Below, piece after piece: positions 1-64,000 of a stretch of DNA of 64,000 nt (positions are counted from its first letter, which is position 1; each line of letters starts with the position of its first letter). Source of the DNA: Streptomyces flavochromogenes (lineage in GTDB: Bacteria > Actinomycetota > Actinomycetes > Streptomycetales > Streptomycetaceae); contig NZ_JNZO01000013.1 of the NCBI RefSeq assembly GCF_000717595.1, positions 62,001 to 126,000 of the forward strand. Direction: 5' to 3'. Position numbers and translations under genes: made by a program. Below the pieces are notes generated by a model that saw only the letters and a program-made list of their open reading frames with translations, did no database searches and was not told the DNA's origin.

Positions 1-2
1 GG

Positions 3-470
3 GACCGCATCGGCCTCCACGTGAACGGCCGTGCCAGGAGCGTGGCCGACGACGAGATGCGCCGCGCCCACCCCTGGCTCCCGGCCGACCAAGTGCCCGG
101 CCGACGGGCCCTGGTGTGGGTGGTGATCACCGTGGAGGAGGCGTACATCCACTGCGCCAAGCACATCCCCCACCTCCAGAAGGTCCCCGCTCGGGGCCAC
201 GGCCGCCCGTGGGGAACGGACGACTTCAAGCGCAAGGGCGGCGACTTCTTCGGAGCGGCCTCCGAAGCGCCGGAGCGCGGCCCCTTCCTGCCGCCGCCCC
301 GGCCGGACGCGGATGCGGCGACCTGGCGGGCGGAGGCGGAGAGGGTACTGGCGAGGGCCGAGCGGTACGCTCTCGGCGAAGGCACCGGGGCGGGGACGGG
401 AGCCGGGGCCGAATCCACGGCGGGGGCGCCGCCGTTCAGCGGCTGGTTCAGGAGAAGCACCACGGTCTGA
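3..470 (+). CDS. PPOX-family flavin-binding protein, 3' part
   Basis: The gene enters from the left edge, so only the C-terminal 155 residues are present and the start is not in the window. The open frame begins DRIGLHVNGRARS, and the segment VWVVITVEEAYIHCAKHIP is typical of the pyridoxamine 5'-phosphate oxidase-like split-barrel family, where it helps form the flavin or pyridine-nucleotide site. The last 60 residues are low-complexity Ala/Gly/Pro and probably disordered. Family members are small cytoplasmic FMN or F420 oxidoreductases whose substrate is usually unknown. Family assignment is fairly safe; the substrate cannot be given. Confidence 0.75.
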   Translation, partial: DRIGLHVNGRARSVADDEMRRAHPWLPADQVPGRRALVWVVITVEEAYIHCAKHIPHLQKVPARGHGRPWGTDDFKRKGGDFFGAASEAPERGPFLPPPRPDADAATWRAEAERVLARAERYALGEGTGAGTGAGAESTAGAPPFSGWFRRSTTV

Positions 471-584
471 GCAGCGCACGCCGCAGGTTTCCGCTCTTGG
501 GGGCGGGTCGGCTGAAACCTTCCGGCCTTCTCTTCCGTCCTCCCCTCCGGGAGAGCGTAGAGAACCGGCAAGGAGTGGCAGGAC

Positions 585-1394
585 ATGGGGCTGAAGGGCA
601 AGTACACCGCGCACATAGCCGTGGCGGCTTCGGCGGTCGCGATCAGCCTGGCGGCGTGGGGGGCCACCGCGCTGACGAACACCGAGGCCGCAGCCCGGAC
701 GGAGGCGGGCTCGCAGGGGACCGGACCCGAGGGGCGGACGCAGGACCCGGCATCGGGCCCGCCGCCGGTGTCGACGGTGAGGATGCCCCAGGGGATCGCC
801 CATGCCGCCGAGGCGGGCGGGAAGGCCGTGAACATCACCATCGACGACGGGCCCGACCCGCAGTGGACGCCCAAGGTGCTGGAAGTCCTCAGGGAGCACA
901 ACGTCAAGGCGGTGTTCTGCATGGTCGGACCGCGGGCGAAGGAGTTCCCCGACCTGGTCAAGCAGGTCGTCGCGGACGGGCACCGCCTCTGCGACCACAC
1001 CACGTCCCACGACACCGGGATGGACAAGAAGCCCGTCGCGTACCAGAAGCAGGAGATCCTGGACGCGAAGCGGATGATCGAGGAAGCCTCCGGGGGTGCG
1101 AAGGTGGAGTACTACCGGGCGCCGGGCGGTGCGTTCACCCCCGAGAGCCGGCGCATCGCCGCCGAGGCGGGCATGCGGCCGCTGGGGTGGAACGTGGACA
1201 CCAAGGACTTCGAGAAGCCCGGCACGGGCGCCATCGTCGGCACGGTCAAGAGCGAGCTGTCCAACGGGCCGACGATCCTCTTCCACGACGGCGGCGGCGA
1301 CCGCGGTCAGACCGTCGAGGCCCTCAAGCAGGTTCTGCCGTGGCTCAAGGAACAGGGACGCACCTTCAGCTTCCCCGTGCGAACCACCCCCTGA
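585..1394 (+). CDS. Secreted polysaccharide deacetylase (NodB domain)
   Basis: 269 residues. An N-terminal hydrophobic segment (about 9-30) indicates secretion or membrane anchoring, followed by a Pro/Gly/Thr-rich linker and a NodB carbohydrate esterase 4 domain. The catalytic motifs are visible: TIDDGPD (about 85-91, base Asp and metal Asp), HTTSH (about 138-142, metal His pair), RAPGG (about 178) and LFHDGGGD (about 232). The expected reaction is metal-dependent N-deacetylation of an extracellular sugar such as chitin oligomers or peptidoglycan GlcNAc. An AAGGAG-like ribosome site lies about 10 bases before the ATG. It appears monocistronic. Function is confident; the substrate is inferred. 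Confidence 0.9.
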   Translation: MGLKGKYTAHIAVAASAVAISLAAWGATALTNTEAAARTEAGSQGTGPEGRTQDPASGPPPVSTVRMPQGIAHAAEAGGKAVNITIDDGPDPQWTPKVLEVLREHNVKAVFCMVGPRAKEFPDLVKQVVADGHRLCDHTTSHDTGMDKKPVAYQKQEILDAKRMIEEASGGAKVEYYRAPGGAFTPESRRIAAEAGMRPLGWNVDTKDFEKPGTGAIVGTVKSELSNGPTILFHDGGGDRGQTVEALKQVLPWLKEQGRTFSFPVRTTP

Positions 1395-1603
1395 AGGTCT
1401 GCCACCCCGGCGGATGCGGGTCCGGCCCGGGCCACGAGGTCGGCCGCCGCCATCGCGGACGACCGCAGACCGGCGAGGCACCGGCGGCAGGCGGCGACGG
1501 CGGCCGGCGTTCCTGAACGACCGCTGCAACGACGCTCCCGGGTCCGCCGGACACGGCGCGGCGCGGCGGGGCGGGACGCCACAACGGCGCTGATTCCATC
1601 GTC

Positions 1604-1648
1604 GTTCAGTACCGTACGGAGCGGCCGTTCCGTACCGTGCGGAGCGCC
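1604..1648 (+). promoter_or_regulatory. Tandem 22/23-bp direct repeat before phoD-like gene
   Basis: Two head-to-tail copies run 1604-1626 and 1627-1648. They start GTTCAGTACCG and GTTCCGTACCG, and both continue into T(A/G)CGGAGCG(G)CC. The second copy ends 15 bases before the chosen start. PhoP boxes in Streptomyces are direct repeats beginning GTTCA, so a phosphate-control site is conceivable, but these copies fit that 11-base consensus only partly. The operator role is inferred. Confidence 0.5.
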
Positions 1649-1663
1649 GGAAGGGGACTCGCG

Positions 1664-3358
1664 ATGGCCGGTCTGAGGCTGGGCCCGCTCCTGCGTCACG
1701 TGGACTGGGAGTCGGGTACGCGCGCGACGGTGTGGGTCGAGACCGACCGGGCGTGTACGGCGGAGGTCCGGTGCCCGGGCGGCGCAGGGGGTTCTGCTCG
1801 CACGTTCTCCGTCTGCGGCCATCACTACGCGTTGGTGGTGGTGTCCGGACTCGCCGCCGGATCCGCCACCACGTACGAGGTGCTGCTCGACGGCCGGCGG
1901 GTCTGGCCCCTCGCGGACTCGCCCCAGCCGCCCAGCACCATCCACACGCCGCCGGTCGCGGCCACGGGCGCGGTGGTCGCCTTCGGCTCGTGCCGATGGG
2001 CGGCGCCTGCCGAGGGCCGGACCGATCCGGTGGGCCCCGACGTCCTCGACACCCTCTCCGCCCGGCTCGCCGCCGACCCCGAGGGCGAGCGTCCGGACGT
2101 TCTCCTCCTCCTTGGGGACCAGGTGTACGCCGACGAGACCTCCGCCGAGACCCGCGCCTGGATCGCCCGGCACCGGCGGGCGGCCGGCACCGGCTCCGCC
2201 GCCCCGCCGGACCAGGTCGCCGACTACGAGGAGTACACCCACCTCTATGACGAGTCCTGGGGCGACCCCGAACTGCGCTGGCTGCTGTCGACCCTGCCCA
2301 GCTGCATGATCTTCGACGACCACGACGTCATCGACGACTGGAACACCAGCGCCGCCTGGGTGGCCGAGATGCGGGCGACGCCCTGGTGGCACGAGCGGAT
2401 CACCGGCGGTCTCATGTCGTACTGGGTCTACCAGCATCTCGGGAACCTCTCGCCCGCCGAGCTCGCCGAGGACAAGCTGTACGCGGCGGTCCTGGCGGCC
2501 GACGACGGAACGGAGGTGCTGCGCGCGTTCGTGGAACGCGCCGAAGCCGACCCTGCGACGGTGCGCTGGAGCTACCGCAGGGACTTCGGCCGCACCCGGC
2601 TGCTGATGGTCGACACCCGGGCCGCGCGGGTGCTGGAGGAGCAGCACCGGGCGATGCTGGACGCCGAGGAGGCGGCCTGGCTGCGGACGCAGGCGTTCGA
2701 CGACCCGGGCGGCGTCGACCACCTCCTGATCGGGACCTCGCTCCCCTGGCTGCTGCCTCCCATGGTCCACTTCGCGGAGGGCTGGCACGCGGCGCTCTGC
2801 CGGGGCGAACGCGGACCGCGCTGGGCCCGCTTCGGCGAGTGGCTGCGCCGACGGGCCGACCTGGAGCACTGGGCCGCGTTCACCTCGTCGTTCAGGAGGC
2901 TGACGGACACGGTCGCCGAGGTGGGGAGGGCGGAGGACGCCCCGGCGACGGTGTGCGTGCTCTCCGGGGACGTGCACCACGCGTATGTGGCGGAGGCCGT
3001 CTGGCCCGCCGGGCAGCAGCCGCGCTCCCGCGTCTTCCAGTTCACCTGCTCGCCGCTGCACAACTCGGTGCCCGCCGCCATACGGGCCGGATTCCGTTTC
3101 GGCTGGAGCAGGTTCGCCAAGGGGATCGGGCATCTCCTCGCCCGCCACGGGCGGGTCGCCAGGCCTGCGGTCCGATGGGAGCGCACCGGCGGACCCTGGT
3201 TCGGCAATCAGTTGATGACGCTGACCCTGCGTGGACGTACGGCGCGGCTGCGGTTGGAGCAGGCATCGGCGGGTGCGAAGCGGGGACACCGCGCGACCGA
3301 CCGCGCGGGAGCACGGCTCACGGGCGTCCTCGACCGAGGTCTGACGGACGGGAGTTGA
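1664..3358 (+). CDS. phoD: PhoD-like alkaline phosphatase / phosphodiesterase
   Basis: 564 residues from ATG 1664, chosen because GGAAGGGG lies just upstream. An in-frame GTG at 1637 would add nine residues lying inside the repeat. Metal-site motifs of the PhoD family are present: LGDQVYADE (about 149-157), FDDHDVIDDWN (about 216-226) and SGDVHHAY (about 434-441). Classical PhoD is exported by Tat, but no twin-arginine signal peptide is visible here, so this copy may act in the cytoplasm or be a distinct subgroup. It should hydrolyse phosphate mono- or diesters with Ca/Fe. A bulged GC hairpin follows the stop. Confidence 0.85.
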   Translation: MAGLRLGPLLRHVDWESGTRATVWVETDRACTAEVRCPGGAGGSARTFSVCGHHYALVVVSGLAAGSATTYEVLLDGRRVWPLADSPQPPSTIHTPPVAATGAVVAFGSCRWAAPAEGRTDPVGPDVLDTLSARLAADPEGERPDVLLLLGDQVYADETSAETRAWIARHRRAAGTGSAAPPDQVADYEEYTHLYDESWGDPELRWLLSTLPSCMIFDDHDVIDDWNTSAAWVAEMRATPWWHERITGGLMSYWVYQHLGNLSPAELAEDKLYAAVLAADDGTEVLRAFVERAEADPATVRWSYRRDFGRTRLLMVDTRAARVLEEQHRAMLDAEEAAWLRTQAFDDPGGVDHLLIGTSLPWLLPPMVHFAEGWHAALCRGERGPRWARFGEWLRRRADLEHWAAFTSSFRRLTDTVAEVGRAEDAPATVCVLSGDVHHAYVAEAVWPAGQQPRSRVFQFTCSPLHNSVPAAIRAGFRFGWSRFAKGIGHLLARHGRVARPAVRWERTGGPWFGNQLMTLTLRGRTARLRLEQASAGAKRGHRATDRAGARLTGVLDRGLTDGS

Positions 3359-3392
3359 CGCGCGGCCGGGCGGCACCCCCCGCCCGCGCGTC
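3357..3392 (+). terminator. Imperfect GC hairpin after phoD-like gene
   Basis: GACGCGCGG at 3357-3365 can pair with the GC-rich CCCGCGCGTC segment ending near 3392, with a CCGG bulge on the left arm. It sits directly on and after the stop codon. There is no T tract, as is usual in Streptomyces. Confidence 0.45.
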
Positions 3393-3498
3393 TTGCGCAC
3401 CCTCGCCACCCCGGTCCGCGCGCCCTGGTGATGTTCGGCCCTCACCCATGGACCACCGCACGGTCCTCCCTGATCCAGTGGGCGGAGATCTCGGCGAG

Positions 3499-3529
3499 TT
3501 GACCCTCCCCTTACGTCAGGCTTCAGGCT
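3499..3529 (+). promoter_or_regulatory. MerR-type promoter of the TipA-like gene
   Basis: A TTGACC -35 (3499-3504) and a CAGGCT -10 (3524-3529) are separated by 19 bp, the over-long spacer characteristic of promoters activated by MerR regulators. The spacer holds the near-perfect palindrome CCTTACGTCAGG (3509-3520). The regulator starts 25 bases further on, so autoregulation is the simplest reading. Confidence 0.7.
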
Positions 3530-3553
3530 GTAGGCCGATGAAGGGGCAGGTGG

Positions 3554-4354
3554 ATGAGCTACTCCGTGGGGCAGGTCTCGGCTTTCGCCGGGGTGACGGT
3601 GCGAACGCTGCATCATTACGACAAGGCGGGGCTGCTCTCGCCCAGTGGCCGCAGCCACGCCGGTTACCGGCTTTACAGCGACGCGGACCTGGCCCGTCTC
3701 CAGCAGATCCTCTTCTACCGCGAGCTCGGCTTCGCCCTTGAGGAGATCGTCGTGATCCTCAGGGATCCACAGGCGAACGCCCTGGAGCATCTGCGCTCCC
3801 GGCAGCGGCGGTTGAGTGAGGAGATCGCCCGGTTGCAGCAGTTGGCGGAGGTGGCGGAACGAGCCATCGAGGTCCAGCAGACCGGGGTGTCCCTGAGTCC
3901 TCAGGAACGCTTCGAGGTCTTCGGCGAGATCACCTTCGACCTCAGCTACGCCACCCAGGCCGGGCTGAAGTGGGCGCACTCGGAGGGACAGCGCGAGGCG
4001 ATGGCGCGCGCGGCCGCCCACACCAAGGAGGACTGGCGGCAACTCATGGGCGAGGCCACCGCATGGCGCGCGGAGCTGCTCGCGGCCTTCGACGAGGAGG
4101 AGCCGAGCGACGGCGAGCGGGCCATGGACCTCGCCGAGGAGCACCGTCTGCACGTCTCACGCTGGTTCACCTCCTGCCCGCCGGACATGCACCGGCGCAT
4201 CGCGGACGACTTCGTCGCCGACCCACGTGCCTTCGCCCTGGTCGTACCGCCGGCGCAACAACGCCCGGGCCTGGCCGCCTACACGTGCAGGGCGGTCCAC
4301 GCCAACGCCGCCCGCCACACGAGCCGCCGTACCGAATCCCAGGAGGACCGATGA
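3554..4354 (+). CDS. TipA-like MerR family regulator
   Basis: 266 residues. The N-terminal 70 residues form a MerR winged helix (SVGQVSAFAGVTVRTLHHYD, then SPSGRSHAGYRLY), followed by a dimerisation coiled coil (about 75-115) and a TipAS-like ligand domain (about 140-255) with the conserved late segment PGLAAYTC...VHANA. TipAL proteins bind thiopeptides or similar drugs and activate their own promoter by untwisting a 19-bp spacer; such a spacer is present just upstream. The stop overlaps the ATG of the glycosyltransferase (ATGA), implying a drug-response operon. The segment around residues 228-236 is atypical for TipAS, but the frame is intact. Confidence 0.88.
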   Translation: MSYSVGQVSAFAGVTVRTLHHYDKAGLLSPSGRSHAGYRLYSDADLARLQQILFYRELGFALEEIVVILRDPQANALEHLRSRQRRLSEEIARLQQLAEVAERAIEVQQTGVSLSPQERFEVFGEITFDLSYATQAGLKWAHSEGQREAMARAAAHTKEDWRQLMGEATAWRAELLAAFDEEEPSDGERAMDLAEEHRLHVSRWFTSCPPDMHRRIADDFVADPRAFALVVPPAQQRPGLAAYTCRAVHANAARHTSRRTESQEDR

Positions 4355-5565
4355 AGATCCTCATCGCGGCGGCCGGGTCGCGCGGCGACGTCGCGCCCTA
4401 CACGGGCCTGGGTGCCGCACTGCGCCGGGCCGGATACGACGTCGCCCTCGCCACCGCGGACACCTTCGCACCCCTCGTACGCGACGCGGGACTGGAATTC
4501 CGGAGTCTCCCCGCCGACACGCAGGCGCGCGGCGGCGTCGTGGGCGGGCGCGCCCTCATGCGCACCGCGGCCGCGTTCATCACCGAACTGGGCCAGGGGT
4601 TCGCCGACGCGATGGCCGAGGGTGCGGATCTCGTCCTGCTGTCGACCACCACGGCCCCGCTCGGCTGGCACCTCGCCGAGGCCACGGGCATACCCAGCCT
4701 CGGCGTGTACCTCCAGCCCACCGCACCGACCGGGGACTTCCCTCCGGTTGTCACAGGCTCCCGCTCGCTGGGTCGCCTCGCCAACCGTGCGACCGGACGC
4801 TTCGCTCTCCACATGGCCGACCGCGTCTACGAGCAGGCGGCCGCAGGGCTGCGCCGGCGTCTGCAGGTGCCCCCGGCCTCCGCCTCCACGATGCGCCGAC
4901 GGCAGGAACGGGCGCACTGGCCGATCTTGTACGGATTCAGCACGGCTCTCGTGCCACGCCCCTCGGACTGGCGTCCGGGTCTGGAGGTGGTGGGCAACTG
5001 GTGGCCCCACCATGATCCGGCCGAACGGCTCCCCGCGGACGTGGAGGACTTCCTTCGTGCCGGACCTCGGCCCGTCCTCATCGGCTTCGGGAGCATGGCG
5101 GCGGGCGACTTGGAACGACTGAGCGAGATCGCTGTGCGAGCCCTGCGCCGCGCCGGCCTGCGCGGCATTCTTCAGGCCGGCAGCGCCGGGCTCGCGGCTG
5201 ACGGCGACGACGTGCTCACCATCGGTGACGTACCGCACACCCTGCTGTTCCCCCGGCTGGCCGCCGTGGTCCACCATGCCGGAGCCGGAACCACGGCCGC
5301 CGCGCTGCGCGCCGCGGTGCCGGCGGTCACGGTACCGGTGACCGCGGACCAGCCGTTCTGGGCCCGGCGGCTTGCCGCCCTCGGCGCCGCCACCGCCCCG
5401 ATCCCCTTCCGGTCCCTCACCTCCGAACGGCTCGCCGCCGCGCTCGACCAGGTCGTGAAGCAGCAGGCATTCACACGAGCCGCCACGCGAGCGGCACGAC
5501 ACCTGGCGTCCGAGGACGGAGCAGGCCTGACGCTCAAGGCCGTCCGGCAGCTGACCGACGGATGA
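4351..5565 (+). CDS. GT1 (UDP-glucuronosyl/macrolide-type) glycosyltransferase
   Basis: 404 residues from the ATG that overlaps the regulator stop; AGGAGGACCG precedes it. The N-terminal MKILIAAAGSRGDVAPY and the C-terminal HHAGAGTTAAALRAAVP (about 307-323), followed by VTADQPFWARRLAALG, are the sterol/macrolide glycosyltransferase signature, which binds the nucleotide sugar. Such enzymes move glucose or a similar sugar from UDP- or TDP-sugar to a hydrophobic acceptor, and in Streptomyces some inactivate antibiotics. Coupling to a TipA-type regulator suggests a resistance or detoxification role, which is inference. It is cytoplasmic, with no signal peptide. Confidence 0.88.
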   Translation: MKILIAAAGSRGDVAPYTGLGAALRRAGYDVALATADTFAPLVRDAGLEFRSLPADTQARGGVVGGRALMRTAAAFITELGQGFADAMAEGADLVLLSTTTAPLGWHLAEATGIPSLGVYLQPTAPTGDFPPVVTGSRSLGRLANRATGRFALHMADRVYEQAAAGLRRRLQVPPASASTMRRRQERAHWPILYGFSTALVPRPSDWRPGLEVVGNWWPHHDPAERLPADVEDFLRAGPRPVLIGFGSMAAGDLERLSEIAVRALRRAGLRGILQAGSAGLAADGDDVLTIGDVPHTLLFPRLAAVVHHAGAGTTAAALRAAVPAVTVPVTADQPFWARRLAALGAATAPIPFRSLTSERLAAALDQVVKQQAFTRAATRAARHLASEDGAGLTLKAVRQLTDG

Positions 5566-5689
5566 CGCCGGACGGGTCCGTCCCGCCCACGCACTCGGGC
5601 TGACCGGCGACGACACCATGCATGGCAGCCCCACTACGATTCCAGTGCTTGAATAGGACGTCGTCTTTGACCGAGCAAGGAGAAGCGCT

Positions 5690-6463
5690 GTGCCCCTGGT
5701 GTCCGTCGTGATGCCCGTCTACAACTCGGCAGCGACGCTCGGTGCGGCGGTTCGGTCGGTGCTCTCGCAGACCCACAGTGACCTGGAGCTGCTGGTCACC
5801 GACGACAAGTCCTCCGACGGCTCCTTGGACCTGCTCATGGAGTTCGCCCGGCAGGACGAGCGCGTCAAGCCGGAGTCGGCGCCGGAGCAGGGGGGTGCCG
5901 GCCGGGCGCGCAACCTCGCCATCGGGCGGGCCCGGGGGGACTACGTCGCGTTCCTCGACAGCGACGACATGTGGCTTCCGGAGAAGACCGAGCGGCAGAT
6001 CGAATTCGCCGCCGCGGGTGACGCGCCCCTGACGTTCACCTCCTACTACAAGATGGACGCCGACTACGACGGCGAGAGCGCCGACTTCGTCCCGAACGGT
6101 CGGGTGGTCCGCGCGCGGGAACACGTCGACTACCGCGCGATGCTGGTGAGGGACTACATCGGCGCTCTGACCGCGATGTACGACCGCAATGTCCTCGGCT
6201 CGCGGCTGATGCCGGAGATGCGCAAGCGGCAGGATTACGCCTTGTGGCTGTCGATCATGCGGGAAGGCGCTGACGCCCGGGGCCTCACCGAGCCGCTCGC
6301 GGTGTACAGGTCCCATCAGGCGGGTTCGCTCTCCTCCAACAAGCTCTCGCTGGTCCCGTACAACTGGGACCTGTACCGCCGGCACGAGAGGCTGTCGGTC
6401 CCCCGCTCGACGCGGGCGCTGGCCGGGGCCGTGTGGCAGTCGCTGCGCAACTCGCGGATCTAG
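5690..6463 (+). CDS. GT2 family glycosyltransferase
   Basis: 257 residues from a GTG preceded by AAGGAGAAGC. A GT-A fold is evident: VSVVMPVYNSAATL at the N-terminus, DDKSSDGS (about 40-47), and the nucleotide-sugar/metal motif FLDSDDMW (about 88-95). The C-terminal part (QDYALWLSIMREG) matches the EpsE/WcaA-like acceptor side. No membrane segments are seen, so it is probably peripheral at the membrane, adding sugars to a cell-envelope glycan or lipid. It has its own ribosome site and a 124-bp gap after the GT1 gene, so it may be transcribed separately. Confidence 0.88.
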   Translation: MPLVSVVMPVYNSAATLGAAVRSVLSQTHSDLELLVTDDKSSDGSLDLLMEFARQDERVKPESAPEQGGAGRARNLAIGRARGDYVAFLDSDDMWLPEKTERQIEFAAAGDAPLTFTSYYKMDADYDGESADFVPNGRVVRAREHVDYRAMLVRDYIGALTAMYDRNVLGSRLMPEMRKRQDYALWLSIMREGADARGLTEPLAVYRSHQAGSLSSNKLSLVPYNWDLYRRHERLSVPRSTRALAGAVWQSLRNSRI

Positions 6464-6614
6464 GGGCGACCCCGGCCGGGCGCCCGTGTCGCGACGCGTG
6501 AGTGCCGGATGCTCTCCCCGTGGTGCCCCCGACCACGGCGCCGTGCACGGCGGGTCTCGGCACGGCGGGCAGGGCCGTCCCGTGCTGGAGGCGTGCGGCC
6601 GCGGAGGCCCGGTG

Positions 6615-9551
6615 TCAGGAACGGGCCATGAGGGCGGCGAGCGCCGACCGTGTGGCGACCTCGGCCTTACGGAACACCCGCGAGAGGTGGGTCTCGACGG
6701 TACGCGGACTGAGGTAGAGCCTGCCGGCGATCGCCTGGTTCGTGAGGCCCTCGGCGACCAGCCCGGCGATCTCCCGTTCGCGTGCCGTGAAGGAGGCCAG
6801 CCACGGCGGGGTCGTGGAGGGCGTGCGGGGTGCGGACGGCCGCGTCATCTCGGCCAGACCCACCAGCAGTCCCGCCCCTCCCCCGGTGGCGAGCCGGTGC
6901 CCCTGCTTCCACATGACCTCACCACGCTCCCCGCGCCCGGCGGCCGTCATCACCGGGGCCGCGAGCAGCAGCGACCGCGCCTCCCAGAACACCGCACCCG
7001 ACCGTGCGCATTCCGCCGCAGCCTCGGCAAGCAGCGTTGCCGCCCTGCCGGGGTCACCGTGGTGCAGTGCGAGCTGGGCCGCGCTCCGCATCGCCGAAGC
7101 GCGCTGCACGGGCAGCCCGAGCTGCTCCGCTTCCCTTCGGGCCCGCTCGGACCACGCGGACGCGGATGCGACGTCCCCGGTGAAGAGGGCCGCCGTGACG
7201 AGAAGTTCCGACAGGAGAGGCCGCATCGACGGTTGCAGGCCACGCAGGTCGTCTCCCCCGGCCCGGAGGAGGGCGTCCCGGGCGCGGTGCGGATCGCCGC
7301 CGGTGAGCGCCGCGTAGCCGAGCATGCACCAGGCCATGGAGGCCCGCCAGTTGTCGCTCGGCCCCATGGTCGCCACGGCCTCCTCCGCAGCCGCCAGGGC
7401 CTCCGGATCGCCGGGCGCGGACGCCGCGACGCGCACCTGGGCCTTGTTGGCCAGGACGAACGCGAGCAGTTCACCGCTGCCGATCCCGCGGGCGATGTCC
7501 TCGGCCTCGTCCGCCAGTTCCCGGGCCGACTGCAGCCTGCAGGTCTGGATCCGTACGTGCGCCTTGCACAGCAGCAGGAGCGGCAGGAGGTAGATCTGGC
7601 CGCTGCGCCGGGCGATGCCGAGGCCCCGGTCGGCGTGGCGTTCCGCGTCGGTGAAGCGGCCCAGGAATGCCTCCGCCCATCCCAGTCTGCCCAGCGGTTC
7701 GCACAGGGCCGTGAGGTCGTCGTCGGGCAGGCCGTCCAGTAACCCGGCGGCCTGCACCGCGTACGCGCTCGCCGCGGCCACGTCGCCCTCGTAGGCCTCG
7801 CCGAACGCGGCGACCGCCAGCGCCCCCGCCTCGCCGAGTTCGTTGCCGAGGACCCGGGCATCGGCCAGGGTCCGTGCGACCTCGCTCCGCATCTGCGGAT
7901 AGGAGGCGTTGTGCGGTGCGGACGAGCAGAGTTCGAGGCCGATCGACACCCGGTCGGACGGCGACAGATCCGGCTGGCGCAACTCGCGGCGCAGCAGTGC
8001 GGTCGCCTCCGGATATCGTCCGAGGTGCCGTTCCGTCAGTGCGCACAGCACGACGGCCGACGTTCTGACGCCGGTCTCGTCGGGGCCGGCCGTGCTGATC
8101 ACCTTGTGCAGCAGGTCGCGGCTTTCCCGCAGCCCGCCCGAGACACCGAGTGCTCGTGCGCGCCGCAGCGTCAGATCGCGTCGTTCGGCGGCGTGTTCAG
8201 CCGTGTCGGGCAGGAGTCGAAGTGCGGCCCGAAGCCAGTGTGCGCAGCTCGTCGGAGCCGTCGACGCGGTCTGCTCGGCCGCCTGCCTCAGTACGGCGTA
8301 TGCCTGCGGGTCCCATGTGGTCACCGATCGTTCGACGTGCTGGGCCTGCTCGACGGCCGGTGCGCCGGTGCGGGCCAGCTCCGCGGCGGCGGCGTGGTGG
8401 ATCTCGACGCGCCGCCGCACCGTGGTGGACTCGTGGACCAGGGTCCGGATCACCGGGTGGCGCAACACCATGCGGCCGCCGGGGCCCGGCCTCACGAGGT
8501 CACGTCGCGCCAGTGCGTCCAGATCGTCGTCGAGTTCGGCGTCGGTGCGGCCGGTCACCCCACGGATCACCGGGGACACGGCGTGATCGCCGAGCACGGC
8601 TATCACTTCCAGGGTCCGGCGCTGCGACGGGGTCAGCGGGGCCAGCTCGTTCAGCAGCAGCGGTGCGAGTCCGGTGGGCAGTTCGCCGAGGCCGATCTCG
8701 GCGGAGGCCGAGGTGGGCGCAGGACGACGTGCGGCATCCTCGCGGTACGCGTGCAGGAGCGAGAGGAAGTAGAGCGGGTTGCCCTCGCCTGCCGCATACA
8801 GCTGCGCGGCCCGGTCGCGCGGCAGGTCGGGGGCGAGCCCTTCGACGCATTCCCGTTCCGCGAGCGGCGCCAGACCGATCCGGAGGACCGCCCCGGTGTC
8901 GGCCTCACGGGTGAGTGCGGCGGTGAGCGCGGTCGGCGTCTGCCGGTCTCGGCGGGCGACGACGAGGACGACAGGGCCGGGTACGGGATGCCGGACGAGA
9001 TGGTCCAGGAGCTCCAGGGAGGCAGGGTCCGCCCAGTGCACGTCGTCGAGCGCCACCACCAGGCCGCCGGCGCGGCCGAGTTGCGCCATCAGCCGTCCCA
9101 CCGACCGGTGGAGGCCGAATCGGTCGTCGGTGGCGGGCACCGGTGCGGGGGACGGCCCGGCGCCGGTGCCGCCGAGAACACGGGAGACCGCGTCCAGCAG
9201 GTCGGGGGCATGCGGCGGACGGTGGTCGAGATCGGCGAACGCGTCGGCGAACGGATGGAACGGGAGGTGCCGTTCGTACTCCGCCGCGCGGCCGCGCAGC
9301 ACTGTCATCCCTCGTCGCCGTGCGTGGAGGCAGAACTCGGACATCAGCCGGCTCTTGCCGATGCCTGCCGCGCCGGTGATGTCGACGAAGGACGGGGCAC
9401 CGCGGCCCAGCCGGTCGATCACCGTGTCGAGCAGCCCCAGTTCGGCCGTGCGGCCGACGAGGGGGCTCCCGCCGTCGTGATGTGTGGCCACGTCGTCCGA
9501 CGGTCCGACGGGTGTGATCTCTCTACCGAACTCCACGGCATTGTCTATCAC
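6615..9551 (-). CDS. Large LuxR-family ATPase regulator (LAL type)
   Basis: About 978 residues. An AAA/NB-ARC-like ATPase domain with Walker A GAAGIGKSRL (near residue 60) and Walker B LVVALDDVHW (near 165) is followed by a long helical TPR-like middle part and a C-terminal LuxR helix-turn-helix (FTAREREIAGLVAEGLTNQA...LSPRTVETHLSRVF). LAL proteins are ATP- and ligand-responsive activators, often of secondary metabolism or sugar use. The frame stays open far upstream into the next gene, so the start is uncertain: GTG at 9551 or 9536 are the best choices and neither has a clear ribosome site. A target cannot be named. Confidence 0.85.
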   Translation of the reverse strand: MIDNAVEFGREITPVGPSDDVATHHDGGSPLVGRTAELGLLDTVIDRLGRGAPSFVDITGAAGIGKSRLMSEFCLHARRRGMTVLRGRAAEYERHLPFHPFADAFADLDHRPPHAPDLLDAVSRVLGGTGAGPSPAPVPATDDRFGLHRSVGRLMAQLGRAGGLVVALDDVHWADPASLELLDHLVRHPVPGPVVLVVARRDRQTPTALTAALTREADTGAVLRIGLAPLAERECVEGLAPDLPRDRAAQLYAAGEGNPLYFLSLLHAYREDAARRPAPTSASAEIGLGELPTGLAPLLLNELAPLTPSQRRTLEVIAVLGDHAVSPVIRGVTGRTDAELDDDLDALARRDLVRPGPGGRMVLRHPVIRTLVHESTTVRRRVEIHHAAAAELARTGAPAVEQAQHVERSVTTWDPQAYAVLRQAAEQTASTAPTSCAHWLRAALRLLPDTAEHAAERRDLTLRRARALGVSGGLRESRDLLHKVISTAGPDETGVRTSAVVLCALTERHLGRYPEATALLRRELRQPDLSPSDRVSIGLELCSSAPHNASYPQMRSEVARTLADARVLGNELGEAGALAVAAFGEAYEGDVAAASAYAVQAAGLLDGLPDDDLTALCEPLGRLGWAEAFLGRFTDAERHADRGLGIARRSGQIYLLPLLLLCKAHVRIQTCRLQSARELADEAEDIARGIGSGELLAFVLANKAQVRVAASAPGDPEALAAAEEAVATMGPSDNWRASMAWCMLGYAALTGGDPHRARDALLRAGGDDLRGLQPSMRPLLSELLVTAALFTGDVASASAWSERARREAEQLGLPVQRASAMRSAAQLALHHGDPGRAATLLAEAAAECARSGAVFWEARSLLLAAPVMTAAGRGERGEVMWKQGHRLATGGGAGLLVGLAEMTRPSAPRTPSTTPPWLASFTAREREIAGLVAEGLTNQAIAGRLYLSPRTVETHLSRVFRKAEVATRSALAALMARS

Positions 9552-9634
9552 GTCGAACGGAAGAACGTTCGAGAGTCGACCCGCACCGTCTGTTGTGCCT
9601 CCGCTGAGGACCCGGCCCGTGCGGGCCCGTCTCC

Positions 9635-10195
9635 TCAGCCGAGCAGGTCGACCACGGCGATGCCTATCGAGACGACGATGCCCACGAGGAGTCCGAGGAC
9701 GAGTGCGGCGAACTCGGCGGCGATGAAGAGCAGGACGTAGTCGCCGTCGTGGCTGAACGTGCCGTCCCGCGCACTGGCACGGAACGACAGCGACAGGGCG
9801 AGGAAAGGTCCGAGGATGAGCCCGGTGACGGTGAGCCACGTACCCAGCGCGTAGCCCGACAGCTCGTGGGCTCTGCCCCTCGCCATCCGCACCTCCACGG
9901 TGGTGCCCGGCTTGTGCGACGTGGCAGCCTTGTCCAGCGTGATCTGACGCGGGGACTCGCCGGCCGCCCTCGGTGTGTACGTGCCCGTGCAGTCGGTGCC
10001 GTCCGCGTACCCCTGCGCGTCGGTGGCGTCGTAGCACGAGCTGATCGTCATGACGCCGTCCACGGGGCCGAACCCCAGGACGGCCGCCAGGTGGGGTATC
10101 GGGAGCAGCCAGATCAGCCACCCGGCGACCGCGAGACTGGCCACCGATCCGGTCCTGCCCACCCTCCGCGCCCACGTCCCCGCCGTTCGCGCCAC
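9635..10195 (-). CDS. Membrane protein of unknown function
   Basis: 186 residues from a GTG at 10195, chosen because AGGAGG stands 9 bases upstream; longer in-frame starts would run into the hairpin region. Three hydrophobic stretches are seen: about 18-42 (VASLAVAGWLIWLLPIP), about 118-137 and about 150-185. Between the first two lies an extracytoplasmic loop with two cysteines (CYDATD and DCTGTY) that could form a disulphide. No known family was recognised. It runs toward the LuxR gene with an 83-bp gap and may be co-transcribed with it. Confidence 0.7.
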   Translation of the reverse strand: MARTAGTWARRVGRTGSVASLAVAGWLIWLLPIPHLAAVLGFGPVDGVMTISSCYDATDAQGYADGTDCTGTYTPRAAGESPRQITLDKAATSHKPGTTVEVRMARGRAHELSGYALGTWLTVTGLILGPFLALSLSFRASARDGTFSHDGDYVLLFIAAEFAALVLGLLVGIVVSIGIAVVDLLG

Positions 10196-10519
10196 ACCGC
10201 CCGCCCTCCTGGAAGGCGGCCGCCACGCGGACCGCCTGTGATGTGTACGGCTCGTCGAACCGACACGACTCTCCCGCCCTCCGCGGTTCCGCGAGTCCGT
10301 GGTTTCCCTGACGTGCCCCACGTAATCCAGGGTGCGATCGGTCGGCCCGTACGGAGCGAAGTACGGGGTGGCCGACCGGCCGATACGTAGCGAAGTACGT
10401 GCTTCCACCGACGCCCTGGTCAGCGGATCCTGCGAGCATCGGTCCCCGTGTCGCGGCACGGCCACGTGCCCTTCGCCCCGGCAGTCGCATGCTTCCCCCG
10501 TCGAACAAGAGGTACCTCC
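10196..10519. other. Divergent intergenic region with two related hairpins
   Basis: The 324 bases between the divergent membrane protein and lipoprotein genes contain no credible gene. They should carry both promoters, but no textbook -35/-10 pair stands out. The notable content is the pair of hairpins at 10339-10400, listed separately. Confidence 0.6.
10339..10400. repeat. Two related palindromes sharing AGCGAAGTACG
   Basis: The first is a nested hairpin: CGGTCGGCC (10339-10347) pairs with GGCCGACCG (10370-10378), and inside it CGTAC (10348-10352) pairs with GTACG (10361-10365) around GGAGCGAA. The second, ACGTA (10385-10389) with TACGT (10396-10400), has loop GCGAAG. Both share the run AGCGAAGTACG. 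They could be a repeated palindromic element, a protein-binding site or an RNA structure. Confidence 0.65.
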
Positions 10520-11221
10520 GTGTCACACCGCGTTCTCGTCTCCACCCTCCTGGGAGTGGTCCTGACGCTGTCGCTCGCCGCCTGCGGATCCACGGCGGAC
10601 AAGAACCCGGACGTCCCGGCTTCGACGGCCGCGGGCGGTGTGGCCGACGGACGCACCGCCGAAGGCGCGTCAGGGGACTGCCCCGACAAGCACGCGGCGA
10701 CCGTGCAGGACGACAAATTCGGAGGGACGGCGGACATCGACCTGTGTGCGCGCCCCGAAGTGCACCGGACAGCCGTCAAGGCGGACTGGGCCGGCGTGTA
10801 CACCAGGCCGACGGTGAGCCCGCCCCTCAACATGATGCCGGTCTCCTGCACGGGCGAGTCCGAGGACGGTTGCAAGGTGATCAAGGTCAGTGGCACCGCA
10901 CTGTGCAATCAGGCGAAGCCGAATTGCCACCCGCGGCGCGGCGAGGAGGTACCCGTGCTCTGTTCCGCCGTGGACAAGCTGAACTCCGACAGGCTGTACT
11001 ACGGCGTGCTCCTCGACAGCAAGCGCCTCCTGGCCATGGGGACGGACAACGACCGGGGCTACACCAAGGACTTCACCGACAAGGGCGACATCCCCGTGGG
11101 CTATGTGGATGCCGCGCGGCTGGAGAAGGTGCGGGCCGAACTGCCCGCCTGTGACGGCACCCTGCTCCACGGTGGGGGAGCCCGCACCTTCGCGGGGATG
11201 CAGGGCCTTCCCCTCGACTGA
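10520..11221 (+). CDS. Lipoprotein of unknown function
   Basis: 233 residues from GTG 10520. The first 22 residues are a lipoprotein signal (SHRVLVSTLLGVVLTLSLAAC) whose lipobox LAAC places the lipidated cysteine at residue 22. The mature part begins with a Ser/Thr/Gly-rich spacer and contains eight or more cysteines (for example SCTGESEDGC, LCNQAKPNC and LCSAVD), suggesting several disulphides in an extracellular domain. No family was recognised. The divergent neighbour is a membrane protein that also carries an extracytoplasmic cysteine pair. Confidence 0.8.
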   Translation: MSHRVLVSTLLGVVLTLSLAACGSTADKNPDVPASTAAGGVADGRTAEGASGDCPDKHAATVQDDKFGGTADIDLCARPEVHRTAVKADWAGVYTRPTVSPPLNMMPVSCTGESEDGCKVIKVSGTALCNQAKPNCHPRRGEEVPVLCSAVDKLNSDRLYYGVLLDSKRLLAMGTDNDRGYTKDFTDKGDIPVGYVDAARLEKVRAELPACDGTLLHGGGARTFAGMQGLPLD

Positions 11222-11331
11222 CGCCCCCGTCGTGACCGTCTCGCTCGGGGGACGGTGACCCTGATCCTGCCGGCCCGGGGTGTCGGCGTCCTCGCCCTCA
11301 GCACCCTCCCGCTGGAACCGGCAGCGCGGAT

Positions 11332-12303
11332 TCAACGGAGGATCGGAGTGACGGCGGTCGCGGCGAGGGAGAGGTCCCAGAGGCGTGCGGCCTCGTCGGG
11401 GTCGACGGCGTACGGGCGGACGCCACCGTCGTCCATGGGCTGGTCGGGGGTGGAGACGCCGGCGATGTCGCAGTCCTCCAGGTAGAGCCCGCCGCGGCCG
11501 TCGAGGAGCGAGGACGTGGCGGCCCACAGGCCGGTGGCAGCTCCCTGGGAAGGGGTTTTGAAGCCGACGCCGATGACGTTGCCGTGCTCGTCCACCCATC
11601 CACGGTCGATCTGCTCCTGGAGGGCCATCTCGCGCTGGAGACCAGTGATGATCTTTCCGGGGTGGAGGGCGAACGCGCGCACGCCATCGTGACGCCCGAG
11701 GGCGTCCAGGTGCACCGCGAACAGGGCGTTCGCGGTCTTGGACTGGCCGTAGGCAAGCCACTTGTCGTAGCCGGTGCGGAAGTGCGGGTCGTGCCAGCGG
11801 ATCCCGGTCAGGGTGTGCCCGGCGGAGCTGTTGACGATGACGCGCGCGCCGCCCGCGGCCGCAAGGAGCGGGTAGAGCTCACAGGCGAGGGTGAAGTGCC
11901 CGAGATGGTTGGCGGTGAACTGCCCTTCCCAGCCGGGCTCGACCCGCCGCTCCGGGGTGGCCATGACTCCGGCGACGGCCATCAGGAGGTCGAGCCGTTT
12001 CGCGATGTCGCTGATGTGCGCGGCGGCGGAGCGGACGCTTGCGAGGTCCGCCAGGTCCATGGCGACGACCTGGCAGCCCTTCACTCCCCGGAGGGCGGCA
12101 CGGGCTACGTGCGGTCGGCGGGCGGGAACGATGACCCGGGCCCCGGCGGCCGTCAGAGCCAGGGTGGTCTCCAGACCGAGCCCGGAGTAGCCCCCGGTCA
12201 CCACGGCGGTCATGCCGGGAAGGTCGCAGTCGGTCACGACGTCCGTGGCGGAGGTCGCAGCGGAGAAGGGGGAGCCCAGCGGCTGCTGTTCATTCATGGT
12301 CAT
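11332..12303 (-). CDS. Short-chain dehydrogenase/reductase
   Basis: 323 residues from ATG 12303 (an in-frame ATG at 12297 is an alternative). The Rossmann signature TAVVTGGYSGLGLET binds NAD(P), DLADLASVRSAA marks the second strand region, and the catalytic set is NSSAGH...YDKWLAYGQSKTANALF (Ser, Tyr-x3-Lys). This resembles the retinol dehydrogenase/WWOX-like classical SDRs. The C-terminus has an extra segment around GGLYLEDCDIAG. The gene is divergent from a MerR regulator and the operator lies inside its promoter spacer, so it is very probably that regulator's target. The natural substrate is unknown, perhaps a toxic carbonyl compound. Confidence 0.9.
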   Translation of the reverse strand: MTMNEQQPLGSPFSAATSATDVVTDCDLPGMTAVVTGGYSGLGLETTLALTAAGARVIVPARRPHVARAALRGVKGCQVVAMDLADLASVRSAAAHISDIAKRLDLLMAVAGVMATPERRVEPGWEGQFTANHLGHFTLACELYPLLAAAGGARVIVNSSAGHTLTGIRWHDPHFRTGYDKWLAYGQSKTANALFAVHLDALGRHDGVRAFALHPGKIITGLQREMALQEQIDRGWVDEHGNVIGVGFKTPSQGAATGLWAATSSLLDGRGGLYLEDCDIAGVSTPDQPMDDGGVRPYAVDPDEAARLWDLSLAATAVTPILR

Positions 12304-12310
12304 GCCACCG

Positions 12311-12341
12311 ACGCTACGATCTAGAGCGAGGTCTAGATCAA
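12311..12341 (-). promoter_or_regulatory. MerR-type promoter/operator of the SDR gene
   Basis: On the minus strand a TTGATC -35 (12341-12336) and a TAGCGT -10 (12316-12311) are 19 bp apart, the MerR-family geometry. Spanning the spacer is a perfect palindrome, GATCTAGA, six bases, TCTAGATC (12318-12339). It lies between the divergent SDR and MerR genes. Confidence 0.85.
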
Positions 12342-12358
12342 GTCCAGGGGTGAGAAGC

Positions 12359-12778
12359 ATGACGACCGAGGCCGCCGCACCGTCGCTGAGCATCGGCGAA
12401 GTGGCAGCGCGGACCGGACTGAGCGTGCACGCCCTGCGCTTCTACGAGCGCGAGAGCCTGCTCGTCGGACCGGTCCGACGCACGTCCGGCGGCAGGCGGC
12501 GCTACACGGCCTCGGATGTCGAATGGCTGCAGATCTGCGTCAGGCTCCGCGAGTCCGGTATGCCACTCGCCGACCTCAAGCGCTTCACCGAACTCGTACG
12601 GCAGGGTCCGGGCAACGAGGCAGAACGCCTGCGCCTGCTCGACACCCATCGACAGCGCGTCGACGCACAGATCCAGGCACTGGAGGAGTGCAGGTCCGTC
12701 ATCGCCTGGAAGGTCGACGTGTACGCCGAGCACCTCGCCCGCGACGAAGCCGGCGGCCTCTGGGACCCCACGGCCTGA
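12359..12778 (+). CDS. MerR family transcriptional regulator
   Basis: 139 residues. A winged helix (SIGEVAARTGLSVHALRFYE then RTSGGRRRYTASDVEWL) is followed by a dimerisation helix ending in VDAQIQALEECRSVIAWKV. There is no Cys cluster of the metal- or SoxR-type regulators, so it more likely senses an organic ligand. The size fits the short group that controls divergent oxidoreductases. The palindrome at 12318-12339 is its likely site, from which it would control both the SDR and itself. Confidence 0.9.
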   Translation: MTTEAAAPSLSIGEVAARTGLSVHALRFYERESLLVGPVRRTSGGRRRYTASDVEWLQICVRLRESGMPLADLKRFTELVRQGPGNEAERLRLLDTHRQRVDAQIQALEECRSVIAWKVDVYAEHLARDEAGGLWDPTA

Positions 12779-12934
12779 GACGGGCGTGGGCAGAAGCGCC
12801 GATTGCGCTGCGCCGGATCGACTCCGTGCGCCCCTCGCCCACATCCCCCGCGGCGGCTTCATCGTCGACGCGGCCGGAGGCACCGCCCTGCCGTGAGCAT
12901 CGGCGGCCGTCTTTCCCGGACTCAGGCCGGGAGT

Positions 12935-13219
12935 TCACGCCGCGGCGGCGGAGTCGTCGGGTTCCGTCGTCGCCGGGCCGACGGCGGTGATGGTGAGGGG
13001 GATACCGAGACCCGCGCACATTCTCCGAGCCCGGGCGAGCGCGCTGAGCGAGGCCGGCGACGGGGCGGTGCCGTCCAGCGTCACCTGGACGAGCCGGGGG
13101 CGGTGGGCATGGACGAGCACCTCCGTCTCCAGGGCGGCTGCGGCCCGCTCGGTGACGTCGAGGTCGGGCGGAAGCGTCACGTACAGGACCCCGTCCGCCA
13201 GGGTGTGGCTGATGACCAA
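12935..13219 (-). CDS. Small STAS-like (anti-sigma antagonist-like) protein
   Basis: 94 residues if the TTG at 13219 is used; AAGGAG lies six bases before it, which is why this rare start was chosen over any longer frame. The pattern of strand, Asp-rich turn (LPPDLDV), amphipathic helix (TERAAAALETEVLVH) and strand (RLVQVTLDG) matches a STAS fold, but the usual DSSG phosphorylation motif is replaced by GTAPSPASLSAL. It may be a non-phosphorylated relative. It ends about 200 bases from the PP2C phosphatase gene on the same strand. Confidence in the fold is moderate. Confidence 0.55.
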   Translation of the reverse strand: MVISHTLADGVLYVTLPPDLDVTERAAAALETEVLVHAHRPRLVQVTLDGTAPSPASLSALARARRMCAGLGIPLTITAVGPATTEPDDSAAAA

Positions 13220-13425
13220 GACAGTCTCCTTCCAGGGTGGACACCGTGCAGGGCGGTCGCGAGTCGCGCGCAGTAGCAGAGGTGCAACTGACAGTATGCG
13301 GACAGAAGCGACCGTCCGCACGCCCCTCAGCCGGTGCATCACCGTCCCAGCGGCCAGGGAAGGGTTCGCCGGAACGCCACGCCATGGAACGGCGGCGTAC
13401 GGCCGGCACCTCGGCCGCCGCGCCC

Positions 13426-15144
13426 TCAGTCCACCCGGATCGCCAGGAGGCAGGCGTCGTCCTCGTGGCCCACCGTCTCGGGGTCGTCCAGGAGCGCGTC
13501 GATCACCCCTCGCGGGTCCACGAGGGACGTGGCCGCCACCGCGTGGGTCAAGCGCGCGATCCCCTCGGTCACGTCCTCGCCGCGGCGCTCGACCATGCCG
13601 TCGGTGTAGAGCACCAGGAGATCGCCCTGCCGCAGCCGCGTCGACGCGGTCTCGTACGCGTACCCCGGCAGCGCGCCGAGGAGGGGGCCTCTCTGCTCGG
13701 CCTGCAGCGACGTGGCACGGCCGTCGCGCAGCAGCAGGGGTGCGGGGTGCCCCGCGTCGGCCCAGTGCAGGACCTTGTCCTCGTCGAGGTGACCGACCAC
13801 CACGGTGGCCGTCTGTCCCGCCGGGTCACTGCACACCAGCTCGTTCAGCCACGTCGTGATCTCGCCGGCGGAAGCCCCGGTCTGCGCCAGCCCCGCCAGC
13901 GCGTGCCGCTGCTGGGCCATCCGTGCCACGGCGTCCAGGCCGTGTCCCGACGCGTCGCCGATGGCGATGAGCACCCTGCCGTCCGGGAGCAGTCGGCACT
14001 TGTACCAGTCACCGCCCACCGCGGCGTCGGGCTCGGCGGGGCGGTACGAAGCCGCCACTGTCAGCCCGACCGCGGCGAGCGCCTCGGAATGCGTGGGGAG
14101 AATCGCCTCGCGCAGCGCGTCCGCGACCCTCCGCTCCGCCTCCGTCTGCCGCCTCAGCCGATCCGACTCACGCTCCGTCTCGGCCAACCGCCTGCGGCTG
14201 CGGATCTGTGGCGTGAGATCGCGGGCCACGAGGTTGAGCGCCCATGCTCTGCCGTCCGTGCCGGTGACCGGCCGTCCCAGCAGGTCGAGGGTACGGAGCT
14301 CGCCGAGGACGAGGAAGCGGATCCGGGTCCAGGCGGGCTCCTCGCCGGCCAGCACCGAGCTGAGGAACTCCGCGAGGGCCGTCAGGTCGTCCGGCAGCAA
14401 GGCGTCGCACAGCTGTTCCAGGGTCCATGGCATGCGCACATCAGCGTGGAAGATGCGGCTGAGCCCCTCCGACCAGGTGACCTTCCCGGACAGCAGATCC
14501 CAGTGCCCCCATCCCATCGACGCCAGGAACTGCGCGTCGATCGTCAGCAGCTCCGCCTGGCTCTGCACGGGCTGCCACGTCGCCAGCACCTGCTCACCGC
14601 ACCGGGCGGCGGAGTACAGCAGCGGTGCCCGGTGGATCCGGCCGAGCCGCTGCTCCGTATAGTCCACCACGAGCCCGTCCAGGGGCTTGCCGGTGTCCAT
14701 GACGTCAGCCAACGCGGCAAGCAGTCCCGAGTGCGCCGCGCCTGGTCGTGCCTCCAGGAACCTCTGGCCGACCTGGTGGTCCGGTGCTTCGAGCCAGTCC
14801 GCCGACCGGACCCGATTGCCGGCCACGATGCGGAAGTCGAGGATGGCACCCGAGTCGTCCTGGACCGGTTCGAGCAGTACGGCCGAGACCGGGATCGCGG
14901 CGAGTACCGAGCAGACGCCACTGCCGCCGGGCTCGTGGGCGCCGCACAGGCAGGGTGACGTCCCGTCCGTCTCCGCGGACGGAGGGAGCACGGCCAGCGA
15001 CTGCAACGGCGACGTCAGCTCCGTACCGGCAGATCCGTCGAGCGGGCGCTCCGCGTTCCGGCGCACGGCCGCGCGCAAGGCGGTGATCTCTCCGCCGATC
15101 ATGCCCTTGAGGGCGTCGACAGTCTCGGGCAGGGGAAAGTTCAT
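13426..15144 (-). CDS. PAS-PP2C (RsbU/SpoIIE-type) phosphatase
   Basis: 572 residues. Two PAS-like sensor regions (about 85-185 and 200-310) lead through a helical linker to a PP2C domain (about 345-570). Metal-site motifs are intact: VGGDWY (near 388), IGDASGHG, DAGHPAPLL and LYTDGMVERR. Such phosphatases dephosphorylate STAS anti-sigma antagonists and so release a sigma factor; the PAS domains would supply the stress signal. It is cytoplasmic. The nearest downstream gene on the strand is the small STAS-like protein, a plausible partner. Confidence 0.9.
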   Translation of the reverse strand: MNFPLPETVDALKGMIGGEITALRAAVRRNAERPLDGSAGTELTSPLQSLAVLPPSAETDGTSPCLCGAHEPGGSGVCSVLAAIPVSAVLLEPVQDDSGAILDFRIVAGNRVRSADWLEAPDHQVGQRFLEARPGAAHSGLLAALADVMDTGKPLDGLVVDYTEQRLGRIHRAPLLYSAARCGEQVLATWQPVQSQAELLTIDAQFLASMGWGHWDLLSGKVTWSEGLSRIFHADVRMPWTLEQLCDALLPDDLTALAEFLSSVLAGEEPAWTRIRFLVLGELRTLDLLGRPVTGTDGRAWALNLVARDLTPQIRSRRRLAETERESDRLRRQTEAERRVADALREAILPTHSEALAAVGLTVAASYRPAEPDAAVGGDWYKCRLLPDGRVLIAIGDASGHGLDAVARMAQQRHALAGLAQTGASAGEITTWLNELVCSDPAGQTATVVVGHLDEDKVLHWADAGHPAPLLLRDGRATSLQAEQRGPLLGALPGYAYETASTRLRQGDLLVLYTDGMVERRGEDVTEGIARLTHAVAATSLVDPRGVIDALLDDPETVGHEDDACLLAIRVD

Positions 15145-15284
15145 CGTACGCCTCCGCGAACTTCATGACGCGCGCCCGCCTGAGGAACGGCGGCGTCGCC
15201 CGGCGTTCTCCGGCCGGTGTCGGCCATCTCGGAACACCTCGTCCTCCAGGCTCCGGACCGTCGAGGGGCAGGAGAACCTGGGTG

Positions 15285-15608
15285 TCAGTGGCCGAGCGAC
15301 TTCTTGAGCTCGGATTTGTTCATCGACGAGCGGCCGTGGATGTTGCGGCGCTTGGCCTCCTCGTACAGCTGGTCGTAGGTAGGGCCCTCCGCACCGCCCG
15401 AGGACCGCTGCCCACCACGCTTCGACGACGACCTGTCCTGGGTCGAGGACTTGCTCGCGGTCTTCGACTCTCCGGAACGCGCACGCTCCTTGTTCACCGT
15501 CCGGGCGGCGATCTCCTTGGCACGCTCGGTGCTCTGCCCGCGCTCTTCCGCGCTTTCCTTGATGTGTTCGTACTGCCGTTCTCGCTTTGGACTCGAGCCA
15601 CGAGGCAT
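15285..15608 (-). CDS. Rho-N/SAP-like basic protein (plasmid-stabilisation-like)
   Basis: 107 residues from ATG 15608; GAAGGGA stands six bases before it, whereas the ATG at 15614 would be too close. The N-terminal 75 residues are Lys/Arg/Glu/Ser-rich and coiled (ERQYEHIKESAEERGQSTER). The C-terminus PTYDQLYEEAKRRNIHGRSS followed by MNKSELKKSLGH is a Rho-N/SAP-like helix-extended-helix fold that usually binds nucleic acid. Close relatives are common in Streptomyces and are often labelled plasmid stabilisation protein, but there is no evidence for that role here. Confidence 0.75.
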   Translation of the reverse strand: MPRGSSPKRERQYEHIKESAEERGQSTERAKEIAARTVNKERARSGESKTASKSSTQDRSSSKRGGQRSSGGAEGPTYDQLYEEAKRRNIHGRSSMNKSELKKSLGH

Positions 15609-15919
15609 GGTCATTCCCTTCCGTTCCGCGCCGGATTCCACCGCCGCCCCTCTCCGCCCCTGCCCGCGGAGTCGGGCATCAGTCACTCGACCCTGGCATC
15701 GGCCTCGCCGGACGGCAGGCGGAGATGCTCGGACAGGTGGTCTGCGGGGCCATTCGGCCCAGCGACGCCCGTCGAGGCCGCGTGGAGAGGCGAGCAGTAC
15801 CCAGAAAAGCGGCTTCGCCCCACCGACAGGCGAGGCGGGCGCCCGTAGCGACGACGTCGACCGGCCCCGTGACCGCACCCCCGATTCCGCTGCGCGCGCC
15901 GTCGGCCTGTACGGTCGCG
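15609..15919. other. Gap between Rho-N-like gene and gvpK
   Basis: 311 bases downstream of the gas vesicle operon. No plausible gene, strong terminator or promoter was recognised; only a weak GC hairpin is possible near 15813-15837. It must contain the promoter of the 15285-15608 gene. Confidence 0.5.
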
Positions 15920-16351
15920 TCACTCGGGTTCGCGGTCGGCCGGCGGCAGCAGTGGTCCGAGGGGGCCCAGGTCGAGGTTGAGGTCCTGAAGCGTGAAGCC
16001 GTGCTCGACGCAGAGGTCGCTCAGCGTGTCGTGCAAGGCCATCAAGGTGGCGCCCAGTTCCTCCTCCTGGTCGTCGGTGAGGTCGCCGGCGTCGACCCGC
16101 CGCAGGGCCTGCCTCTCCATGAGCTGGCGCAGAAGTTCCACGACGGTGAGGACGAGTTTGAGGAGGTCCTCCTCGACCGACTCGCGGTCCGTCCGGATTC
16201 TGTGGGCGGGGCGGACGGGCTCGTCGGCGGGGGTGGGCGGCGCCTTCAGGAGGCGGAACGCGTCACCCAGGGCGGCGCCGACGCCCTCCAGGGGCGGGGA
16301 CGCGCTCGGGGGCCGCTTCCGCTCTCCGGGTGCCGGGCCGTGCCCGCTCAC
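15920..16351 (-). CDS. gvpK: Gas vesicle protein GvpK
   Basis: 143 residues. A Pro-rich head of about 40 residues precedes the GvpK domain, recognisable from RIRTDRESVEEDLLKLVLTV, QLMERQALRRVDAGDL and the C-terminal LGATLMALHDTLSDLCVEHG. GvpK is a minor, essential assembly factor of gas vesicles. The ATG overlaps the gvpS stop by four bases and it is the last gene of the operon. Confidence 0.92.
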   Translation of the reverse strand: MSGHGPAPGERKRPPSASPPLEGVGAALGDAFRLLKAPPTPADEPVRPAHRIRTDRESVEEDLLKLVLTVVELLRQLMERQALRRVDAGDLTDDQEEELGATLMALHDTLSDLCVEHGFTLQDLNLDLGPLGPLLPPADREPE

Positions 16352-16563
16352 GCCTGCCCCAGGCTGGGCGATCCGAGGGGATCCGCCTCTGAGCCGACGG
16401 ACACGATCAGAGCACGGAGGGAGACACGGACGAGGTCGATGTCGGCGATCGAGAGCACGATGTCGCCGGAGAGGACCACTCCCCCGCTCAGTAGCCTGTC
16501 GAGCAGGTCGATGAGGGCTACTTGACGGCCGGGCAGGGGGTCCGTGGGGTCGGCGACGCTCAT
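16348..16563 (-). CDS. gvpS: Gas vesicle protein GvpS (GvpA/J family)
   Basis: 71 residues with the compact GvpA/J/M/S fold: LIDLLDRLLSGGVVLSGDIV then SIADIDLVRVSLRALIVSVG. Compared with the shell protein it lacks the C-terminal extension and is likely a minor shell or nucleation component. It overlaps gvpL and gvpK by four bases each. The S name follows its position in the actinomycete order O-A-F-G-Y-Z-J-L-S-K as I recall it; sequence alone only proves the GvpA superfamily. Confidence 0.85.
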   Translation of the reverse strand: MSVADPTDPLPGRQVALIDLLDRLLSGGVVLSGDIVLSIADIDLVRVSLRALIVSVGSEADPLGSPSLGQA

Positions 16564-17420
16564 CGTGACGGTCCCTCCCGTGCGTCGCCGTGCGGGGCCG
16601 GCTCAGGGGGCGGCATCGCGAACGAGTACGGCGCCCACGGTCCGGTCACCTCGACACGCACGCCGTCGAGGTCCGCCGCCAGCGCCGCGAGCGCGGCGCG
16701 GAAGCTCTCGGTCCGGCCGTCCGGGACGAGGTAGGCGTCGTTGAGGACGTTCTCCTCGGGTCCCGCCAGTTCGCCGTGCTGCGCAGGATGGCGTACGCGG
16801 TAGGTGGTGAACCGGGAAACGAGGGCCTCGATACGTTGCGCCGCCTCTCGGGCATTGCGGTAGTGGCTCTCCTGAGCGCTGTGCTGGGCCCGACGGCGCC
16901 GCAGGTAGGCCTTGCCGGGGCTGAGCGTCGTGGTGCCCCCGGGGTCGGCGGCGCCGTCTCGGTCCTCGGAGGGCCCAGTGGACCTGATGTACAGCTTGAC
17001 GCCCCACTCGCTCCGGTCACGGAGCAGGGCGATTCTTTCGGCGAAGACGTGCCGCTGGGCGGCGAGTGCGCCGCGTGCCCGGTCGTCGTTCTCGTAGAGA
17101 GTGGCCAGCCGTAGCGGGAGGACGGTGTCGTGGCGGGCGATCGTCTGCACCACCTCGTGGTGGGCACGGGCGACGTCCTCCAGCCACTCCAGGTCCTCGA
17201 AGCGCGCCTTCAGCGTCCGTTCGTCGAACTCGTCCTGCGCGACCCGGCTGGTGACGAACGCAAGGGGGTCGGGGCGCTCCTCTCCCTCGGTCGGTGCGTG
17301 CTCGCCGAGGAGGGACACGAGGCTGCCGGACACCCCGCGGACGTCCGAGAGAGCCGCCCGCAGCCCCGGGGTGTCGGGTACCACGGCGTAGACGTAGGTG
17401 AGGCCCTCACGATCGATCAT
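16560..17420 (-). CDS. gvpL: Gas vesicle protein GvpL (GvpF/L family)
   Basis: 286 residues. A GvpF/L protein: N-terminal TYVYAVVPDT, the central helical block (FEDLEWLEDVARAHHEVVQT), VLPLRLATLYEN, and the terminal strand GPWAPYSF. These proteins bind the shell protein and help it enter the growing vesicle. It is longer than GvpF because of an insertion around SEDRDGAADPGGTT. Start and stop each overlap a neighbour by four bases, so translation is coupled. Confidence 0.92.
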   Translation of the reverse strand: MIDREGLTYVYAVVPDTPGLRAALSDVRGVSGSLVSLLGEHAPTEGEERPDPLAFVTSRVAQDEFDERTLKARFEDLEWLEDVARAHHEVVQTIARHDTVLPLRLATLYENDDRARGALAAQRHVFAERIALLRDRSEWGVKLYIRSTGPSEDRDGAADPGGTTTLSPGKAYLRRRRAQHSAQESHYRNAREAAQRIEALVSRFTTYRVRHPAQHGELAGPEENVLNDAYLVPDGRTESFRAALAALAADLDGVRVEVTGPWAPYSFAMPPPEPAPHGDAREGPSR

Positions 17421-17938
17421 GTGCTGCGCCTACGTCGTGCTGCCCCGCGGCGTGGTGTCGTCCCTTCGTCCAGGTCCTCGTCCGGCTCACCCTGCTCAAG
17501 ATCCTCGTCAGGCTCCGAGGCGGAGGTCTTGCGGGACGCGGCCCGCTCGTGGACCGTGTCCGTCTCCCGGTACGAGGGCGTCTCGGGTCCGTCGGCGGTC
17601 AGTGCGTCGCGCCGCAGCGCGTCCAGCTCGGCGCGGAGCCGGCGGTTCTCCTCCTCCAGGCGCCCTCCGGTGTGCTTCGAGGAGAGCGAGGGGTCGTGCT
17701 CCCACCAGTCGATGCCCATCTCCTTCGCCTTGTCCACGGAGGCGACCAGGATCCGCAGCTTGATCGTCAGCAGTTCGATGTCGAGCAGATTGATCCGGAT
17801 GTCTCCGGCGATGACGATGCCCTTGTCCAGGACGCGTTCGAGGATGTCCGCGAGGTTCGCGGAGGAGCTCGGCCCGTACGGCGACGGCAACGCCCTGGAC
17901 GGTACGGACCCGAAGCGGTCGGGCAGGGGATCAGACAC
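17417..17938 (-). CDS. gvpJ: Gas vesicle protein GvpJ with charged C-terminal tail
   Basis: 173 residues. The GvpA/J core is at about 27-75 (NLADILERVLDKGIVIAGDI then RINLLDIELLTIKLRILVAS). It is followed by a coiled region (EEENRRLRAELDALRRDAL) and a tail that is first acidic, then Arg-rich (RRGAARRRRS). GvpJ is a minor shell homologue thought to nucleate or cap vesicles. The tail is long for this family and resembles the one on GvpA here. It sits 21 bases after gvpG and overlaps gvpL by four bases. Confidence 0.9.
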   Translation of the reverse strand: MSDPLPDRFGSVPSRALPSPYGPSSSANLADILERVLDKGIVIAGDIRINLLDIELLTIKLRILVASVDKAKEMGIDWWEHDPSLSSKHTGGRLEEENRRLRAELDALRRDALTADGPETPSYRETDTVHERAASRKTSASEPDEDLEQGEPDEDLDEGTTPRRGAARRRRST

Positions 17939-17959
17939 GGCAGCGTCCTCGATTCCCGG

Positions 17960-18208
17960 TCATGGTTCGCGCGTACGGTGGGCGGTGATCTCCTCGAGCC
18001 GGTCGAGCAGCTCGTCCTCGCGGTGCCCGAACGTCTCCTCGTCTATCTCCCCCCGCACCAGCCGGTCCTCCAGTTCCGAGAGCTCCCGCCAGACGGGAGC
18101 CGGGTCGTAGTACTCCTCCTCGGCCTCGTCCAGCACTCTCTGGGCAACCCAGGTCACTCCGCGCACCGGAGCCAACGGGAGCGTGAACAGGGTTCCCAGC
18201 AGTCCCAT
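17960..18208 (-). CDS. gvpG: Gas vesicle protein GvpG
   Basis: 82 residues from ATG 18208, with GGAAGGAGGAAGA immediately upstream. It starts MGLLGTLFTLPLAPVRGVTW, the hallmark of GvpG, followed by an acidic helical C-terminus (ELSELEDRLVRGEIDEETF). GvpG is an essential accessory protein in vesicle assembly and interacts with GvpF/L. It lies 22 bases after gvpF. Confidence 0.92.
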   Translation of the reverse strand: MGLLGTLFTLPLAPVRGVTWVAQRVLDEAEEEYYDPAPVWRELSELEDRLVRGEIDEETFGHREDELLDRLEEITAHRTREP

Positions 18209-18230
18209 CGTCTTCCTCCTTCCGGGGGCG

Positions 18231-18947
18231 TCACTCCACGAAGCTGTAGGGCGGCAGCGGGCCACTCAGCCGGATCTCGATCCCGTCCCCGATCTGGCCG
18301 GCGAGGCTTGACTCCGCCGCCCGGAACTCTTCCCGCCGGTCGTCGGGGACCAGGAGTGAGAAGTTGAGGAAGTCCGCTCCGGAAGCCTGCCGAACGGTGT
18401 GCTCCCGAGCGAACGGCACGAGAGCCTCGACAAGCCCGGACGCCAGGGCCTCCTGCCGTTCCTGCACCTGCGCGGCAACCAGTTGGCCGAGGGTCAGCGG
18501 GAGCTGGGGATCCGGGTCTCCTGCGCGTATCCGCTCGTTGAGTTCTCGGGCTTCGGGAGTCTCGCTCAGAATCTGCCGCAGGAGCTCCTCCTCGTCCTGG
18601 GACGCTCGGACGTGGTACTCGGCGCACCCCCCGAGCCTCTCCAGATTGGCCAGATAGCCGTCGGCGCCCTTCAGGAGAACCTTCTCGATCGTCGGCTCGT
18701 CGGCGGCGGTGTATCCGAACTGCAGCGGAAGCACGGGCCCTCCGCGCATGAGGCGTTCCTGCACCTCCTGGTGAATCAGCAGATCGCGCCGCTTGGCCCG
18801 GATCTTCTCGGAGATGTCGCTCACCACGGCGCACAGCGGTCCGGAGGCGACGACGCGCACAGGAGCGGGCTCGGAGCCCACGCCGGACTGCTCATCGAGG
18901 TCGAGGGGGTGGTCCTCCGCGGTGATCGCGTAGACGTAGAGAGCCAT
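18231..18947 (-). CDS. gvpF: Gas vesicle protein GvpF
   Basis: 238 residues. A GvpF/L family protein with N-terminal MALYVYAITAEDHPL, PLCAVVSDIS, VLPLQFGYTA and C-terminal LSGPLPPYSFVE. GvpF is a minor component on the gas-facing side that binds GvpA. It begins three bases after the gvpA stop. Confidence 0.93.
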   Translation of the reverse strand: MALYVYAITAEDHPLDLDEQSGVGSEPAPVRVVASGPLCAVVSDISEKIRAKRRDLLIHQEVQERLMRGGPVLPLQFGYTAADEPTIEKVLLKGADGYLANLERLGGCAEYHVRASQDEEELLRQILSETPEARELNERIRAGDPDPQLPLTLGQLVAAQVQERQEALASGLVEALVPFAREHTVRQASGADFLNFSLLVPDDRREEFRAAESSLAGQIGDGIEIRLSGPLPPYSFVE

Positions 18948-18950
18948 GGG

Positions 18951-19418
18951 TCACTCCTTCTCCCGTCGTGCCGGGCGGCGGGCGGCGGGCCGTCGACGCC
19001 GGGGGACGGGCTCCTCCTCGGCCTCTTCCTCGTCCGGCTCCTCGTCATCACGGTTCGACTTCCCGGTGAGAGAATCCGTCACGGCCTCGACAGCACCGGT
19101 GAGGGCGCCCTTGGACTTGCCGCGGGCCCCGCCCTCCATCATGCCGCCGACGACTTCCGGCAGCTGAGCCGGAGCCTTGCGGCCGGCTTCGAGGTCGAGC
19201 CTGTTGCACGCCTCCGCGAAGCGGAGGTACGTGTCCACGCTGGCCACCACGATCCGGGCATCGATCTTGAGAATCTCGATCCCGACCAGTGAGACGCGGA
19301 CGAAGATGTCGATCACCAGGCCACGATCCAGGATGAGTTCCAGGACGTCGTAGAGGCTGCCTGTGGAGCCGCCACCGCCCCTGCTGACGGCGCTGCCGCT
19401 CTGCGGCACCATGGTCAT
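18951..19418 (-). CDS. gvpA: Gas vesicle shell protein GvpA with polyampholyte tail
   Basis: 155 residues from ATG 19418 (AGGAGG four bases upstream); ATG 19412 is an alternative with ten-base spacing. The GvpA core lies at about 20-75: [20 protein letters not shown] then [20 protein letters not shown]. Classical GvpA is about 70 residues and very conserved because it forms the rib wall. Here 80 further residues follow, including an acidic run ([14 protein letters not shown]) and a basic end ([16 protein letters not shown]). Actinomycete GvpA proteins are often longer, but a strongly bipolar tail on the shell subunit is notable. Confidence 0.92.
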
Positions 19419-19447
19419 GGCGCCTCCTTCCGTCGGCCGAACCGAGA

Positions 19448-19810
19448 TCAGAACGGCCGATCGATCGTTCCTCGGGTATAGCGGCGGGTTCGCTCGAAGG
19501 AGATCAACGTGCCTTCCTCGTCCAGCGAGACCCGGTAGCTGGCCAGCACGCTCGTCGTGTCGGGGATCCTTTCGAGTTCCAGTACCTCCACCTGCGCCTC
19601 CCACCCCGAATCGGTGGGCTTGAGCGAGGAGACGGACTCGGGAAGTCTGCCGAGCAGTTTCGCGAGTTGCTCGGTGGCCGAACTCATGGCCGAGCCCGGA
19701 TCCACGGCCTTCGCCCGGCTCGACGACGGCTTCCGCCGTGCAGGTGGGCGCTTCTCGCCGGAAGCGCGCGAGGCGCTACGTCGAGGCCGATCCGGATCCA
19801 CAGTGCCCAT
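19448..19810 (-). CDS. gvpO: Gas vesicle protein GvpO
   Basis: 120 residues from ATG 19810. A basic Ser/Arg/Lys-rich head (about 1-38) precedes the GvpO domain ([20 protein letters not shown], then [20 protein letters not shown], ending [11 protein letters not shown]). GvpO is needed for vesicle formation in haloarchaea and leads the actinomycete operon. It is the first gene, 29 bases before gvpA. Confidence 0.92.
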
Positions 19811-19834
19811 GGCGCTCCACAAGACGGATACCAA

Positions 19835-19880
19835 CTAAAGGTTAGAATTTCATGATATAGGGACATACGCCATGTCCGGG
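19835..19880. promoter_or_regulatory. AT-rich patch with palindrome between divergent gas vesicle units
   Basis: This is one of the few AT-rich stretches in the window, placed between gvpO and the divergent gvpY-like gene. It includes a perfect GGACAT-five-ATGTCC inverted repeat (19861-19877) next to a run around GATATAG. It is the obvious place for the divergent promoters, but no certain -35/-10 set could be assigned. Confidence 0.5.
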
Positions 19881-20011
19881 AGAACGGGCAACACCCCACC
19901 GCCCCAACGGGGCGTCCTCACGCGTCCTCAGAGGGACGCGCGACCTGATCCAGGGACGTCCCGAGCGGGCAGCGGAGCGGCCCGCAGGCGCCCGGTGAAG
20001 GGACAAGGGCC

Positions 20012-21145
20012 ATGGAGGACACGACCAAGATCGCCCTGGCAGCCGCGGTGGCGGGCGGTTACGTACTCGGACGGACGAAGAAGGCTCGCTTCGCGTTCAC
20101 CGTCGCGACCTACCTCGCGGGGCGGCGATTCGGCCTCGAGCCGGGACAGCTCCTCACACAGGGGCTCACCAAGCTCAAGGACGTACCCCAAATCGCCGAG
20201 ATGGGGGAGCAGTTGAAGGGCGAGGCTCTGAACGCCGGCCGCCAGGCTTTCACCGCGGCGGCCAACCGCCGGCTGGCCGACCTCGCCGACTCCCTCCACG
20301 AGCGGACGCTCGCCATCGGCAGCGGCGGCAGTGACCAGGAGGACGAGGAGGAGGGCGCGGAAGCAGACGAACGGTACGACGAGGACGACGAATGGGAGCC
20401 CGAGGAGGAGGAAGAGGAACCCGAGTACGAGGAGGCCAGGGAAGACGAAGAGGCGTGGGAGGAGGAAGAGGAGCCCGAAGAGGAGCCCGAGGAAGAGGCG
20501 GAGGAGCCCGAGGAGCAGGAGGAGGAAGAGGCGGAGGAACCCGAGGAGCAGGAGGCGGAGGAACCCGAGGAGCAGGAGGAGGAAGAGGAACCCGAGGAAG
20601 AGGAGGCCGAGGCCGAGCCGGAGAAGCCACGCCGACGCCGGTCCCCCAGCCCGTCGTCCCGCTCACGGTCGGCGGAAGGCACCGCATCCCGTCCGCGATC
20701 ATCCGCCGGGTCCCGTACCCGCAAGGCGGCCCAAGGGCGCAGCAGGACGTCACCGGCGAAGAAGACCACGCCGTCGGCCCGGAAACCCGCCGGGGCGGCC
20801 AAGAAGACCGGAGCGTCCGGCACGACAGAGAAGGCGGCACCCGCCAAGCGGTCGGCGTCGAGCCGGAGTACAGCGAAGAAGGCCACGCCTGCGAAGAAGG
20901 CCACACCTGCCAAGAAGGCCGCTCCCGCCAAGAAGACCGCAAGCGCCAAGAAGACCGCCGCCGCACCGGCGAAGAAGACCGCAGCGAAGAAAACCACGGC
21001 ACGCGCGCCGGCGACGAAGAAGACAGCCACACGCAAGCCCGCCGCGAAGAAGACAGCCACACGCAAGCCCGCGGCGAAGAAGACGGCCGCACGCAAGACC
21101 GCGGCGAAGAAGACCACGGCACGCAAGCCGTCGACGCGGAGGTAG
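20012..21145 (+). CDS. GvpY-like protein fused to acidic and histone-H1-like tails
   Basis: 377 residues. Residues 1-105 are the conserved part: a hydrophobic N-terminus (ALAAAVAGGYVLGRTKKARF), then helices ending RRLADLADSLHERTLAI. Similar proteins accompany Streptomyces gas vesicle loci and are sometimes mislabelled DNA primase. Residues about 106-205 are almost pure Glu/Asp; residues about 206-377 are Lys/Ala/Pro/Thr repeats (AAKKTATRKPAAKK type) like histone H1 or HU C-tails. The result is a strongly bipolar protein that could bind DNA, RNA or the vesicle surface. It sits three bases before the SRPBCC gene and is divergent from the gvpO operon. The role is unknown. Confidence 0.8.
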   Translation: MEDTTKIALAAAVAGGYVLGRTKKARFAFTVATYLAGRRFGLEPGQLLTQGLTKLKDVPQIAEMGEQLKGEALNAGRQAFTAAANRRLADLADSLHERTLAIGSGGSDQEDEEEGAEADERYDEDDEWEPEEEEEEPEYEEAREDEEAWEEEEEPEEEPEEEAEEPEEQEEEEAEEPEEQEAEEPEEQEEEEEPEEEEAEAEPEKPRRRRSPSPSSRSRSAEGTASRPRSSAGSRTRKAAQGRSRTSPAKKTTPSARKPAGAAKKTGASGTTEKAAPAKRSASSRSTAKKATPAKKATPAKKAAPAKKTASAKKTAAAPAKKTAAKKTTARAPATKKTATRKPAAKKTATRKPAAKKTAARKTAAKKTTARKPSTRR

Positions 21146-21148
21146 GTC

Positions 21149-22243
21149 ATGGCAACCGAAGACCGAGACCGCACCGAGGCGCCCCAGTCCGGGCTGGACC
21201 GACTGCTCAGCGAACTGGGCGGGTTCCTCACCGCGCAGACCGGCCAGCTGGCCGACAAAGCCTCGGACAAACTCGGGGACGTCACGGACCAGCTGAACGA
21301 CGTGGCGGAGAACGGCGGCAAACTGACAGACATCGGCGGGCGATTGCTGAAAGGTGACTCCCCCGTCAAGGCCGTGGCAGGCCAGGCACTCGGGGGACTG
21401 AAAGACAAAGTCACCGACGCCGCCTCCAATTTGTTCGGCAAGGGCAAAGGCAAGCGGAAGAGCGGTACTCAAAAAATCACCAGCATCGTCGAGACCGTCG
21501 ACGTGGGCGCCCCCCTGCGCAGGGTCTACAACCACTGGACCCAGTACGAGGACTTCAGCGGGTTCACCAAGGGCGTCCGGAACGTCTCGCAGGGCGACGA
21601 GACCACCAGCGACTGGAAGGTCAAGGTGGGTCCCTCGACCCGCAGTTGGAAGGCAACGGTCCAGGAACAGGTCCCCGACGACCGCATCATCTGGACCTCC
21701 GACGGCGCAAAGGGTTCCACCCGGGGCTGCGTCAGCTTCCACGAGCTGGGCCCGTCGCTCACCCGGATCCTGCTCACCGTCGAGTACTACCCCTCCGGTC
21801 TCTTCGAGAAGACGGGCAACATCTGGAAGGCGCAAGGCCGGCGTCTCCGGCTGGACCTGAAGCACTTCCGCCGCCACGTCACCCTCACCGATGACGAACC
21901 CGAGGGCTGGCGCGGTGAGATCCGCGACGGCGAGGTGGTGCGCTCGCACGAAGAGGCACTCGAGGAGGAGGGCGAAGCCGACGGGGACGAGGAAGGCGGT
22001 GAGGAGGAGGAAGGCCGGCCTGAGGACGAGTACGAGGACGACGAGGGACGTGAGGAGGAGTACGACGAGGACGAGCCGGAAGACGCGTACGAAGAGGACG
22101 ACGAGAGCGAGCCGGAAGACGAGGAGTACGAGGACGACGCCGAGGGTTACGAGGACGACGAGGAGGACGAGGAGGACGAGGAGGACGAGGAGGACGAGGA
22201 GGACGAGGACCGGACCACGGGTCGGCGACGACGTGGCCGCTGA
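21149..22243 (+). CDS. SRPBCC protein with acidic tail (GvpZ-like)
   Basis: 364 residues. About 1-105 is an amphipathic helical region (LADKASDKLGDVTDQLNDVA). About 106-255 is an SRPBCC/START-like cyclase-dehydrase domain with VYNHWTQYEDFSGF and GCVSFHELGPSLTRILLTVE. From 260 on the chain is mostly Asp/Glu with Tyr. SRPBCC domains have a deep hydrophobic pocket for lipids or polyketides. Paired with the GvpY-like gene three bases upstream, it is probably an accessory of the gas vesicle locus. It resembles the 47691-48221 protein. A strong terminator follows the stop. Confidence 0.82.
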   Translation: MATEDRDRTEAPQSGLDRLLSELGGFLTAQTGQLADKASDKLGDVTDQLNDVAENGGKLTDIGGRLLKGDSPVKAVAGQALGGLKDKVTDAASNLFGKGKGKRKSGTQKITSIVETVDVGAPLRRVYNHWTQYEDFSGFTKGVRNVSQGDETTSDWKVKVGPSTRSWKATVQEQVPDDRIIWTSDGAKGSTRGCVSFHELGPSLTRILLTVEYYPSGLFEKTGNIWKAQGRRLRLDLKHFRRHVTLTDDEPEGWRGEIRDGEVVRSHEEALEEEGEADGDEEGGEEEEGRPEDEYEDDEGREEEYDEDEPEDAYEEDDESEPEDEEYEDDAEGYEDDEEDEEDEEDEEDEEDEDRTTGRRRRGR

Positions 22244-22254
22244 TGGCGACGCTC

Positions 22255-22305
22255 GGTAGTCGAAGGGAGGAGCGGCCCCTCGGGCCGCTCCTCCCTTCGA
22301 CTACC
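22255..22305 (+). terminator. Perfect 23-bp stem terminator
   Basis: GGTAGTCGAAGG... (22255-22277) pairs without mismatch with 22283-22305 around loop CCTCG. It begins 12 bases after the SRPBCC stop and ends 30 bases before the convergent CsbD gene, so it can stop transcription from both sides. There is no U tract. Confidence 0.9.
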
Positions 22306-22335
22306 GCTCGCCGACCGTCGCGATCGCGGGCCGAG

Positions 22336-22509
22336 TCAACGCTTGAAAGCGTCCTTGACCTTTTCTCCGGCCTGCTTCATGTCGCCTTCGACCTGCTCGG
22401 CACGGCCCTTCATCTCCAGGCTCTCGTTGCCGACGGCCTTACCAGTGGTCTCCTTCACCTTGCCCTTGGCCGTTTTCGTCACGTTCTTGGCCTTCTTGCC
22501 TCCGGCCAT
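22336..22509 (-). CDS. CsbD-like stress miniprotein
   Basis: 57 residues from ATG 22509, with GGAAGGTGAAG upstream. The typical CsbD pattern is present: KAKNVTKTAKGKVKETTGKA, ESLEMKGRAEQVEGDMKQ, ending VKDAFKR. CsbD of Bacillus is a SigB-controlled general-stress protein of unknown biochemistry. It is downstream of and parallel to a second copy of the same size. Confidence 0.88.
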   Translation of the reverse strand: MAGGKKAKNVTKTAKGKVKETTGKAVGNESLEMKGRAEQVEGDMKQAGEKVKDAFKR

Positions 22510-22536
22510 GATCTTCACCTTCCCATGCCTTGTCCA

Positions 22537-22556
22537 GGCCTCGAAAAAACGAGGCC
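22537..22556 (-). terminator. Short hairpin between the two CsbD genes
   Basis: GGCCTCG (22537-22543) and CGAGGCC (22550-22556) enclose a six-base A run (six T on the minus strand). It lies downstream of the 22608-22781 gene and upstream of the 22336-22509 gene, suggesting separate or attenuated transcription. Confidence 0.6.
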
Positions 22557-22607
22557 CGCGTGAGTCCGCTGCCCGGAATACGGGCATGCATGCAACTCCG
22601 GACCGGA

Positions 22608-22781
22608 TTATTTCTTGAAGAAGTCCTTACCCTTCTCCTTCCGCTCACGGGCCTTTCCGCGGACCCCCAGAGCAGCACCCTTGGCCTCCGTGCTCTTGTC
22701 ACCCCGCATATGAGCCGTCTTCTGCACGGCTTTACCGATGATCTGCTCGGCCTTCGCCTTGGCCTTCTCCTTGGCACTCAT
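22608..22781 (-). CDS. Second CsbD-like miniprotein
   Basis: 57 residues from ATG 22781 with GAGGAG six bases upstream. Translation gives SAKEKAKAKAEQIIGKAVQK, then THMRGDKSTEAKGAALGVRG-like segments and a KEKGKDFFKK end. The spacing of Lys/Glu/Gly residues matches the neighbouring CsbD protein, so this looks like a diverged tandem duplicate. It is easily missed because it is below the usual ORF cut-off. Confidence 0.8.
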   Translation of the reverse strand: MSAKEKAKAKAEQIIGKAVQKTAHMRGDKSTEAKGAALGVRGKARERKEKGKDFFKK

Positions 22782-22954
22782 CACTCACTCCTCACACGCT
22801 CACACCAGACCGCCTACCCTCGGCGCCGGCGAAGAATCGGAACACCGGCACCCAGCCCCGTTCCGGCGTGCGCCGACAACCGGGGCTCCCCCTGGGCCGG
22901 GCTGCCTCGGGCGCAGCACGCTTGGCCCCGTCCATCCGGGACAGACGGCCCCAC

Positions 22955-24547
22955 ATGCTGACGCTTCTTCTCGTGCTCCTCCCGGCCGTCGCCGCCCTCA
23001 CCACCGGCCTCCTGGCCGTCCTGATGTCCCCCTGGTGGTGGTGCGCGGCCGGCCCCGCACTCCTGCTCGCGGCGGTCGCGTCGTACGACGTCGTGCAGCG
23101 ACGCCACTCGATCCTGCGCAACTACCCGGTCCTGGGGCACCTGCGGTTCGCGATGGAGAGGATCCGACCCGAGGTGCAGCAGTACTTCGTCGAGCGGAAC
23201 ATCGACGGCGCGCCCTTCGACCGGGACACGCGGTCCATCGTCTACGAACGGGCCAAGGGAACCGACGCCGAGGACCCCTTCGGGACGGAGCTGGAGCTGT
23301 ACCGGACGGGCACCGACTACCTCGTCCCCTCCATGTCCCCGCGCCCCGTCCCGAAGGAACCGCCCCGGGTCCGGATCGGCGGCCCCGACTGCACCAAGCC
23401 CTACGACATGGCCCTGCTCAACGTGTCCGCGATGAGCTTCGGCTCCCTGTCCGGCCGGGCGGTCCGCGCCCTGAACGAAGGAGCCCGACGCGGTGGCTTC
23501 GCCCACGACACCGGCGAGGGCGGGATATCGGAACACCACATGGCCCCCGGTGGGGACCTCGTCTGGGAGATCGGCACGGGGTACTTCGGCTGCCGGACGG
23601 AGGACGGCGACTTCGACCCCCGGAGGTTCGCCGAGAAGGCCGCCCTCGACCAGGTCGCCTGCGTCCTGCTGAAGATCAGCCAGGGCGCCAAGCCCGGCAT
23701 CGGCGGCGTGCTGCCCGGCTCCAAGGTCAGCCGCGAGATCGCCACGGCCCGCGGTGTCCCCGAGGGCCGCACCGTGATCTCCCCGCCGTACCACCGCGTC
23801 TACCGGACTCCGCGGGAGCTCGTGCGCTTCGTGCGCCGGATGCGGGAGCTCGCCGGAGGCAAACCGGTCGGGTTCAAGCTGTGCGTCGGATCGCGCCGCG
23901 AGTTCCTCGCCGTCTGCAAGGCGATGCTGGAGGAGGACGTCACGCCCGACTTCATCGTCGTCGACGGGGCCGAGGGCGGCACCGGGGCCGCGCCGCTGGA
24001 GTTCGCGGACACCGTCGGACTCCCCCTCACCGAGGGCCTGACGACGGTCCACCGGTCCCTCGTCGGCGCGGGACTGCGCGACCGGATCCGGATCGGCGCC
24101 TCCGGCAAGATCGCCACCGGCGGCGACATCGTCAAGCGACTGATCCAGGGTGCCGACTACACCAACTCCGCCCGGGCCATGATGTTCGCCCTCGGATGCG
24201 TCCAGGCCCAGCGCTGCCACACCAACACCTGCCCCGTCGGAGTCACCACGCAGGACCCCCGGCGCGCCCGGGCCCTCGACGTCGAGGACAAAGCACGCCG
24301 CGTCCAGCGCTTCCAGGAGGCGACGGTCCGGAGCGCCCTGCAGATCGCGGCCGCCATGGGCGTCGAGGAGCCGGGCGACCTGGCGCCCGGGATGCTGCTG
24401 CGCCGGGTCGGACCGGACACCGTGCGGTCCCACGGCGAGCTGTACGCACCGCTCAAGGCCGGGCAGCTCCTCGCGTCGGCATCCGTACCGCCTTCGTGGG
24501 CAGGCGACTGGAACGCGGCTCATCCTGACCGGTTCACCCTCCGGTGA
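22955..24547 (+). CDS. FMN-binding glutamate synthase-like protein
   Basis: 530 residues from ATG 22955. Two N-terminal hydrophobic segments (about 1-24 and 27-45) anchor it in the membrane. The rest is a glutamate synthase central/FMN domain: MSFGSLSGRAVRALN, GEGGISEHH, KISQGAKPGIGGVLPGSK, VDGAEGGTGAAP, IGASGKIATGGDIVKRL and a cysteine motif CVQAQRCHTNTCPVGVTTQD for an iron-sulphur centre. It lacks the GATase domain, so it is not a complete GltB. Stand-alone members are flavin enzymes of unknown donor and acceptor. The next gene starts 32 bases on, suggesting one unit. Confidence 0.85.
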   Translation: MLTLLLVLLPAVAALTTGLLAVLMSPWWWCAAGPALLLAAVASYDVVQRRHSILRNYPVLGHLRFAMERIRPEVQQYFVERNIDGAPFDRDTRSIVYERAKGTDAEDPFGTELELYRTGTDYLVPSMSPRPVPKEPPRVRIGGPDCTKPYDMALLNVSAMSFGSLSGRAVRALNEGARRGGFAHDTGEGGISEHHMAPGGDLVWEIGTGYFGCRTEDGDFDPRRFAEKAALDQVACVLLKISQGAKPGIGGVLPGSKVSREIATARGVPEGRTVISPPYHRVYRTPRELVRFVRRMRELAGGKPVGFKLCVGSRREFLAVCKAMLEEDVTPDFIVVDGAEGGTGAAPLEFADTVGLPLTEGLTTVHRSLVGAGLRDRIRIGASGKIATGGDIVKRLIQGADYTNSARAMMFALGCVQAQRCHTNTCPVGVTTQDPRRARALDVEDKARRVQRFQEATVRSALQIAAAMGVEEPGDLAPGMLLRRVGPDTVRSHGELYAPLKAGQLLASASVPPSWAGDWNAAHPDRFTLR

Positions 24548-24579
24548 CCCGGTCGTCGTCCTTCGTGAAAGGAGATCCC

Positions 24580-26310
24580 ATGTCTCGTACCGTTGCCCGA
24601 GTGATCGTCGACGGGCTCGCGGACCTTGGCGTCGGCCATGTCTTCGGCGTGGTCGGCGACGCTCTCAATCCCCTCACCGACGCCATCAGGACCACAGAGG
24701 GAATCGAGTGGACCGGCTTCCGCCACGAGGAGGCCGCGGCCTTCGCCGCCGGCGCGCGCGCCCAGCTGTCGGGCGAGCTCGGAGTCTGCATGGGCACCGT
24801 GGGGCCCGGCTCGGTCCACCTCCTGAACGGGTTGTACGACGCCGCCAAGAGCGGCGCCCCGGTCCTGGCGATCTGCGGCCAGGTGCCGCTGTCGGAGGTG
24901 GGCGGCGACTACTTCCAGGAGGTGGACAACGACCTGCTGTTCCGGGACGTGGCCGTGTACCGGGCCACCGTGACCTCCCCCGCCCAGATGCCGAGGCTGC
25001 TGGAGTCGGCCGTGCGAGCGGCCGTGACCCGCCGGGGTGTGGCGGTGCTGACCGTCCCCGGCGACCTCGGCGATCAGAAGGTCGAGGACGACCGGCCGCC
25101 GCGGTTCGCGCTGCCGCGCCCCGCCGTGACCCGTCCCGACGACCCGGCGCTGGCAGAGGCTGCGGAGGCGATCGCCGCCGGCTCCCGGGTCACCCTGCTC
25201 GTGGGGCGCGGTGCCCGGGACTCCCGCGAGGAGGTGCTGCGCACCGCCGAGCTCCTCTCTGCGCCGATGGTGCTCACGCTCAAGGGCAAGGAGGGTTTCG
25301 AGGAGGACAACCCCTACGAGGTCGGCCAGACCGGCCTGATCGGCAACCCGGCCGCCGCCCACGCCCTGGACACCTGCGACACGCTGCTCCTGCTGGGCAC
25401 CGACTTCCCCTACCGCGACTGGTATCCGTCGGACTGCCGGATCGTGCAGATCGATGTGCGGGAGGAGCACCTGGGTCGCCGGGTTCCGGTGGACGTGGGG
25501 CTGGCCGGAGACGTCGGTGCGACGCTGCGGGCCCTGTTGCCGCTGCTCACCCCGATCGGCTCCCGGTCCCATCTCGACGAGGCCCGCGAGCGGTTCCTGC
25601 AGTGGCAGGAGGGCCAGGCGGATCTGGCCGACCCCACCCACGACAAGCGTCTCCTCGGGCGGGTGCGGGCGCTGTTCGACAACCGGGACGAGGAGATCCG
25701 CCCGGAGGCACTGGCAGCCGCGGTGGACCGTCACGCTGCCGACGACGCGATCTTCACCTCCGACACCGGCATGGCCACGGTCTGGCTGTCCCGTTTCGTC
25801 AGCATGCGCGGCAGTCGCCGGCTGATCGGTTCGTACAACCTCGGCTCCATGGCCAACGCCATGCCCCAGGCCATCGGCGCCCAGCTGTGGGCACCCGACC
25901 GCCAGGTCGTGGCCTTCTGCGGCGACGGCGGACTGAGCATGCTGCTGGGGGACCTCTTGACCATCCGGTCCGAGCGGCTTCCGGTCAAGCTCGTGGTCTT
26001 CGACAACCGCCGGCTCGGCATGGTCAAGCTCGAACAGGAGCAGGCCGGGCTTCCCGAGTTCGGGACGGTTCTCGACAACCCCGACTTCGCCGCGGTGGCG
26101 GAAGCCCTCGGGCTGACCGGCATCCGCGTCACCGAACCCGGTGAACTGGACGAGGCCGTGCGCCGGGCTCTCGCCGTTCCCGGCCCGGTGCTCCTGGACG
26201 TGGTGACGAACCCCGCCGAAGTGGCCGTGCCCGGCAAGCCGACCGTCTCCCAGGGCTGGGGCTTCGCCATCGCCAAGATCAAGGAGAACCTCCCGTCTGG
26301 CAGCGGCTGA
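24580..26310 (+). CDS. Thiamine diphosphate enzyme, pyruvate oxidase/dehydrogenase type
   Basis: 576 residues from ATG 24580 with AAAGGAGATCCC upstream; no signal peptide. The three domains of the PoxB/acetolactate synthase family are present. The N-terminal Pyr domain has the catalytic Glu in FRHEEAAAFAAGA, the central domain lies at about 190-320, and the C-terminal PP domain has GDGGLSMLLGDLLTIRSERL and the following DNRRLGMVKLEQ (ThDP/Mg site). The short-spaced FMN protein upstream suggests linked electron transfer. It most likely oxidatively decarboxylates pyruvate or another 2-oxo acid, but the exact substrate is open. No membrane-binding tail like that of E. coli PoxB is obvious. Confidence 0.85.
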   Translation: MSRTVARVIVDGLADLGVGHVFGVVGDALNPLTDAIRTTEGIEWTGFRHEEAAAFAAGARAQLSGELGVCMGTVGPGSVHLLNGLYDAAKSGAPVLAICGQVPLSEVGGDYFQEVDNDLLFRDVAVYRATVTSPAQMPRLLESAVRAAVTRRGVAVLTVPGDLGDQKVEDDRPPRFALPRPAVTRPDDPALAEAAEAIAAGSRVTLLVGRGARDSREEVLRTAELLSAPMVLTLKGKEGFEEDNPYEVGQTGLIGNPAAAHALDTCDTLLLLGTDFPYRDWYPSDCRIVQIDVREEHLGRRVPVDVGLAGDVGATLRALLPLLTPIGSRSHLDEARERFLQWQEGQADLADPTHDKRLLGRVRALFDNRDEEIRPEALAAAVDRHAADDAIFTSDTGMATVWLSRFVSMRGSRRLIGSYNLGSMANAMPQAIGAQLWAPDRQVVAFCGDGGLSMLLGDLLTIRSERLPVKLVVFDNRRLGMVKLEQEQAGLPEFGTVLDNPDFAAVAEALGLTGIRVTEPGELDEAVRRALAVPGPVLLDVVTNPAEVAVPGKPTVSQGWGFAIAKIKENLPSGSG

Positions 26311-26332
26311 GCGGCGCCGTGCCGGCATGGAC

Positions 26333-26363
26333 GAGGGCCCGGACGCGTCGCGTCCGGGCCCTC
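26333..26363 (+). terminator. 14-bp stem terminator after the ThDP enzyme
   Basis: GAGGGCCCGGACGC (26333-26346) pairs perfectly with GCGTCCGGGCCCTC (26350-26363) around GTC. It starts 22 bases after the stop and is followed by TTCCG. Confidence 0.88.
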
Positions 26364-26556
26364 TTCCGCACGACGACTCAGAACGCGCGGCCTTCGCAAC
26401 GGGCCTGCCCCGGCCAGGAGAAGCGGCGGCCGTGTCCTCATGTGCCGGATCTCCAGTGCGTCGCCGCCGCACACGCCGAAGGCACCCCTGCCCCACCGAG
26501 GGGAAGGAGTGCCTTCTGCCGGGTGCCGCCCTGAGCCGGGGTCAGGCGTGGACCGA

Positions 26557-27408
26557 TCAGCCGGTTTCGAGCAGGCCTCGGCGCAGACGCTGCACGGTGC
26601 GCGAGAGGAGACGGGACACGTGCATCTGGGAGCAGCCCAGGCGTTCCCCGATCTGGGACTGGGTGAGCTCTTCGACGAACCTCAGGTGGATGATCTGGCG
26701 ATCACGCTCGTCGAGGTCGGCGATGAGCGGGGCCAGGGCGTGGAAGTCCTCCACCAGCTCCATGGCCGGGTCCTCGCTGCCGATGAAGTCGGCCAGGGAG
26801 GCCTCGCTGTCCTCGTTCTCGCCACTGAGAGCGGCGTCGAGGGACGAGGAGTTGTAGCCGTTGGAGGCCAGCCGTGCCTCGGTGACCTCTTCCTCCGTCA
26901 GGCTCATCAGCTCGGCGAGTTCCTTGACCGTCGGTGTCCGGCCCAGGCGCGTGCTCAGCTCCTCGGTCGCCTTCGCCAGTTCCACCCGGGCCTCCTGAAG
27001 GCGGCGGGGTACGTGCACCGCCCAGGAGGTGTCCCGGAAGAACCTCTTGATCTCCCCGACGATGTAGGGCACGGCGAACGTGGTGAACTCGACCTCCCGC
27101 GAGAGCTCGAAGCGGTCGATCGCCTTGATCAGTCCGATCATGCCGACCTGGACGATGTCCTCCATCTCGTCGCCGCGATGACGGAACCGCCCGGCCGCGT
27201 AACGGACCAGGCTCATGTTCATCTCGATGAGGGTGTTGCGCGCGTACTGGTACTCGTGCGTCCCCTCCTCCAGCGTCGTGAGCTCCTGGAAGAAGACCTT
27301 CGACAGCGCCCGTGCGTCCTTCGGCGCGACCGCCAACGCGTCCGGGATCACCGGCAGCGTTCCCGTCCCGGCCTCAATTCCCTTGGCCGCCATCGTCGTG
27401 AGCGTCAC
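26557..27408 (-). CDS. SigB/SigF-family sigma factor
   Basis: 283 residues from a GTG at 27408 (AAAGGGGA seven bases upstream); an internal ATG at 27393 is possible. Region 2 is seen in NTLIEMNMSLVRYAAGRF and EDIVQVGMIGLIKAIDRFEL, region 3 in the segment after VHVPRRLQEARVEL, and region 4 in ERDRQIIHLRFVEELTQSQI and GCSQMHVSRLLSRTVQRLR. This is the group 3 type that directs general stress, osmotic or sporulation genes and is held by RsbW-like anti-sigma proteins. An RsbW-like gene is divergent, 279 bases away, and a SigB-type promoter lies just upstream, implying autoregulation. Confidence 0.93.
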   Translation of the reverse strand: MTLTTMAAKGIEAGTGTLPVIPDALAVAPKDARALSKVFFQELTTLEEGTHEYQYARNTLIEMNMSLVRYAAGRFRHRGDEMEDIVQVGMIGLIKAIDRFELSREVEFTTFAVPYIVGEIKRFFRDTSWAVHVPRRLQEARVELAKATEELSTRLGRTPTVKELAELMSLTEEEVTEARLASNGYNSSSLDAALSGENEDSEASLADFIGSEDPAMELVEDFHALAPLIADLDERDRQIIHLRFVEELTQSQIGERLGCSQMHVSRLLSRTVQRLRRGLLETG

Positions 27409-27465
27409 GCCATTCCCCTTTCACGTGTGTCCCTGGTCGGGAGTCGTGGCCCCGTGTCAGCTCGC

Positions 27466-27490
27466 CTACCCGGAGCCTACAAGTCCACAC
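27466..27490 (-). promoter_or_regulatory. SigB-like promoter of the sigma factor gene
   Basis: On the minus strand GTGT (27490-27487) and GGGTAG (27471-27466) are separated by 15 bases, close to the Streptomyces SigB consensus GNNT-N14-16-GGGTA(C/T). It is 58 bases upstream of the GTG start, consistent with positive autoregulation. Confidence 0.6.
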
Positions 27491-27686
27491 ACACAATTTT
27501 GTCGAGGGTTTCCCCGAGGAGCAGAATCCCGGGCGCACCGGTCATTTCACCTGTATCGGGTGTGAGGAGCAGTCAGCGACCCTCCCCGCAGCGTCTGTCG
27601 GGACCGTCGAGGGACGAGGGCCGCGTCTTCGGCAGGTCGCTGGGCAGAAGGAAGGTGCAGTCACTACGGTCGTTCGAAGGAGAGTC

Positions 27687-28109
27687 ATGGCACGGGATCC
27701 CTCACTGAGAGCCGTCGGGTGGGCTCGCTCGCTCCCCCTCGGCAGCAGCGTGAAGACAGCACGCGACTGGACGCGTCAGCATCTGGCGGCGATCGGATGG
27801 GACCGTACCGCGCCGGACTTGGTGGACTCCGTGGTGCTCGCCGTCTCCGAGCTGGTCACCAATGCCCACGTTCACGCACACAGCGATGCGCAGCTCATCC
27901 TCACGTGGGACGAGGAGTGCTTGCACGTGACCGCGCACGACGCGTCGTCCCGTGTTCCCGAGCAACGCCACCCCGATGACGACGCCCTGGGCGGCCGCGG
28001 CCTGCTCCTGATCGGCGCCCTCGCCGACGATGTGCGCATCCGCTCCTGCCCGCGCGGCAAGGACGTCACCGCCTGCTTCGGCCCGCCGTCGCCCGGCCGG
28101 CCGGAATGA
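27687..28109 (+). CDS. RsbW-like anti-sigma ATPase
   Basis: 140 residues from ATG 27687 with GAAGGAGAG upstream. GHKL/HATPase_c fold: N-box LAVSELVTNAHVHAH, a weakly conserved G1 box (HDASSRVPE) and G2 box GGRGLLLIGALAD. Such proteins bind and block a sigma factor and phosphorylate a STAS antagonist. It is divergent from the SigB-like gene, its most likely partner. The G1 box lacks the usual DxGxG, so the kinase activity may differ. Confidence 0.85.
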   Translation: MARDPSLRAVGWARSLPLGSSVKTARDWTRQHLAAIGWDRTAPDLVDSVVLAVSELVTNAHVHAHSDAQLILTWDEECLHVTAHDASSRVPEQRHPDDDALGGRGLLLIGALADDVRIRSCPRGKDVTACFGPPSPGRPE

Positions 28110-28287
28110 GGCATTCGGGCGTACCGGCGCGTGGCCGGTTCACCCCTGGGTTGTCATGGGATCGTGACTGGGAACCTCAGCCTTCGACGCCTGCGCCGAA
28201 CCGCGCGGCGTGGTGGTGCTGGTCGAGGCCGGCGGCCGGCGGCCGGCGGGTGAGCGTGCCGGCCGGGACAGCCGTTCGAGGGAACGC

Positions 28288-29189
28288 ATGCCGTGGCTCG
28301 AACTGGCTGTGGCGGCTCTGCCGGGTCTGGCCGCGGTTGCCGCTGTGCTGTTCACGTGGGTGACCGTGGGGCAGACCAAGGAGGAGCTCCGGCTCGCGGA
28401 GCACGGACAGATCACGAACCGGTTCAACGTTGCAGCAGTCCAGCACCTGGGGTCCGAGAGTCTGGACGTCCGCCTCGGCGGGATCTACGCACTCCAGCGC
28501 ATCATGGAGGACTCGTCGCGCGACCATCCCACCATTGTCTCGGTCTTGTCGGCGTATGTGCGCGAACATGCTCCCGATCCGAAAGGGGCGCCCACAGGCG
28601 TCAGCCTCAAGCCACCGACGGACATCCAGGTGGCTGTGAGCGTGCTTGCCGGCCGAAATCCGGGAGCGGACGCACATTCGCTGGTCGACCTGCAGTCCTC
28701 CGATCTCCGTGGTGTGCGCCTGGAGCCCCCCCCCATCTCGTGGGCGCCGACCTTGCGTACGCGGATCTCAGGTTCGCCGTCTGGCCCCATGCGAACCTGT
28801 CCGAGGCGCGTCTCGTCCATGCCTCCCTCATGAGTGCGGATCTGGCAGACTCGCAGCTCAGGGAGGTGAATCTGAGCGGATCCACTCTGTCGGGAACCCG
28901 TCTGATGCGCTCCGACCTCCGCAGCGCAGACCTCACCGGTGCAGAACCGGACAATGCCCGTCTCACGGGCGCAAACCTCACTCGGGCCAACCTCACCCAT
29001 GCAAACCTGAAAGGTGCTGACCTCGCGGGAGCCGACCTCCAGGGCGCGAACCTCACCGATGCCGACCTGACACACGCGAACCTCGCCGGGGCGAACCTCC
29101 GTGGGGCGAATCGTACAAGGACGAAGTTCACAACCGAGGAGGACTGGTCCATCCCTGCGCCTGACTCGACCGAGAGCTCGGCGGGTTGA
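28288..29189 (+). pseudogene. Pentapeptide-repeat membrane protein, frameshifted at a C9 run
   Basis: The first part (from ATG 28288) has one membrane helix (WLELAVAALPGLAAVAAVLF) and a conserved cytoplasmic stretch (FNVAAVQHLGSESLDVRLGG). Reading then fails at nine consecutive C residues (28726-28734). One added C would carry LRGVRLE into the second frame, which continues as classical A(D/N)LxX pentapeptides (ADLAGADLQGANLTDADL) to the stop at 29189. Full-length relatives are intact, so this is a broken gene, a sequencing error in the homopolymer, or a slippery phase-variable site. Confidence 0.85.
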
Positions 29190-29388
29190 ACCCCTGCACC
29201 GCCTGACCGGCCGCATCCCACCCGGCACCTCGCCCACCGGTGTCGGCAGACGTTCGCTCCCGACCGACCAGCTCACCCGATCAGTCGGCGAAAGCCGATG
29301 AGGGCTGCGGCTCTCCCGGGGAAGGCGAGGAAATGTTCGGCTGTACAACGTAGGCGTCCACACACGGCGGCGGCCCGCCCACCCCGCC

Positions 29389-29814
29389 TCAGCGCCTGAG
29401 GGAGGCGAGCAGCGGCTGCCAGTCGATGTGACGCTCCTCCGTGCCCTGCGGCACCAGGAGGAAGGTGTCGCGTACGAGGCGGGCGAGCCTGTCCTGGTCG
29501 CACCTGACCATGGCGCAGTGCCCGGCCGGGCCCAGTCGCAGGAGAAGCCCGCCGTCGGGGGCGGGCCGCAGGTGGACCTCCCCCGCACCGGTGGGGGTCA
29601 GCGCTCCGGTGAGGACCATCTCGCGGTCGACGCGCCATGTGACGGGAGGATCGCCCAGGAGGTGGAAGACGATGCTCAGCGCGTGGGGGTCCCGGGAGGT
29701 GTAGCTGATGGTGGTCTCGATCGGGACCGCCGCGTCCGGGGTCATCAGTTCCATGGCCATGGGCTGGGTGAGGACGCGCGGCGCGGGAAGGGGTGCGACG
29801 GGGTGCTGGGGCAT
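29389..29814 (-). CDS. SsgA-family sporulation/cell division regulator
   Basis: 141 residues from ATG 29814 (GGAGGTCCTC upstream). The SsgA/SsgB-like domain is clear: PIETTISYTSRDPHALSIVF, WRVDREMVLTGALTPTGAGE and the C-terminal LVRDTFLLVPQGTEE. These actinomycete proteins place septal peptidoglycan machinery or FtsZ during sporulation. Which paralogue this is cannot be decided from sequence alone. Confidence 0.92.
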   Translation of the reverse strand: MPQHPVAPLPAPRVLTQPMAMELMTPDAAVPIETTISYTSRDPHALSIVFHLLGDPPVTWRVDREMVLTGALTPTGAGEVHLRPAPDGGLLLRLGPAGHCAMVRCDQDRLARLVRDTFLLVPQGTEERHIDWQPLLASLRR

Positions 29815-30165
29815 GAGGACCTCCGACTGAGGGGACGTGGCGAGGGGGTGCGGTGTCCGCCTGACCCGTCCCACCCCTGTTACACCTCGCGCACGCGAGA
29901 CGGATGTGCCGATGGCGTCGCGGTTTCGTGAAGGCCTCGGGAACAGAGCCGGCGGAGGCAGCCGGGGCACAGGGCCGGGAGAGGCCGCGGGGGCAGTGGC
30001 CGCGGGAGCAAAGCCGCCGGAGGCCGCGGGGCAGAGCCGGCACAGGCCGCGGAAGCAGAGCCGGCAGAGGCCGCGGCAGCAGGGTCGGCAGAAGCCGCGG
30101 GAACCAGAGCCCGTCCGAGGGCCGGGAGCCGAGTGGGTCCGCTGCGCCGTGCCGGGGCCGGTGTG
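29815..30165. other. Gap with minisatellite between SsgA-like and RsbW-like genes
   Basis: 351 bases without a credible gene. Most of it is the degenerate 24-bp repeat at 29944-30120. The part near 29830-29930 would carry the promoter of the SsgA-like gene. Confidence 0.6.
29944..30120. repeat. Degenerate ~24-bp minisatellite
   Basis: About six to seven imperfect units related to CAGAGCCGGCAGAGGCCGCG plus a GAAG-like end. Clear copies begin near 30031, 30055 and 30079, with more worn copies toward 29944. Units differ by substitutions and small indels, so no single reading frame is preserved. Confidence 0.75.
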
Positions 30166-30651
30166 TCAGTGCGGGCGCCGGTCCGCCGGGGTCGCCGCGC
30201 CGGCGTACTCCGGCAGGAGGGAGAGGCACGCCCGGACCCGCTTCCCGTCCGGTTGCGGCTCCACGCTCAGGCTCTCGCAGACGGCGACGACGATCTCGAC
30301 GCCGTGCTGTCCGATCCGGCGGGGGTCGTGTCCGCGGGGTACGGGAGCGGCGGCCGCGCGGTCGAACACCGAAATGTCCAGGGTGTCCTGACGCAGCTCC
30401 AGGAGCAGTCGGCAGGGGCCGACGGTGTGCCGGACCGCGTTGGTCACGAGTTCGCTGACCACCAACTGCGCCAGCTCGACGCGCTCGTCGGCCACCGGTT
30501 CACGCCGCACGGAAGGCGCGGCCGCGAGGAAGTCGGCCGTGAAGGCGCGGGCGGCGGCGATCGTGCCGCCGTGGGAGGCGTTGTCGTAGACGACACTCGC
30601 GGACAGGAAGGGCTCCCGTGTCGCAGGCTCCGCGGTCATCGCGTCCGTCAT
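30166..30651 (-). CDS. RsbW-like anti-sigma ATPase
   Basis: 161 residues. HATPase_c fold with N-box LVVSELVTNAVRHT, a poor G1 region (VFDRAAAAPVPRG) and a G2-like RIGQHGVEIVVAV. The family phosphorylates STAS antagonists or sequesters sigma factors. The Ala-rich G1 loop is unusual and may weaken ATP binding. It lies just downstream (112 bp) of a PP2C gene on the same strand, a typical phosphatase-kinase pairing. Confidence 0.85.
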   Translation of the reverse strand: MTDAMTAEPATREPFLSASVVYDNASHGGTIAAARAFTADFLAAAPSVRREPVADERVELAQLVVSELVTNAVRHTVGPCRLLLELRQDTLDISVFDRAAAAPVPRGHDPRRIGQHGVEIVVAVCESLSVEPQPDGKRVRACLSLLPEYAGAATPADRRPH

Positions 30652-30762
30652 GGCGCTGGTACTCCCCTCGTCCGGTGGGTGCGCACGGCACCTCCTACTC
30701 CGCCTTTCCCGTCTTCATGGTTCCCACACCGCCCTCGACGGGGATCACACACCGGCGGCGCG

Positions 30763-31977
30763 TCAGGGAGGTGGCGAAGGGGCTGTCCCGTCACGCCTCG
30801 GTTCCGGTGACGCCGTCCCCTGGCCGCGCCAGTCTAGACAGAGCACGAGGACCTCGTCCGGTGTACCACAGGGTCTCTCACGCAGCGCCCGCACGACGGC
30901 TCCGGGTGCGTCCGCGCCGCTCAGGTGGCAGGTCAGGGCCAGCGCCCGCGCGACGGGACCGTCCGGTGCCTCGTCCGCACCGGAGGCCGGACGCTCTCCT
31001 GTGCCGCAGGCGACGAAGACCAGCCGGTCGCCGCGCCGAAGACGCAGGCGCTGGGTCGTGTAGACGGTGTCCTCGAACATGCCGAGAGGCAGTTGGCGGT
31101 CCAGTTCGACGCGCTCGGTCACGGCGCCGCTGATCCGCCAGAGCGTCGGCGACCCGGCGTCGACCACCTCGATCTCGCCGGTGGTCAGGTCGAGGCGGAG
31201 CAGCAGGGCGGCCAGCGCGTCCTTCCCCCGGTACTGCCCGTAGAGTGCCTGGTCGGTGAGGCTGGCCTGCCCCACCAGGTCGAGTCCGGCCCGCCGGGCG
31301 TTGCGGATCGCCGTCAGGGCGAGGGTGCTCACCAGGGCGGCCGGGGTGCCGGGGCCCACGCCGTCGGCGACGATCAGCAGGAGTTCGTCCTCGGTGACGC
31401 TCCAGTCCAGGAGATGCCCTCCCGAGGTATAGGCGGGCTCCCAGTGGGCGTGGAGGTCGAACGCCGGCCCGGCGCAGGCCCGGCCCGGGAGGGTGCCCCA
31501 CTGCATCTCCCCGGCGATGCTGAGAGGGTGCGCCCTGCGGGTGCTGCGGTACAGGTCGGTGTGGCGGTCGGCGACGCGCAGGGCGTGCCCGAGCGTCTCG
31601 GCGACACGGCAGAGGCTTTCGGTGGTCTCCGGGGTGGCTCGGTCCGCGGGCAGGACGACGACGAGCACGCCGAACCGGTCGCCGCGGACCGTGACGGGAA
31701 GGTAAACGGTCGCCGTGGGCCCGCCATCACGGAAAAGATATGGTTGCTGGGTGCGGAAGACGCGACCGGTGGGGCCCGCGTCCACGGGTACGTGTGGCAC
31801 CCCGGCAGGCGCCTGCACAGGCGGCACGGGGCGCAGGGACGTGAAGCCGTAGTCGATGAGCAGCAGGTCGGCGGAGGACGCGGCGTAGAGCTGCGTGAGA
31901 CTGGTACGGAGGGAGTCCAGAAGGAGGTGTGGTGCCGCCCCGCGCAGTGCGCCTTCCACTGTCACGTGTCGATCCAC
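30763..31977 (-). CDS. PP2C-like protein with eroded metal site
   Basis: 404 residues from GTG 31977, chosen because it aligns with the start of its paralogue at 33879; a TTG further up is possible. An N-terminal GAF-like part (about 1-150) leads to a SpoIIE/RsbU domain. SGGHLLDWS and IVADGVGPGTPAAL keep two acidic metal ligands, but the usual TDG near the end reads FVACGTGERP, so one metal-binding Asp is missing. It may be a regulatory pseudophosphatase. It is divergent from a MarR gene and upstream of the RsbW-like gene at 30166-30651. Confidence 0.82.
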   Translation of the reverse strand: MDRHVTVEGALRGAAPHLLLDSLRTSLTQLYAASSADLLLIDYGFTSLRPVPPVQAPAGVPHVPVDAGPTGRVFRTQQPYLFRDGGPTATVYLPVTVRGDRFGVLVVVLPADRATPETTESLCRVAETLGHALRVADRHTDLYRSTRRAHPLSIAGEMQWGTLPGRACAGPAFDLHAHWEPAYTSGGHLLDWSVTEDELLLIVADGVGPGTPAALVSTLALTAIRNARRAGLDLVGQASLTDQALYGQYRGKDALAALLLRLDLTTGEIEVVDAGSPTLWRISGAVTERVELDRQLPLGMFEDTVYTTQRLRLRRGDRLVFVACGTGERPASGADEAPDGPVARALALTCHLSGADAPGAVVRALRERPCGTPDEVLVLCLDWRGQGTASPEPRRDGTAPSPPP

Positions 31978-32072
31978 CGGATCCGTACCGCCTTCTGGAG
32001 AGATGTGGAGATGACCGGTCCGTCGCAAGGCCGACGTCCTCGGCCCCGGACGCCCGAGGAGTGTCGACAGGC

Positions 32073-32585
32073 ATGAACACCAACCCCGCCCCGTCCGCGC
32101 GGGAACCGCAGCAGGCGGCCGAGTCCGCCCGGGAGCTCATCGAGCTGCTGGAGGTGCTGTGGGAGCGCGGCCGGGACATGGTGTCGGCGACACCGGTCTC
32201 GGCGAGTCAGTTGCGCGTGCTGTACAGCCTGGACCGCGAGGAGGGCATCAGCCTGCGCACCCTCGGCGACCTGCTCGGTTCCGCGCCGCCCTCGGTGAGC
32301 CGCATGTGCGACCGGCTGGAGGCGCTGGGCTTCGTCCAGCGTCTGCCCAGCGCCGTGAGCCGGAGGCAGCTGGAGCTGCATCTGACCGTGCACGGCAAGG
32401 CGTACCTGCGGGAGCTTCGGGCCCAGCGGGAGAAAGCCCTGCTCGCGGTCATCGCGGACATGTCACCGACGAGCCGCAAGGCTCTGCTGCGGGGGCTGAC
32501 GGGGTTCCACGAGGCCCTGGAGCAGAACGGGCCGGCCTCCGCGTCACGCCCTCGCACGCCGCTGAAGGACGTCAGCTCGGCCTGA
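32073..32585 (+). CDS. MarR family transcriptional regulator
   Basis: 170 residues from ATG 32073. Winged helix: SQLRVLYSLDREEGISLRTL, then GSAPPSVSRMCDRLEALGFV, a beta wing (PSAVSRRQLELHLT), and a C-terminal dimerisation helix. MarR dimers usually repress divergent genes and leave DNA on binding a small ligand. The divergent neighbour is the PP2C-like gene starting at 31977, only 95 bases away, so this regulator could tune the partner-switching pathway. The signal is unknown. Confidence 0.9.
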   Translation: MNTNPAPSAREPQQAAESARELIELLEVLWERGRDMVSATPVSASQLRVLYSLDREEGISLRTLGDLLGSAPPSVSRMCDRLEALGFVQRLPSAVSRRQLELHLTVHGKAYLRELRAQREKALLAVIADMSPTSRKALLRGLTGFHEALEQNGPASASRPRTPLKDVSSA

Positions 32586-32703
32586 TCTCCGCGCGGCGCC
32601 GGCTCCGGCCGGGCGCACACCCCATGTCCCCATCGCCACCCCTGGTCGTCCCATGATGTGTCCTACCGGGCACACGCCTGGCATTGCCCCAAGGATACAG
32701 TTG

Positions 32704-33879
32704 TCACACGGCAACTGTTGACGCGGCGCCGCACCAGTCGAGACAGACGACGAGGGCGTCGTCCTCCAACAAGCCGCCGCCGTGGTGGGCGGTCAACTCC
32801 CGGAGCATCGCCTGCGGGACGTGCGTGGGCGGCAGCAGACGCGTCCCTCTGAGTGCGCGGGCCAGCGCCCGGTCGCCGTAACTCTCCCCGGCCGGCGAGA
32901 CGGCGGCGTACACGCCGTCGCTGCCGAACAGCAGGCGGTCCCCCGGCTGCACCGTGAACCGCTCGGGGACGTAGACGGTGTCCTCGAACATGCCGAGGGG
33001 CAACTGCGCCTCGAAGTCGATGGACTCGACCGAATGGCCCCGGAGCCGCCAGACCCGGGGCGAACCGGCGTCCACGGCCTCCACCTCGCCCGTGGTCAGG
33101 TCGAAACTCAGGAGGAGCACCGACACGAAGGCGCCTCCCCGGTACTGTGCGTACACGGCCTGATCGGCCAGCGCAGCCTGGTCCACGAGGGCGAGACCGG
33201 CCCGCCGGGCGTTGCGGAGCGCGTTGATCGCGAGGTTCGTCAGCAGGGCGGCCTCGATGCCCTCTCCCATGCCGTTGGTGACGGTGAGGGTCAGACGGCC
33301 GTCGGAGACCGACCAGTCGTAGTTGTCGCCGAAGATCGCGTAGGCGGGTTCGAGATGAGCGGCGAGGGCGAACTCGGGGCGGGCGCACGAACGGCCGGGC
33401 AGGAGCTGCCACTGCATCTCCGCCGCGAGCGTGAGCCGCGTCGCCCGCCGCGCCAGGACGTACAGGTCCGTGTCACGCTCGGCCACCAGGATCTCATGGC
33501 CGAGGGCATCGCAGACCTGGGCGAGTCCGGGGAACAGGGGGCGGGGGTCGGTTCCCGGAGGCAGTTCGGCGGTGAGGACGCCCAGCCGGTCACCGCGGAC
33601 GGTGACGGGCAGGTGGAGCAGGACCGACGCCGGCCCCTGGACGGCATACGGCTCCTGGGAATCGAAAGCGCGTCCCTGGGGACTGTCGTGGATCGGCACC
33701 GACAGATCCGCCCCGGGGGTGCGCTCGACGAGCTGGAGCGTCCGCAAGCCGTAGTCGGCCAGGCGGAGTTCCACCCGCAGGGCGTCGCAGCGCTCCCGGA
33801 GGGCGTCCTCGACGACGCTCACCAACCGGTGCGGAGCTGCCCGGCGGAGCGCCTGCTCGACGTCGGCGATCTCGTACAC
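32704..33879 (-). CDS. PP2C-like protein, paralogue with substituted metal ligand
   Basis: 391 residues. Same layout and about the same length as the 30763-31977 protein (shared QGRAF or TGRVF, LPVTVRGDR, LPLGMFEDTVY). Here GDNYDWS and LFGSDGVYAA are kept but the central GD(V/A)xGHG motif reads TNGMGEG, replacing a metal Asp by Asn. The two paralogues therefore lack different ligands. Upstream lie a STAS gene and the ANTAR-PP2C gene on the same strand. A 7-bp inverted repeat (ACAGTTG/CAACTGT, 32697-32718) covers the stop codon. Confidence 0.82.
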   Translation of the reverse strand: MYEIADVEQALRRAAPHRLVSVVEDALRERCDALRVELRLADYGLRTLQLVERTPGADLSVPIHDSPQGRAFDSQEPYAVQGPASVLLHLPVTVRGDRLGVLTAELPPGTDPRPLFPGLAQVCDALGHEILVAERDTDLYVLARRATRLTLAAEMQWQLLPGRSCARPEFALAAHLEPAYAIFGDNYDWSVSDGRLTLTVTNGMGEGIEAALLTNLAINALRNARRAGLALVDQAALADQAVYAQYRGGAFVSVLLLSFDLTTGEVEAVDAGSPRVWRLRGHSVESIDFEAQLPLGMFEDTVYVPERFTVQPGDRLLFGSDGVYAAVSPAGESYGDRALARALRGTRLLPPTHVPQAMLRELTAHHGGGLLEDDALVVCLDWCGAASTVAV

Positions 33880-33941
33880 GGTCTCCCTCTTCCTTCCTCC
33901 CTGGACCCGGTTCCCGCGCCCGGGAACCGAACCCCCTTCCG

Positions 33942-34310
33942 CTATCTCCCGCCGTCGGCCGCGGCCAACGCCTCCGCCACGCGGTCGTGCGGCGGGATCG
34001 TCGTCGTCACCCCGGTGATCTCCAGGATGCGTCGCACCGCCGAGTTCGGCGCGGCGAGATACAGGTCTCCACCGGCCTCCCGGGCCCTGTGGAGCGACCT
34101 GATCAGAACGTTCAGGCCGGACGAGTCCATGAAGTCGAGCGCGGACAGGTCGAGGACCAGATGGTGCCGACCCTGGCTGAGCTGTTCCGCCAGGTGGCCG
34201 TCGAGCCGGCCGGCTGTCTCCATGTCCAACTCACCCCCCACGGACAGCACAGCTGTGCGGGCGTCGCGGATCTCGACGTCGACATCCAGGTTCGATTCTC
34301 GCTCGGGCAT
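33942..34310 (-). CDS. STAS-domain anti-sigma factor antagonist
   Basis: 122 residues from ATG 34310 (GGAAAGCAGGG upstream). RsbV/SpoIIAA-like: VLSVGGELDMETAGRLDGHL, LVLDLSALDFMDSSGLNVLI (the Ser in DSSG is the phospho-acceptor) and ITGVTTTIPPHDRVAEAL. When dephosphorylated it would trap an RsbW-like protein and free the sigma factor. It lies 50 bases after the ANTAR-PP2C phosphatase, its likely activator, and 62 bases before the paralogous PP2C-like gene. Confidence 0.92.
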   Translation of the reverse strand: MPERESNLDVDVEIRDARTAVLSVGGELDMETAGRLDGHLAEQLSQGRHHLVLDLSALDFMDSSGLNVLIRSLHRAREAGGDLYLAAPNSAVRRILEITGVTTTIPPHDRVAEALAAADGGR

Positions 34311-34360
34311 GTTCCCTGCTTTCCAGGTGGGGGGAAGGTCGTCGGACGGACGGTCGGCGA

Positions 34361-36832
34361 TCAGAACACCTGGACACCGACCACGCACGTGTCGTCGTCG
34401 GTGTCCGACTTGCTGCGCGCCAGCATCTGGTCAAGCCGCTGTTCGAGGCTGTCGGACGGCAGCTGGGCGACGGCGAGCAGCTGGGCTACGGAGTCCTGGA
34501 CGGGGGTGTCCCGCCGTTCGACGAGACCGTCGGTGTACATCAGCACGATGTCGTCGGGTTCGAGCCGGAGCTCCGCCTCCTCGTACTCGGCTTCGGCGAG
34601 CGCCCCCAGCAGCAGTCCCCGCAGGAGCGGCATGTCGGCCGCCTCGTTGCCCCGGACCAGCACCGGCGGTAGATGACCCGCCCGGGCCCATCGCAACGTG
34701 CGGGTCCCGGGGTCGAAGATCCCGCAGACGGCGGTGGCCGTGACGTGGGCGGTGAGGTGGTGGGCGACGCTGTTGAGCCAGGACAGAAGCTGACCCGGCC
34801 CGGCGCCCGTGACGGCGAGACCCCGGAGGGCGTTGCGGAGGACCACCATCCCGGTGGCGGCCTCCACTCCGTGGCCCGCGACGTCCCCGACGCACAGGAG
34901 CACCTTCTTGGACGGCAGCACGACGGCGTCGTACCAGTCGCCGCCGACCAGGGACTCGGTCTCGGCCGGGCGGTAGCGCACGGCGACGTCGAGGGCCGGC
35001 GCGTCGAGCGGCGGTTTGACCGGCGGCATGATGGCGTGCTGGAGCTGGAGGGTGAGCCTGTTGCGTTCCTCGGCCGCCTCCTCCGTGGCGGCCAGCTGGT
35101 CACGGGTGGCCGTGAGGGCGACCTCGGTCCAGTGCTGCGACGAGATGTCCTGGTAGGCGCCCCGGACGGTCTCGAGGTCGCCGTCGACTCCCAGGGCTGG
35201 TTCGGCGGTCACCCGGATGTGACGCGTGACCCCGTCGCGCCGCAGCATGCGGAAGGCCGCGGAGCCCACCTGCCTCTGGTGCAGCACCGTCTGGAGGAAG
35301 TGCCGGATGGTGCCGTGGTCGTCGGGGTGCGCATGGCCGGCCAGGTCGCGCAGGGAGACCGGCGCCTCCGTCGGCCGCCGGCCGAAGAGCTCGAAGAGCT
35401 GGCCGTGCCAGGTGATCTCTCCGGTGAGGGCGTCCTCCTCGAAGGCGCCCACCCGGCCGAGACGCTGGGCGTGCTGCAACAGGCTGGCCACGCGCGCCGA
35501 TTCGTCCTCGACGCGCCAGATGAGGAGGACGCTCCCTCCGTGCCGGCTGATGCTGATGTCGGCGAGCGAGGTGAGCGGCACCTGGTCCACCAGGGCGGTG
35601 AGCCGGGTGCGGCGGGCACGGAAGGGCTCACCCGTGGCATAGACCCGCTCGATCCGTTCGAAGAGTTCGCTCTCGCCGGCCGTCGCGGGGTACGCCTCCA
35701 GGAGCAGCGCCCCGTCGACGGCGCCGCGGGGCCGGCCCGCCGGGTCCTGGAAGTGCGCGTTGGCGTGCCGGATACGGAAGTCGGCGAGCCTCCCCGCCTC
35801 GTCCAGGTGGGGGGTCAGGACGAGGGCCGGGTCGTAGAGCCCGTCGGACAGTTCGGCCAGCTCCGGTGATCCGTCACCGACGGGGACGAGGGAGTGCGCC
35901 GGGGCCGCCTGCTCGGGCAGCGCCTCCAGGGTGTGGGCACAGAGTTCCGCGAGGGCCTCGATCTGGCGTTCCACGGCCTGCGGCTGGGGGTCCAGAGGGC
36001 GGGCCCAGCAGATCTCCAGGACGCCGTGGATGCGGCCGCCGGTCCCGGCGGGGACGACGACCCGCCCGCCGTCGGGGTGGCGCGCCCGTCCGATCGAGGG
36101 GATGCCCGCGGCGGCCAGGGAGGGGTACCAGACGGTGCGACGGCCGGTCAGCGCCTCTCGGGCAGCGGTGGTCACCCCCGGCGGTACGTAGTGCCAGCGG
36201 GCCGCCTCGTCGGCTCCGAACCCGGCGTGGCCGCGCAGGCTGAGCGACGCGTCCTGGCCGGTGGTCCAGATCGCCACGGCGACGGCGCCCAGGGGTTCGA
36301 GGGCATGCGCCAGCAGCGAATCGGCGACGGCCTGGGTGTCGCCGGCGCCGAGCGCGGCGCTCTCCGCCGTACGCAGACGCACGGCGACCGAGTCGGCGGG
36401 CCCGGCGGTGCCGGACTCGCCTATGGTCGTTCTCACGAACTCGCCCGCGACCTCGGCGACCCGGTCGCGGGCCGCCTGGTTGATGATCTCCGCGGCCAGC
36501 TCCAATCGGGAGAGCCCGGCCCTGTCGGCGAGCTCGGCGAGCTGCCGCGCCGCCTGGGCGGGGCCGCAGCCCAGGCGCTCGACGAGGACTCCCTTGGCGA
36601 GTTCGATCAGGGCGCGCCCCTCGGCCGCCGCATGCGCGGCGCGCACCTCGCCGCGCAGCCGCTCCACCGTGGCGGCGAGCCGGCCATCGGCGCAGTCGTC
36701 CCGCGTCGGGGGGCGTTCACTGTCGGCGGGCGGGAGACCCGTGACGCCGGCGGGCGTCTCGGGTGTCGGAAGAACACCGTCCCGAGGAAGCCCGGCGGGC
36801 GGGTCTCCGTCCCGGAAGCGGGGGCCACTCAC
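34361..36832 (-). CDS. ANTAR-GAF-PAS-PP2C phosphatase
   Basis: 823 residues from GTG 36832, where CAGGAGTCGCC gives a good ribosome site. In order: ANTAR domain (about 51-118, LIELAKGVLVERLGCGPAQA), GAF (about 150-295), PAS-like (about 325-430), PAS (about 457-567), short coiled coil, PP2C (about 615-820). Metal motifs are complete: VGGDWYD, VGDVAGHG, RAGHLPPVL and MYTDGLVERR. ANTAR usually binds RNA hairpins for antitermination, so an RNA-linked stress phosphatase is possible. It lies immediately upstream of the STAS gene. Confidence 0.9.
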   Translation of the reverse strand: MSGPRFRDGDPPAGLPRDGVLPTPETPAGVTGLPPADSERPPTRDDCADGRLAATVERLRGEVRAAHAAAEGRALIELAKGVLVERLGCGPAQAARQLAELADRAGLSRLELAAEIINQAARDRVAEVAGEFVRTTIGESGTAGPADSVAVRLRTAESAALGAGDTQAVADSLLAHALEPLGAVAVAIWTTGQDASLSLRGHAGFGADEAARWHYVPPGVTTAAREALTGRRTVWYPSLAAAGIPSIGRARHPDGGRVVVPAGTGGRIHGVLEICWARPLDPQPQAVERQIEALAELCAHTLEALPEQAAPAHSLVPVGDGSPELAELSDGLYDPALVLTPHLDEAGRLADFRIRHANAHFQDPAGRPRGAVDGALLLEAYPATAGESELFERIERVYATGEPFRARRTRLTALVDQVPLTSLADISISRHGGSVLLIWRVEDESARVASLLQHAQRLGRVGAFEEDALTGEITWHGQLFELFGRRPTEAPVSLRDLAGHAHPDDHGTIRHFLQTVLHQRQVGSAAFRMLRRDGVTRHIRVTAEPALGVDGDLETVRGAYQDISSQHWTEVALTATRDQLAATEEAAEERNRLTLQLQHAIMPPVKPPLDAPALDVAVRYRPAETESLVGGDWYDAVVLPSKKVLLCVGDVAGHGVEAATGMVVLRNALRGLAVTGAGPGQLLSWLNSVAHHLTAHVTATAVCGIFDPGTRTLRWARAGHLPPVLVRGNEAADMPLLRGLLLGALAEAEYEEAELRLEPDDIVLMYTDGLVERRDTPVQDSVAQLLAVAQLPSDSLEQRLDQMLARSKSDTDDDTCVVGVQVF

Positions 36833-36955
36833 GGCGACTCCTGGGTCAGGGCGGCCTCGCGGCCGCCGCACGGACGGGGACATGGTGCGCCGGAACGGCG
36901 CGGGGTTCGCCTCGGTGCGCCGGACGGCCCTACGGCGACGGCGACGGTCAGAGGA

Positions 36956-40975
<4,020 letters not shown>

Positions 40976-41317
40976 GCCCCATCCTCGTTCGCCAACAAGA
41001 TTCCGCTTACGGACCGTTCGACCCCGGTCACCAGGCCGGACGCCCGCTCCCCCAGGACGAGTCCGGCCACGATCGTTGCCGCACGGCAATGATGACGACA
41101 CTACCCCTCCGTGATCGACAAGAGGAGGGCGGTGACGCGTCAGACGGCCGGAACAAGCCGTCGGCCCGGGTTCCACGGGCCACAGGATGGCGTTCCGAGG
41201 GCGATGCGGCGCTGACCGTCCGAGCACGCGGACGAGCCCGGCACGCTCCGTTCGGAGCGTGCCGGGCTCGTTCATGGCGGGGGTGGATCCATCCCGCCGG
41301 TGGACTACGGAGACCGC
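40976..41317. other. Gap upstream of the hybrid kinase
   Basis: 342 bases. Apart from the terminator at 41232-41271 and the kinase promoter region, no gene or further strong motif was found. Confidence 0.5.
41232..41271 (-). terminator. 18-bp stem terminator
   Basis: ACGAGCCCGGCACGCTCC (41232-41249) pairs perfectly with 41254-41271 around GTTC. It lies downstream of the small hydrophobic protein gene (stop at 41318). Confidence 0.88.
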
Positions 41318-41479
41318 CTACCAGCGGTACCAGCGGCCCGTGCCGCCCTTCGGTCGGGCCACGAAGCCCAGCAGCCACAGGACGAGAACGATCACGGCGA
41401 TCCACCAGAGCGCCTTGATCGCGAAGCCGGCGCCGAAGAGCAGCAGGATGAGCAGGAGAACAAGTATCAGGGGGAGCAT
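41318..41479 (-). CDS. Small hydrophobic membrane protein
   Basis: 53 residues from ATG 41479, with GGAGGT eight bases upstream (an ATG at 41485 is too near that site). Nearly the entire chain is hydrophobic: LPLILVLLLILLLFGAGFAI then LWWIAVIVLVLWLLGFVARP, two membrane helices with a short basic GGTGRWYRW end. Similar short proteins of Lmo0937 type are widespread and often stress-induced. Too short for common ORF cut-offs, but well supported. Confidence 0.8.
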   Translation of the reverse strand: MLPLILVLLLILLLFGAGFAIKALWWIAVIVLVLWLLGFVARPKGGTGRWYRW

Positions 41480-41572
41480 GTGCATCTACCTCCGAAGGAC
41501 GGTGGTGAAAGAGACGGATGGACGGGGTACGGGGTGGACGCGCCGCCGGGAAGGGCCGGGGGCCTCTCTTCC

Positions 41573-41950
41573 TCAGAAGCGGCGTTCGAAGAACAGGGCC
41601 ACCGGTCCGAGGCGGCGTCGCCCTGCCCGCCGGCCCATCGCGTACGCGAGGGTGAGTGCGGCCGCCGCGCCGGCGACGGCACCCGCCGTCGCCGCCTTGT
41701 GCGCACGACCTTCGGTCCAGAGCGTGTTCCCGGCGCCGCGGACCGCCTGCGCGGCCGTACGGCCCTTCTCGGGGAAGAGGTCGGGGAGGGCACGCAGCTC
41801 TCCCGTGCCCGCGTGGACCTCCGACGTTGCGGGGCCGTACGCCTCCGCCGTGTCGGGTCCGTACGTCTCCGCCATGGCCGGATAGTCCGGCACCGCGTAC
41901 GGCCCGGTCCAGGGGAACGGGTTCTGTCCACTCTTCTCCGAAGCACTCAT
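41573..41950 (-). CDS. Unknown small protein with one membrane segment
   Basis: 125 residues from ATG 41950. The N-terminal half is Pro/Tyr/Gly-rich (GPYAVPDYPAMAETYGP) and probably disordered. Near the C-terminus a helix AATAGAVAGAAAALTLAYAM is flanked by basic residues (MGRRAGRRRL), so it is likely a single-pass or membrane-associated protein. No family was recognised. It lies in a group of small envelope/stress genes on the minus strand. Confidence 0.65.
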   Translation of the reverse strand: MSASEKSGQNPFPWTGPYAVPDYPAMAETYGPDTAEAYGPATSEVHAGTGELRALPDLFPEKGRTAAQAVRGAGNTLWTEGRAHKAATAGAVAGAAAALTLAYAMGRRAGRRRLGPVALFFERRF

Positions 41951-42057
41951 GAGGGCCGTCTCACCGGAGTCGCCTGCAGTAAACCTGGTGCGTCGTACGC
42001 GCGGCACCTCGTGTCCCCCGTGGTGTCGCGCGACAGACCCCGCACCACGACGGACGT

Positions 42058-42103
42058 ACGACGGCGTGGGCCGGACAGAGACTCGTCCGGCCCACGCCGT
42101 CGT
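42058..42103 (-). terminator. 19-bp stem terminator after PRC-barrel gene
   Basis: The arm at 42058-42076 (ACGACGGCGTGGGCCGGAC) pairs with 42085-42103 around AGAGACTC. It is 32 bases downstream of the PRC-barrel stop. Confidence 0.88.
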
Positions 42104-42134
42104 GTGACCTGGGGGAAACCCCGGCCAGGGCTTG

Positions 42135-42509
42135 TCAGATGGCCCCGGTGCCGCCCGAGAAGGGGCCGCCGGTGCGGTAGTGTTGGCTGATCTCCTCGCG
42201 GTACTGCTGGTCTGCGAGGTGCTTGTCGGAGACGAACTCGGGAGCGTCCTTCACCTGTTGCTCGGTCAGGGCGAGGTGGATCGTGTAGTTCTCAAGATCG
42301 ACGCGCGTCACGGCGCTCGCCGGGATCAGCACCTCCTTCCCGAAGATCCAGGCTCCCGTGTCCACGACCAGATAGGCGTCGTCCACCTCGTCGGAGTGCT
42401 TGTCCACCTTGCCGATGTGTCCGTCGGCCGCCTCGACCCGCCATCCGGTGAGGTCGATGCCCGCCAGGTGGCCGGACTCCGTGCTGTAGGACCAGATGTG
42501 ATCGGTCAT
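42135..42509 (-). CDS. PRC-barrel domain protein
   Basis: 124 residues from ATG 42509 (GAGGAGTGACAGTG upstream). A PRC-barrel fold at about 12-80: GIDLTGWRVEAADGHIGKV, AYLVVDTGAWIFGKEVLIPA. PRC-barrels occur in RimM and photosynthetic reaction centres; stand-alone versions in actinomycetes are often stress-induced and uncharacterised. It is homologous to the 43065-43424 protein, which is on the opposite strand. The first bases upstream contain a perfect tandem repeat. Confidence 0.88.
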   Translation of the reverse strand: MTDHIWSYSTESGHLAGIDLTGWRVEAADGHIGKVDKHSDEVDDAYLVVDTGAWIFGKEVLIPASAVTRVDLENYTIHLALTEQQVKDAPEFVSDKHLADQQYREEISQHYRTGGPFSGGTGAI

Positions 42510-42522
42510 CACTGTCACTCCT

Positions 42523-42566
42523 CTGTCGTTGTGCGTCGTCACGTCTGTCGTTGTGCGTCGTCACGT
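42523..42566. repeat. Perfect tandem duplication of 22 bp
   Basis: The unit CTGTCGTTGTGCGTCGTCAC followed by GT occurs at 42523-42544 and again, unchanged, at 42545-42566. It begins 14 bases upstream of the PRC-barrel start codon, in its leader or promoter. Confidence 0.9.
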
Positions 42567-42591
42567 CACGGCACCGAACGCGCGGGCCTCC

Positions 42592-42816
42592 TCAGAGCAG
42601 GTCACGCCGGTCGTCGTCGGTGACCGTGGGCGCGACGGGCGGGACCACCATCCGGCGGCGGCGAAGGACGCTCGTGTACACGGCGGTTCCGAGGAATCCG
42701 ACCGCCATGAGAATCAGGCCGACCAGATCGAGGTCGACCGCTTCGAGCTCCCAGTCGGACGCGAAGGTGAGAATGGCGCCGACTGCGATCATGATGATGA
42801 ACAGTCCCAGGCCCAT
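42592..42816 (-). CDS. DUF6458-like small membrane protein
   Basis: 74 residues from ATG 42816 with GGAGGAGCAACC upstream. Two hydrophobic helices (GLGLFIIMIAVGAILTFA and LVGLILMAVGFLGTAVYT) are separated by an acidic turn, followed by a basic/acidic tail. The pattern fits DUF6458. Function unknown; the neighbouring genes encode PRC-barrel proteins. Confidence 0.8.
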   Translation of the reverse strand: MGLGLFIIMIAVGAILTFASDWELEAVDLDLVGLILMAVGFLGTAVYTSVLRRRRMVVPPVAPTVTDDDRRDLL

Positions 42817-43064
42817 GGTTGCTCCTCCCATACGGGTTGGACAGCGTCCGCGTACCCGGCCCTCCGGGGATCATTCCGCCGTCCCCAGGCCCGGTCGGGC
42901 CCGATCCCCTGTCCCGGCATCAGGAAACAGGCGGGCAGGCCGGATCGCCCTGGAGAACTTCGCGATCGGGCGGATCCGTTGGTGTGGGACGGCGACGGCG
43001 GGCAACACGGAGTGGCAGAGCACGAAGCCCGGTGGCACTCACCCTCGACGGAAGGAAGGCATCC

Positions 43065-43424
43065 ATGGCGCACGACATCTGGACCTACGGAGAGACCGCG
43101 GCCCATGCGGCGCATCTCGACCTGACCGGGTACAGGGTCGAGGCCACGGACGGGTTCGCGGGCACGGTCGACACCCACGAGCCCACGGCCGGCCGGGCCC
43201 ATGTCGTGGTGGACACGGCTCCCTGGATCCCCGGCAGACGCGTCATCGTTCCGGCGGGCGTCGTGACCGCGGTCGACTCCGGCACGGAGAGGCTCCACAT
43301 CGGCTGTTCCAAGCAGCGGATCGAGAAGGCCCCGCCGTTCGAACCCGGCCCCGACCACGACCGGGACGACGAGCGGCCGCACCGGATGGGGCTCGTCGAC
43401 TACTACCTCGCGTTCTTCCGATAG
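43065..43424 (+). CDS. PRC-barrel domain protein
   Basis: 119 residues from ATG 43065 (GGAAGGAAGGC upstream). Homologous to the 42135-42509 protein: HLDLTGYRVEATDGFAGTV, AHVVVDTAPWIPGRRVIVPA, and a C-terminal DYYLAFFR. Residues about 88-105 are a charged insertion with several His and Asp. The small gene at 43472 follows by 47 bases. Role unknown, likely envelope or stress. Confidence 0.88.
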   Translation: MAHDIWTYGETAAHAAHLDLTGYRVEATDGFAGTVDTHEPTAGRAHVVVDTAPWIPGRRVIVPAGVVTAVDSGTERLHIGCSKQRIEKAPPFEPGPDHDRDDERPHRMGLVDYYLAFFR

Positions 43425-43471
43425 GCGATCCCCCGCAAGACCTCCCGCCCTGGCGATCCAAGGAGATTCCC

Positions 43472-43618
43472 ATGACCGCACTGCTGACCCGTATCAAGCG
43501 ATTCGCCCACAGCCCCCAGGGCCGTAGCGCGGCGGCGTCCGTCCGCCGGGCCGCCGCCGACCCCCGCAGGCGCACCCAGGTGCAGCGCCTCCTCTCCAAG
43601 CTGCGCGGCCACCGCTGA
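43472..43618 (+). CDS. Small basic protein, unknown
   Basis: 48 residues from ATG 43472 with AAGGAGATTCCC upstream. Sequence is Arg/Ala-rich (LLTRIKRFAHSPQGRSAAAS), predicted to be helical and basic. It lies between a PRC-barrel gene and a terminator on the same strand, and the strong ribosome site supports translation. No family recognised. Confidence 0.6.
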   Translation: MTALLTRIKRFAHSPQGRSAAASVRRAAADPRRRTQVQRLLSKLRGHR

Positions 43619-43651
43619 CGGCTGCCGACCCGGCCCTGCAGGCCGGTGGAA

Positions 43652-43685
43652 CGACGCCCCGCGCGACGTACGGCGCGGGGCGTCG
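43652..43685 (+). terminator. 13-bp stem terminator
   Basis: CGACGCCCCGCGC (43652-43664) pairs with GCGCGGGGCGTCG (43673-43685) around GACGTACG, 33 bases after the small basic protein stop. Confidence 0.82.
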
Positions 43686-43855
43686 CCGCGCCCGCCGACA
43701 CCCCGGACGAGGCACGCGCATGAGCGCTGTTCCGTGGGCCGGCCTCGTGGAAGCGCCCCGGTCGCGCGCGGCGCCCGCCGCGGTCGGTCCTGTTCCGGCG
43801 CATGATGAGCAGGTCACCGGGGTCGGCCCGGTGACCGGCGGCGAAAGGCAGGCTG

Positions 43856-45088
43856 GTGCCGGTGGAGAACGACACTCTGGGCTCGGTCCTTGCCGACGTG
43901 ATGGCCTCGGCCCACCGCCTCGCGCCCCGCGCGATCCCCGGTCTCGTACAGGACGCCGGCCGGCGGCTGGGGCTGTCCGGTGCCCGCGTGTACGTGTCCG
44001 ACCTGCAGCAGCGCGATCTCGTCGCGCTGCCGGCTTCCGAGCAGGCGCAAAGGTCCACCGCCGACGGCGGGACCACGGACCTGGAGACACTGCCCATCGA
44101 CAACTCGCTCGCCGGACGCGCCTACCGCACCGAAACCGTGCAGCTGAGCCGTCCGGACGCCGACGACTCCGAACGGACGGGATGGATCCCGGTCGTGGAC
44201 GGCATCGGCCGGGTGGGGGCGCTGCGCGTGACCGCGCCGGAACTCGATGCCTCCCTGCTGCACCGGTGCGAGGCCCTCGCCGACCTGGTCGCCATGATCC
44301 TGGCGGCGAAGCAGCCGTACAGCGACCTCCTGGCCCAGACCATGCGCACCCGGCCGATGAGCCTGCAGGCCGAGCTGCTGTGGGCCTTCCTGCCACCGCG
44401 CACCATCGGCACCGCGGCGGTGACGTCCAGCGCGGTCCTGGAACCCGCGTACGAGGTGGGCGGGGACGCGTACGACCACAGCCTGGCCGGAGAAGTGCTG
44501 CACCTGACGCTTCTGGACGCCATGGGCCACGACCTCGCGTCCGGCGGCTGCAGCGCCACGGCGCTGGCCGCCTGCCGCTCCGCCCGGCGTGCAGGCGGCC
44601 GCCTCGACGACATCGCCGTAGAGATCGACCGCACCTTGGACCGGTGGATCCCGGGGCGCCTGCTGACCTGCGTCATCGCGAACCTCGACACCACCACCGG
44701 CCGACTGGACTGGATCAACTGCGGCCACCCTTCACCGCTGCTGATCCGTGACCGCCGCGTGGTGACCGGCGCACTCGACCGCACCCCCCATCCACCACTC
44801 GGGCTGACCGGCTATGACCTGCCGCCCCCGCCCGTCCACAGCACCCACCTGCAGCCCGGCGACCGACTGCTGCTGTTCACCGACGGTGTCACCGACGCAC
44901 GCTCCGCCGCCGGCGAGCTGTTCGGCGAACTACGCCTGGCCGACGCCGTCGTCCGTGCCCTGACCGACGGCCTCCCCGCGCCCGAAGCCCTGCGGCGCCT
45001 CATCCAGCAGATCCTCGTGCACCAGGACCAACGCCTGCACGACGACGCCACCCTGCTCCTCGCCGAATGGCACCCCCCGCACCGTTGA
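43856..45088 (+). CDS. GAF-PP2C (RsbU-type) phosphatase
   Basis: 410 residues from GTG 43856 (AAAGGCAGG upstream). An N-terminal GAF-like region (about 15-150) is followed by a PP2C domain with all metal motifs: VGGDAYD, LDAMGHDLASG, NCGHPSPLL and LFTDGVTDAR. It therefore looks catalytically competent, unlike the two PP2C-like proteins at 30763 and 32704. Its STAS target is not adjacent. A hairpin terminator directly follows. Confidence 0.9.
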   Translation: MPVENDTLGSVLADVMASAHRLAPRAIPGLVQDAGRRLGLSGARVYVSDLQQRDLVALPASEQAQRSTADGGTTDLETLPIDNSLAGRAYRTETVQLSRPDADDSERTGWIPVVDGIGRVGALRVTAPELDASLLHRCEALADLVAMILAAKQPYSDLLAQTMRTRPMSLQAELLWAFLPPRTIGTAAVTSSAVLEPAYEVGGDAYDHSLAGEVLHLTLLDAMGHDLASGGCSATALAACRSARRAGGRLDDIAVEIDRTLDRWIPGRLLTCVIANLDTTTGRLDWINCGHPSPLLIRDRRVVTGALDRTPHPPLGLTGYDLPPPPVHSTHLQPGDRLLLFTDGVTDARSAAGELFGELRLADAVVRALTDGLPAPEALRRLIQQILVHQDQRLHDDATLLLAEWHPPHR

Positions 45089-45089
45089 A

Positions 45090-45124
45090 CCCACCGGCAC
45101 AGGACTCGGTCCTGCACCGGTGGG
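45090..45124 (+). terminator. Hairpin after GAF-PP2C gene
   Basis: CCCACCGG (45090-45097) pairs with CCGGTGGG (45117-45124) and AGGAC with GTCCT inside, with a small internal mismatch, around TCG. It starts two bases after the stop codon. Confidence 0.8.
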
Positions 45125-45159
45125 ACCGGCTGACGCGGCCGTCGACCGGGCACCAGGCG

Positions 45160-45366
45160 CTACACCTCCCGGTCCTTCGGCTCCGAGGCCTCAGGCGGCC
45201 TCCCTCTCAGTCGGTAGACATCGTGGCTGGCCCCCCAGACCAGGCGACGGAGCAGCACGACAGACCATTCGAGACGGGCTGCTCTCAGCCGGGTCGCGGA
45301 CGTCCACAGCCGGTGAACCCTCCCGAGCCTCGCGTACGCGGCCGCTCTCCTCTCTCGCTCCTTCAT
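45160..45366 (-). CDS. Small Arg-rich protein translationally coupled to the upstream gene
   Basis: 68 residues. The ATG directly follows the TGA of the preceding gene (TGAATG), with GGAAG before it, so re-initiation is likely. Sequence is Arg/Leu-rich (RRAAAYARLGRVHRLWTSAT, LEWSVVLLRRLVWG) and might be an amphipathic helix binding nucleic acid or membrane. No family recognised; it could be a chance frame. Confidence 0.45.
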   Translation of the reverse strand: MKERERRAAAYARLGRVHRLWTSATRLRAARLEWSVVLLRRLVWGASHDVYRLRGRPPEASEPKDREV

Positions 45367-45801
45367 TCATCTTCCGGCCCGTGGCTCGAGTGCGGCATAG
45401 ACCTCGTGTGGGGAGAACAGCGTTCCCCGCCCATCGGGTGGTACGAGCCACGAGAGGCCGGTGACCCTCCGGCCTGGGTCGGGGACGGCCAGCCAGGTGC
45501 CGGTCGTCAGGTACCGGGCCGCCCGCCCAGGCCTCGTGACCGGGCTGCCCGGAGTCATCAACAGCAGGAGTTCCCGACGCCTGCTGTCGCGGAGCACCGG
45601 GCCGGTCGTCGAACGCCCGCAGCGGGCGACCGCGTTCAGCAGGCTGTGTCCCAGTGCCTCCGGGACGGCGAGGGCGTCCCAGAGCCGCCCCGCCGGCAGG
45701 AGCACCACACCCCGTTCGCTCAGCCTCCACTCGCTCAGACACACGGCGGGGTCGTCGCAGACGGAGGCCAGCCACCGTACCGACCGCACAGAGGAATTCA
45801 T
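45367..45801 (-). CDS. Conserved actinomycete protein of unknown function
   Basis: 144 residues from ATG 45801. The pattern RWLASVCDDPAVCLSEWRL, LPAGRLWDALAVPEALGHSL, GPVLRDSRRRELLLLMTPGS and YLTTGTWLAVPDPGRRVTGL is typical of a Streptomyces family that I recognise by shape but cannot name; a distant link to primase-polymerase-type small proteins has been suggested for such sequences but is not proved here. It is cytoplasmic. It is followed immediately by a coupled small frame. Confidence 0.7.
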   Translation of the reverse strand: MNSSVRSVRWLASVCDDPAVCLSEWRLSERGVVLLPAGRLWDALAVPEALGHSLLNAVARCGRSTTGPVLRDSRRRELLLLMTPGSPVTRPGRAARYLTTGTWLAVPDPGRRVTGLSWLVPPDGRGTLFSPHEVYAALEPRAGR

Positions 45802-45918
45802 CTCTACGTACCTCGTTCCCGGTTTCAGCCGACGAAGTGGCTGACTATCCCGGACCGGAAGCGGCCTGAGCAGGGAGGCGGAGCATGGCGAATTCAACCG
45901 GCCGACTCTTGTGATGTG

Positions 45919-46263
45919 TCAGTGGGTGCCAGACCGGCCGAGCCATCGGCGGAGCGCACTGTGGGTGGTGTCGTCCAGGGTGGACAGCACCTCGATGGCG
46001 TCGAGGTCGCCCGGCAGGGGTGCGATCCCCGCCGTGGTGAGAGCGGCGTGGAGCTCCAGCCGGCGGCGGTCGACCGGCTGGAGACGGTCGGACAGGCCGC
46101 TTGAAGGCGCGGCATCCGGCTCGAGCCAGTCGTCGCGGTCCATGGTGCCGAAGGCCGCCGACGTCTCCCCGGGCCGGTCGTCGAGGTACACGGCGGGGAA
46201 GCGGTACGGGTCGAGGTCCAACAGTGCGCGCGGAGCCGTGGTGAGCGCCTGGAACTCGGTCAT
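45919..46263 (-). CDS. Unknown protein
   Basis: 114 residues from ATG 46263 (ACTGAGGAGACGCTC upstream). Sequence LDLDPYRFPAVYLDDRPGET and LQPVDRRRLELHAALTTAGI, then AIEVLSTLDDTTHSALRRWL, suggests a small soluble helical protein. No family or catalytic motif was recognised. Good ribosome site and codon use support expression. Confidence 0.65.
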   Translation of the reverse strand: MTEFQALTTAPRALLDLDPYRFPAVYLDDRPGETSAAFGTMDRDDWLEPDAAPSSGLSDRLQPVDRRRLELHAALTTAGIAPLPGDLDAIEVLSTLDDTTHSALRRWLGRSGTH

Positions 46264-46687
46264 GAGCGTCTCCTCAGTCGTCGGGCAACGTGCAGATGAC
46301 GACGACGTGAACACTGCCGGCCGTTGCGATCCGAGAGGAAAGCCACCCGGATGCCCCCTATGGCATTTCGTCACAAGTGAGATGAGTCCACAGACGCCAG
46401 CGCGGTCCGGCGAGGGAGGACCGCAGGATCTCGCCGTGGTGGGGCCACCACCGACCGAAGCCGTCCTTCGGCGTCCCGCCGTTCACGAGGTGTGCGGCCG
46501 GAAGAGAGTCACGAGGTGTTCGGCCGGGGCAGAGAGCCGGGCTGACGCCGCCCGTGGCGCCGCGCCGCCGCCCGGAAGGGGGGAAGGCCGGACGGCGGCT
46601 TTCGAGCGCGCGCTCCACCGGCGGCTGCCCCGTCAGGCGGGACGTACACCTCTGGGGGACGCGGGACGCGATGGCCGGCGTCCCGGT
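46264..46687. other. Gap between unknown gene and glutamine amidotransferase
   Basis: 424 bases with no convincing gene. A short minus-strand frame near 46361-46500 reads GRWWPHHGEILRSSLAGPRW, which looks gene-like but lacks a start region and family match; it may be a remnant. Confidence 0.4.
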
Positions 46688-47521
46688 TCATCTCGGCGAG
46701 AAGGGAACATAGTCCGCGGCCGAGCCTGAAGGAATGACCGCGTAGCTGCCCTCGGGCAGTTCGTTCCACACCCCCGGCAGATCGCCCAGGGGCTCGGAGA
46801 CCACGATGCGGGTCTCGTCGGAGATCTCCCGCAGGTAGTCCAGCTCGGGGTGAAGGCGCCGCACGGTCTCGGCCCGGCTGCTGTAGAAGAGCGACCGGGC
46901 ACTGCCCTGACTGGAGTAGCGGAATGCCCATACGCGCTCTCCGTCACTCACGGCCACCGTCATCTGCAGAGGTTCCGGGACGCCGTGACTCTTGCCGAGG
47001 CGCTCGACCAAGCCGGCCATGCGGGCGACCGCTCCCGGGACGTCCTGGTCGAGGCCGAAGGTGACGGCCAGGTAGAACATCACCTCGGAGTCCGTCGACC
47101 CCTCCATGGAGGGAAAGAGCACCGGGTCGACGGCCATGCACAGGTCCCGCTGCAGCCGGGGAAAGTCCGCGATGGCTCCGTTGTGCATCCACAGCCAGCG
47201 ACCGTGGCGAAACGGATGGCAGTTCGTCTGCTGGACCGCGGAGCCCGTGGAGGCTCGGACGTGGGCGAAGAACAGGGAAGAGCGGACATGGGACGCGAGC
47301 TCCCGCAAGTTGCGGTTGTTCCAGGCCGGTCCGACATCGCGGAAGACCGCCGGCGTCCCGTCGCCGTCCGAGCCGTACCAACCGACTCCGAAACCGTCAC
47401 CGTTGGTCGACTCGACCCCCATCCGCGCGTGGAGGCTCTGGTTGATCAGAGAGTGCTCAGGGCGGTAGAGCACGGCGTCGAGCAACAGGGGCGAACCCGA
47501 GTACGCGAGCCAGCGGCACAT
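46688..47521 (-). CDS. Class II glutamine amidotransferase, EgtC-like
   Basis: 277 residues from ATG 47521, chosen because it makes Cys2 the N-terminal nucleophile (MCRWLAYSG) and AAAGGG stands nine bases upstream. Class II GATase motifs: STNGDGFGVGWYG, HVRASTGSAVQQTNCHPF, MHNGAIADFP and STDSEVMFYLA. EgtC removes gamma-glutamyl in ergothioneine synthesis, but no other egt gene is near, so it may be a related orphan amidase or GATase that hydrolyses glutamine amides. Cytoplasmic. Confidence 0.88.
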   Translation of the reverse strand: MCRWLAYSGSPLLLDAVLYRPEHSLINQSLHARMGVESTNGDGFGVGWYGSDGDGTPAVFRDVGPAWNNRNLRELASHVRSSLFFAHVRASTGSAVQQTNCHPFRHGRWLWMHNGAIADFPRLQRDLCMAVDPVLFPSMEGSTDSEVMFYLAVTFGLDQDVPGAVARMAGLVERLGKSHGVPEPLQMTVAVSDGERVWAFRYSSQGSARSLFYSSRAETVRRLHPELDYLREISDETRIVVSEPLGDLPGVWNELPEGSYAVIPSGSAADYVPFSPR

Positions 47522-47690
47522 ACGGACCATCCCTTTCGAGGTCTGCTCCGAGCCTACGCCGGTCACCGCTGTCACGGGCCGCAGGGCGTTGCGCCCCTCA
47601 CGGGCGACCGATTTCGCGAGTATCACCCTGCATGACGGGTAGGCGCCGAATTGTCCGCAGACAGCCCACGGATCACGGAGGAGAATTCTC

Positions 47691-48221
47691 GTGAGCATGG
47701 TGAAGGAATCGATCGACGTCGACATACCGCTGCACCACGTGTACAACCAGTGGACGCAGTTCGAGGAGTTCCCGAGCTTCATGGAGGGCGTGGAAGACGT
47801 TCGCCAGCTCGACGACAAGCACTGCCACTGGAGGACGAAGGTCGGTGGCGTCGAGCGTGAGTTCGACACCGAGATCGTCGACCAGCTGCCGGACGAACGG
47901 ATCTCCTGGCGGACGGTGGGCGGCGACGCCAAGCAGAAGGGAGTCGTCACCTTCCAGAGCCTCGACGAGGGGCACACGCGGGTGATCCTCGCCATGGACT
48001 TCCAGCCGGAGGGCATGGCCGAGCGGGCGGGCGACATGATGGGCATCCTCGACCGCAGGGTCAAGGGCGATCTTCGGAGGTTCAAGGGCTTCATCGAGGA
48101 GCGAGGACGGGAAACCGGCGGATGGCGCGGCCGCATCACTCCCGGACAGGCCGGCTCGCCTGGACAGACCGGCTCGGGCACGAACCTCTCCGGGAGCGTC
48201 GGCCTTCCGATGGACGAATGA
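47691..48221 (+). CDS. SRPBCC (cyclase/dehydrase-like) protein
   Basis: 176 residues from GTG 47691. SRPBCC fold at about 1-145: IPLHHVYNQWTQFEEFPSFM, VGGVEREFDTEIVDQLPDER and VTFQSLDEGHTRVILAMDFQ. The N-terminal motif closely matches the SRPBCC domain in the gas vesicle region (VYNHWTQYEDFSGF). The last 30 residues are Gly/Ser-rich. Role unknown; a hydrophobic ligand is expected. Confidence 0.88.
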   Translation: MSMVKESIDVDIPLHHVYNQWTQFEEFPSFMEGVEDVRQLDDKHCHWRTKVGGVEREFDTEIVDQLPDERISWRTVGGDAKQKGVVTFQSLDEGHTRVILAMDFQPEGMAERAGDMMGILDRRVKGDLRRFKGFIEERGRETGGWRGRITPGQAGSPGQTGSGTNLSGSVGLPMDE

Positions 48222-48321
48222 GAACCGTGCCCTGACCCTCCGGCCCACGGCGCCGTAGAGCCGCGGTCCCACGGAACCCTGGCCTTCCGGCCCTACCGGA
48301 CCGGCTCTGCCGTCGCCGACG

Positions 48322-48531
48322 TCACCCCTCGATGCCGGTGGCCTCGTGCGAGGCCCCTACAGGCTTGGATTCGGGTGAGCCGCGCCGGCGCAGGTAGACG
48401 GAGAGGATGGCCATCGCCGCCACGGTCAGGAGTTCCGACTGCCAGTTCTGCAGGGAGCGGTTCCAGAAGTCCGCGGAGGCGAGGTACGAGTGCCAAACGA
48501 CGGGCGCCTGCAGTTGCCGGAGCCGAAGTTG
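48322..48531 (-). pseudogene. C-terminal remnant of a DUF6766-like membrane protein
   Basis: The minus-strand frame reads WHSYLASADFWNRSLQNWQS, ELLTVAAMAILSVYLRRRGS, then PESKPVGASHEATG and stops at 48322. This is the recognisable end of DUF6766 family proteins (NWQSE...MAILS-YLRQRGSPESKPV). The N-terminal half, with its first membrane helices, is missing and no start exists before the next remnant, so it is a truncated gene. Confidence 0.7.
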
Positions 48532-48550
48532 TCGAAGGCGGCGGCGCCCC

Positions 48551-48945
48551 TCATGCCCCCTTCAGGGTGCAGCGGTACGGCTGTTCGCCCGGCTCGGGTA
48601 GCCAGCCGGCGGCCGTGACCCGCCAGCCCGCGTCGAACAGCGACAGGAACAGGGGCTCGCCGTGAAGACGGAGCAGGGCCTGCCTGCCGTACACGTCCAC
48701 GCTCCGCACACCGCCGCCGTGCGGCAGGTCCCGCGACGCCGACGCCTGCTCGCACGGCCGTTCCTCGTCCTCTTCGGAGCTGCTCACGGCTCGCGGGAGC
48801 GAGCAGCGCGCAGGCCGCGCGGAAGCGTCCGGATCCCAGGGATTCCTCGAAGGAGCGGCCCGCTCGGGTCGCTCCGTCCTGGCGCGCCTGGGGCGCGCCG
48901 CAGACGGAGAGGACCCACTGCCCGCAGAGGCGGCGCCGAGGGGGC
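48551..48945 (-). pseudogene. Frameshifted lipoprotein-like gene
   Basis: One frame gives a possible lipobox LSVCG and then FEESLGSGRFRAACALLAPA followed by SREQL. The continuation EEDEERPCEQASASRDLP, VRSVDVYGRQALLRLHGE and GWRVTAAGWLPEPGEQPY is in another frame. Removing one C near 48775-48780 joins them into an actinomycete family that ends RPYDC(T/E)LKG. Thus the gene carries a +1 shift or a sequencing error. It is adjacent to the DUF6766 remnant. Confidence 0.7.
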
Positions 48946-49110
48946 CGGGATGTCACTCTGCTCCTCCGCCACGATCCGCCGACGCGGCGCCGGACCTCGG
49001 CGCCGCGTCTCCAGACATGCCCCCGAGCGACCGTCGTAGGAGATCGCGCCGCCGAATGGCCTCGCATCTCACCCGATGCGGCCATCGCCCCCGGGTCCTC
49101 ACGCAGGTCC

Positions 49111-50076
49111 TCACAGCTCCCGCAGGGCCGGCAGAAGCTTCGTCTCTGCCCAGTTCAAGAAGGGTTCTTGTCGGTCGCCGCCGATCTGGATCAGGGCGAT
49201 CTCGGTGAATCCGGCGTCACGGTAGGGGCGTACCGCATCGACGAAGGCATCCACGTCGTCGCCGCAGGGGATCGCATCCGCGACGTCCTCGGGCCTGGTG
49301 TGCTGCGAGGCCTGGTCGAAGGCCGCGGGGCCCGGGAGCTCGGCGTTGACCTTCCAGCCCCCGAGCGCCCAGCGGAACTGGTCGTGCGCCCGGGCCACCG
49401 CCGCTGCGCGGTCGGGGCCGTAGGAGACCGGGAGCTGGCCCACGCACGGTTTGCCGGAACCTCCGGACGCGCCGAACGCCGTCACCAGCTCCTTCCTCGG
49501 CTCGGTGGCGATGAGCAGGTCGCCGTGGCGGCCGGCGACCTCGCAGGAGCGGTCTCCGGAGACGGCGATCCCGATCGGGGGCGGATCGTCGGGGAGATCC
49601 CAGATCCTGGCGTTCTCGACGTCGAAGTGGAGGCCGTGGTGGCTGACGTACCCGCCGTCGAACAGGGAACGGATGATCCCCACGGATTCCTCGAGCATGT
49701 CCAGGCGGACGTGGGCGGCGGGCCAGCCGGCGCCGACGATGTGCTCGTTGAGGTTCTCGCCCGAGCCCAGGCCCAGCCGGAATCGCCCCTGGGACAGGAG
49801 CTGCATCGTGGCCGCCTTCTGGGCGACCACGGCGGGGTGGTAGCGGAAGGTCGGGCAGGTCACGTACGTCATGAGCGGGATCCGGGAGGTAGCCTGCGCG
49901 GCGGCGCCCAGCACGCTCCACGCGTAGGGCGCGTGCCCTTGGGCCTCCAGCCAGGGGAAGGAGTGGTCGGAGACGACGGAGAAGTCGAATCCTGCCCGCT
50001 CCGCCCCCACCACATGGTCGACCAGGTCCCGGGGTCCGGCCTGCTCGGTCATCATCGTGTACCCGATGTGCACCAT
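49111..50076 (-). CDS. F420-dependent LLM-class oxidoreductase
   Basis: 321 residues from ATG 50076; the ribosome site is weak (GGAAAG 11 bases off). Luciferase-like TIM barrel: GYTMMTEQAGPRDLVDHVV, FDFSVVSDHSFPW, LMTYVTCPTFRYHPAVVAQK, RFRLGLGSGENLNEHIVG. The GxGxNLNEH motif and TIGR03557-like length suggest F420 as coenzyme, as in glucose-6-phosphate dehydrogenase relatives. The physiological substrate is unknown. It is oriented with the flavin reductase gene 146 bases upstream. Confidence 0.88.
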   Translation of the reverse strand: MVHIGYTMMTEQAGPRDLVDHVVGAERAGFDFSVVSDHSFPWLEAQGHAPYAWSVLGAAAQATSRIPLMTYVTCPTFRYHPAVVAQKAATMQLLSQGRFRLGLGSGENLNEHIVGAGWPAAHVRLDMLEESVGIIRSLFDGGYVSHHGLHFDVENARIWDLPDDPPPIGIAVSGDRSCEVAGRHGDLLIATEPRKELVTAFGASGGSGKPCVGQLPVSYGPDRAAAVARAHDQFRWALGGWKVNAELPGPAAFDQASQHTRPEDVADAIPCGDDVDAFVDAVRPYRDAGFTEIALIQIGGDRQEPFLNWAETKLLPALREL

Positions 50077-50222
50077 ATCGGGCGGCTTTCCGCTTCGATC
50101 GTCCTCAAACGTGCGGCCGTTCCCCGCGAGGCGGGCGGGGCGCGGCCCGCGCCCGTCGGCCGGGTCACGCGCTGCCGGTCCCCCGCACCGTCCGCGGTAC
50201 CGGTGCTCCATCGTCCGGGACG

Positions 50223-50711
50223 TCAGGCCGGGTGCCCCGGATCGAGGTCCTGTAGCTCCCGGTATCGGAGCAGCACGGGCGGCGGGCCCTCGATCGGCGG
50301 GCACACCGCCACGGGCGCCAGGAGGAATCCCACGTGGTCGCCACCCTCGATGCGCCCCTCGATCCGGCCGGTGAACCAGGTGGGCGCCTGCTCCAGGATC
50401 GGACTGCCTCCCTCCCCCGGCCGCCAGCCGATCGTCGCGAACTTGTCGACCCGGTCGCCGGTCTCCTCTCCGAAGAGCTGCGCCAGCGCCCGCTCGTCCC
50501 GGTGCAGCAGGTGCACGGTGAGGTACTCGGCCTCGCTCGCCACGCGGTAGGTGTGGTTGGCGACCGACAGCCACACGGCGAACCTCGGCGGGTCGATGGA
50601 GCACTGCGAGGCGAAGCCCACCAGGCAGCCCGCCCGCTCTCCGCCGGACGCGGCCGTGACCACGTACATCGGGCCGTCGAGTACGTCGGTGAAGGGGTCC
50701 GCGTCCGTCAC
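50223..50711 (-). CDS. Flavin reductase-like FMN-binding protein
   Basis: 162 residues from a GTG with AGGAGGCACT upstream. Split-barrel flavin reductase fold: MYVVTAASGGERAGCLVGFA, RFAVWLSVANHTYRVASEAE and LTVHLLHRDERALAQLFGEE. Members use NAD(P)H to reduce FMN, or reduce a substrate directly. Position upstream of the LLM oxidoreductase makes a functional pairing possible. Confidence 0.88.
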   Translation of the reverse strand: MTDADPFTDVLDGPMYVVTAASGGERAGCLVGFASQCSIDPPRFAVWLSVANHTYRVASEAEYLTVHLLHRDERALAQLFGEETGDRVDKFATIGWRPGEGGSPILEQAPTWFTGRIEGRIEGGDHVGFLLAPVAVCPPIEGPPPVLLRYRELQDLDPGHPA

Positions 50712-50796
50712 AGTGCCTCCTGTGGTTCCGCATGGTCCGGTGGGCCCCCGTCGGGCGGCTACCCCGGGCGTAGGGAGACAACCGGTGCTTGTGCCC

Positions 50797-50835
50797 GCCC
50801 GGCCGCGCCGGGCACCTCTCCCGGCGCGGCCGGGC
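50797..50835 (-). terminator. 16-bp stem after mycothione reductase
   Basis: GCCCGGCCGCGCCGGG (50797-50812) pairs perfectly with 50820-50835 around CACCTCT, one base after the mycothione reductase stop on the minus strand. Confidence 0.88.
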
Positions 50836-52203
50836 TCATCGACCGAGGTCGAGGAGGGCGTTCTCCACGACCTCGGTGAGCGCGGGATGGATCCAGTACG
50901 GGGACTCGGCGAGCGTGCGGGCGTCGATACCGAGTGTCGCCGCCAGGACGAGGGGCTGGATCAGTGTCGACGCCTCGGCGCCCATCAGGTGGGCGCCGAG
51001 AAGACGCCCGCTGCCGGGCTCGGCGAGCACCTTGCAGAATCCGGTCGTGTCCTCCATCGCCCAGCCGTAGGCGACGTCGCCGTAACCGGCCAGGCCCACG
51101 ACGTAGTCCAGGCCCCTGTCGCGGCATTCCTGCTCGGTGGCGCCGACCGAGGCGATCTGGGGGTTGGTGAAGACCGCCGCGGGGACCAGGTCGTGGTCGG
51201 CGGCGACGAGGTCGTCCGGATGGCGGAGGTTGTGTGCGACGACCTTCGCCTCACGGTTGGCGACGTGCTTGAGGGGCACCGGCGAGCAGATGTCCCCCAG
51301 GGCGAAGACGCCCTCCGCGGTCGTGCGCTGATGTCGGTCGACGCGCACCCGGCCGTCGTCGTGCGTGGCGATACCGGCCGCTTCCAGATTCAGCCGGTCG
51401 CTGTTCGGGGCCCGGCCCACCGCGACGAGCAGCATGTCCGCGTCGACCGTCGATCCGTCGTCCAGGCTCAGCCGCAGCGCGCCCGGGCGTCCCCCGACTC
51501 CTGTGAGCTCCCGGCCGAGCCTGAGGTCGTAGCGGGAGCGGACCAGTTCCGTGAACCGCTCCGCGACGGTCTCGTCCTGCGGCCCGAGCAGGCGTTCCTC
51601 CTGCTCCACGATGGTGACCGAGCAACCCGCCGCCCCGAACACCTCGGCCAGCTCCGCGGCGATGTATCCGCCCCCGAGGATCGCCAGGCGCCGGGGCGGA
51701 GCGTCGATCCGCATGATGGTGTCGGAGGTCTCGTACGGCAGGCCCGCCTCCGCGACAGGCCCGGGGATCGAGGGCCGGCTGCCCGCCGCGACGACGATCT
51801 GATCCGCGCTGACGTCGACGGTCCCGTGCTCACCCTCGATCCGAAGGCTCCTGGGTCCGATGAACCGGGCTTTGCCCTCGTACACGGTGACCGAGTCCTG
51901 TTGCACGCGCCCCTGACGGCCGCTGTCCCGTTCGGTGTCCAGCCGCCCGAAGACGCGGTCGCGCACCTGGCGCCATCGCACCGCTCGCAGCTCGGCGTCC
52001 ACGTCGTACGCCCCGGCCTCCCGCACGGTCCGGGCGACCTGCGCGGTGTACGCGAGCATCTTGCTCGGGATGCATCCGGCGTTGAGGCAGGTGCCGCCGA
52101 ACCAGCGCTCCTCGACGATGGCCACGTCCAGATCGGCGAACGAGTCGTCGACCACGGCGTTGCCGGATCCCGCACCGATGACGACAAGATCGTGGTGACG
52201 CAT
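50836..52203 (-). CDS. mtr: Mycothione reductase
   Basis: 455 residues from ATG 52203. Pyridine nucleotide-disulphide oxidoreductase: FAD site HDLVVIGAGSGNAVV, redox pair GGTCLNAGCIPSKML (CxxxxC), NADPH site LAILGGGYIAAELAEVFGAA, second FAD contact VFALGDICSPVPLKHVA, and the C-terminal dimerisation domain with His in YWIHPALTEVVENAL. The N-terminal GSGN and LNAGCIPSKM pattern matches mycothione reductases, which keep mycothiol reduced with NADPH in the cytosol. It fits the redox neighbourhood. Confidence 0.92.
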   Translation of the reverse strand: MRHHDLVVIGAGSGNAVVDDSFADLDVAIVEERWFGGTCLNAGCIPSKMLAYTAQVARTVREAGAYDVDAELRAVRWRQVRDRVFGRLDTERDSGRQGRVQQDSVTVYEGKARFIGPRSLRIEGEHGTVDVSADQIVVAAGSRPSIPGPVAEAGLPYETSDTIMRIDAPPRRLAILGGGYIAAELAEVFGAAGCSVTIVEQEERLLGPQDETVAERFTELVRSRYDLRLGRELTGVGGRPGALRLSLDDGSTVDADMLLVAVGRAPNSDRLNLEAAGIATHDDGRVRVDRHQRTTAEGVFALGDICSPVPLKHVANREAKVVAHNLRHPDDLVAADHDLVPAAVFTNPQIASVGATEQECRDRGLDYVVGLAGYGDVAYGWAMEDTTGFCKVLAEPGSGRLLGAHLMGAEASTLIQPLVLAATLGIDARTLAESPYWIHPALTEVVENALLDLGR

Positions 52204-52295
52204 CCGGCCAGCGTACGAGCCCCCTTCCGGGAGCGGTGCGCGGACGCACCGGCCTCCGTCGGACTCGTTCCCCGGGTTCACCGCCCCGGAGCCGC

Positions 52296-53339
52296 TCACT
52301 CGGCGCGCTCCCGGGTCCGTGCGCTCAAAGGCGTGCGCAACGCGCTGCGCCCCTCGGCCCATGCCACGCCGATGTGCTCCGCGAGGCGGTCCTCCAGGTG
52401 GACGGTGGCCGCGCAGCCGAAGGCGATGTCGGGCTCCAGGGACGGCTCGTCCGCGAGCAGTCCGCCGATGACCTCATGGCGCACGACCTGCTCGTGCACG
52501 GCGTCCGCCTCGACGTGCTCGTCGTAGAAGTGCTCGGCGGCCGGTCCTGCCCCGCAGCGCCGCATCGCCTTGGCGAGTCGCCTGGAGCCGGGCGATGAGG
52601 TCACCTCGACGCAGGCGAAGTGACCGACGAGGAGACCTCGGTGGGCGCGGTGGAGCCCGAAGAGGGACATCAGGTTGACGGTGGCGAGCAGCGGAGCGGG
52701 CGCCTGGTCCAGGTAGCGGCCGTACGCGGGGTCGAGGCCGAGGTCCACCATGAGGTCGGCGAACAGCCGGGCATGGATCCGGTCGGGGCGGCCGGCACCG
52801 AACTCGTCGTACTCGATGGCGGCCATCGCGGCCTTGGCCCGGCCCCGCAGCCGCGGGATCACCCAGACGTGCGGGTCGGCCTCCTTGAGGTGGTAGAGCG
52901 AGCGAAGAGCCGCGTACTCCCGCAACTGCCACAGCTCACCCTTCCGTGCCAGGTGGTGGCTGAGGCCACCGGCGGAGTCCAGGGGTTCGACGAGGAGCGG
53001 AGCGAAGGCCTCCTCGACCGATCGGGGGGCGTCGGACAGCTCTGTGCTCAAGGCGTGCAGGAATCGGGCCTCCATGGCCTGGCGCAGCCGCAGCAGATCC
53101 GGGTCCCATTCGCGGTCGTCGTCCACACCGTCGAAGCCGCGGTAGTGGAGCTCGTAGAGGAGGTAGAGCGCGAGCTGGAGGTCCTCGCCCCACGGGTCGG
53201 CCGTCAGTACGGCGCCCGGGCGGTACGCCGGAGTGCCGTTCGACCGGAGGGCCTCGGTGACCGCGGCGGACAGCGTGCCGCGCGGTTCGACCAGGCGGGG
53301 CCGCGCGGTGGCCGTGGCGCTCGTGAGCGTGGGCGTCAT
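52296..53339 (-). CDS. Iron-containing redox enzyme (heme-oxygenase-like fold)
   Basis: 347 residues from ATG 53339, which overlaps the CDGSH stop by four bases. An all-helical heme-oxygenase-like di-iron fold is suggested: ELHYRGFDGVDDDREWDPDL, AAIEYDEFGAGRPDRIHARL, HFACVEVTSSPGSRRLAKAM, HFYDEHVEADAVHEQVVRHE (Glu/His iron ligands). HDO-type enzymes use O2 to oxidise or cleave diverse substrates. Co-occurrence with CDGSH and a methyltransferase in one operon is its best functional clue. Confidence 0.87.
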   Translation of the reverse strand: MTPTLTSATATARPRLVEPRGTLSAAVTEALRSNGTPAYRPGAVLTADPWGEDLQLALYLLYELHYRGFDGVDDDREWDPDLLRLRQAMEARFLHALSTELSDAPRSVEEAFAPLLVEPLDSAGGLSHHLARKGELWQLREYAALRSLYHLKEADPHVWVIPRLRGRAKAAMAAIEYDEFGAGRPDRIHARLFADLMVDLGLDPAYGRYLDQAPAPLLATVNLMSLFGLHRAHRGLLVGHFACVEVTSSPGSRRLAKAMRRCGAGPAAEHFYDEHVEADAVHEQVVRHEVIGGLLADEPSLEPDIAFGCAATVHLEDRLAEHIGVAWAEGRSALRTPLSARTRERAE

Positions 53340-53644
53340 GAGGGATTCCTGTCCTCGGGGGCCGGGACGGCGCGCTCGCGGGGGCGGTGACTGGTGTCGC
53401 ACCACGGGTAGATGCGGCTGCGACGGCAGGTACAGAGGGCGACCATGAAGCGCTCGGAGCGGGCGACCGTGCCGTCATCGAGGACGATCTCGACCGGCCC
53501 CTCGACCAGCACGGGGCCCTTCGGGTCCTTGGCCGCCCGGTTGACAGGCGCCTCCGGGCGGGTGGGGCAGGGGGTGGTCTTCCGGGAGTCGCGGGGGGTG
53601 TTCCGGGAGTCGCCGGGAGTGGTGTTCCGGGAGTCAGCGTGCAC
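53336..53644 (-). CDS. CDGSH iron-sulphur domain protein
   Basis: 102 residues from GTG 53644, overlapping the methyltransferase stop by eleven bases. The cluster motif CTCRRSRIYPWCDTSH (CxCx2Sx3PxCDxSH) binds one [2Fe-2S] with three Cys and one His. The N-terminal 25 residues contain three DSR(N/K)T repeats encoded by near-identical DNA. Likely a small electron carrier or cluster sensor serving the overlapping iron enzyme. Confidence 0.9.
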   Translation of the reverse strand: MHADSRNTTPGDSRNTPRDSRKTTPCPTRPEAPVNRAAKDPKGPVLVEGPVEIVLDDGTVARSERFMVALCTCRRSRIYPWCDTSHRPRERAVPAPEDRNPS

Positions 53645-54314
53645 GGATGACCACCAGCTCTTCCCGTTCCTCGGCTTCGGCCGCCAGGCCCACCCGTGCC
53701 AGCCAGGACCGGCGTGAACACAGGACGGGACCCCAGGGCACCGAGGCCCTGGCCGTGACGTCCGCGGCCATCCCCGCCCCGGTCAGCCGGTCGACGGTCT
53801 CCTGGACCCCGCACATCCGGGAATGCACCAGGAGCAGGACCCCACCGGGCCGCAGCAGCGCCGGAGCGCTCTCACAGATGCGGTCGATGACGCCTCGCCC
53901 GTCCGGGCCGGCGTCCCAGGCCCGTTCCGGCCCGCGCGAGGGCAGCAGGACGTCCGGAGCCGGCACATAGGGCGGATTCGAGACGACGAGGTCGAAGCGG
54001 CGGCCTGCGCTGCGCGCCGCGAAGTCGCCGTGAACGACGCGCACGGGCAGTCTCTGGCGCAGGGCGTTCAGGCGGGCGGTGAGGACGGCGGGCCATGAGA
54101 CGTCGACAGCCGTGACCCGTGCCCGTCGCCGAGCCGCGTCGAGGGCGAGTGCTCCGGTGCCCGTACCGATCTCCAGCACCTCCGTCCCGGGCCCGACGTC
54201 CTCCTGGGCAAGGGCGTGGGCGAGCAGCCGCGTGTCAGCCTGCGGCCGGTAGACACCGGGCAACGCGATCAGCCCGCCTGGCAGTGTGCCCAGGGTCAGA
54301 GCCGTACCGGACAC
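53634..54314 (-). CDS. HemK2/MTQ2-like SAM-dependent methyltransferase
   Basis: 226 residues from a GTG start. Rossmann methyltransferase: VLEIGTGTGALALDAARRRA (SAM loop), VTAVDVS, HGDFAARSA, and the NPPY motif LVVSNPPYVPAP which methylates a planar amide or amine (Gln of release factors, or N of nucleotides). The length fits the HemK2 subgroup. First gene of a coupled three-gene unit with CDGSH and iron enzyme. Confidence 0.9.
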   Translation of the reverse strand: MSGTALTLGTLPGGLIALPGVYRPQADTRLLAHALAQEDVGPGTEVLEIGTGTGALALDAARRRARVTAVDVSWPAVLTARLNALRQRLPVRVVHGDFAARSAGRRFDLVVSNPPYVPAPDVLLPSRGPERAWDAGPDGRGVIDRICESAPALLRPGGVLLLVHSRMCGVQETVDRLTGAGMAADVTARASVPWGPVLCSRRSWLARVGLAAEAEEREELVVIRAR

Positions 54315-54459
54315 GGGATACCTCCATGATCGACGGGCCCGATCGGGAGCGCGACGGCGCCGACCGGCTGTTTCCTGCGACTGCCCCCTTCGGGACGGCT
54401 CATCCGCGATGCGGCGATCTATCGCCCCGTACGGATCCGACGGACACGAGGAGTGACTC

Positions 54460-54503
54460 CGGTCGGCTCCGTCCGTCGCCCGTGTGGCAGGCGGAGCCGA
54501 CCG
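54460..54503 (-). terminator. Hairpin downstream of zinc alcohol dehydrogenase
   Basis: CGGTCGGCTCCG (54460-54471) pairs with CGGAGCCGACCG (54492-54503), with a 20-base loop that can fold further. It is 43 bases after the dehydrogenase stop on the minus strand. Confidence 0.7.
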
Positions 54504-54545
54504 AGGAGCCCGCCGGCATGCGGTACCCGAGCCGAGGCGGAAGGG

Positions 54546-55736
54546 TCATCGACCGGGGGTCAGTACCACCTTGACCATGCCGTCCCGCTTCGCCTGGAAC
54601 GTCTCGTAGGCCTGGGGCGCCTCCTCGAGCGGAAGAACATGCGTTGCGAACTCGTCGACTCCCAACGGATCGCTGTCGTCGAGCAGCGGGAGAATCTCGT
54701 CCACCCAGTGCCGGACGTTGGCCTGACCCATCCGGAGCTGGATCTGCTTGTCGAAGAGGCTGCGCATGGGCACGGGGTCGACGGCGCCGCCGTAGACGCC
54801 GACCAGACTGATGGTGCCGCCGCGACGCACCGCGTCCACCGCCGCGTCGAACGCGGTCATGCTGTCCACACCGGCCTTGGTCATGAGCTTCCTGCCGAGG
54901 GCGTCGGGCAGCAGTCCGGTGACTCGCTGGGCGGCTTTGGTGAAGGGGGCGCCGTGCGCCTCCATGCCGACGGCTTCGATGACGGCATCCGTACCGCGAC
55001 CGTCCGTGAGGTCCCGAATCCGGTCCCCGAGCCCGTCGCCGAGCTCGGCGAGGTCGAGCGTGCGCACACCGCGCTCCCGAGCGCGGGAGAGCCGTTCGGG
55101 GACGAGGTCCACGCCGAGGACTTCGGCCGCGCCCCGGTGAAGGGCCACGCGAGCAGCCATGTCGCCGATGGGTCCGAGCCCCAGCACTGTCACGCTGCCC
55201 CCGGGCGGGATCCCGGCGTAGTCCACCGCCTGCCAGGCGGTCGGCAGGACGTCGGAGAGGTAGAGGTACCGCTGGTCGGGGGCGTCGTCGGGCACCTTGA
55301 CCGGCAGGGTGTCGCCGAAGGGAACCCGCAGGAACTCGGCCTGGCCGCCCGGAACCTGGCCGTAGAGCTTGGTGTAGCCGAACAGCGACGCACCCATGCC
55401 GTACTCCGTGACCTGGGTGGTCTCGCACTGCGACTGCAGCCCCTGGCCGCACATCCAGCACGTACCGCAGGAGATGTTGAACGGCACCACCACCCGGTCT
55501 CCCGGCACAAGGGTCCGGACACCGGGACCGACCTCTTCCACGATCCCCATGGCCTCGTGCCCGAGGATGTCACCGGCGTCCAGGAAGGGGCCGAACAGCT
55601 CGTACAGATGCAGGTCGGAGCCGCAGATGCCGGTCGAGGTGACGCGGACGATCACGTCCGTCGGATCGACGACGACCGGATCGGGCACGGTGTCCACCCG
55701 CACGTCGCGTTGCCCGTGCCAGGTCAATGCCCTCAT
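54546..55736 (-). CDS. Zinc-dependent alcohol dehydrogenase (MDR family)
   Basis: 396 residues from ATG 55736 (GAGAGGACC upstream). Catalytic Zn: GICGSDLHLYELF and GHEAMGIVEEVG; structural Zn: CGTCWMCGQGLQSQC; Rossmann VTVLGLGPIGDMAARVALHR. The insertion YGQVPGGQAEFLRVPFGDTL is typical of glutathione-independent formaldehyde dehydrogenase-like and threonine dehydrogenase-like MDRs. It likely oxidises an alcohol or aldehyde with NAD. The substrate is not certain. Confidence 0.9.
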   Translation of the reverse strand: MRALTWHGQRDVRVDTVPDPVVVDPTDVIVRVTSTGICGSDLHLYELFGPFLDAGDILGHEAMGIVEEVGPGVRTLVPGDRVVVPFNISCGTCWMCGQGLQSQCETTQVTEYGMGASLFGYTKLYGQVPGGQAEFLRVPFGDTLPVKVPDDAPDQRYLYLSDVLPTAWQAVDYAGIPPGGSVTVLGLGPIGDMAARVALHRGAAEVLGVDLVPERLSRARERGVRTLDLAELGDGLGDRIRDLTDGRGTDAVIEAVGMEAHGAPFTKAAQRVTGLLPDALGRKLMTKAGVDSMTAFDAAVDAVRRGGTISLVGVYGGAVDPVPMRSLFDKQIQLRMGQANVRHWVDEILPLLDDSDPLGVDEFATHVLPLEEAPQAYETFQAKRDGMVKVVLTPGR

Positions 55737-55837
55737 GGTCCTCTCCTCGCTCTCGGCGGCACTCGACACTCAGCGGCTGCCCGGTCCCGGCTGCCCCATG
55801 CGCTGCCCCTTCCACCGCCCGAGGGCAACCCCGTGGA

Positions 55838-56668
55838 TCAGACCTCACGCCACTTGGACTGGCCGAAGGAGAAGGCCCCGAAGAGCACGAGACCGACAGC
55901 CACGGCGACCAGAAGCCATGGGCCCGCCGGGGCCTGTGCGAACGAGCGGATCGCGTCGTCCATGCCCTTCGCCTCGCCCGGGTCGGACTCGATCGACGCT
56001 TTCAGGCCGAAGAAGCCGACGGCGCCGAACACAAGCCCTCGCGCGACACCGCCCGCCGTGCCCGTCACGTCCATGAAGCGGCGCTGCACCGTGGACATCC
56101 GCTGCCATTCCAGATGCTCGCGGTACTTCCGCAGCACCGCCCGGCCTGCGATCCACAGCCCCGCGCCCAGGAAGCCGGCGGCCGCCGCCCCCACCCACCA
56201 CGGACCGCCGGGCAGTGACAACAGACGGCTCGTGAGGTCCTGGCTCTGCCTGTCGGTCGAGCCCGCGCCACTGCCCCGGTCCCCCACCGCGAAGGCCAGG
56301 ACGAGGAAGGAGGAGACCGCGTAGAACACGAACCGGGCACCGGACAGAGCACGTTTGCCCGGCTGGTCTCCCTTCGGCCCGGCGCCCCCGAAGAGCGCTT
56401 CCGAAAGCCGCCACAACGCCATGCCCGCGAGGCCGACGCCGAGGGCCCAGAGCAGGACGACGCCGAACGGCGTCGAGACGACCTCCGCGAGGGCCCCGCC
56501 CCGGTCGGCCTGCTCGCTCGTGCCCGTCAGACCTATGCGTACGGCCAGGGCTCCGACGAGAAGGTACAGCACCCCGCGCGCCACGAAGCCCGCCCGAGCA
56601 GCTGCCCGTACGACCTTTGCGCGGTCCACTCTTCTCGCCACGGTCGTGGGCGACGCTCCTGTGGTCAT
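55838..56668 (-). CDS. DUF1206 membrane protein
   Basis: 276 residues. Six membrane helices arranged as three pairs, each with a variant of the motif ARAGFVARGVLYLLVGALAV (for example ARFVFYAVSSFLVLAFAVGD; ARGLVFGAVGFFGLKAS). This is the DUF1206 triplicated fold, common in actinomycetes and cyanobacteria. Function unknown; it follows the zinc dehydrogenase by 101 bases and is on the same strand. Confidence 0.9.
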   Translation of the reverse strand: MTTGASPTTVARRVDRAKVVRAAARAGFVARGVLYLLVGALAVRIGLTGTSEQADRGGALAEVVSTPFGVVLLWALGVGLAGMALWRLSEALFGGAGPKGDQPGKRALSGARFVFYAVSSFLVLAFAVGDRGSGAGSTDRQSQDLTSRLLSLPGGPWWVGAAAAGFLGAGLWIAGRAVLRKYREHLEWQRMSTVQRRFMDVTGTAGGVARGLVFGAVGFFGLKASIESDPGEAKGMDDAIRSFAQAPAGPWLLVAVAVGLVLFGAFSFGQSKWREV

Positions 56669-56875
56669 GATTGGTCACTCCCCTCGGGTTGGAACCTTCG
56701 GGTGCCCCGTCTCCTCCGGACGAACCATCAGGCGTCCGGCGAGCCGACCGTCCGCCGTCCACACGGCGTCGCGCCGCAGCGCAGGGGCGCACTCGCGACG
56801 CCGGCGGTGTTTCAAGTGCCGTCGACCGGTCAGCCGAAGGGAATGACACCCGCATCCTTAGGCAGGAGGAATGAC

Positions 56876-57133
56876 ATGGACAGCTGGCGCGCATCCGCTG
56901 CCTGCCAGAACGTCGACCCCGACCTCTTCTTCCCGGTGGGGAGCGGCGCCCCCGCTCTCGTCCAGGCGGAGGAGGCCAAGGAGATCTGCCGAGGCTGCCC
57001 CGTTCAGGAGGCCTGTCTTCGCTGGGCCATGGACGACTCCCGTCAGGTGACGGGCGTGTGGGGCGGTCTCGACGACAACGAACGCCGTGGCCTGAAGCGG
57101 CGGTTGCGCAACCGCGCGGTCAAGGCGCAGTGA
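56876..57133 (+). CDS. WhiB-like iron-sulphur transcription factor
   Basis: 85 residues from ATG 56876 (AGGAGGAATGAC upstream). Four cluster cysteines C10, C38, C41 and C47 (ACQNVDPDLFFP, EICRGCPVQEACL), then the turn GVWGGLDDNERRGLKRRLR that contacts DNA or sigma. Wbl proteins hold a [4Fe-4S] cluster sensitive to O2 and NO and act with SigA. Small size and the absence of the longer C-terminus point away from WhiA/WblA-size variants; the paralogue cannot be named. Confidence 0.93.
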   Translation: MDSWRASAACQNVDPDLFFPVGSGAPALVQAEEAKEICRGCPVQEACLRWAMDDSRQVTGVWGGLDDNERRGLKRRLRNRAVKAQ

Positions 57134-57410
57134 GGAACCCGACCCCGGGGCAAGCCACGGCCCGGGTACGCACCGCGGGAATCCGTGACGACGTCACGAG
57201 CCGGCCGAGCCGCCCGAGGCGGATCGCCTCCGGTGCGCCTCGCTTCAGCGGGTGGCAGGGCGCGACAGCGCCGGCCCGGTGCGCGGTCGCTCGAACGGAC
57301 GACGTGTACGGCCTCCGCCTCCCGATTGCGGAAGCGGCTGCTTCTCCACCGCCTTGCTGAGTGGAGGACACCCGGTGGCCGGGCCGCGTCGTTTGGCCGA
57401 TGGTGGGGGT

Positions 57411-58067
57411 GTGCCGCATCGACCACCCTCCGATACCGTCAGAGCCCGTCGCCTGAACACCCGTCGGCGTAGTCCGCCGGGCGGCGGAACGCCGGGAGCG
57501 GCACGGCGCCCACCCGGCCTCGGCAACGCGCTGGCGCCCTGGGCGACCGCCCTGTCAGCCCTCGCGGCCGCGGGCGGTCTCTTCTTCAGCGCCACGGTGG
57601 CATCGTCGAGCGTGGACGCGACGCGCAGGCAGTCGGACCAGGACGAACGGCAGCAGGCCGGACGGGTCGGCTACCGGGCCGAGCCGGCCGGCGAGCTCTC
57701 CGAGACGATCGTCCTGGTGAACCGCTCGCTGGATCCGGTGACCAACGTCGAGCTCTGGTGGTACGCGCCGGACGCGAACATCGACCCGGCCGAGCACGAG
57801 GACGTCTTCTTGGCCTTCTCGACCGTCCCGCCGTGCACCCGCATGGCCTTCGATCACCGCGCCGTCGACGCCTACCTGCTGAACAACCTCGGAATCGAAC
57901 AGGGCGGGGCCCCGCTCCGGGCGATCCAGTTCATCGACAGCGACGGGCGGCAGTGGTCGCGCGACCCGACGGGGCTCCGTGCGGCGACGAACGAAAGGGA
58001 CGACGGTCAGGACGTCGGTGATGATGTGCCGGCTCGCCAGGAGCCCGCCGAGCACTGCGACAAATGA
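57411..58067 (+). CDS. Single-pass membrane protein, unknown
   Basis: 218 residues if the GTG at 57411 (behind GGTGGGGGT) is used. An Arg/Pro-rich head precedes one membrane helix (ALAPWATALSALAAAGGLFF), a short linker, then a soluble domain (AEPAGELSETIVLVNRSLDP, VTNVELWWYAPDANI, DSDGRQWSRDPTGLR). The ETIVLVNRSLDPV... pattern looks like the immunoglobulin-like strands of Streptomyces membrane proteins of unknown function. Start codon is moderately uncertain. Confidence 0.7.
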   Translation: MPHRPPSDTVRARRLNTRRRSPPGGGTPGAARRPPGLGNALAPWATALSALAAAGGLFFSATVASSSVDATRRQSDQDERQQAGRVGYRAEPAGELSETIVLVNRSLDPVTNVELWWYAPDANIDPAEHEDVFLAFSTVPPCTRMAFDHRAVDAYLLNNLGIEQGGAPLRAIQFIDSDGRQWSRDPTGLRAATNERDDGQDVGDDVPARQEPAEHCDK

Positions 58068-58170
58068 TTCGGAGTTCGGCTGTCCGCGGATGTCGAGAAC
58101 GTGCCACCGGCTCCGTCCCCGGGGCATCAGCGGCCGGGACCGGCCGCACACGGAAGAAGGAGAAACCGCC

Positions 58171-58611
58171 ATGGCGATTCAGCGGATGGACAACGTCGGC
58201 ATCGTCGTCGACGACATGGATGCCGCCGTCGCGTTCTTCGTGGAACTCGGTATGGAGCTGGAAGGCCGCGGGGAGGTCCAGGGGCCGTTCGCCGACCAGT
58301 GCACCGGACTCGAAGGCGTCCACTGCGACATCGCGATGCTCCGGACCCCCGACGGCCACAGCCGACTTGAGCTGGCGAAGTACCGCAGCCCCGCGGTGAT
58401 CAGCAGCGGGCCGCGCAACCGGCCGCACAACGTTCTGGGCACGCACCGTGTCATGTTCGCGGTCGACGACATCGAGGACACCGTTGCCCGCCTGCGCCCT
58501 CACGGCGCCGCGCTCGTCGGCGAGATCGCCCGGTTCGAGGACAGCTATCTGCTCTGCTACGTCCGCGGCCCGGAGGGCATCATCGTCGGACTGGCCGAAC
58601 AGCTGCCCTGA
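58171..58611 (+). CDS. VOC-superfamily (glyoxalase/bleomycin-like) protein
   Basis: 146 residues from ATG 58171 (GAAGGAGAAACCGCC upstream). Two beta-alpha-beta-beta-beta modules: MDNVGIVVDDMDAAVAFFVE and HRVMFAVDDIEDTVARLRPH, ending CYVRGPEGIIVGLAEQL (Glu metal ligand). VOC proteins are metal enzymes or drug-binding resistance proteins. The substrate is unknown. Confidence 0.9.
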   Translation: MAIQRMDNVGIVVDDMDAAVAFFVELGMELEGRGEVQGPFADQCTGLEGVHCDIAMLRTPDGHSRLELAKYRSPAVISSGPRNRPHNVLGTHRVMFAVDDIEDTVARLRPHGAALVGEIARFEDSYLLCYVRGPEGIIVGLAEQLP

Positions 58612-58696
58612 GAAGGAGGCACCGGAGTCGGCGCAGGGTTCGTCCGGGTCGGGGAGGAGCCGGTCCACCGGGGGCGCGGGGAGTGGGGCGGAGAGC

Positions 58697-58721
58697 GCCG
58701 TGCCACCTTCGGTGGGGCGGC
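58697..58721 (+). terminator. Hairpin after VOC gene
   Basis: GCCG (58697-58700) with CGGC (58718-58721) and CCACC with GGTGG around TTC, about 86 bases after the VOC stop. Moderately strong with a bulge; a terminator role is probable but not certain. Confidence 0.45.
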
Positions 58722-58880
58722 TACCCGGGGTGGCGTTGAGGTGCGTGGGTGAACAGACTCTCGCCTCTGACCCGTACGGGTGGCATCTTTCGCTCGTGCT
58801 GGGGATCGGTGCTGCTCAGATGGGGTGAAAGAGCCGCGTGCCTCGAATCCCAGCACCGTATGCGGGGCGTTGATGGGTCC

Positions 58881-59309
58881 GTGACCACCTCAAGCACAGC
58901 CCCGATACTGCCCGCCTCGCTCGCTGCTCCCGCCCTTCCCGTCGTGCACGACTCGGGCGCGGACAACGCGCCCGGCGTCATAGTCGTCGACTCCTGCGCC
59001 ACGCTCGGCTCCACCCTGGTCGTCCGCCTCGTCGGGGAGATCGACTGCTACAGCATCGCTCCGTTGCGTGCGCTGTTGGCCTCGGCAGCGGCCGACGGCT
59101 ACATCGGACTCGTCCTGGACACCGCGCGGGTCGCCTTCTGCGACTCCAGCCTGCTCGCCGTCCTCGACTGGTGGCCCCGGCGCGGACGCCGCCTCACCCT
59201 CGCGAACCGCTCCCGGGCCGTCCAACGCCTCCTGATCGCGGCCGCGATCGACGTCTCAGGACAGCCGGCGGCACAGGCCGACCCACTGATGGCGGCGGCC
59301 ACGTCATGA
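58881..59309 (+). CDS. STAS-domain protein
   Basis: 142 residues from GTG 58881 (upstream in-frame starts at 58860 and 58749 cannot be excluded). SpoIIAA-like: LVVRLVGEIDCYSIAPLRAL, IGLVLDTARVAFCDSSLLAV (Ser of CDSSLL is the phospho-site) and the last helix RLLIAAAIDVSGQ. A further candidate partner for the RsbW-like proteins in the window. Its stop overlaps a small downstream frame by four bases. Confidence 0.87.
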   Translation: MTTSSTAPILPASLAAPALPVVHDSGADNAPGVIVVDSCATLGSTLVVRLVGEIDCYSIAPLRALLASAAADGYIGLVLDTARVAFCDSSLLAVLDWWPRRGRRLTLANRSRAVQRLLIAAAIDVSGQPAAQADPLMAAATS

Positions 59310-59476
59310 CCTTCATACTCATGACGTGCGGCCCGATGCTGGCAGCGATCCTCATGGTCCACTGGGAACCCCGCGCCTCTCGCCACGGCCGTCGCGCCCG
59401 ATCCGCCCGGGCGACGCCCCGCAGAACCCTGATGTACTGCCGCGGCGCGCTCTCGATCACCTGCTCCGCTCCGTAG
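59306..59476 (+). CDS. Possible small coupled protein
   Basis: 56 residues; the ATG overlaps the STAS stop (ATGA). A hydrophobic start (TFILMTCGPMLAAILMVHW) and a basic tail could make a small membrane peptide. There is no family and no separate ribosome site other than coupling, so this may be a chance frame. Confidence 0.3.
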   Translation: MTFILMTCGPMLAAILMVHWEPRASRHGRRARSARATPRRTLMYCRGALSITCSAP

Positions 59477-59484
59477 ACGAGAGA

Positions 59485-59523
59485 GGTCGTTGGGGCCCGC
59501 ACCGGACTGCGGCCCCAACGACC
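59485..59523 (+). terminator. 13-bp stem hairpin
   Basis: GGTCGTTGGGGCC (59485-59497) pairs with GGCCCCAACGACC (59511-59523), loop 13 bases. It follows the STAS/small-frame pair. Confidence 0.75.
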
Positions 59524-59617
59524 GCTCCTCGAAACGTCGTTGCCCGGCGATGCGGGCGCGACGGCTGGGTGGGCGACGAGGAGCCGGGGGCCCTTGGGAC
59601 GAACTGCCACGAGATCT

Positions 59618-59656
59618 CCGGCACTCGACACGGCGATGGCCCGTGTCGAGTGCCGG
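59618..59656 (-). terminator. 16-bp stem terminator of the efflux gene
   Basis: CCGGCACTCGACACGG (59618-59633) pairs with CCGTGTCGAGTGCCGG (59641-59656) around CGATGGC. It is 17 bases after the transporter stop on the minus strand. Confidence 0.88.
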
Positions 59657-59672
59657 GTAGCTCGTCAGGGTG

Positions 59673-61208
59673 TCAGGAGGGTGTGGGGGCGGTCTTGTTC
59701 GTCGTGGTGCCGTCTTCCTCCTCCTGGGCCTCCGGCTCAGCAGGCTGCTGCGGAGTGGGTGGGGTGCGGACCAGCAGCGCGACCAGCACGGCCAGGGCGC
59801 CGAGTACGGCTCCGATGCCGAATCCCCAGCGGACGCCCGTGGCCAGGGCGCCGGTGGCGCCGGCACCCTCGGCTGCCGCCGTGGCGGCGTGGCCCGACAT
59901 GACGCTGATGACCAGGGCGGTACCGGCGGCGGCGGCGACCTGCTGCAGCGAGCCGAGGATGGCGGAGCCGTGGGGGTAGAGGTGCGGCGGCAGCACGGAC
60001 AGGCCGGACGTGAAGACGGGGGTGAAGACGAACGCCATCCCCGCGCTCAGCGCCACGTGCAGGGCGAGCACCAGCCACGGCGAGGTCTGCTCGCCCGCGA
60101 ATGCGAACAGTGCGAGGCAGAGCGCGGTGAGAGCGGCTCCGGGTACCACGAGGCGAGGTGCGCCGAATCGGTCGTAGAGCTTGCCGACCTGTGGTCCGAG
60201 CAGGCCCATGGTCAGGCCGCCCGGGATGAGGAGCAGCCCGGTCTGCAGTGAGGTCAGACCGCGCACCTCCTGCAGATAGATGGGCAGCAGGATGAACGCG
60301 CCCATGAGGGCCATGAAGGACAGGCACATCAGGGCGAGCGCCACGGAGAAGTGACGAGACGCCAGGGCCCGCAGGTCGAGGAGCGGCGTGGACGAGCGCT
60401 GGAGTGCCAGCTGTCGCCATACGAACAGGCCCACGAGCGCGGCGCCGGCCAAGGTCATGGCCACCGGGGGCATGGGTGCCTGCGCCGCGTCCCCGGCACC
60501 GAGCCCGCTCAGGCCGTAGACCAGGGAACCGAAGCCCGCTGCCGCCAGGGGTACGGACACCCAGTCGATCGGGCCGGCCTGCGGCTCACCGATATTGACG
60601 AGTTTGCGACGGCCGAAGACGGCCATGGCTCCGGCGATGGGCAGCACGGCCAGGAACAGCAGGCGCCATGTACCCAACTGCAGCAGCACACCGGAGACCG
60701 CGGGGCCGAGTGCGGGTGCGACGGAGATGACGAGGGTGATGTTGCCCATGACGCGGCCGCGCTCCTGCGGGGGCACGAGGGTCATCAGCGTCGTCATGAG
60801 CAGCGGCATCATGACCGCGGTGCCGCCGGCCTGGATGACACGGGCCGCCAGCAGCACGGGAAAGGCGGGCGCGGCCGCGGCCAGGGCCGTACCGGCGAGG
60901 AACAGCGCCATGGCCAGGCTGAAGGCGGTCCGCGTCGTCACGCGCTGCAGGAACCACCCCGTCACCGGGATGACGACAGCCATGGTCAGCATGAAGGCCG
61001 TGGACAGCCACCCTGCGGCCGCCGCGGTGACCTCGAACTCGCGCATGAGCCGCGGGATCGCGTTGACCATGATCGTCTCGTTGAGGAGGACGACGAACGT
61101 GGACAGTACGAGAATCCGCAGTACGGCGGTGACGTGGGCAGGCGAGAGGGTGGGCGTTGCCTGTGGTGCGGGCGTTACGTGTGATGCGGGCATGGTGCCT
61201 TCCGTCAT
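59673..61208 (-). CDS. DHA2-family MFS drug efflux transporter
   Basis: 511 residues. About 14 hydrophobic segments. The motif LVLSTFVVLLNETIMVNAIP and MREFEVTAAAAGWLSTAFML are the DHA2/EmrB start; RVIQAGGTAVMMPLLMTTLM and ERGRVMGNITLVISVAPALG (motif C, antiporter) follow. It should export drugs with H+. The start ATG is at 61208 (or M6 at 61193). The nearest regulator is the MarR gene on the same strand, which may control it. Confidence 0.92.
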   Translation of the reverse strand: MTEGTMPASHVTPAPQATPTLSPAHVTAVLRILVLSTFVVLLNETIMVNAIPRLMREFEVTAAAAGWLSTAFMLTMAVVIPVTGWFLQRVTTRTAFSLAMALFLAGTALAAAAPAFPVLLAARVIQAGGTAVMMPLLMTTLMTLVPPQERGRVMGNITLVISVAPALGPAVSGVLLQLGTWRLLFLAVLPIAGAMAVFGRRKLVNIGEPQAGPIDWVSVPLAAAGFGSLVYGLSGLGAGDAAQAPMPPVAMTLAGAALVGLFVWRQLALQRSSTPLLDLRALASRHFSVALALMCLSFMALMGAFILLPIYLQEVRGLTSLQTGLLLIPGGLTMGLLGPQVGKLYDRFGAPRLVVPGAALTALCLALFAFAGEQTSPWLVLALHVALSAGMAFVFTPVFTSGLSVLPPHLYPHGSAILGSLQQVAAAAGTALVISVMSGHAATAAAEGAGATGALATGVRWGFGIGAVLGALAVLVALLVRTPPTPQQPAEPEAQEEEDGTTTNKTAPTPS

Positions 61209-61412
61209 GTGAGCGTCTTCCGCACAGGGCAGCTCACAATGACGGACCGCGGCGCCGGGAAGAACTCATGGGTGTTCCCGATCCTGTCGGTGGCGCCGCC
61301 CGAGCACAAACCAATTTCCCGACCGCCCGCGGGTCTGCGGCCCGGAGGGCGTCGACACGCTCCCCGCGTCGACGGGAGGCGCCGTCGAGGAGACGCCAGG
61401 CAACCGGGGGGG

Positions 61413-61847
61413 TCAGACGGCGGGCGGGAAGACGAAGACCCGCTCCAGGAGGGTGTACAGGGAGTCACGGTCCTCACCGCTGAGCCTGTCCAGGCCCTCT
61501 TGCGTGGCGCGCATCTTCGCGCGGATCGCGTCGGTGACGCGCTCACCCTCGGCCGTGAGGATGACGTTCTTGACGCGCCGGTCGGAGGCGTCGGCCTCGC
61601 GGCGCACCAGGCCGCGCTTCTCCAGCCGGTCGATGATCCCGGTCATGTTGGAGGCGTCGCAGGTCAGGGTCTCGGCCAGGGAGCGCATCGCGGCGGGTCC
61701 CCGACGGAGCACGGTCAGGGCCTTGCCCTGGCTCGCCGTGAGGTTCTCGCTCGCCGCCGCGACGGTGAAGTCGCCGTAGTAGACGCCGAGCGACACGGAG
61801 AGCAGCTCCATGAGCTGGGCCGTGTCGGCGCGGGGAGCTTCTGTCAT
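61413..61847 (-). CDS. MarR family transcriptional regulator
   Basis: 144 residues from ATG 61847 (a GTG three codons earlier is possible). Winged helix with LTASQGKALTVLRRGPAAMR, TCDASNMTGIIDRLEKRGLV, wing RREADASDRRVKNVILTAEG. MarR proteins repress oxidoreductases and efflux pumps. It is divergent from an Old Yellow Enzyme and lies 204 bases upstream of the efflux pump, so it may control both. Binding sites are visible in the intergenic DNA. Confidence 0.92.
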   Translation of the reverse strand: MTEAPRADTAQLMELLSVSLGVYYGDFTVAAASENLTASQGKALTVLRRGPAAMRSLAETLTCDASNMTGIIDRLEKRGLVRREADASDRRVKNVILTAEGERVTDAIRAKMRATQEGLDRLSGEDRDSLYTLLERVFVFPPAV

Positions 61848-61868
61848 GCGAGCCACTCTAACCGGAGA

Positions 61869-61942
61869 TACTTGACGATCTCAAGCTTCGACCTCTACCG
61901 TTCCCATTGCATGAAGTTATCAAGCATCAAGGTTGTCAAGTA
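61869..61942. promoter_or_regulatory. Repeated CTTGA/TCAAG boxes between marR and OYE genes
   Basis: CTTGA-five-TCAAG (61871-61885) is a perfect inverted repeat. TCAAG recurs at 61920, 61927 and 61936, and TACTTGAC (61869-61876) is mirrored by GTCAAGTA (61935-61942). This is a likely MarR operator region for both genes; the -35-like TTGACG (61872-61877) overlaps it. Confidence 0.7.
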
Positions 61943-61963
61943 ATAGCCCCGAGGAGCGTCCCT

Positions 61964-63091
61964 GTGACCGTCACCGCGTCCCCCACCTCCCGCGCTGCCG
62001 AGATCCTGTCCCGGCCCGTCTCCCTGAACGGCCTGACCGTCCCGAACCGCATCGCGATGGCGCCGATGACGCGCATGTTCTCCCCCGGCGGAGTCCCCGG
62101 CGAGGACGTGCGGTCGTACTACGCCCGACGCGCCGCCGCCGGCGTCGGCCTGATCGTCACCGAGGGGACCTACGTCGGCCACGACTCGGCGGGGCAGAGC
62201 GACCGTGTGCCGCGGTTCCACGGCGAGGAGCAGCTGGCGGGATGGGCGAAGGTCGTCGAGGACGTGCACGCGGCGGGCGGCACGATCGTGCCGCAGCTGT
62301 GGCACATCGGCATGGTGCGCCGGCAGGGTCAGGCGCCCTACGCCGACGCCCCGGCGATGGGCCCCTCCGGCATCCGCCCCGACGGCACCGAGGGCACGGG
62401 CAAGGCCATGACCCAGAGCGACCTGGACGATGTCATCGGCGCCTTCGCCGAGGCCGCCGCGGCCGCCGAGCGCATCGGCTTCGACGGCGTCGAGCTGCAC
62501 GGCGCCCACGGCTACCTCCTCGACCAGTTCCTCTGGGCGGGGACGAACCGTCGTACCGACGCGTACGGCGGCGACCCCGTGGCCCGTGCGAAGTTCGCGG
62601 CCGAGGTCGTGGCAGCGGTCCGCCAGACGGTCTCGCCCGACTTCCCGGTGATCTTCCGCTTCTCGCAGTGGAAGCAGGACGCCTACGACGCGCGGCTCGC
62701 CGAGACCCCGCAGGAGCTGGAGGCCATCCTGGCCCCGCTCGCCGCGGCCGGCGTCGACGTCTTCCACGCCTCCACCCGCCGCCACTGGATTCCCGAGTTC
62801 GAGGGCTCGGACCTGAACCTGGCGGGCTGGACCAAGAAGCTCACCGGCAGGCCCACGATCACCGTCGGCTCGGTCGGCCTCGACGGCGACTTCATCCACG
62901 CCTTCGCGGGCGAAGGCGCCCCGGTGCAGGGCATCGACGACCTCCTCGACCGCCTGGAGCGGGACGAGTTCGACATGGTCGCCGTCGGCCGCGCGCTGCT
63001 CCAGGACCCGGAGTGGGCCGCGAAGGTCCTGGCAGGGCGGACCGACGAGCTCAAGCCGTACGACGCGGCCGCGGTGAAGACGCTCAGCTAG
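61964..63091 (+). CDS. Old Yellow Enzyme-type ene-reductase
   Basis: 376 residues from GTG 61964 (GAGGAG upstream). OYE/NADH:flavin oxidoreductase TIM barrel: NRIAMAPMTRMFSPGGVPGE, LIVTEGTYVG, VPQLWHIG, FDGVELHGAHGYLLDQFLWA (active site His/His-like pair HGAHG), and the C-terminal VAVGRALLQDPEWAAKV that holds FMN. OYEs reduce activated C=C bonds of electrophiles with NADPH. Divergent MarR control fits a stress or detoxification role. Confidence 0.92.
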   Translation: MTVTASPTSRAAEILSRPVSLNGLTVPNRIAMAPMTRMFSPGGVPGEDVRSYYARRAAAGVGLIVTEGTYVGHDSAGQSDRVPRFHGEEQLAGWAKVVEDVHAAGGTIVPQLWHIGMVRRQGQAPYADAPAMGPSGIRPDGTEGTGKAMTQSDLDDVIGAFAEAAAAAERIGFDGVELHGAHGYLLDQFLWAGTNRRTDAYGGDPVARAKFAAEVVAAVRQTVSPDFPVIFRFSQWKQDAYDARLAETPQELEAILAPLAAAGVDVFHASTRRHWIPEFEGSDLNLAGWTKKLTGRPTITVGSVGLDGDFIHAFAGEGAPVQGIDDLLDRLERDEFDMVAVGRALLQDPEWAAKVLAGRTDELKPYDAAAVKTLS

Positions 63092-63136
63092 CCCCGAACC
63101 GCGCGCCGATTCACCGCCGGCTGCCGCCACCCCTCT

Positions 63137-63174
63137 ACCGCCGCCCCATTCCGTGTCCGGATCGGGGCGGCGGT
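63137..63174 (+). terminator. 11-bp stem terminator after OYE gene
   Basis: ACCGCCGCCCC (63137-63147) pairs with GGGGCGGCGGT (63164-63174); the loop can itself pair. It starts 46 bases after the ene-reductase stop. Confidence 0.8.
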
Positions 63175-63194
63175 CGGGGGTCGACGGTCGGCGA

Positions 63195-63243
63195 ACGGCG
63201 GACGGCGGACGGCGGACGGCGGACGGCGGACGGCGGACGGCGG
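63195..63243. repeat. Seven tandem copies of a heptamer
   Basis: ACGGCGG is repeated seven times without change (63195-63243). It lies between the OYE terminator and the next gene and reads as a variable-number repeat. Period seven cannot hold a reading frame. Confidence 0.92.
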
Positions 63244-63271
63244 ATCGGAGCCTCGCCGTCCGCCCCCTTGG

Positions 63272-63886
63272 TCAGCCGCCGCTCAGCGGCGATCGCCAGG
63301 TGGGATCGTGTCGCGATCCTTTCGTCAGACGGATGAGCAGGTGCTCCGCCGTGTCGGAAACGGTGTCCGGCGGCGCTCCGACTGCCATCAGGTCAGCACT
63401 GAGCCTTCCGATCGCCGCCGCCGGCACCTCCGGCTCGGCGAGGAGGGGAAGAATCAGCAGCAGCCGGGCAGCCGTGTCCTGGACGCCCTCGGCGGTGCGG
63501 GCCGGGGTGTCGGCGATGCGGACCAGTTCGTCCCACGTCAGCCCGGACCCCGCGAGGCCTCCGTCCCCACCGCCGATCCGCTGAACGGAACTTCGGCCGG
63601 GACGAGTGAGGAGGTAATCGATGCCGTACTCGCCGACCATGTTGCGGTAGACCACCACGACTCCGGGACCGTCTTCGGTCGGCACCCGGAACACCGGCCA
63701 CCGTTCCGGGTCGAGGAGAACCTCCGACAACGCATCGGCATCCGCTCCGTCGTCACCGAACCACTCCGGAACAGGGAGCGCGGTACTCGACCCCTCACCC
63801 CCTGTCCCCAGCAGGTGGTTCGACCAGAAGCCGGGGCGAGCCAGCAGCGCCTCGCCCGCGACCAGGAACTCGTCGTCGTATCCCAT
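63272..63886 (-). CDS. Conserved protein of unknown function
   Basis: 204 residues from ATG 63886 (GAG-like site eight bases upstream). Soluble; segments GYDDEFLVAGEALLARPGFW, FRVPTEDGPGVVVVYRNMVG and EYGIDYLLTRPG resemble Streptomyces proteins of unknown role, possibly of the immunity or SUKH-like type. No catalytic motif identified. It precedes the heptamer repeat and points toward it. Confidence 0.6.
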   Translation of the reverse strand: MGYDDEFLVAGEALLARPGFWSNHLLGTGGEGSSTALPVPEWFGDDGADADALSEVLLDPERWPVFRVPTEDGPGVVVVYRNMVGEYGIDYLLTRPGRSSVQRIGGGDGGLAGSGLTWDELVRIADTPARTAEGVQDTAARLLLILPLLAEPEVPAAAIGRLSADLMAVGAPPDTVSDTAEHLLIRLTKGSRHDPTWRSPLSGG

Positions 63887-64000
63887 GAACAGCACTCGTC
63901 GATCCTGTCACCAGCCACTGACACGCCTTACCGGCAGCGAGGCGGCGACTCCGGCTCGACCGGACCGAGCCGGTCCGGTCCTTCGCGCAAGGTCGGGCAG
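63887..64000. other. Right edge of window
   Basis: 114 bases upstream of the last gene. No further coding start or RNA gene was recognised. Confidence 0.5.

Follow-up and report, generated by a model that had tools for sequence, protein, structure and literature searches.

Three overlapping genes of Streptomyces flavochromogenes, located within a 64,000-nucleotide stretch of DNA (hereafter the window), encode a HemK2-like methyltransferase, a small CDGSH-type [2Fe-2S] protein and a heme-oxygenase-like di-iron enzyme (HDO). The genes are linked and conserved in actinobacteria, and the HDO carries the complete iron-ligand set of SznF and, in a predicted model, a fold that best matches known N-oxygenases. 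We regard it as an evenly balanced proposition that the trio constitutes an actinobacterial N-oxygenation module, composed of an N-oxygenase, a [2Fe-2S] donor and an N-methyltransferase. In such a module the HDO would bind a di-iron centre through the seven-ligand set of SznF, activate O2, and hydroxylate a nitrogen in a side chain or a small metabolite; re-reduction of the di-iron centre of the HDO would fall to the CDGSH protein as its dedicated electron carrier; and the HemK-superfamily methyltransferase would methylate a nitrogen of the HDO's substrate, as SznE does before SznF.

The arrangement of the locus is given in Table 1. Overlap of all three genes, noted in a previous sequence-only reading of this DNA, was confirmed at both junctions. 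That reading had taken the HDO ORF as 52296-53405 (369 aa), beginning at a GTG upstream of the ATG at 53339; the upstream start is probably wrong, since the ATG fits the ATGA overlap with the CDGSH stop codon. At 53580-53640 the N-terminus of the CDGSH protein reads as an imperfect repeat, DSRNTTPGDSRNTPRDSRKTTP; the true CDGSH start codon may lie downstream of the GTG.

Table 1. Features of the trio locus and its immediate neighbours in the window.
Feature	Coordinates	Strand	Details
HemK2/MTQ2-type methyltransferase	53634..54314	-	226 aa, GTG start at 54314, NPPY motif
CDGSH-type [2Fe-2S] protein	53336..53644	-	102 aa, GTG start, ligand segment CTCRRSRIYPWCDTSH
HDO (heme-oxygenase-like di-iron enzyme), probable N-oxygenase type	52296..53339	-	347 aa, ATG at 53339-53337
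Stop/start overlap ATGA, CDGSH/HDO genes	53336..53339	-	4 bp; sequence
Overlap, methyltransferase/CDGSH genes	53634..53644	-	11 bp; sequence
Mycothione reductase, neighbour outside conserved unit	50836..52203	-	NF005884, 658.5 bits
Zinc alcohol dehydrogenase, formaldehyde-dehydrogenase-like, upstream of trio	54546..55769	-	PF08240/PF00107; occasional neighbour

Conservation was assessed at two phylogenetic depths. Among Streptomyces-type genomes, the best 80 loci of 288 confirmed stretches contained a methyltransferase match anywhere in 75 cases, a CDGSH match in 74 and a mycothione reductase match in nine; in 74/80 the methyltransferase shared the strand of the HDO and was no more than 2.5 kb away, upstream as in the window in 50 and downstream in 24. 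At greater depth, the models PF09360, PF14518 and TIGR00537 were run against 148 genomes of the class, entering 98 PF14518 matches (all down to 61 bits) and the 25 best TIGR00537 matches (those below 70 bits left out). Strong PF14518 matches (>150 bits) comprised 72 loci in 70 of the 148 genomes, and a CDGSH gene occurred within 5 kb of 59 of these 72 loci; the 26 weaker loci that were entered had no CDGSH gene in that range. Of the 72 strong HDO loci, 43 were accompanied by a HemK-superfamily methyltransferase belonging to one of three types; among the 25 best TIGR00537 loci, 22 were situated within 400 bp of a CDGSH gene, invariably on its strand, and the remaining three were far from both CDGSH and HDO. 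The claim that the three genes belong together is thus supported by their linkage, and the concern that the triad might be uncommon elsewhere is answered by its wide conservation in actinobacteria. A fixed ratio of the products, also claimed, is not supported: the 59 HDO-CDGSH pairs occur in several gene orders, 35 on the same strand and 24 on opposite strands, and the survival of this neighbourhood through rearrangement argues for shared function and against fixed stoichiometry. The presence of strong HDO loci in 70 of 148 genomes sets the trio apart from SznF/SznE of streptozotocin biosynthesis and suggests a generally useful pathway more than a rare antibiotic cluster.

The window HDO matches PF14518 with 193.9 bits (curated cut-off 28.9; E 2.7e-57), and its nearest named homologues are from Streptomyces. 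Its di-iron ligands E180, H190, E246, H276, D280 and H283, a 3-His/3-carboxylate set that aligns to the iron ligands of SznF, are invariant in 39/39 aligned relatives, as is a seventh carboxylate, E154, aligned with SznF E189. The alignment comprises 39 of 40 rows, with L121 left out for a stop inside its translation; this tblastn HDO stretch (G122:C242) may be decayed, or an aligned piece that crosses frames. In the available portions of the literature, non-substrate-triggered HDOs, SznF and RohS among them, are described as having an additional carboxylate Fe1 ligand on auxiliary helix 2. The best structural matches of the predicted model were HrmI, SznF and RohS. HrmI, the L-lysine N-oxygenase of hormaomycin biosynthesis and the best of these, is 20% identical to the trio HDO and has F where the trio has its invariant E154; RohS, a 2-aminoimidazole N-oxygenase, is 16% identical in structural alignment. 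The trio enzyme shares all seven ligands with the HDO domain of SznF and would function like that half of the protein, yet it is not a SznF: PF14518 is the sole Pfam match in its 348-aa translation, the C-terminal cupin domain of SznF was not found there, and no N-N rearrangement would accordingly be expected of it. Because the HDO has the seven-ligand set of N-oxygenases, we consider it likely that it performs N-oxygenation, and the chemistry of the trio is probably N-oxygenation with N-methylation. This refines the earlier suggestion of a small unrecognised biosynthetic or protective pathway.

The CDGSH protein of the window matches PF09360 with 63.1 bits (cut-off 29.5; E 3e-17). It shares the [2Fe-2S] 3-Cys/1-His motif of mitoNEET and other NEET proteins and differs from them in being one small domain with CDTS in place of CDGS. 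The motif was present in 111 of the 113 loci, the window included, for which tblastn returned a segment with an E value of 1 or less; the two misses (L113, L017) were one cut-short and one weak segment, and CDTS replaced CDGS in 87 of the 113. In the 148-genome scan, 25 genomes carried CDGSH without a strong HDO, so that CDGSH has other uses too, and ten carried a strong HDO without a CDGSH match. Two same-strand pairs (G031, G039) were in frame by coordinates; for G031 a natural CDGSH-HDO fusion was rejected, this pair being interrupted by the methyltransferase.

That CDGSH donates electrons to the HDO, as the sequence-only reading had it, is in our judgement moderately probable; conserved linkage and the position taken elsewhere by Rieske genes speak for it. 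A search with the HDO of an Azospirillum plasmid (L186), which has seven ligands and a Cupin_2 domain and whose 3' end is overlapped by a Rieske gene, yielded five wide-coverage records, the query's own included, partial matches in Rhizobium being left out. The Gloeothece, Methylobacterium and Pantoea records (L188, L189, L190) likewise combine an overlapping Rieske [2Fe-2S] gene with seven ligands; in Tistrella (L191) no Rieske gene is annotated beside the HDO and three of the seven ligand positions differ in the alignment. Thus, for four of five long SznF-like plasmid HDOs from other phyla, an overlapping Rieske gene occupies the place that CDGSH has in actinobacteria, which favours CDGSH as donor. 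Annotated actinobacterial plasmid copies L132, L133, L135 and L179 have CDGSH beside the HDO, and a Gordonia copy (L137, a short match) lacks it. Four HDOs in which F aligns with E154, from Komagataeibacter (L178), Agrobacterium (L185), Sphingobium (L180) and Salmonella (L181), have no annotated overlapping [2Fe-2S] gene; some 2 kb separate the Agrobacterium HDO from a ferredoxin-NADP reductase. In these few records a small [2Fe-2S] protein therefore tends to accompany the seven-ligand HDO, CDGSH in actinobacteria and Rieske elsewhere; this analogy is the strongest support for a donor function of CDGSH. Against the assignment, CDGSH is missing from the vicinity of seven of eight HDO loci of family f18, and in seven f18 loci (3.5 to 10 kb each) a motif scan run without a base-composition filter disclosed no convincing small Fe-S gene; a linked donor is therefore not obligatory.

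Literature background was taken from accessible portions of PMC10654658, PMC13061610, PMC11611611, PMC8346170 and PMC11705231. In such portions of the HDO literature ascorbate or Fe(II) is named as in vitro reductant of the HDO AetD, and no native electron donor of any HDO was found named. A role for the Rieske protein beside SznF may already have been published. Searches that left subscription literature mostly uncovered returned no report pairing CDGSH with heme-oxygenase-like or "iron-containing redox enzyme" proteins or with Streptomyces gene clusters. A di-iron oxygenase that hydroxylates repeatedly needs re-reduction, and the conserved HDO-CDGSH pair supplies a concrete candidate for the donor while giving bacterial CDGSH proteins a candidate partner; if the assignment is true, CDGSH could, more speculatively, represent a new class of physiological HDO reductant, interchangeable with Rieske proteins.

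As a separate observation, the Methylobacterium and Pantoea plasmids (L189, L190) carry the SznF-like HDO and Rieske gene together with a PRMT/PrmA-like methyltransferase and an ATP-grasp gene, possibly N-nitroso-type pathways so far unstudied; among ten proteins compared with Pfam, PRMT_C matched the Pantoea gene at 38.5 bits (cut-off 27) and the Methylobacterium gene at 26.9, just under it.

Description of the third protein as a HemK2-like methyltransferase with an NPPY motif proved accurate, TIGR00537 (HemK2/MTQ2) scoring 111.5 bits (cut-off 87) and PF05175 matching at E 8.3e-19. The nearest PDB relative is human HemK2/N6AMT1 (E 8e-14), to which it aligns at NPPY and at the G-x-E-x-AW...GR segment beyond; the trio methyltransferase differs in residing in an HDO operon. 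HemK2/MTQ2 methyltransferases have Trm112 as partner and methylate protein Gln or Lys residues; to our knowledge, relatives of known function act on proteins and not on arginine-like metabolites. In streptozotocin-type clusters the arginine-guanidino methyltransferase beside the HDO is PRMT-like, whereas the trio has a HemK-type enzyme, and CDGSH instead of Rieske; no Pfam match to a PRMT model was found in the window protein, which matches HemK-type models. The trio and the SznE/SznF pair would nonetheless be alike in partnering an HDO with a nitrogen methyltransferase. In the accessible sources SznE is an N-methyltransferase acting before SznF, and a shared substrate for the trio methyltransferase and HDO appears to us slightly less than evenly probable.

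The methyltransferases next to HDO genes are heterogeneous, two further types occurring at loci that lack TIGR00537. The f18 type, with NPPY, is represented by eight loci in seven genomes, seven of the eight near an HDO; the f19/f26 type, counted for loci over 160 bits alone, by 17 loci, 15 near an HDO, with DPPW in six and DPPY in one of seven examined. The f19 HDO query found its closest named homologues in Jiangella, followed by Aeromicrobium and other Nocardioidaceae. In a methyltransferase tree of 42 rows each of the three types formed its own clade, and a single HemK-type lineage beside the HDO was rejected; the DPPW type adjoined PrmC-related proteins (93/93), a label of our own for weaker matches in a tree that included neither canonical PrmC nor HemK2 of archaeal or human origin. 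A Komagataeibacter row in this tree has a long branch and unsure placement; on the Komagataeibacter plasmid (L178:2881-4735) the HDO, which has F in place of E154, comes immediately after an NPPY methyltransferase. At nine fetched loci (L090, L091, L093-L098, L105), belonging to families f9, f17, f2 and f3, a glycosyltransferase-2-like gene adjoins the HDO with no HemK-type methyltransferase; one that was tested fell just below the Pfam cut-off. With these nine, and 29/72 HDO loci having no methyltransferase of the three types, methylation is not universal; since the third partner differs among lineages, the core is HDO plus CDGSH, and the tailoring partner varies.

Other chemistries can be envisaged for such a set. 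The HDO might be a lyase or desaturase of the UndA, BesC or CADD type that uses electrons from CDGSH to break a C-C bond in an amino acid or fatty acid, while the methyltransferase or alcohol dehydrogenase handles the products; the invariance of E154, the carboxylate that the accessible literature associates with non-substrate-triggered HDOs, and sequence and fold scores placing N-oxygenases far ahead make this unlikely. It is equally doubtful that a protein is the target of the trio, with the HemK2-like enzyme methylating a side chain and the HDO oxidising the same one or its own in the self-sacrificing manner of CADD. The nearest solved relative of the methyltransferase, human HemK2, is a protein methyltransferase, and few other biosynthetic genes are shared, no gene cluster outside the trio exceeding 23 of 80 loci in the neighbour-gene clustering that also served as the search for a candidate substrate protein; yet a glycosyltransferase-like gene replaces the methyltransferase elsewhere, and SznF is described, in the portions of its literature available, as acting on free N-methyl-arginine.

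A third possibility, which we judge improbable though somewhat less so than these two, is that the trio provides general stress protection, with the HDO or CDGSH protein handling iron, O2 or a reactive nitrogen or aldehyde species and no dedicated metabolite being made. A GGGTA[CT] box, contained in SigB-family promoters of S. coelicolor according to the accessible part of PMC8346170, occurred within 75 bases before the conserved HDO N-terminus in 24/24 loci having the HDO ahead of the methyltransferase (in rows inspected by eye, 9-10 bases upstream of the ATG), compared with 50/1274 other ORF starts; the 24 loci are close relatives, so these occurrences are not independent. A Streptomyces plasmid copy of the trio (L132) has two SigB/SigF-type sigma factors, together with GAF-ANTAR and STAS genes, on its flanks, and of two further copies one has CsbD, SpoIIE and STAS genes nearby and the other gas-vesicle genes. 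However, the box was found at the HDO in none of the 50 window-order loci, and upstream of their methyltransferase it stood at background (5/50, against 9% of 2000 random 360-mers from 20 control stretches and the 80 HDO loci). Sigma-factor neighbours were weakly enriched, at 9/80 and 6/38 HDO loci versus 1/20 control stretches, the latter taken at round coordinates in four genomes of the genus and not as random draws; against these same non-random controls an anti-sigma-like ATP-binding protein was not enriched (4/80 and 0/38 versus 2/20), and a second STAS protein hardly so (8/80 and 1/38 versus 1/20). Stress control would in any case be compatible with a biosynthetic role of the trio. The most extended form of the N-oxygenation proposal accommodates it, as a widespread and partly stress-controlled actinobacterial pathway in which a cupin-less SznF-like N-oxygenase, with CDGSH as native donor, would yield an N-methylated, elsewhere glycosylated, N-hydroxy metabolite; we advance this composite only tentatively. 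For the window operon itself a SigB-type promoter was rejected, the full pattern not being found; a single GGGTAC occurs on the minus strand near 54523-54528, roughly 210 bp ahead of the methyltransferase.

Genes flanking the trio are less constant. Mycothione reductase does follow in the window, as had been noted, and matches NF005884 well above its cut-off of 501 bits; the model starts at residue 54 of a 508-aa ORF, and as this places its beginning 92 bp past the HDO stop, the gene probably does not overlap the HDO. Its proposed link to the trio is unsupported: among the best 80 of 288 loci it directly follows the HDO in just three (L008-L010), and it was rejected as a fourth member. Zinc alcohol dehydrogenase orthologues, compared for the 61 loci over 500 bits alone, had a strong HDO no more than 6 kb away in 11. 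A methylarginine link through dimethylargininase, encoded beside the HDO on a Kitasatospora plasmid, was dropped, as 0/118 further loci have this gene. The most shared neighbour outside the trio is a small, secreted-looking protein of about 147 aa (23/80 loci; for example L080:10058-10501), which may resemble a protease inhibitor. A flavin reductase occurred near the HDO in 16/80 Streptomyces-type loci versus 0/20 of the round-coordinate control stretches, and in the window an F420-family LLM oxidoreductase and a flavin reductase lie beyond mycothione reductase, at 49111-50711.
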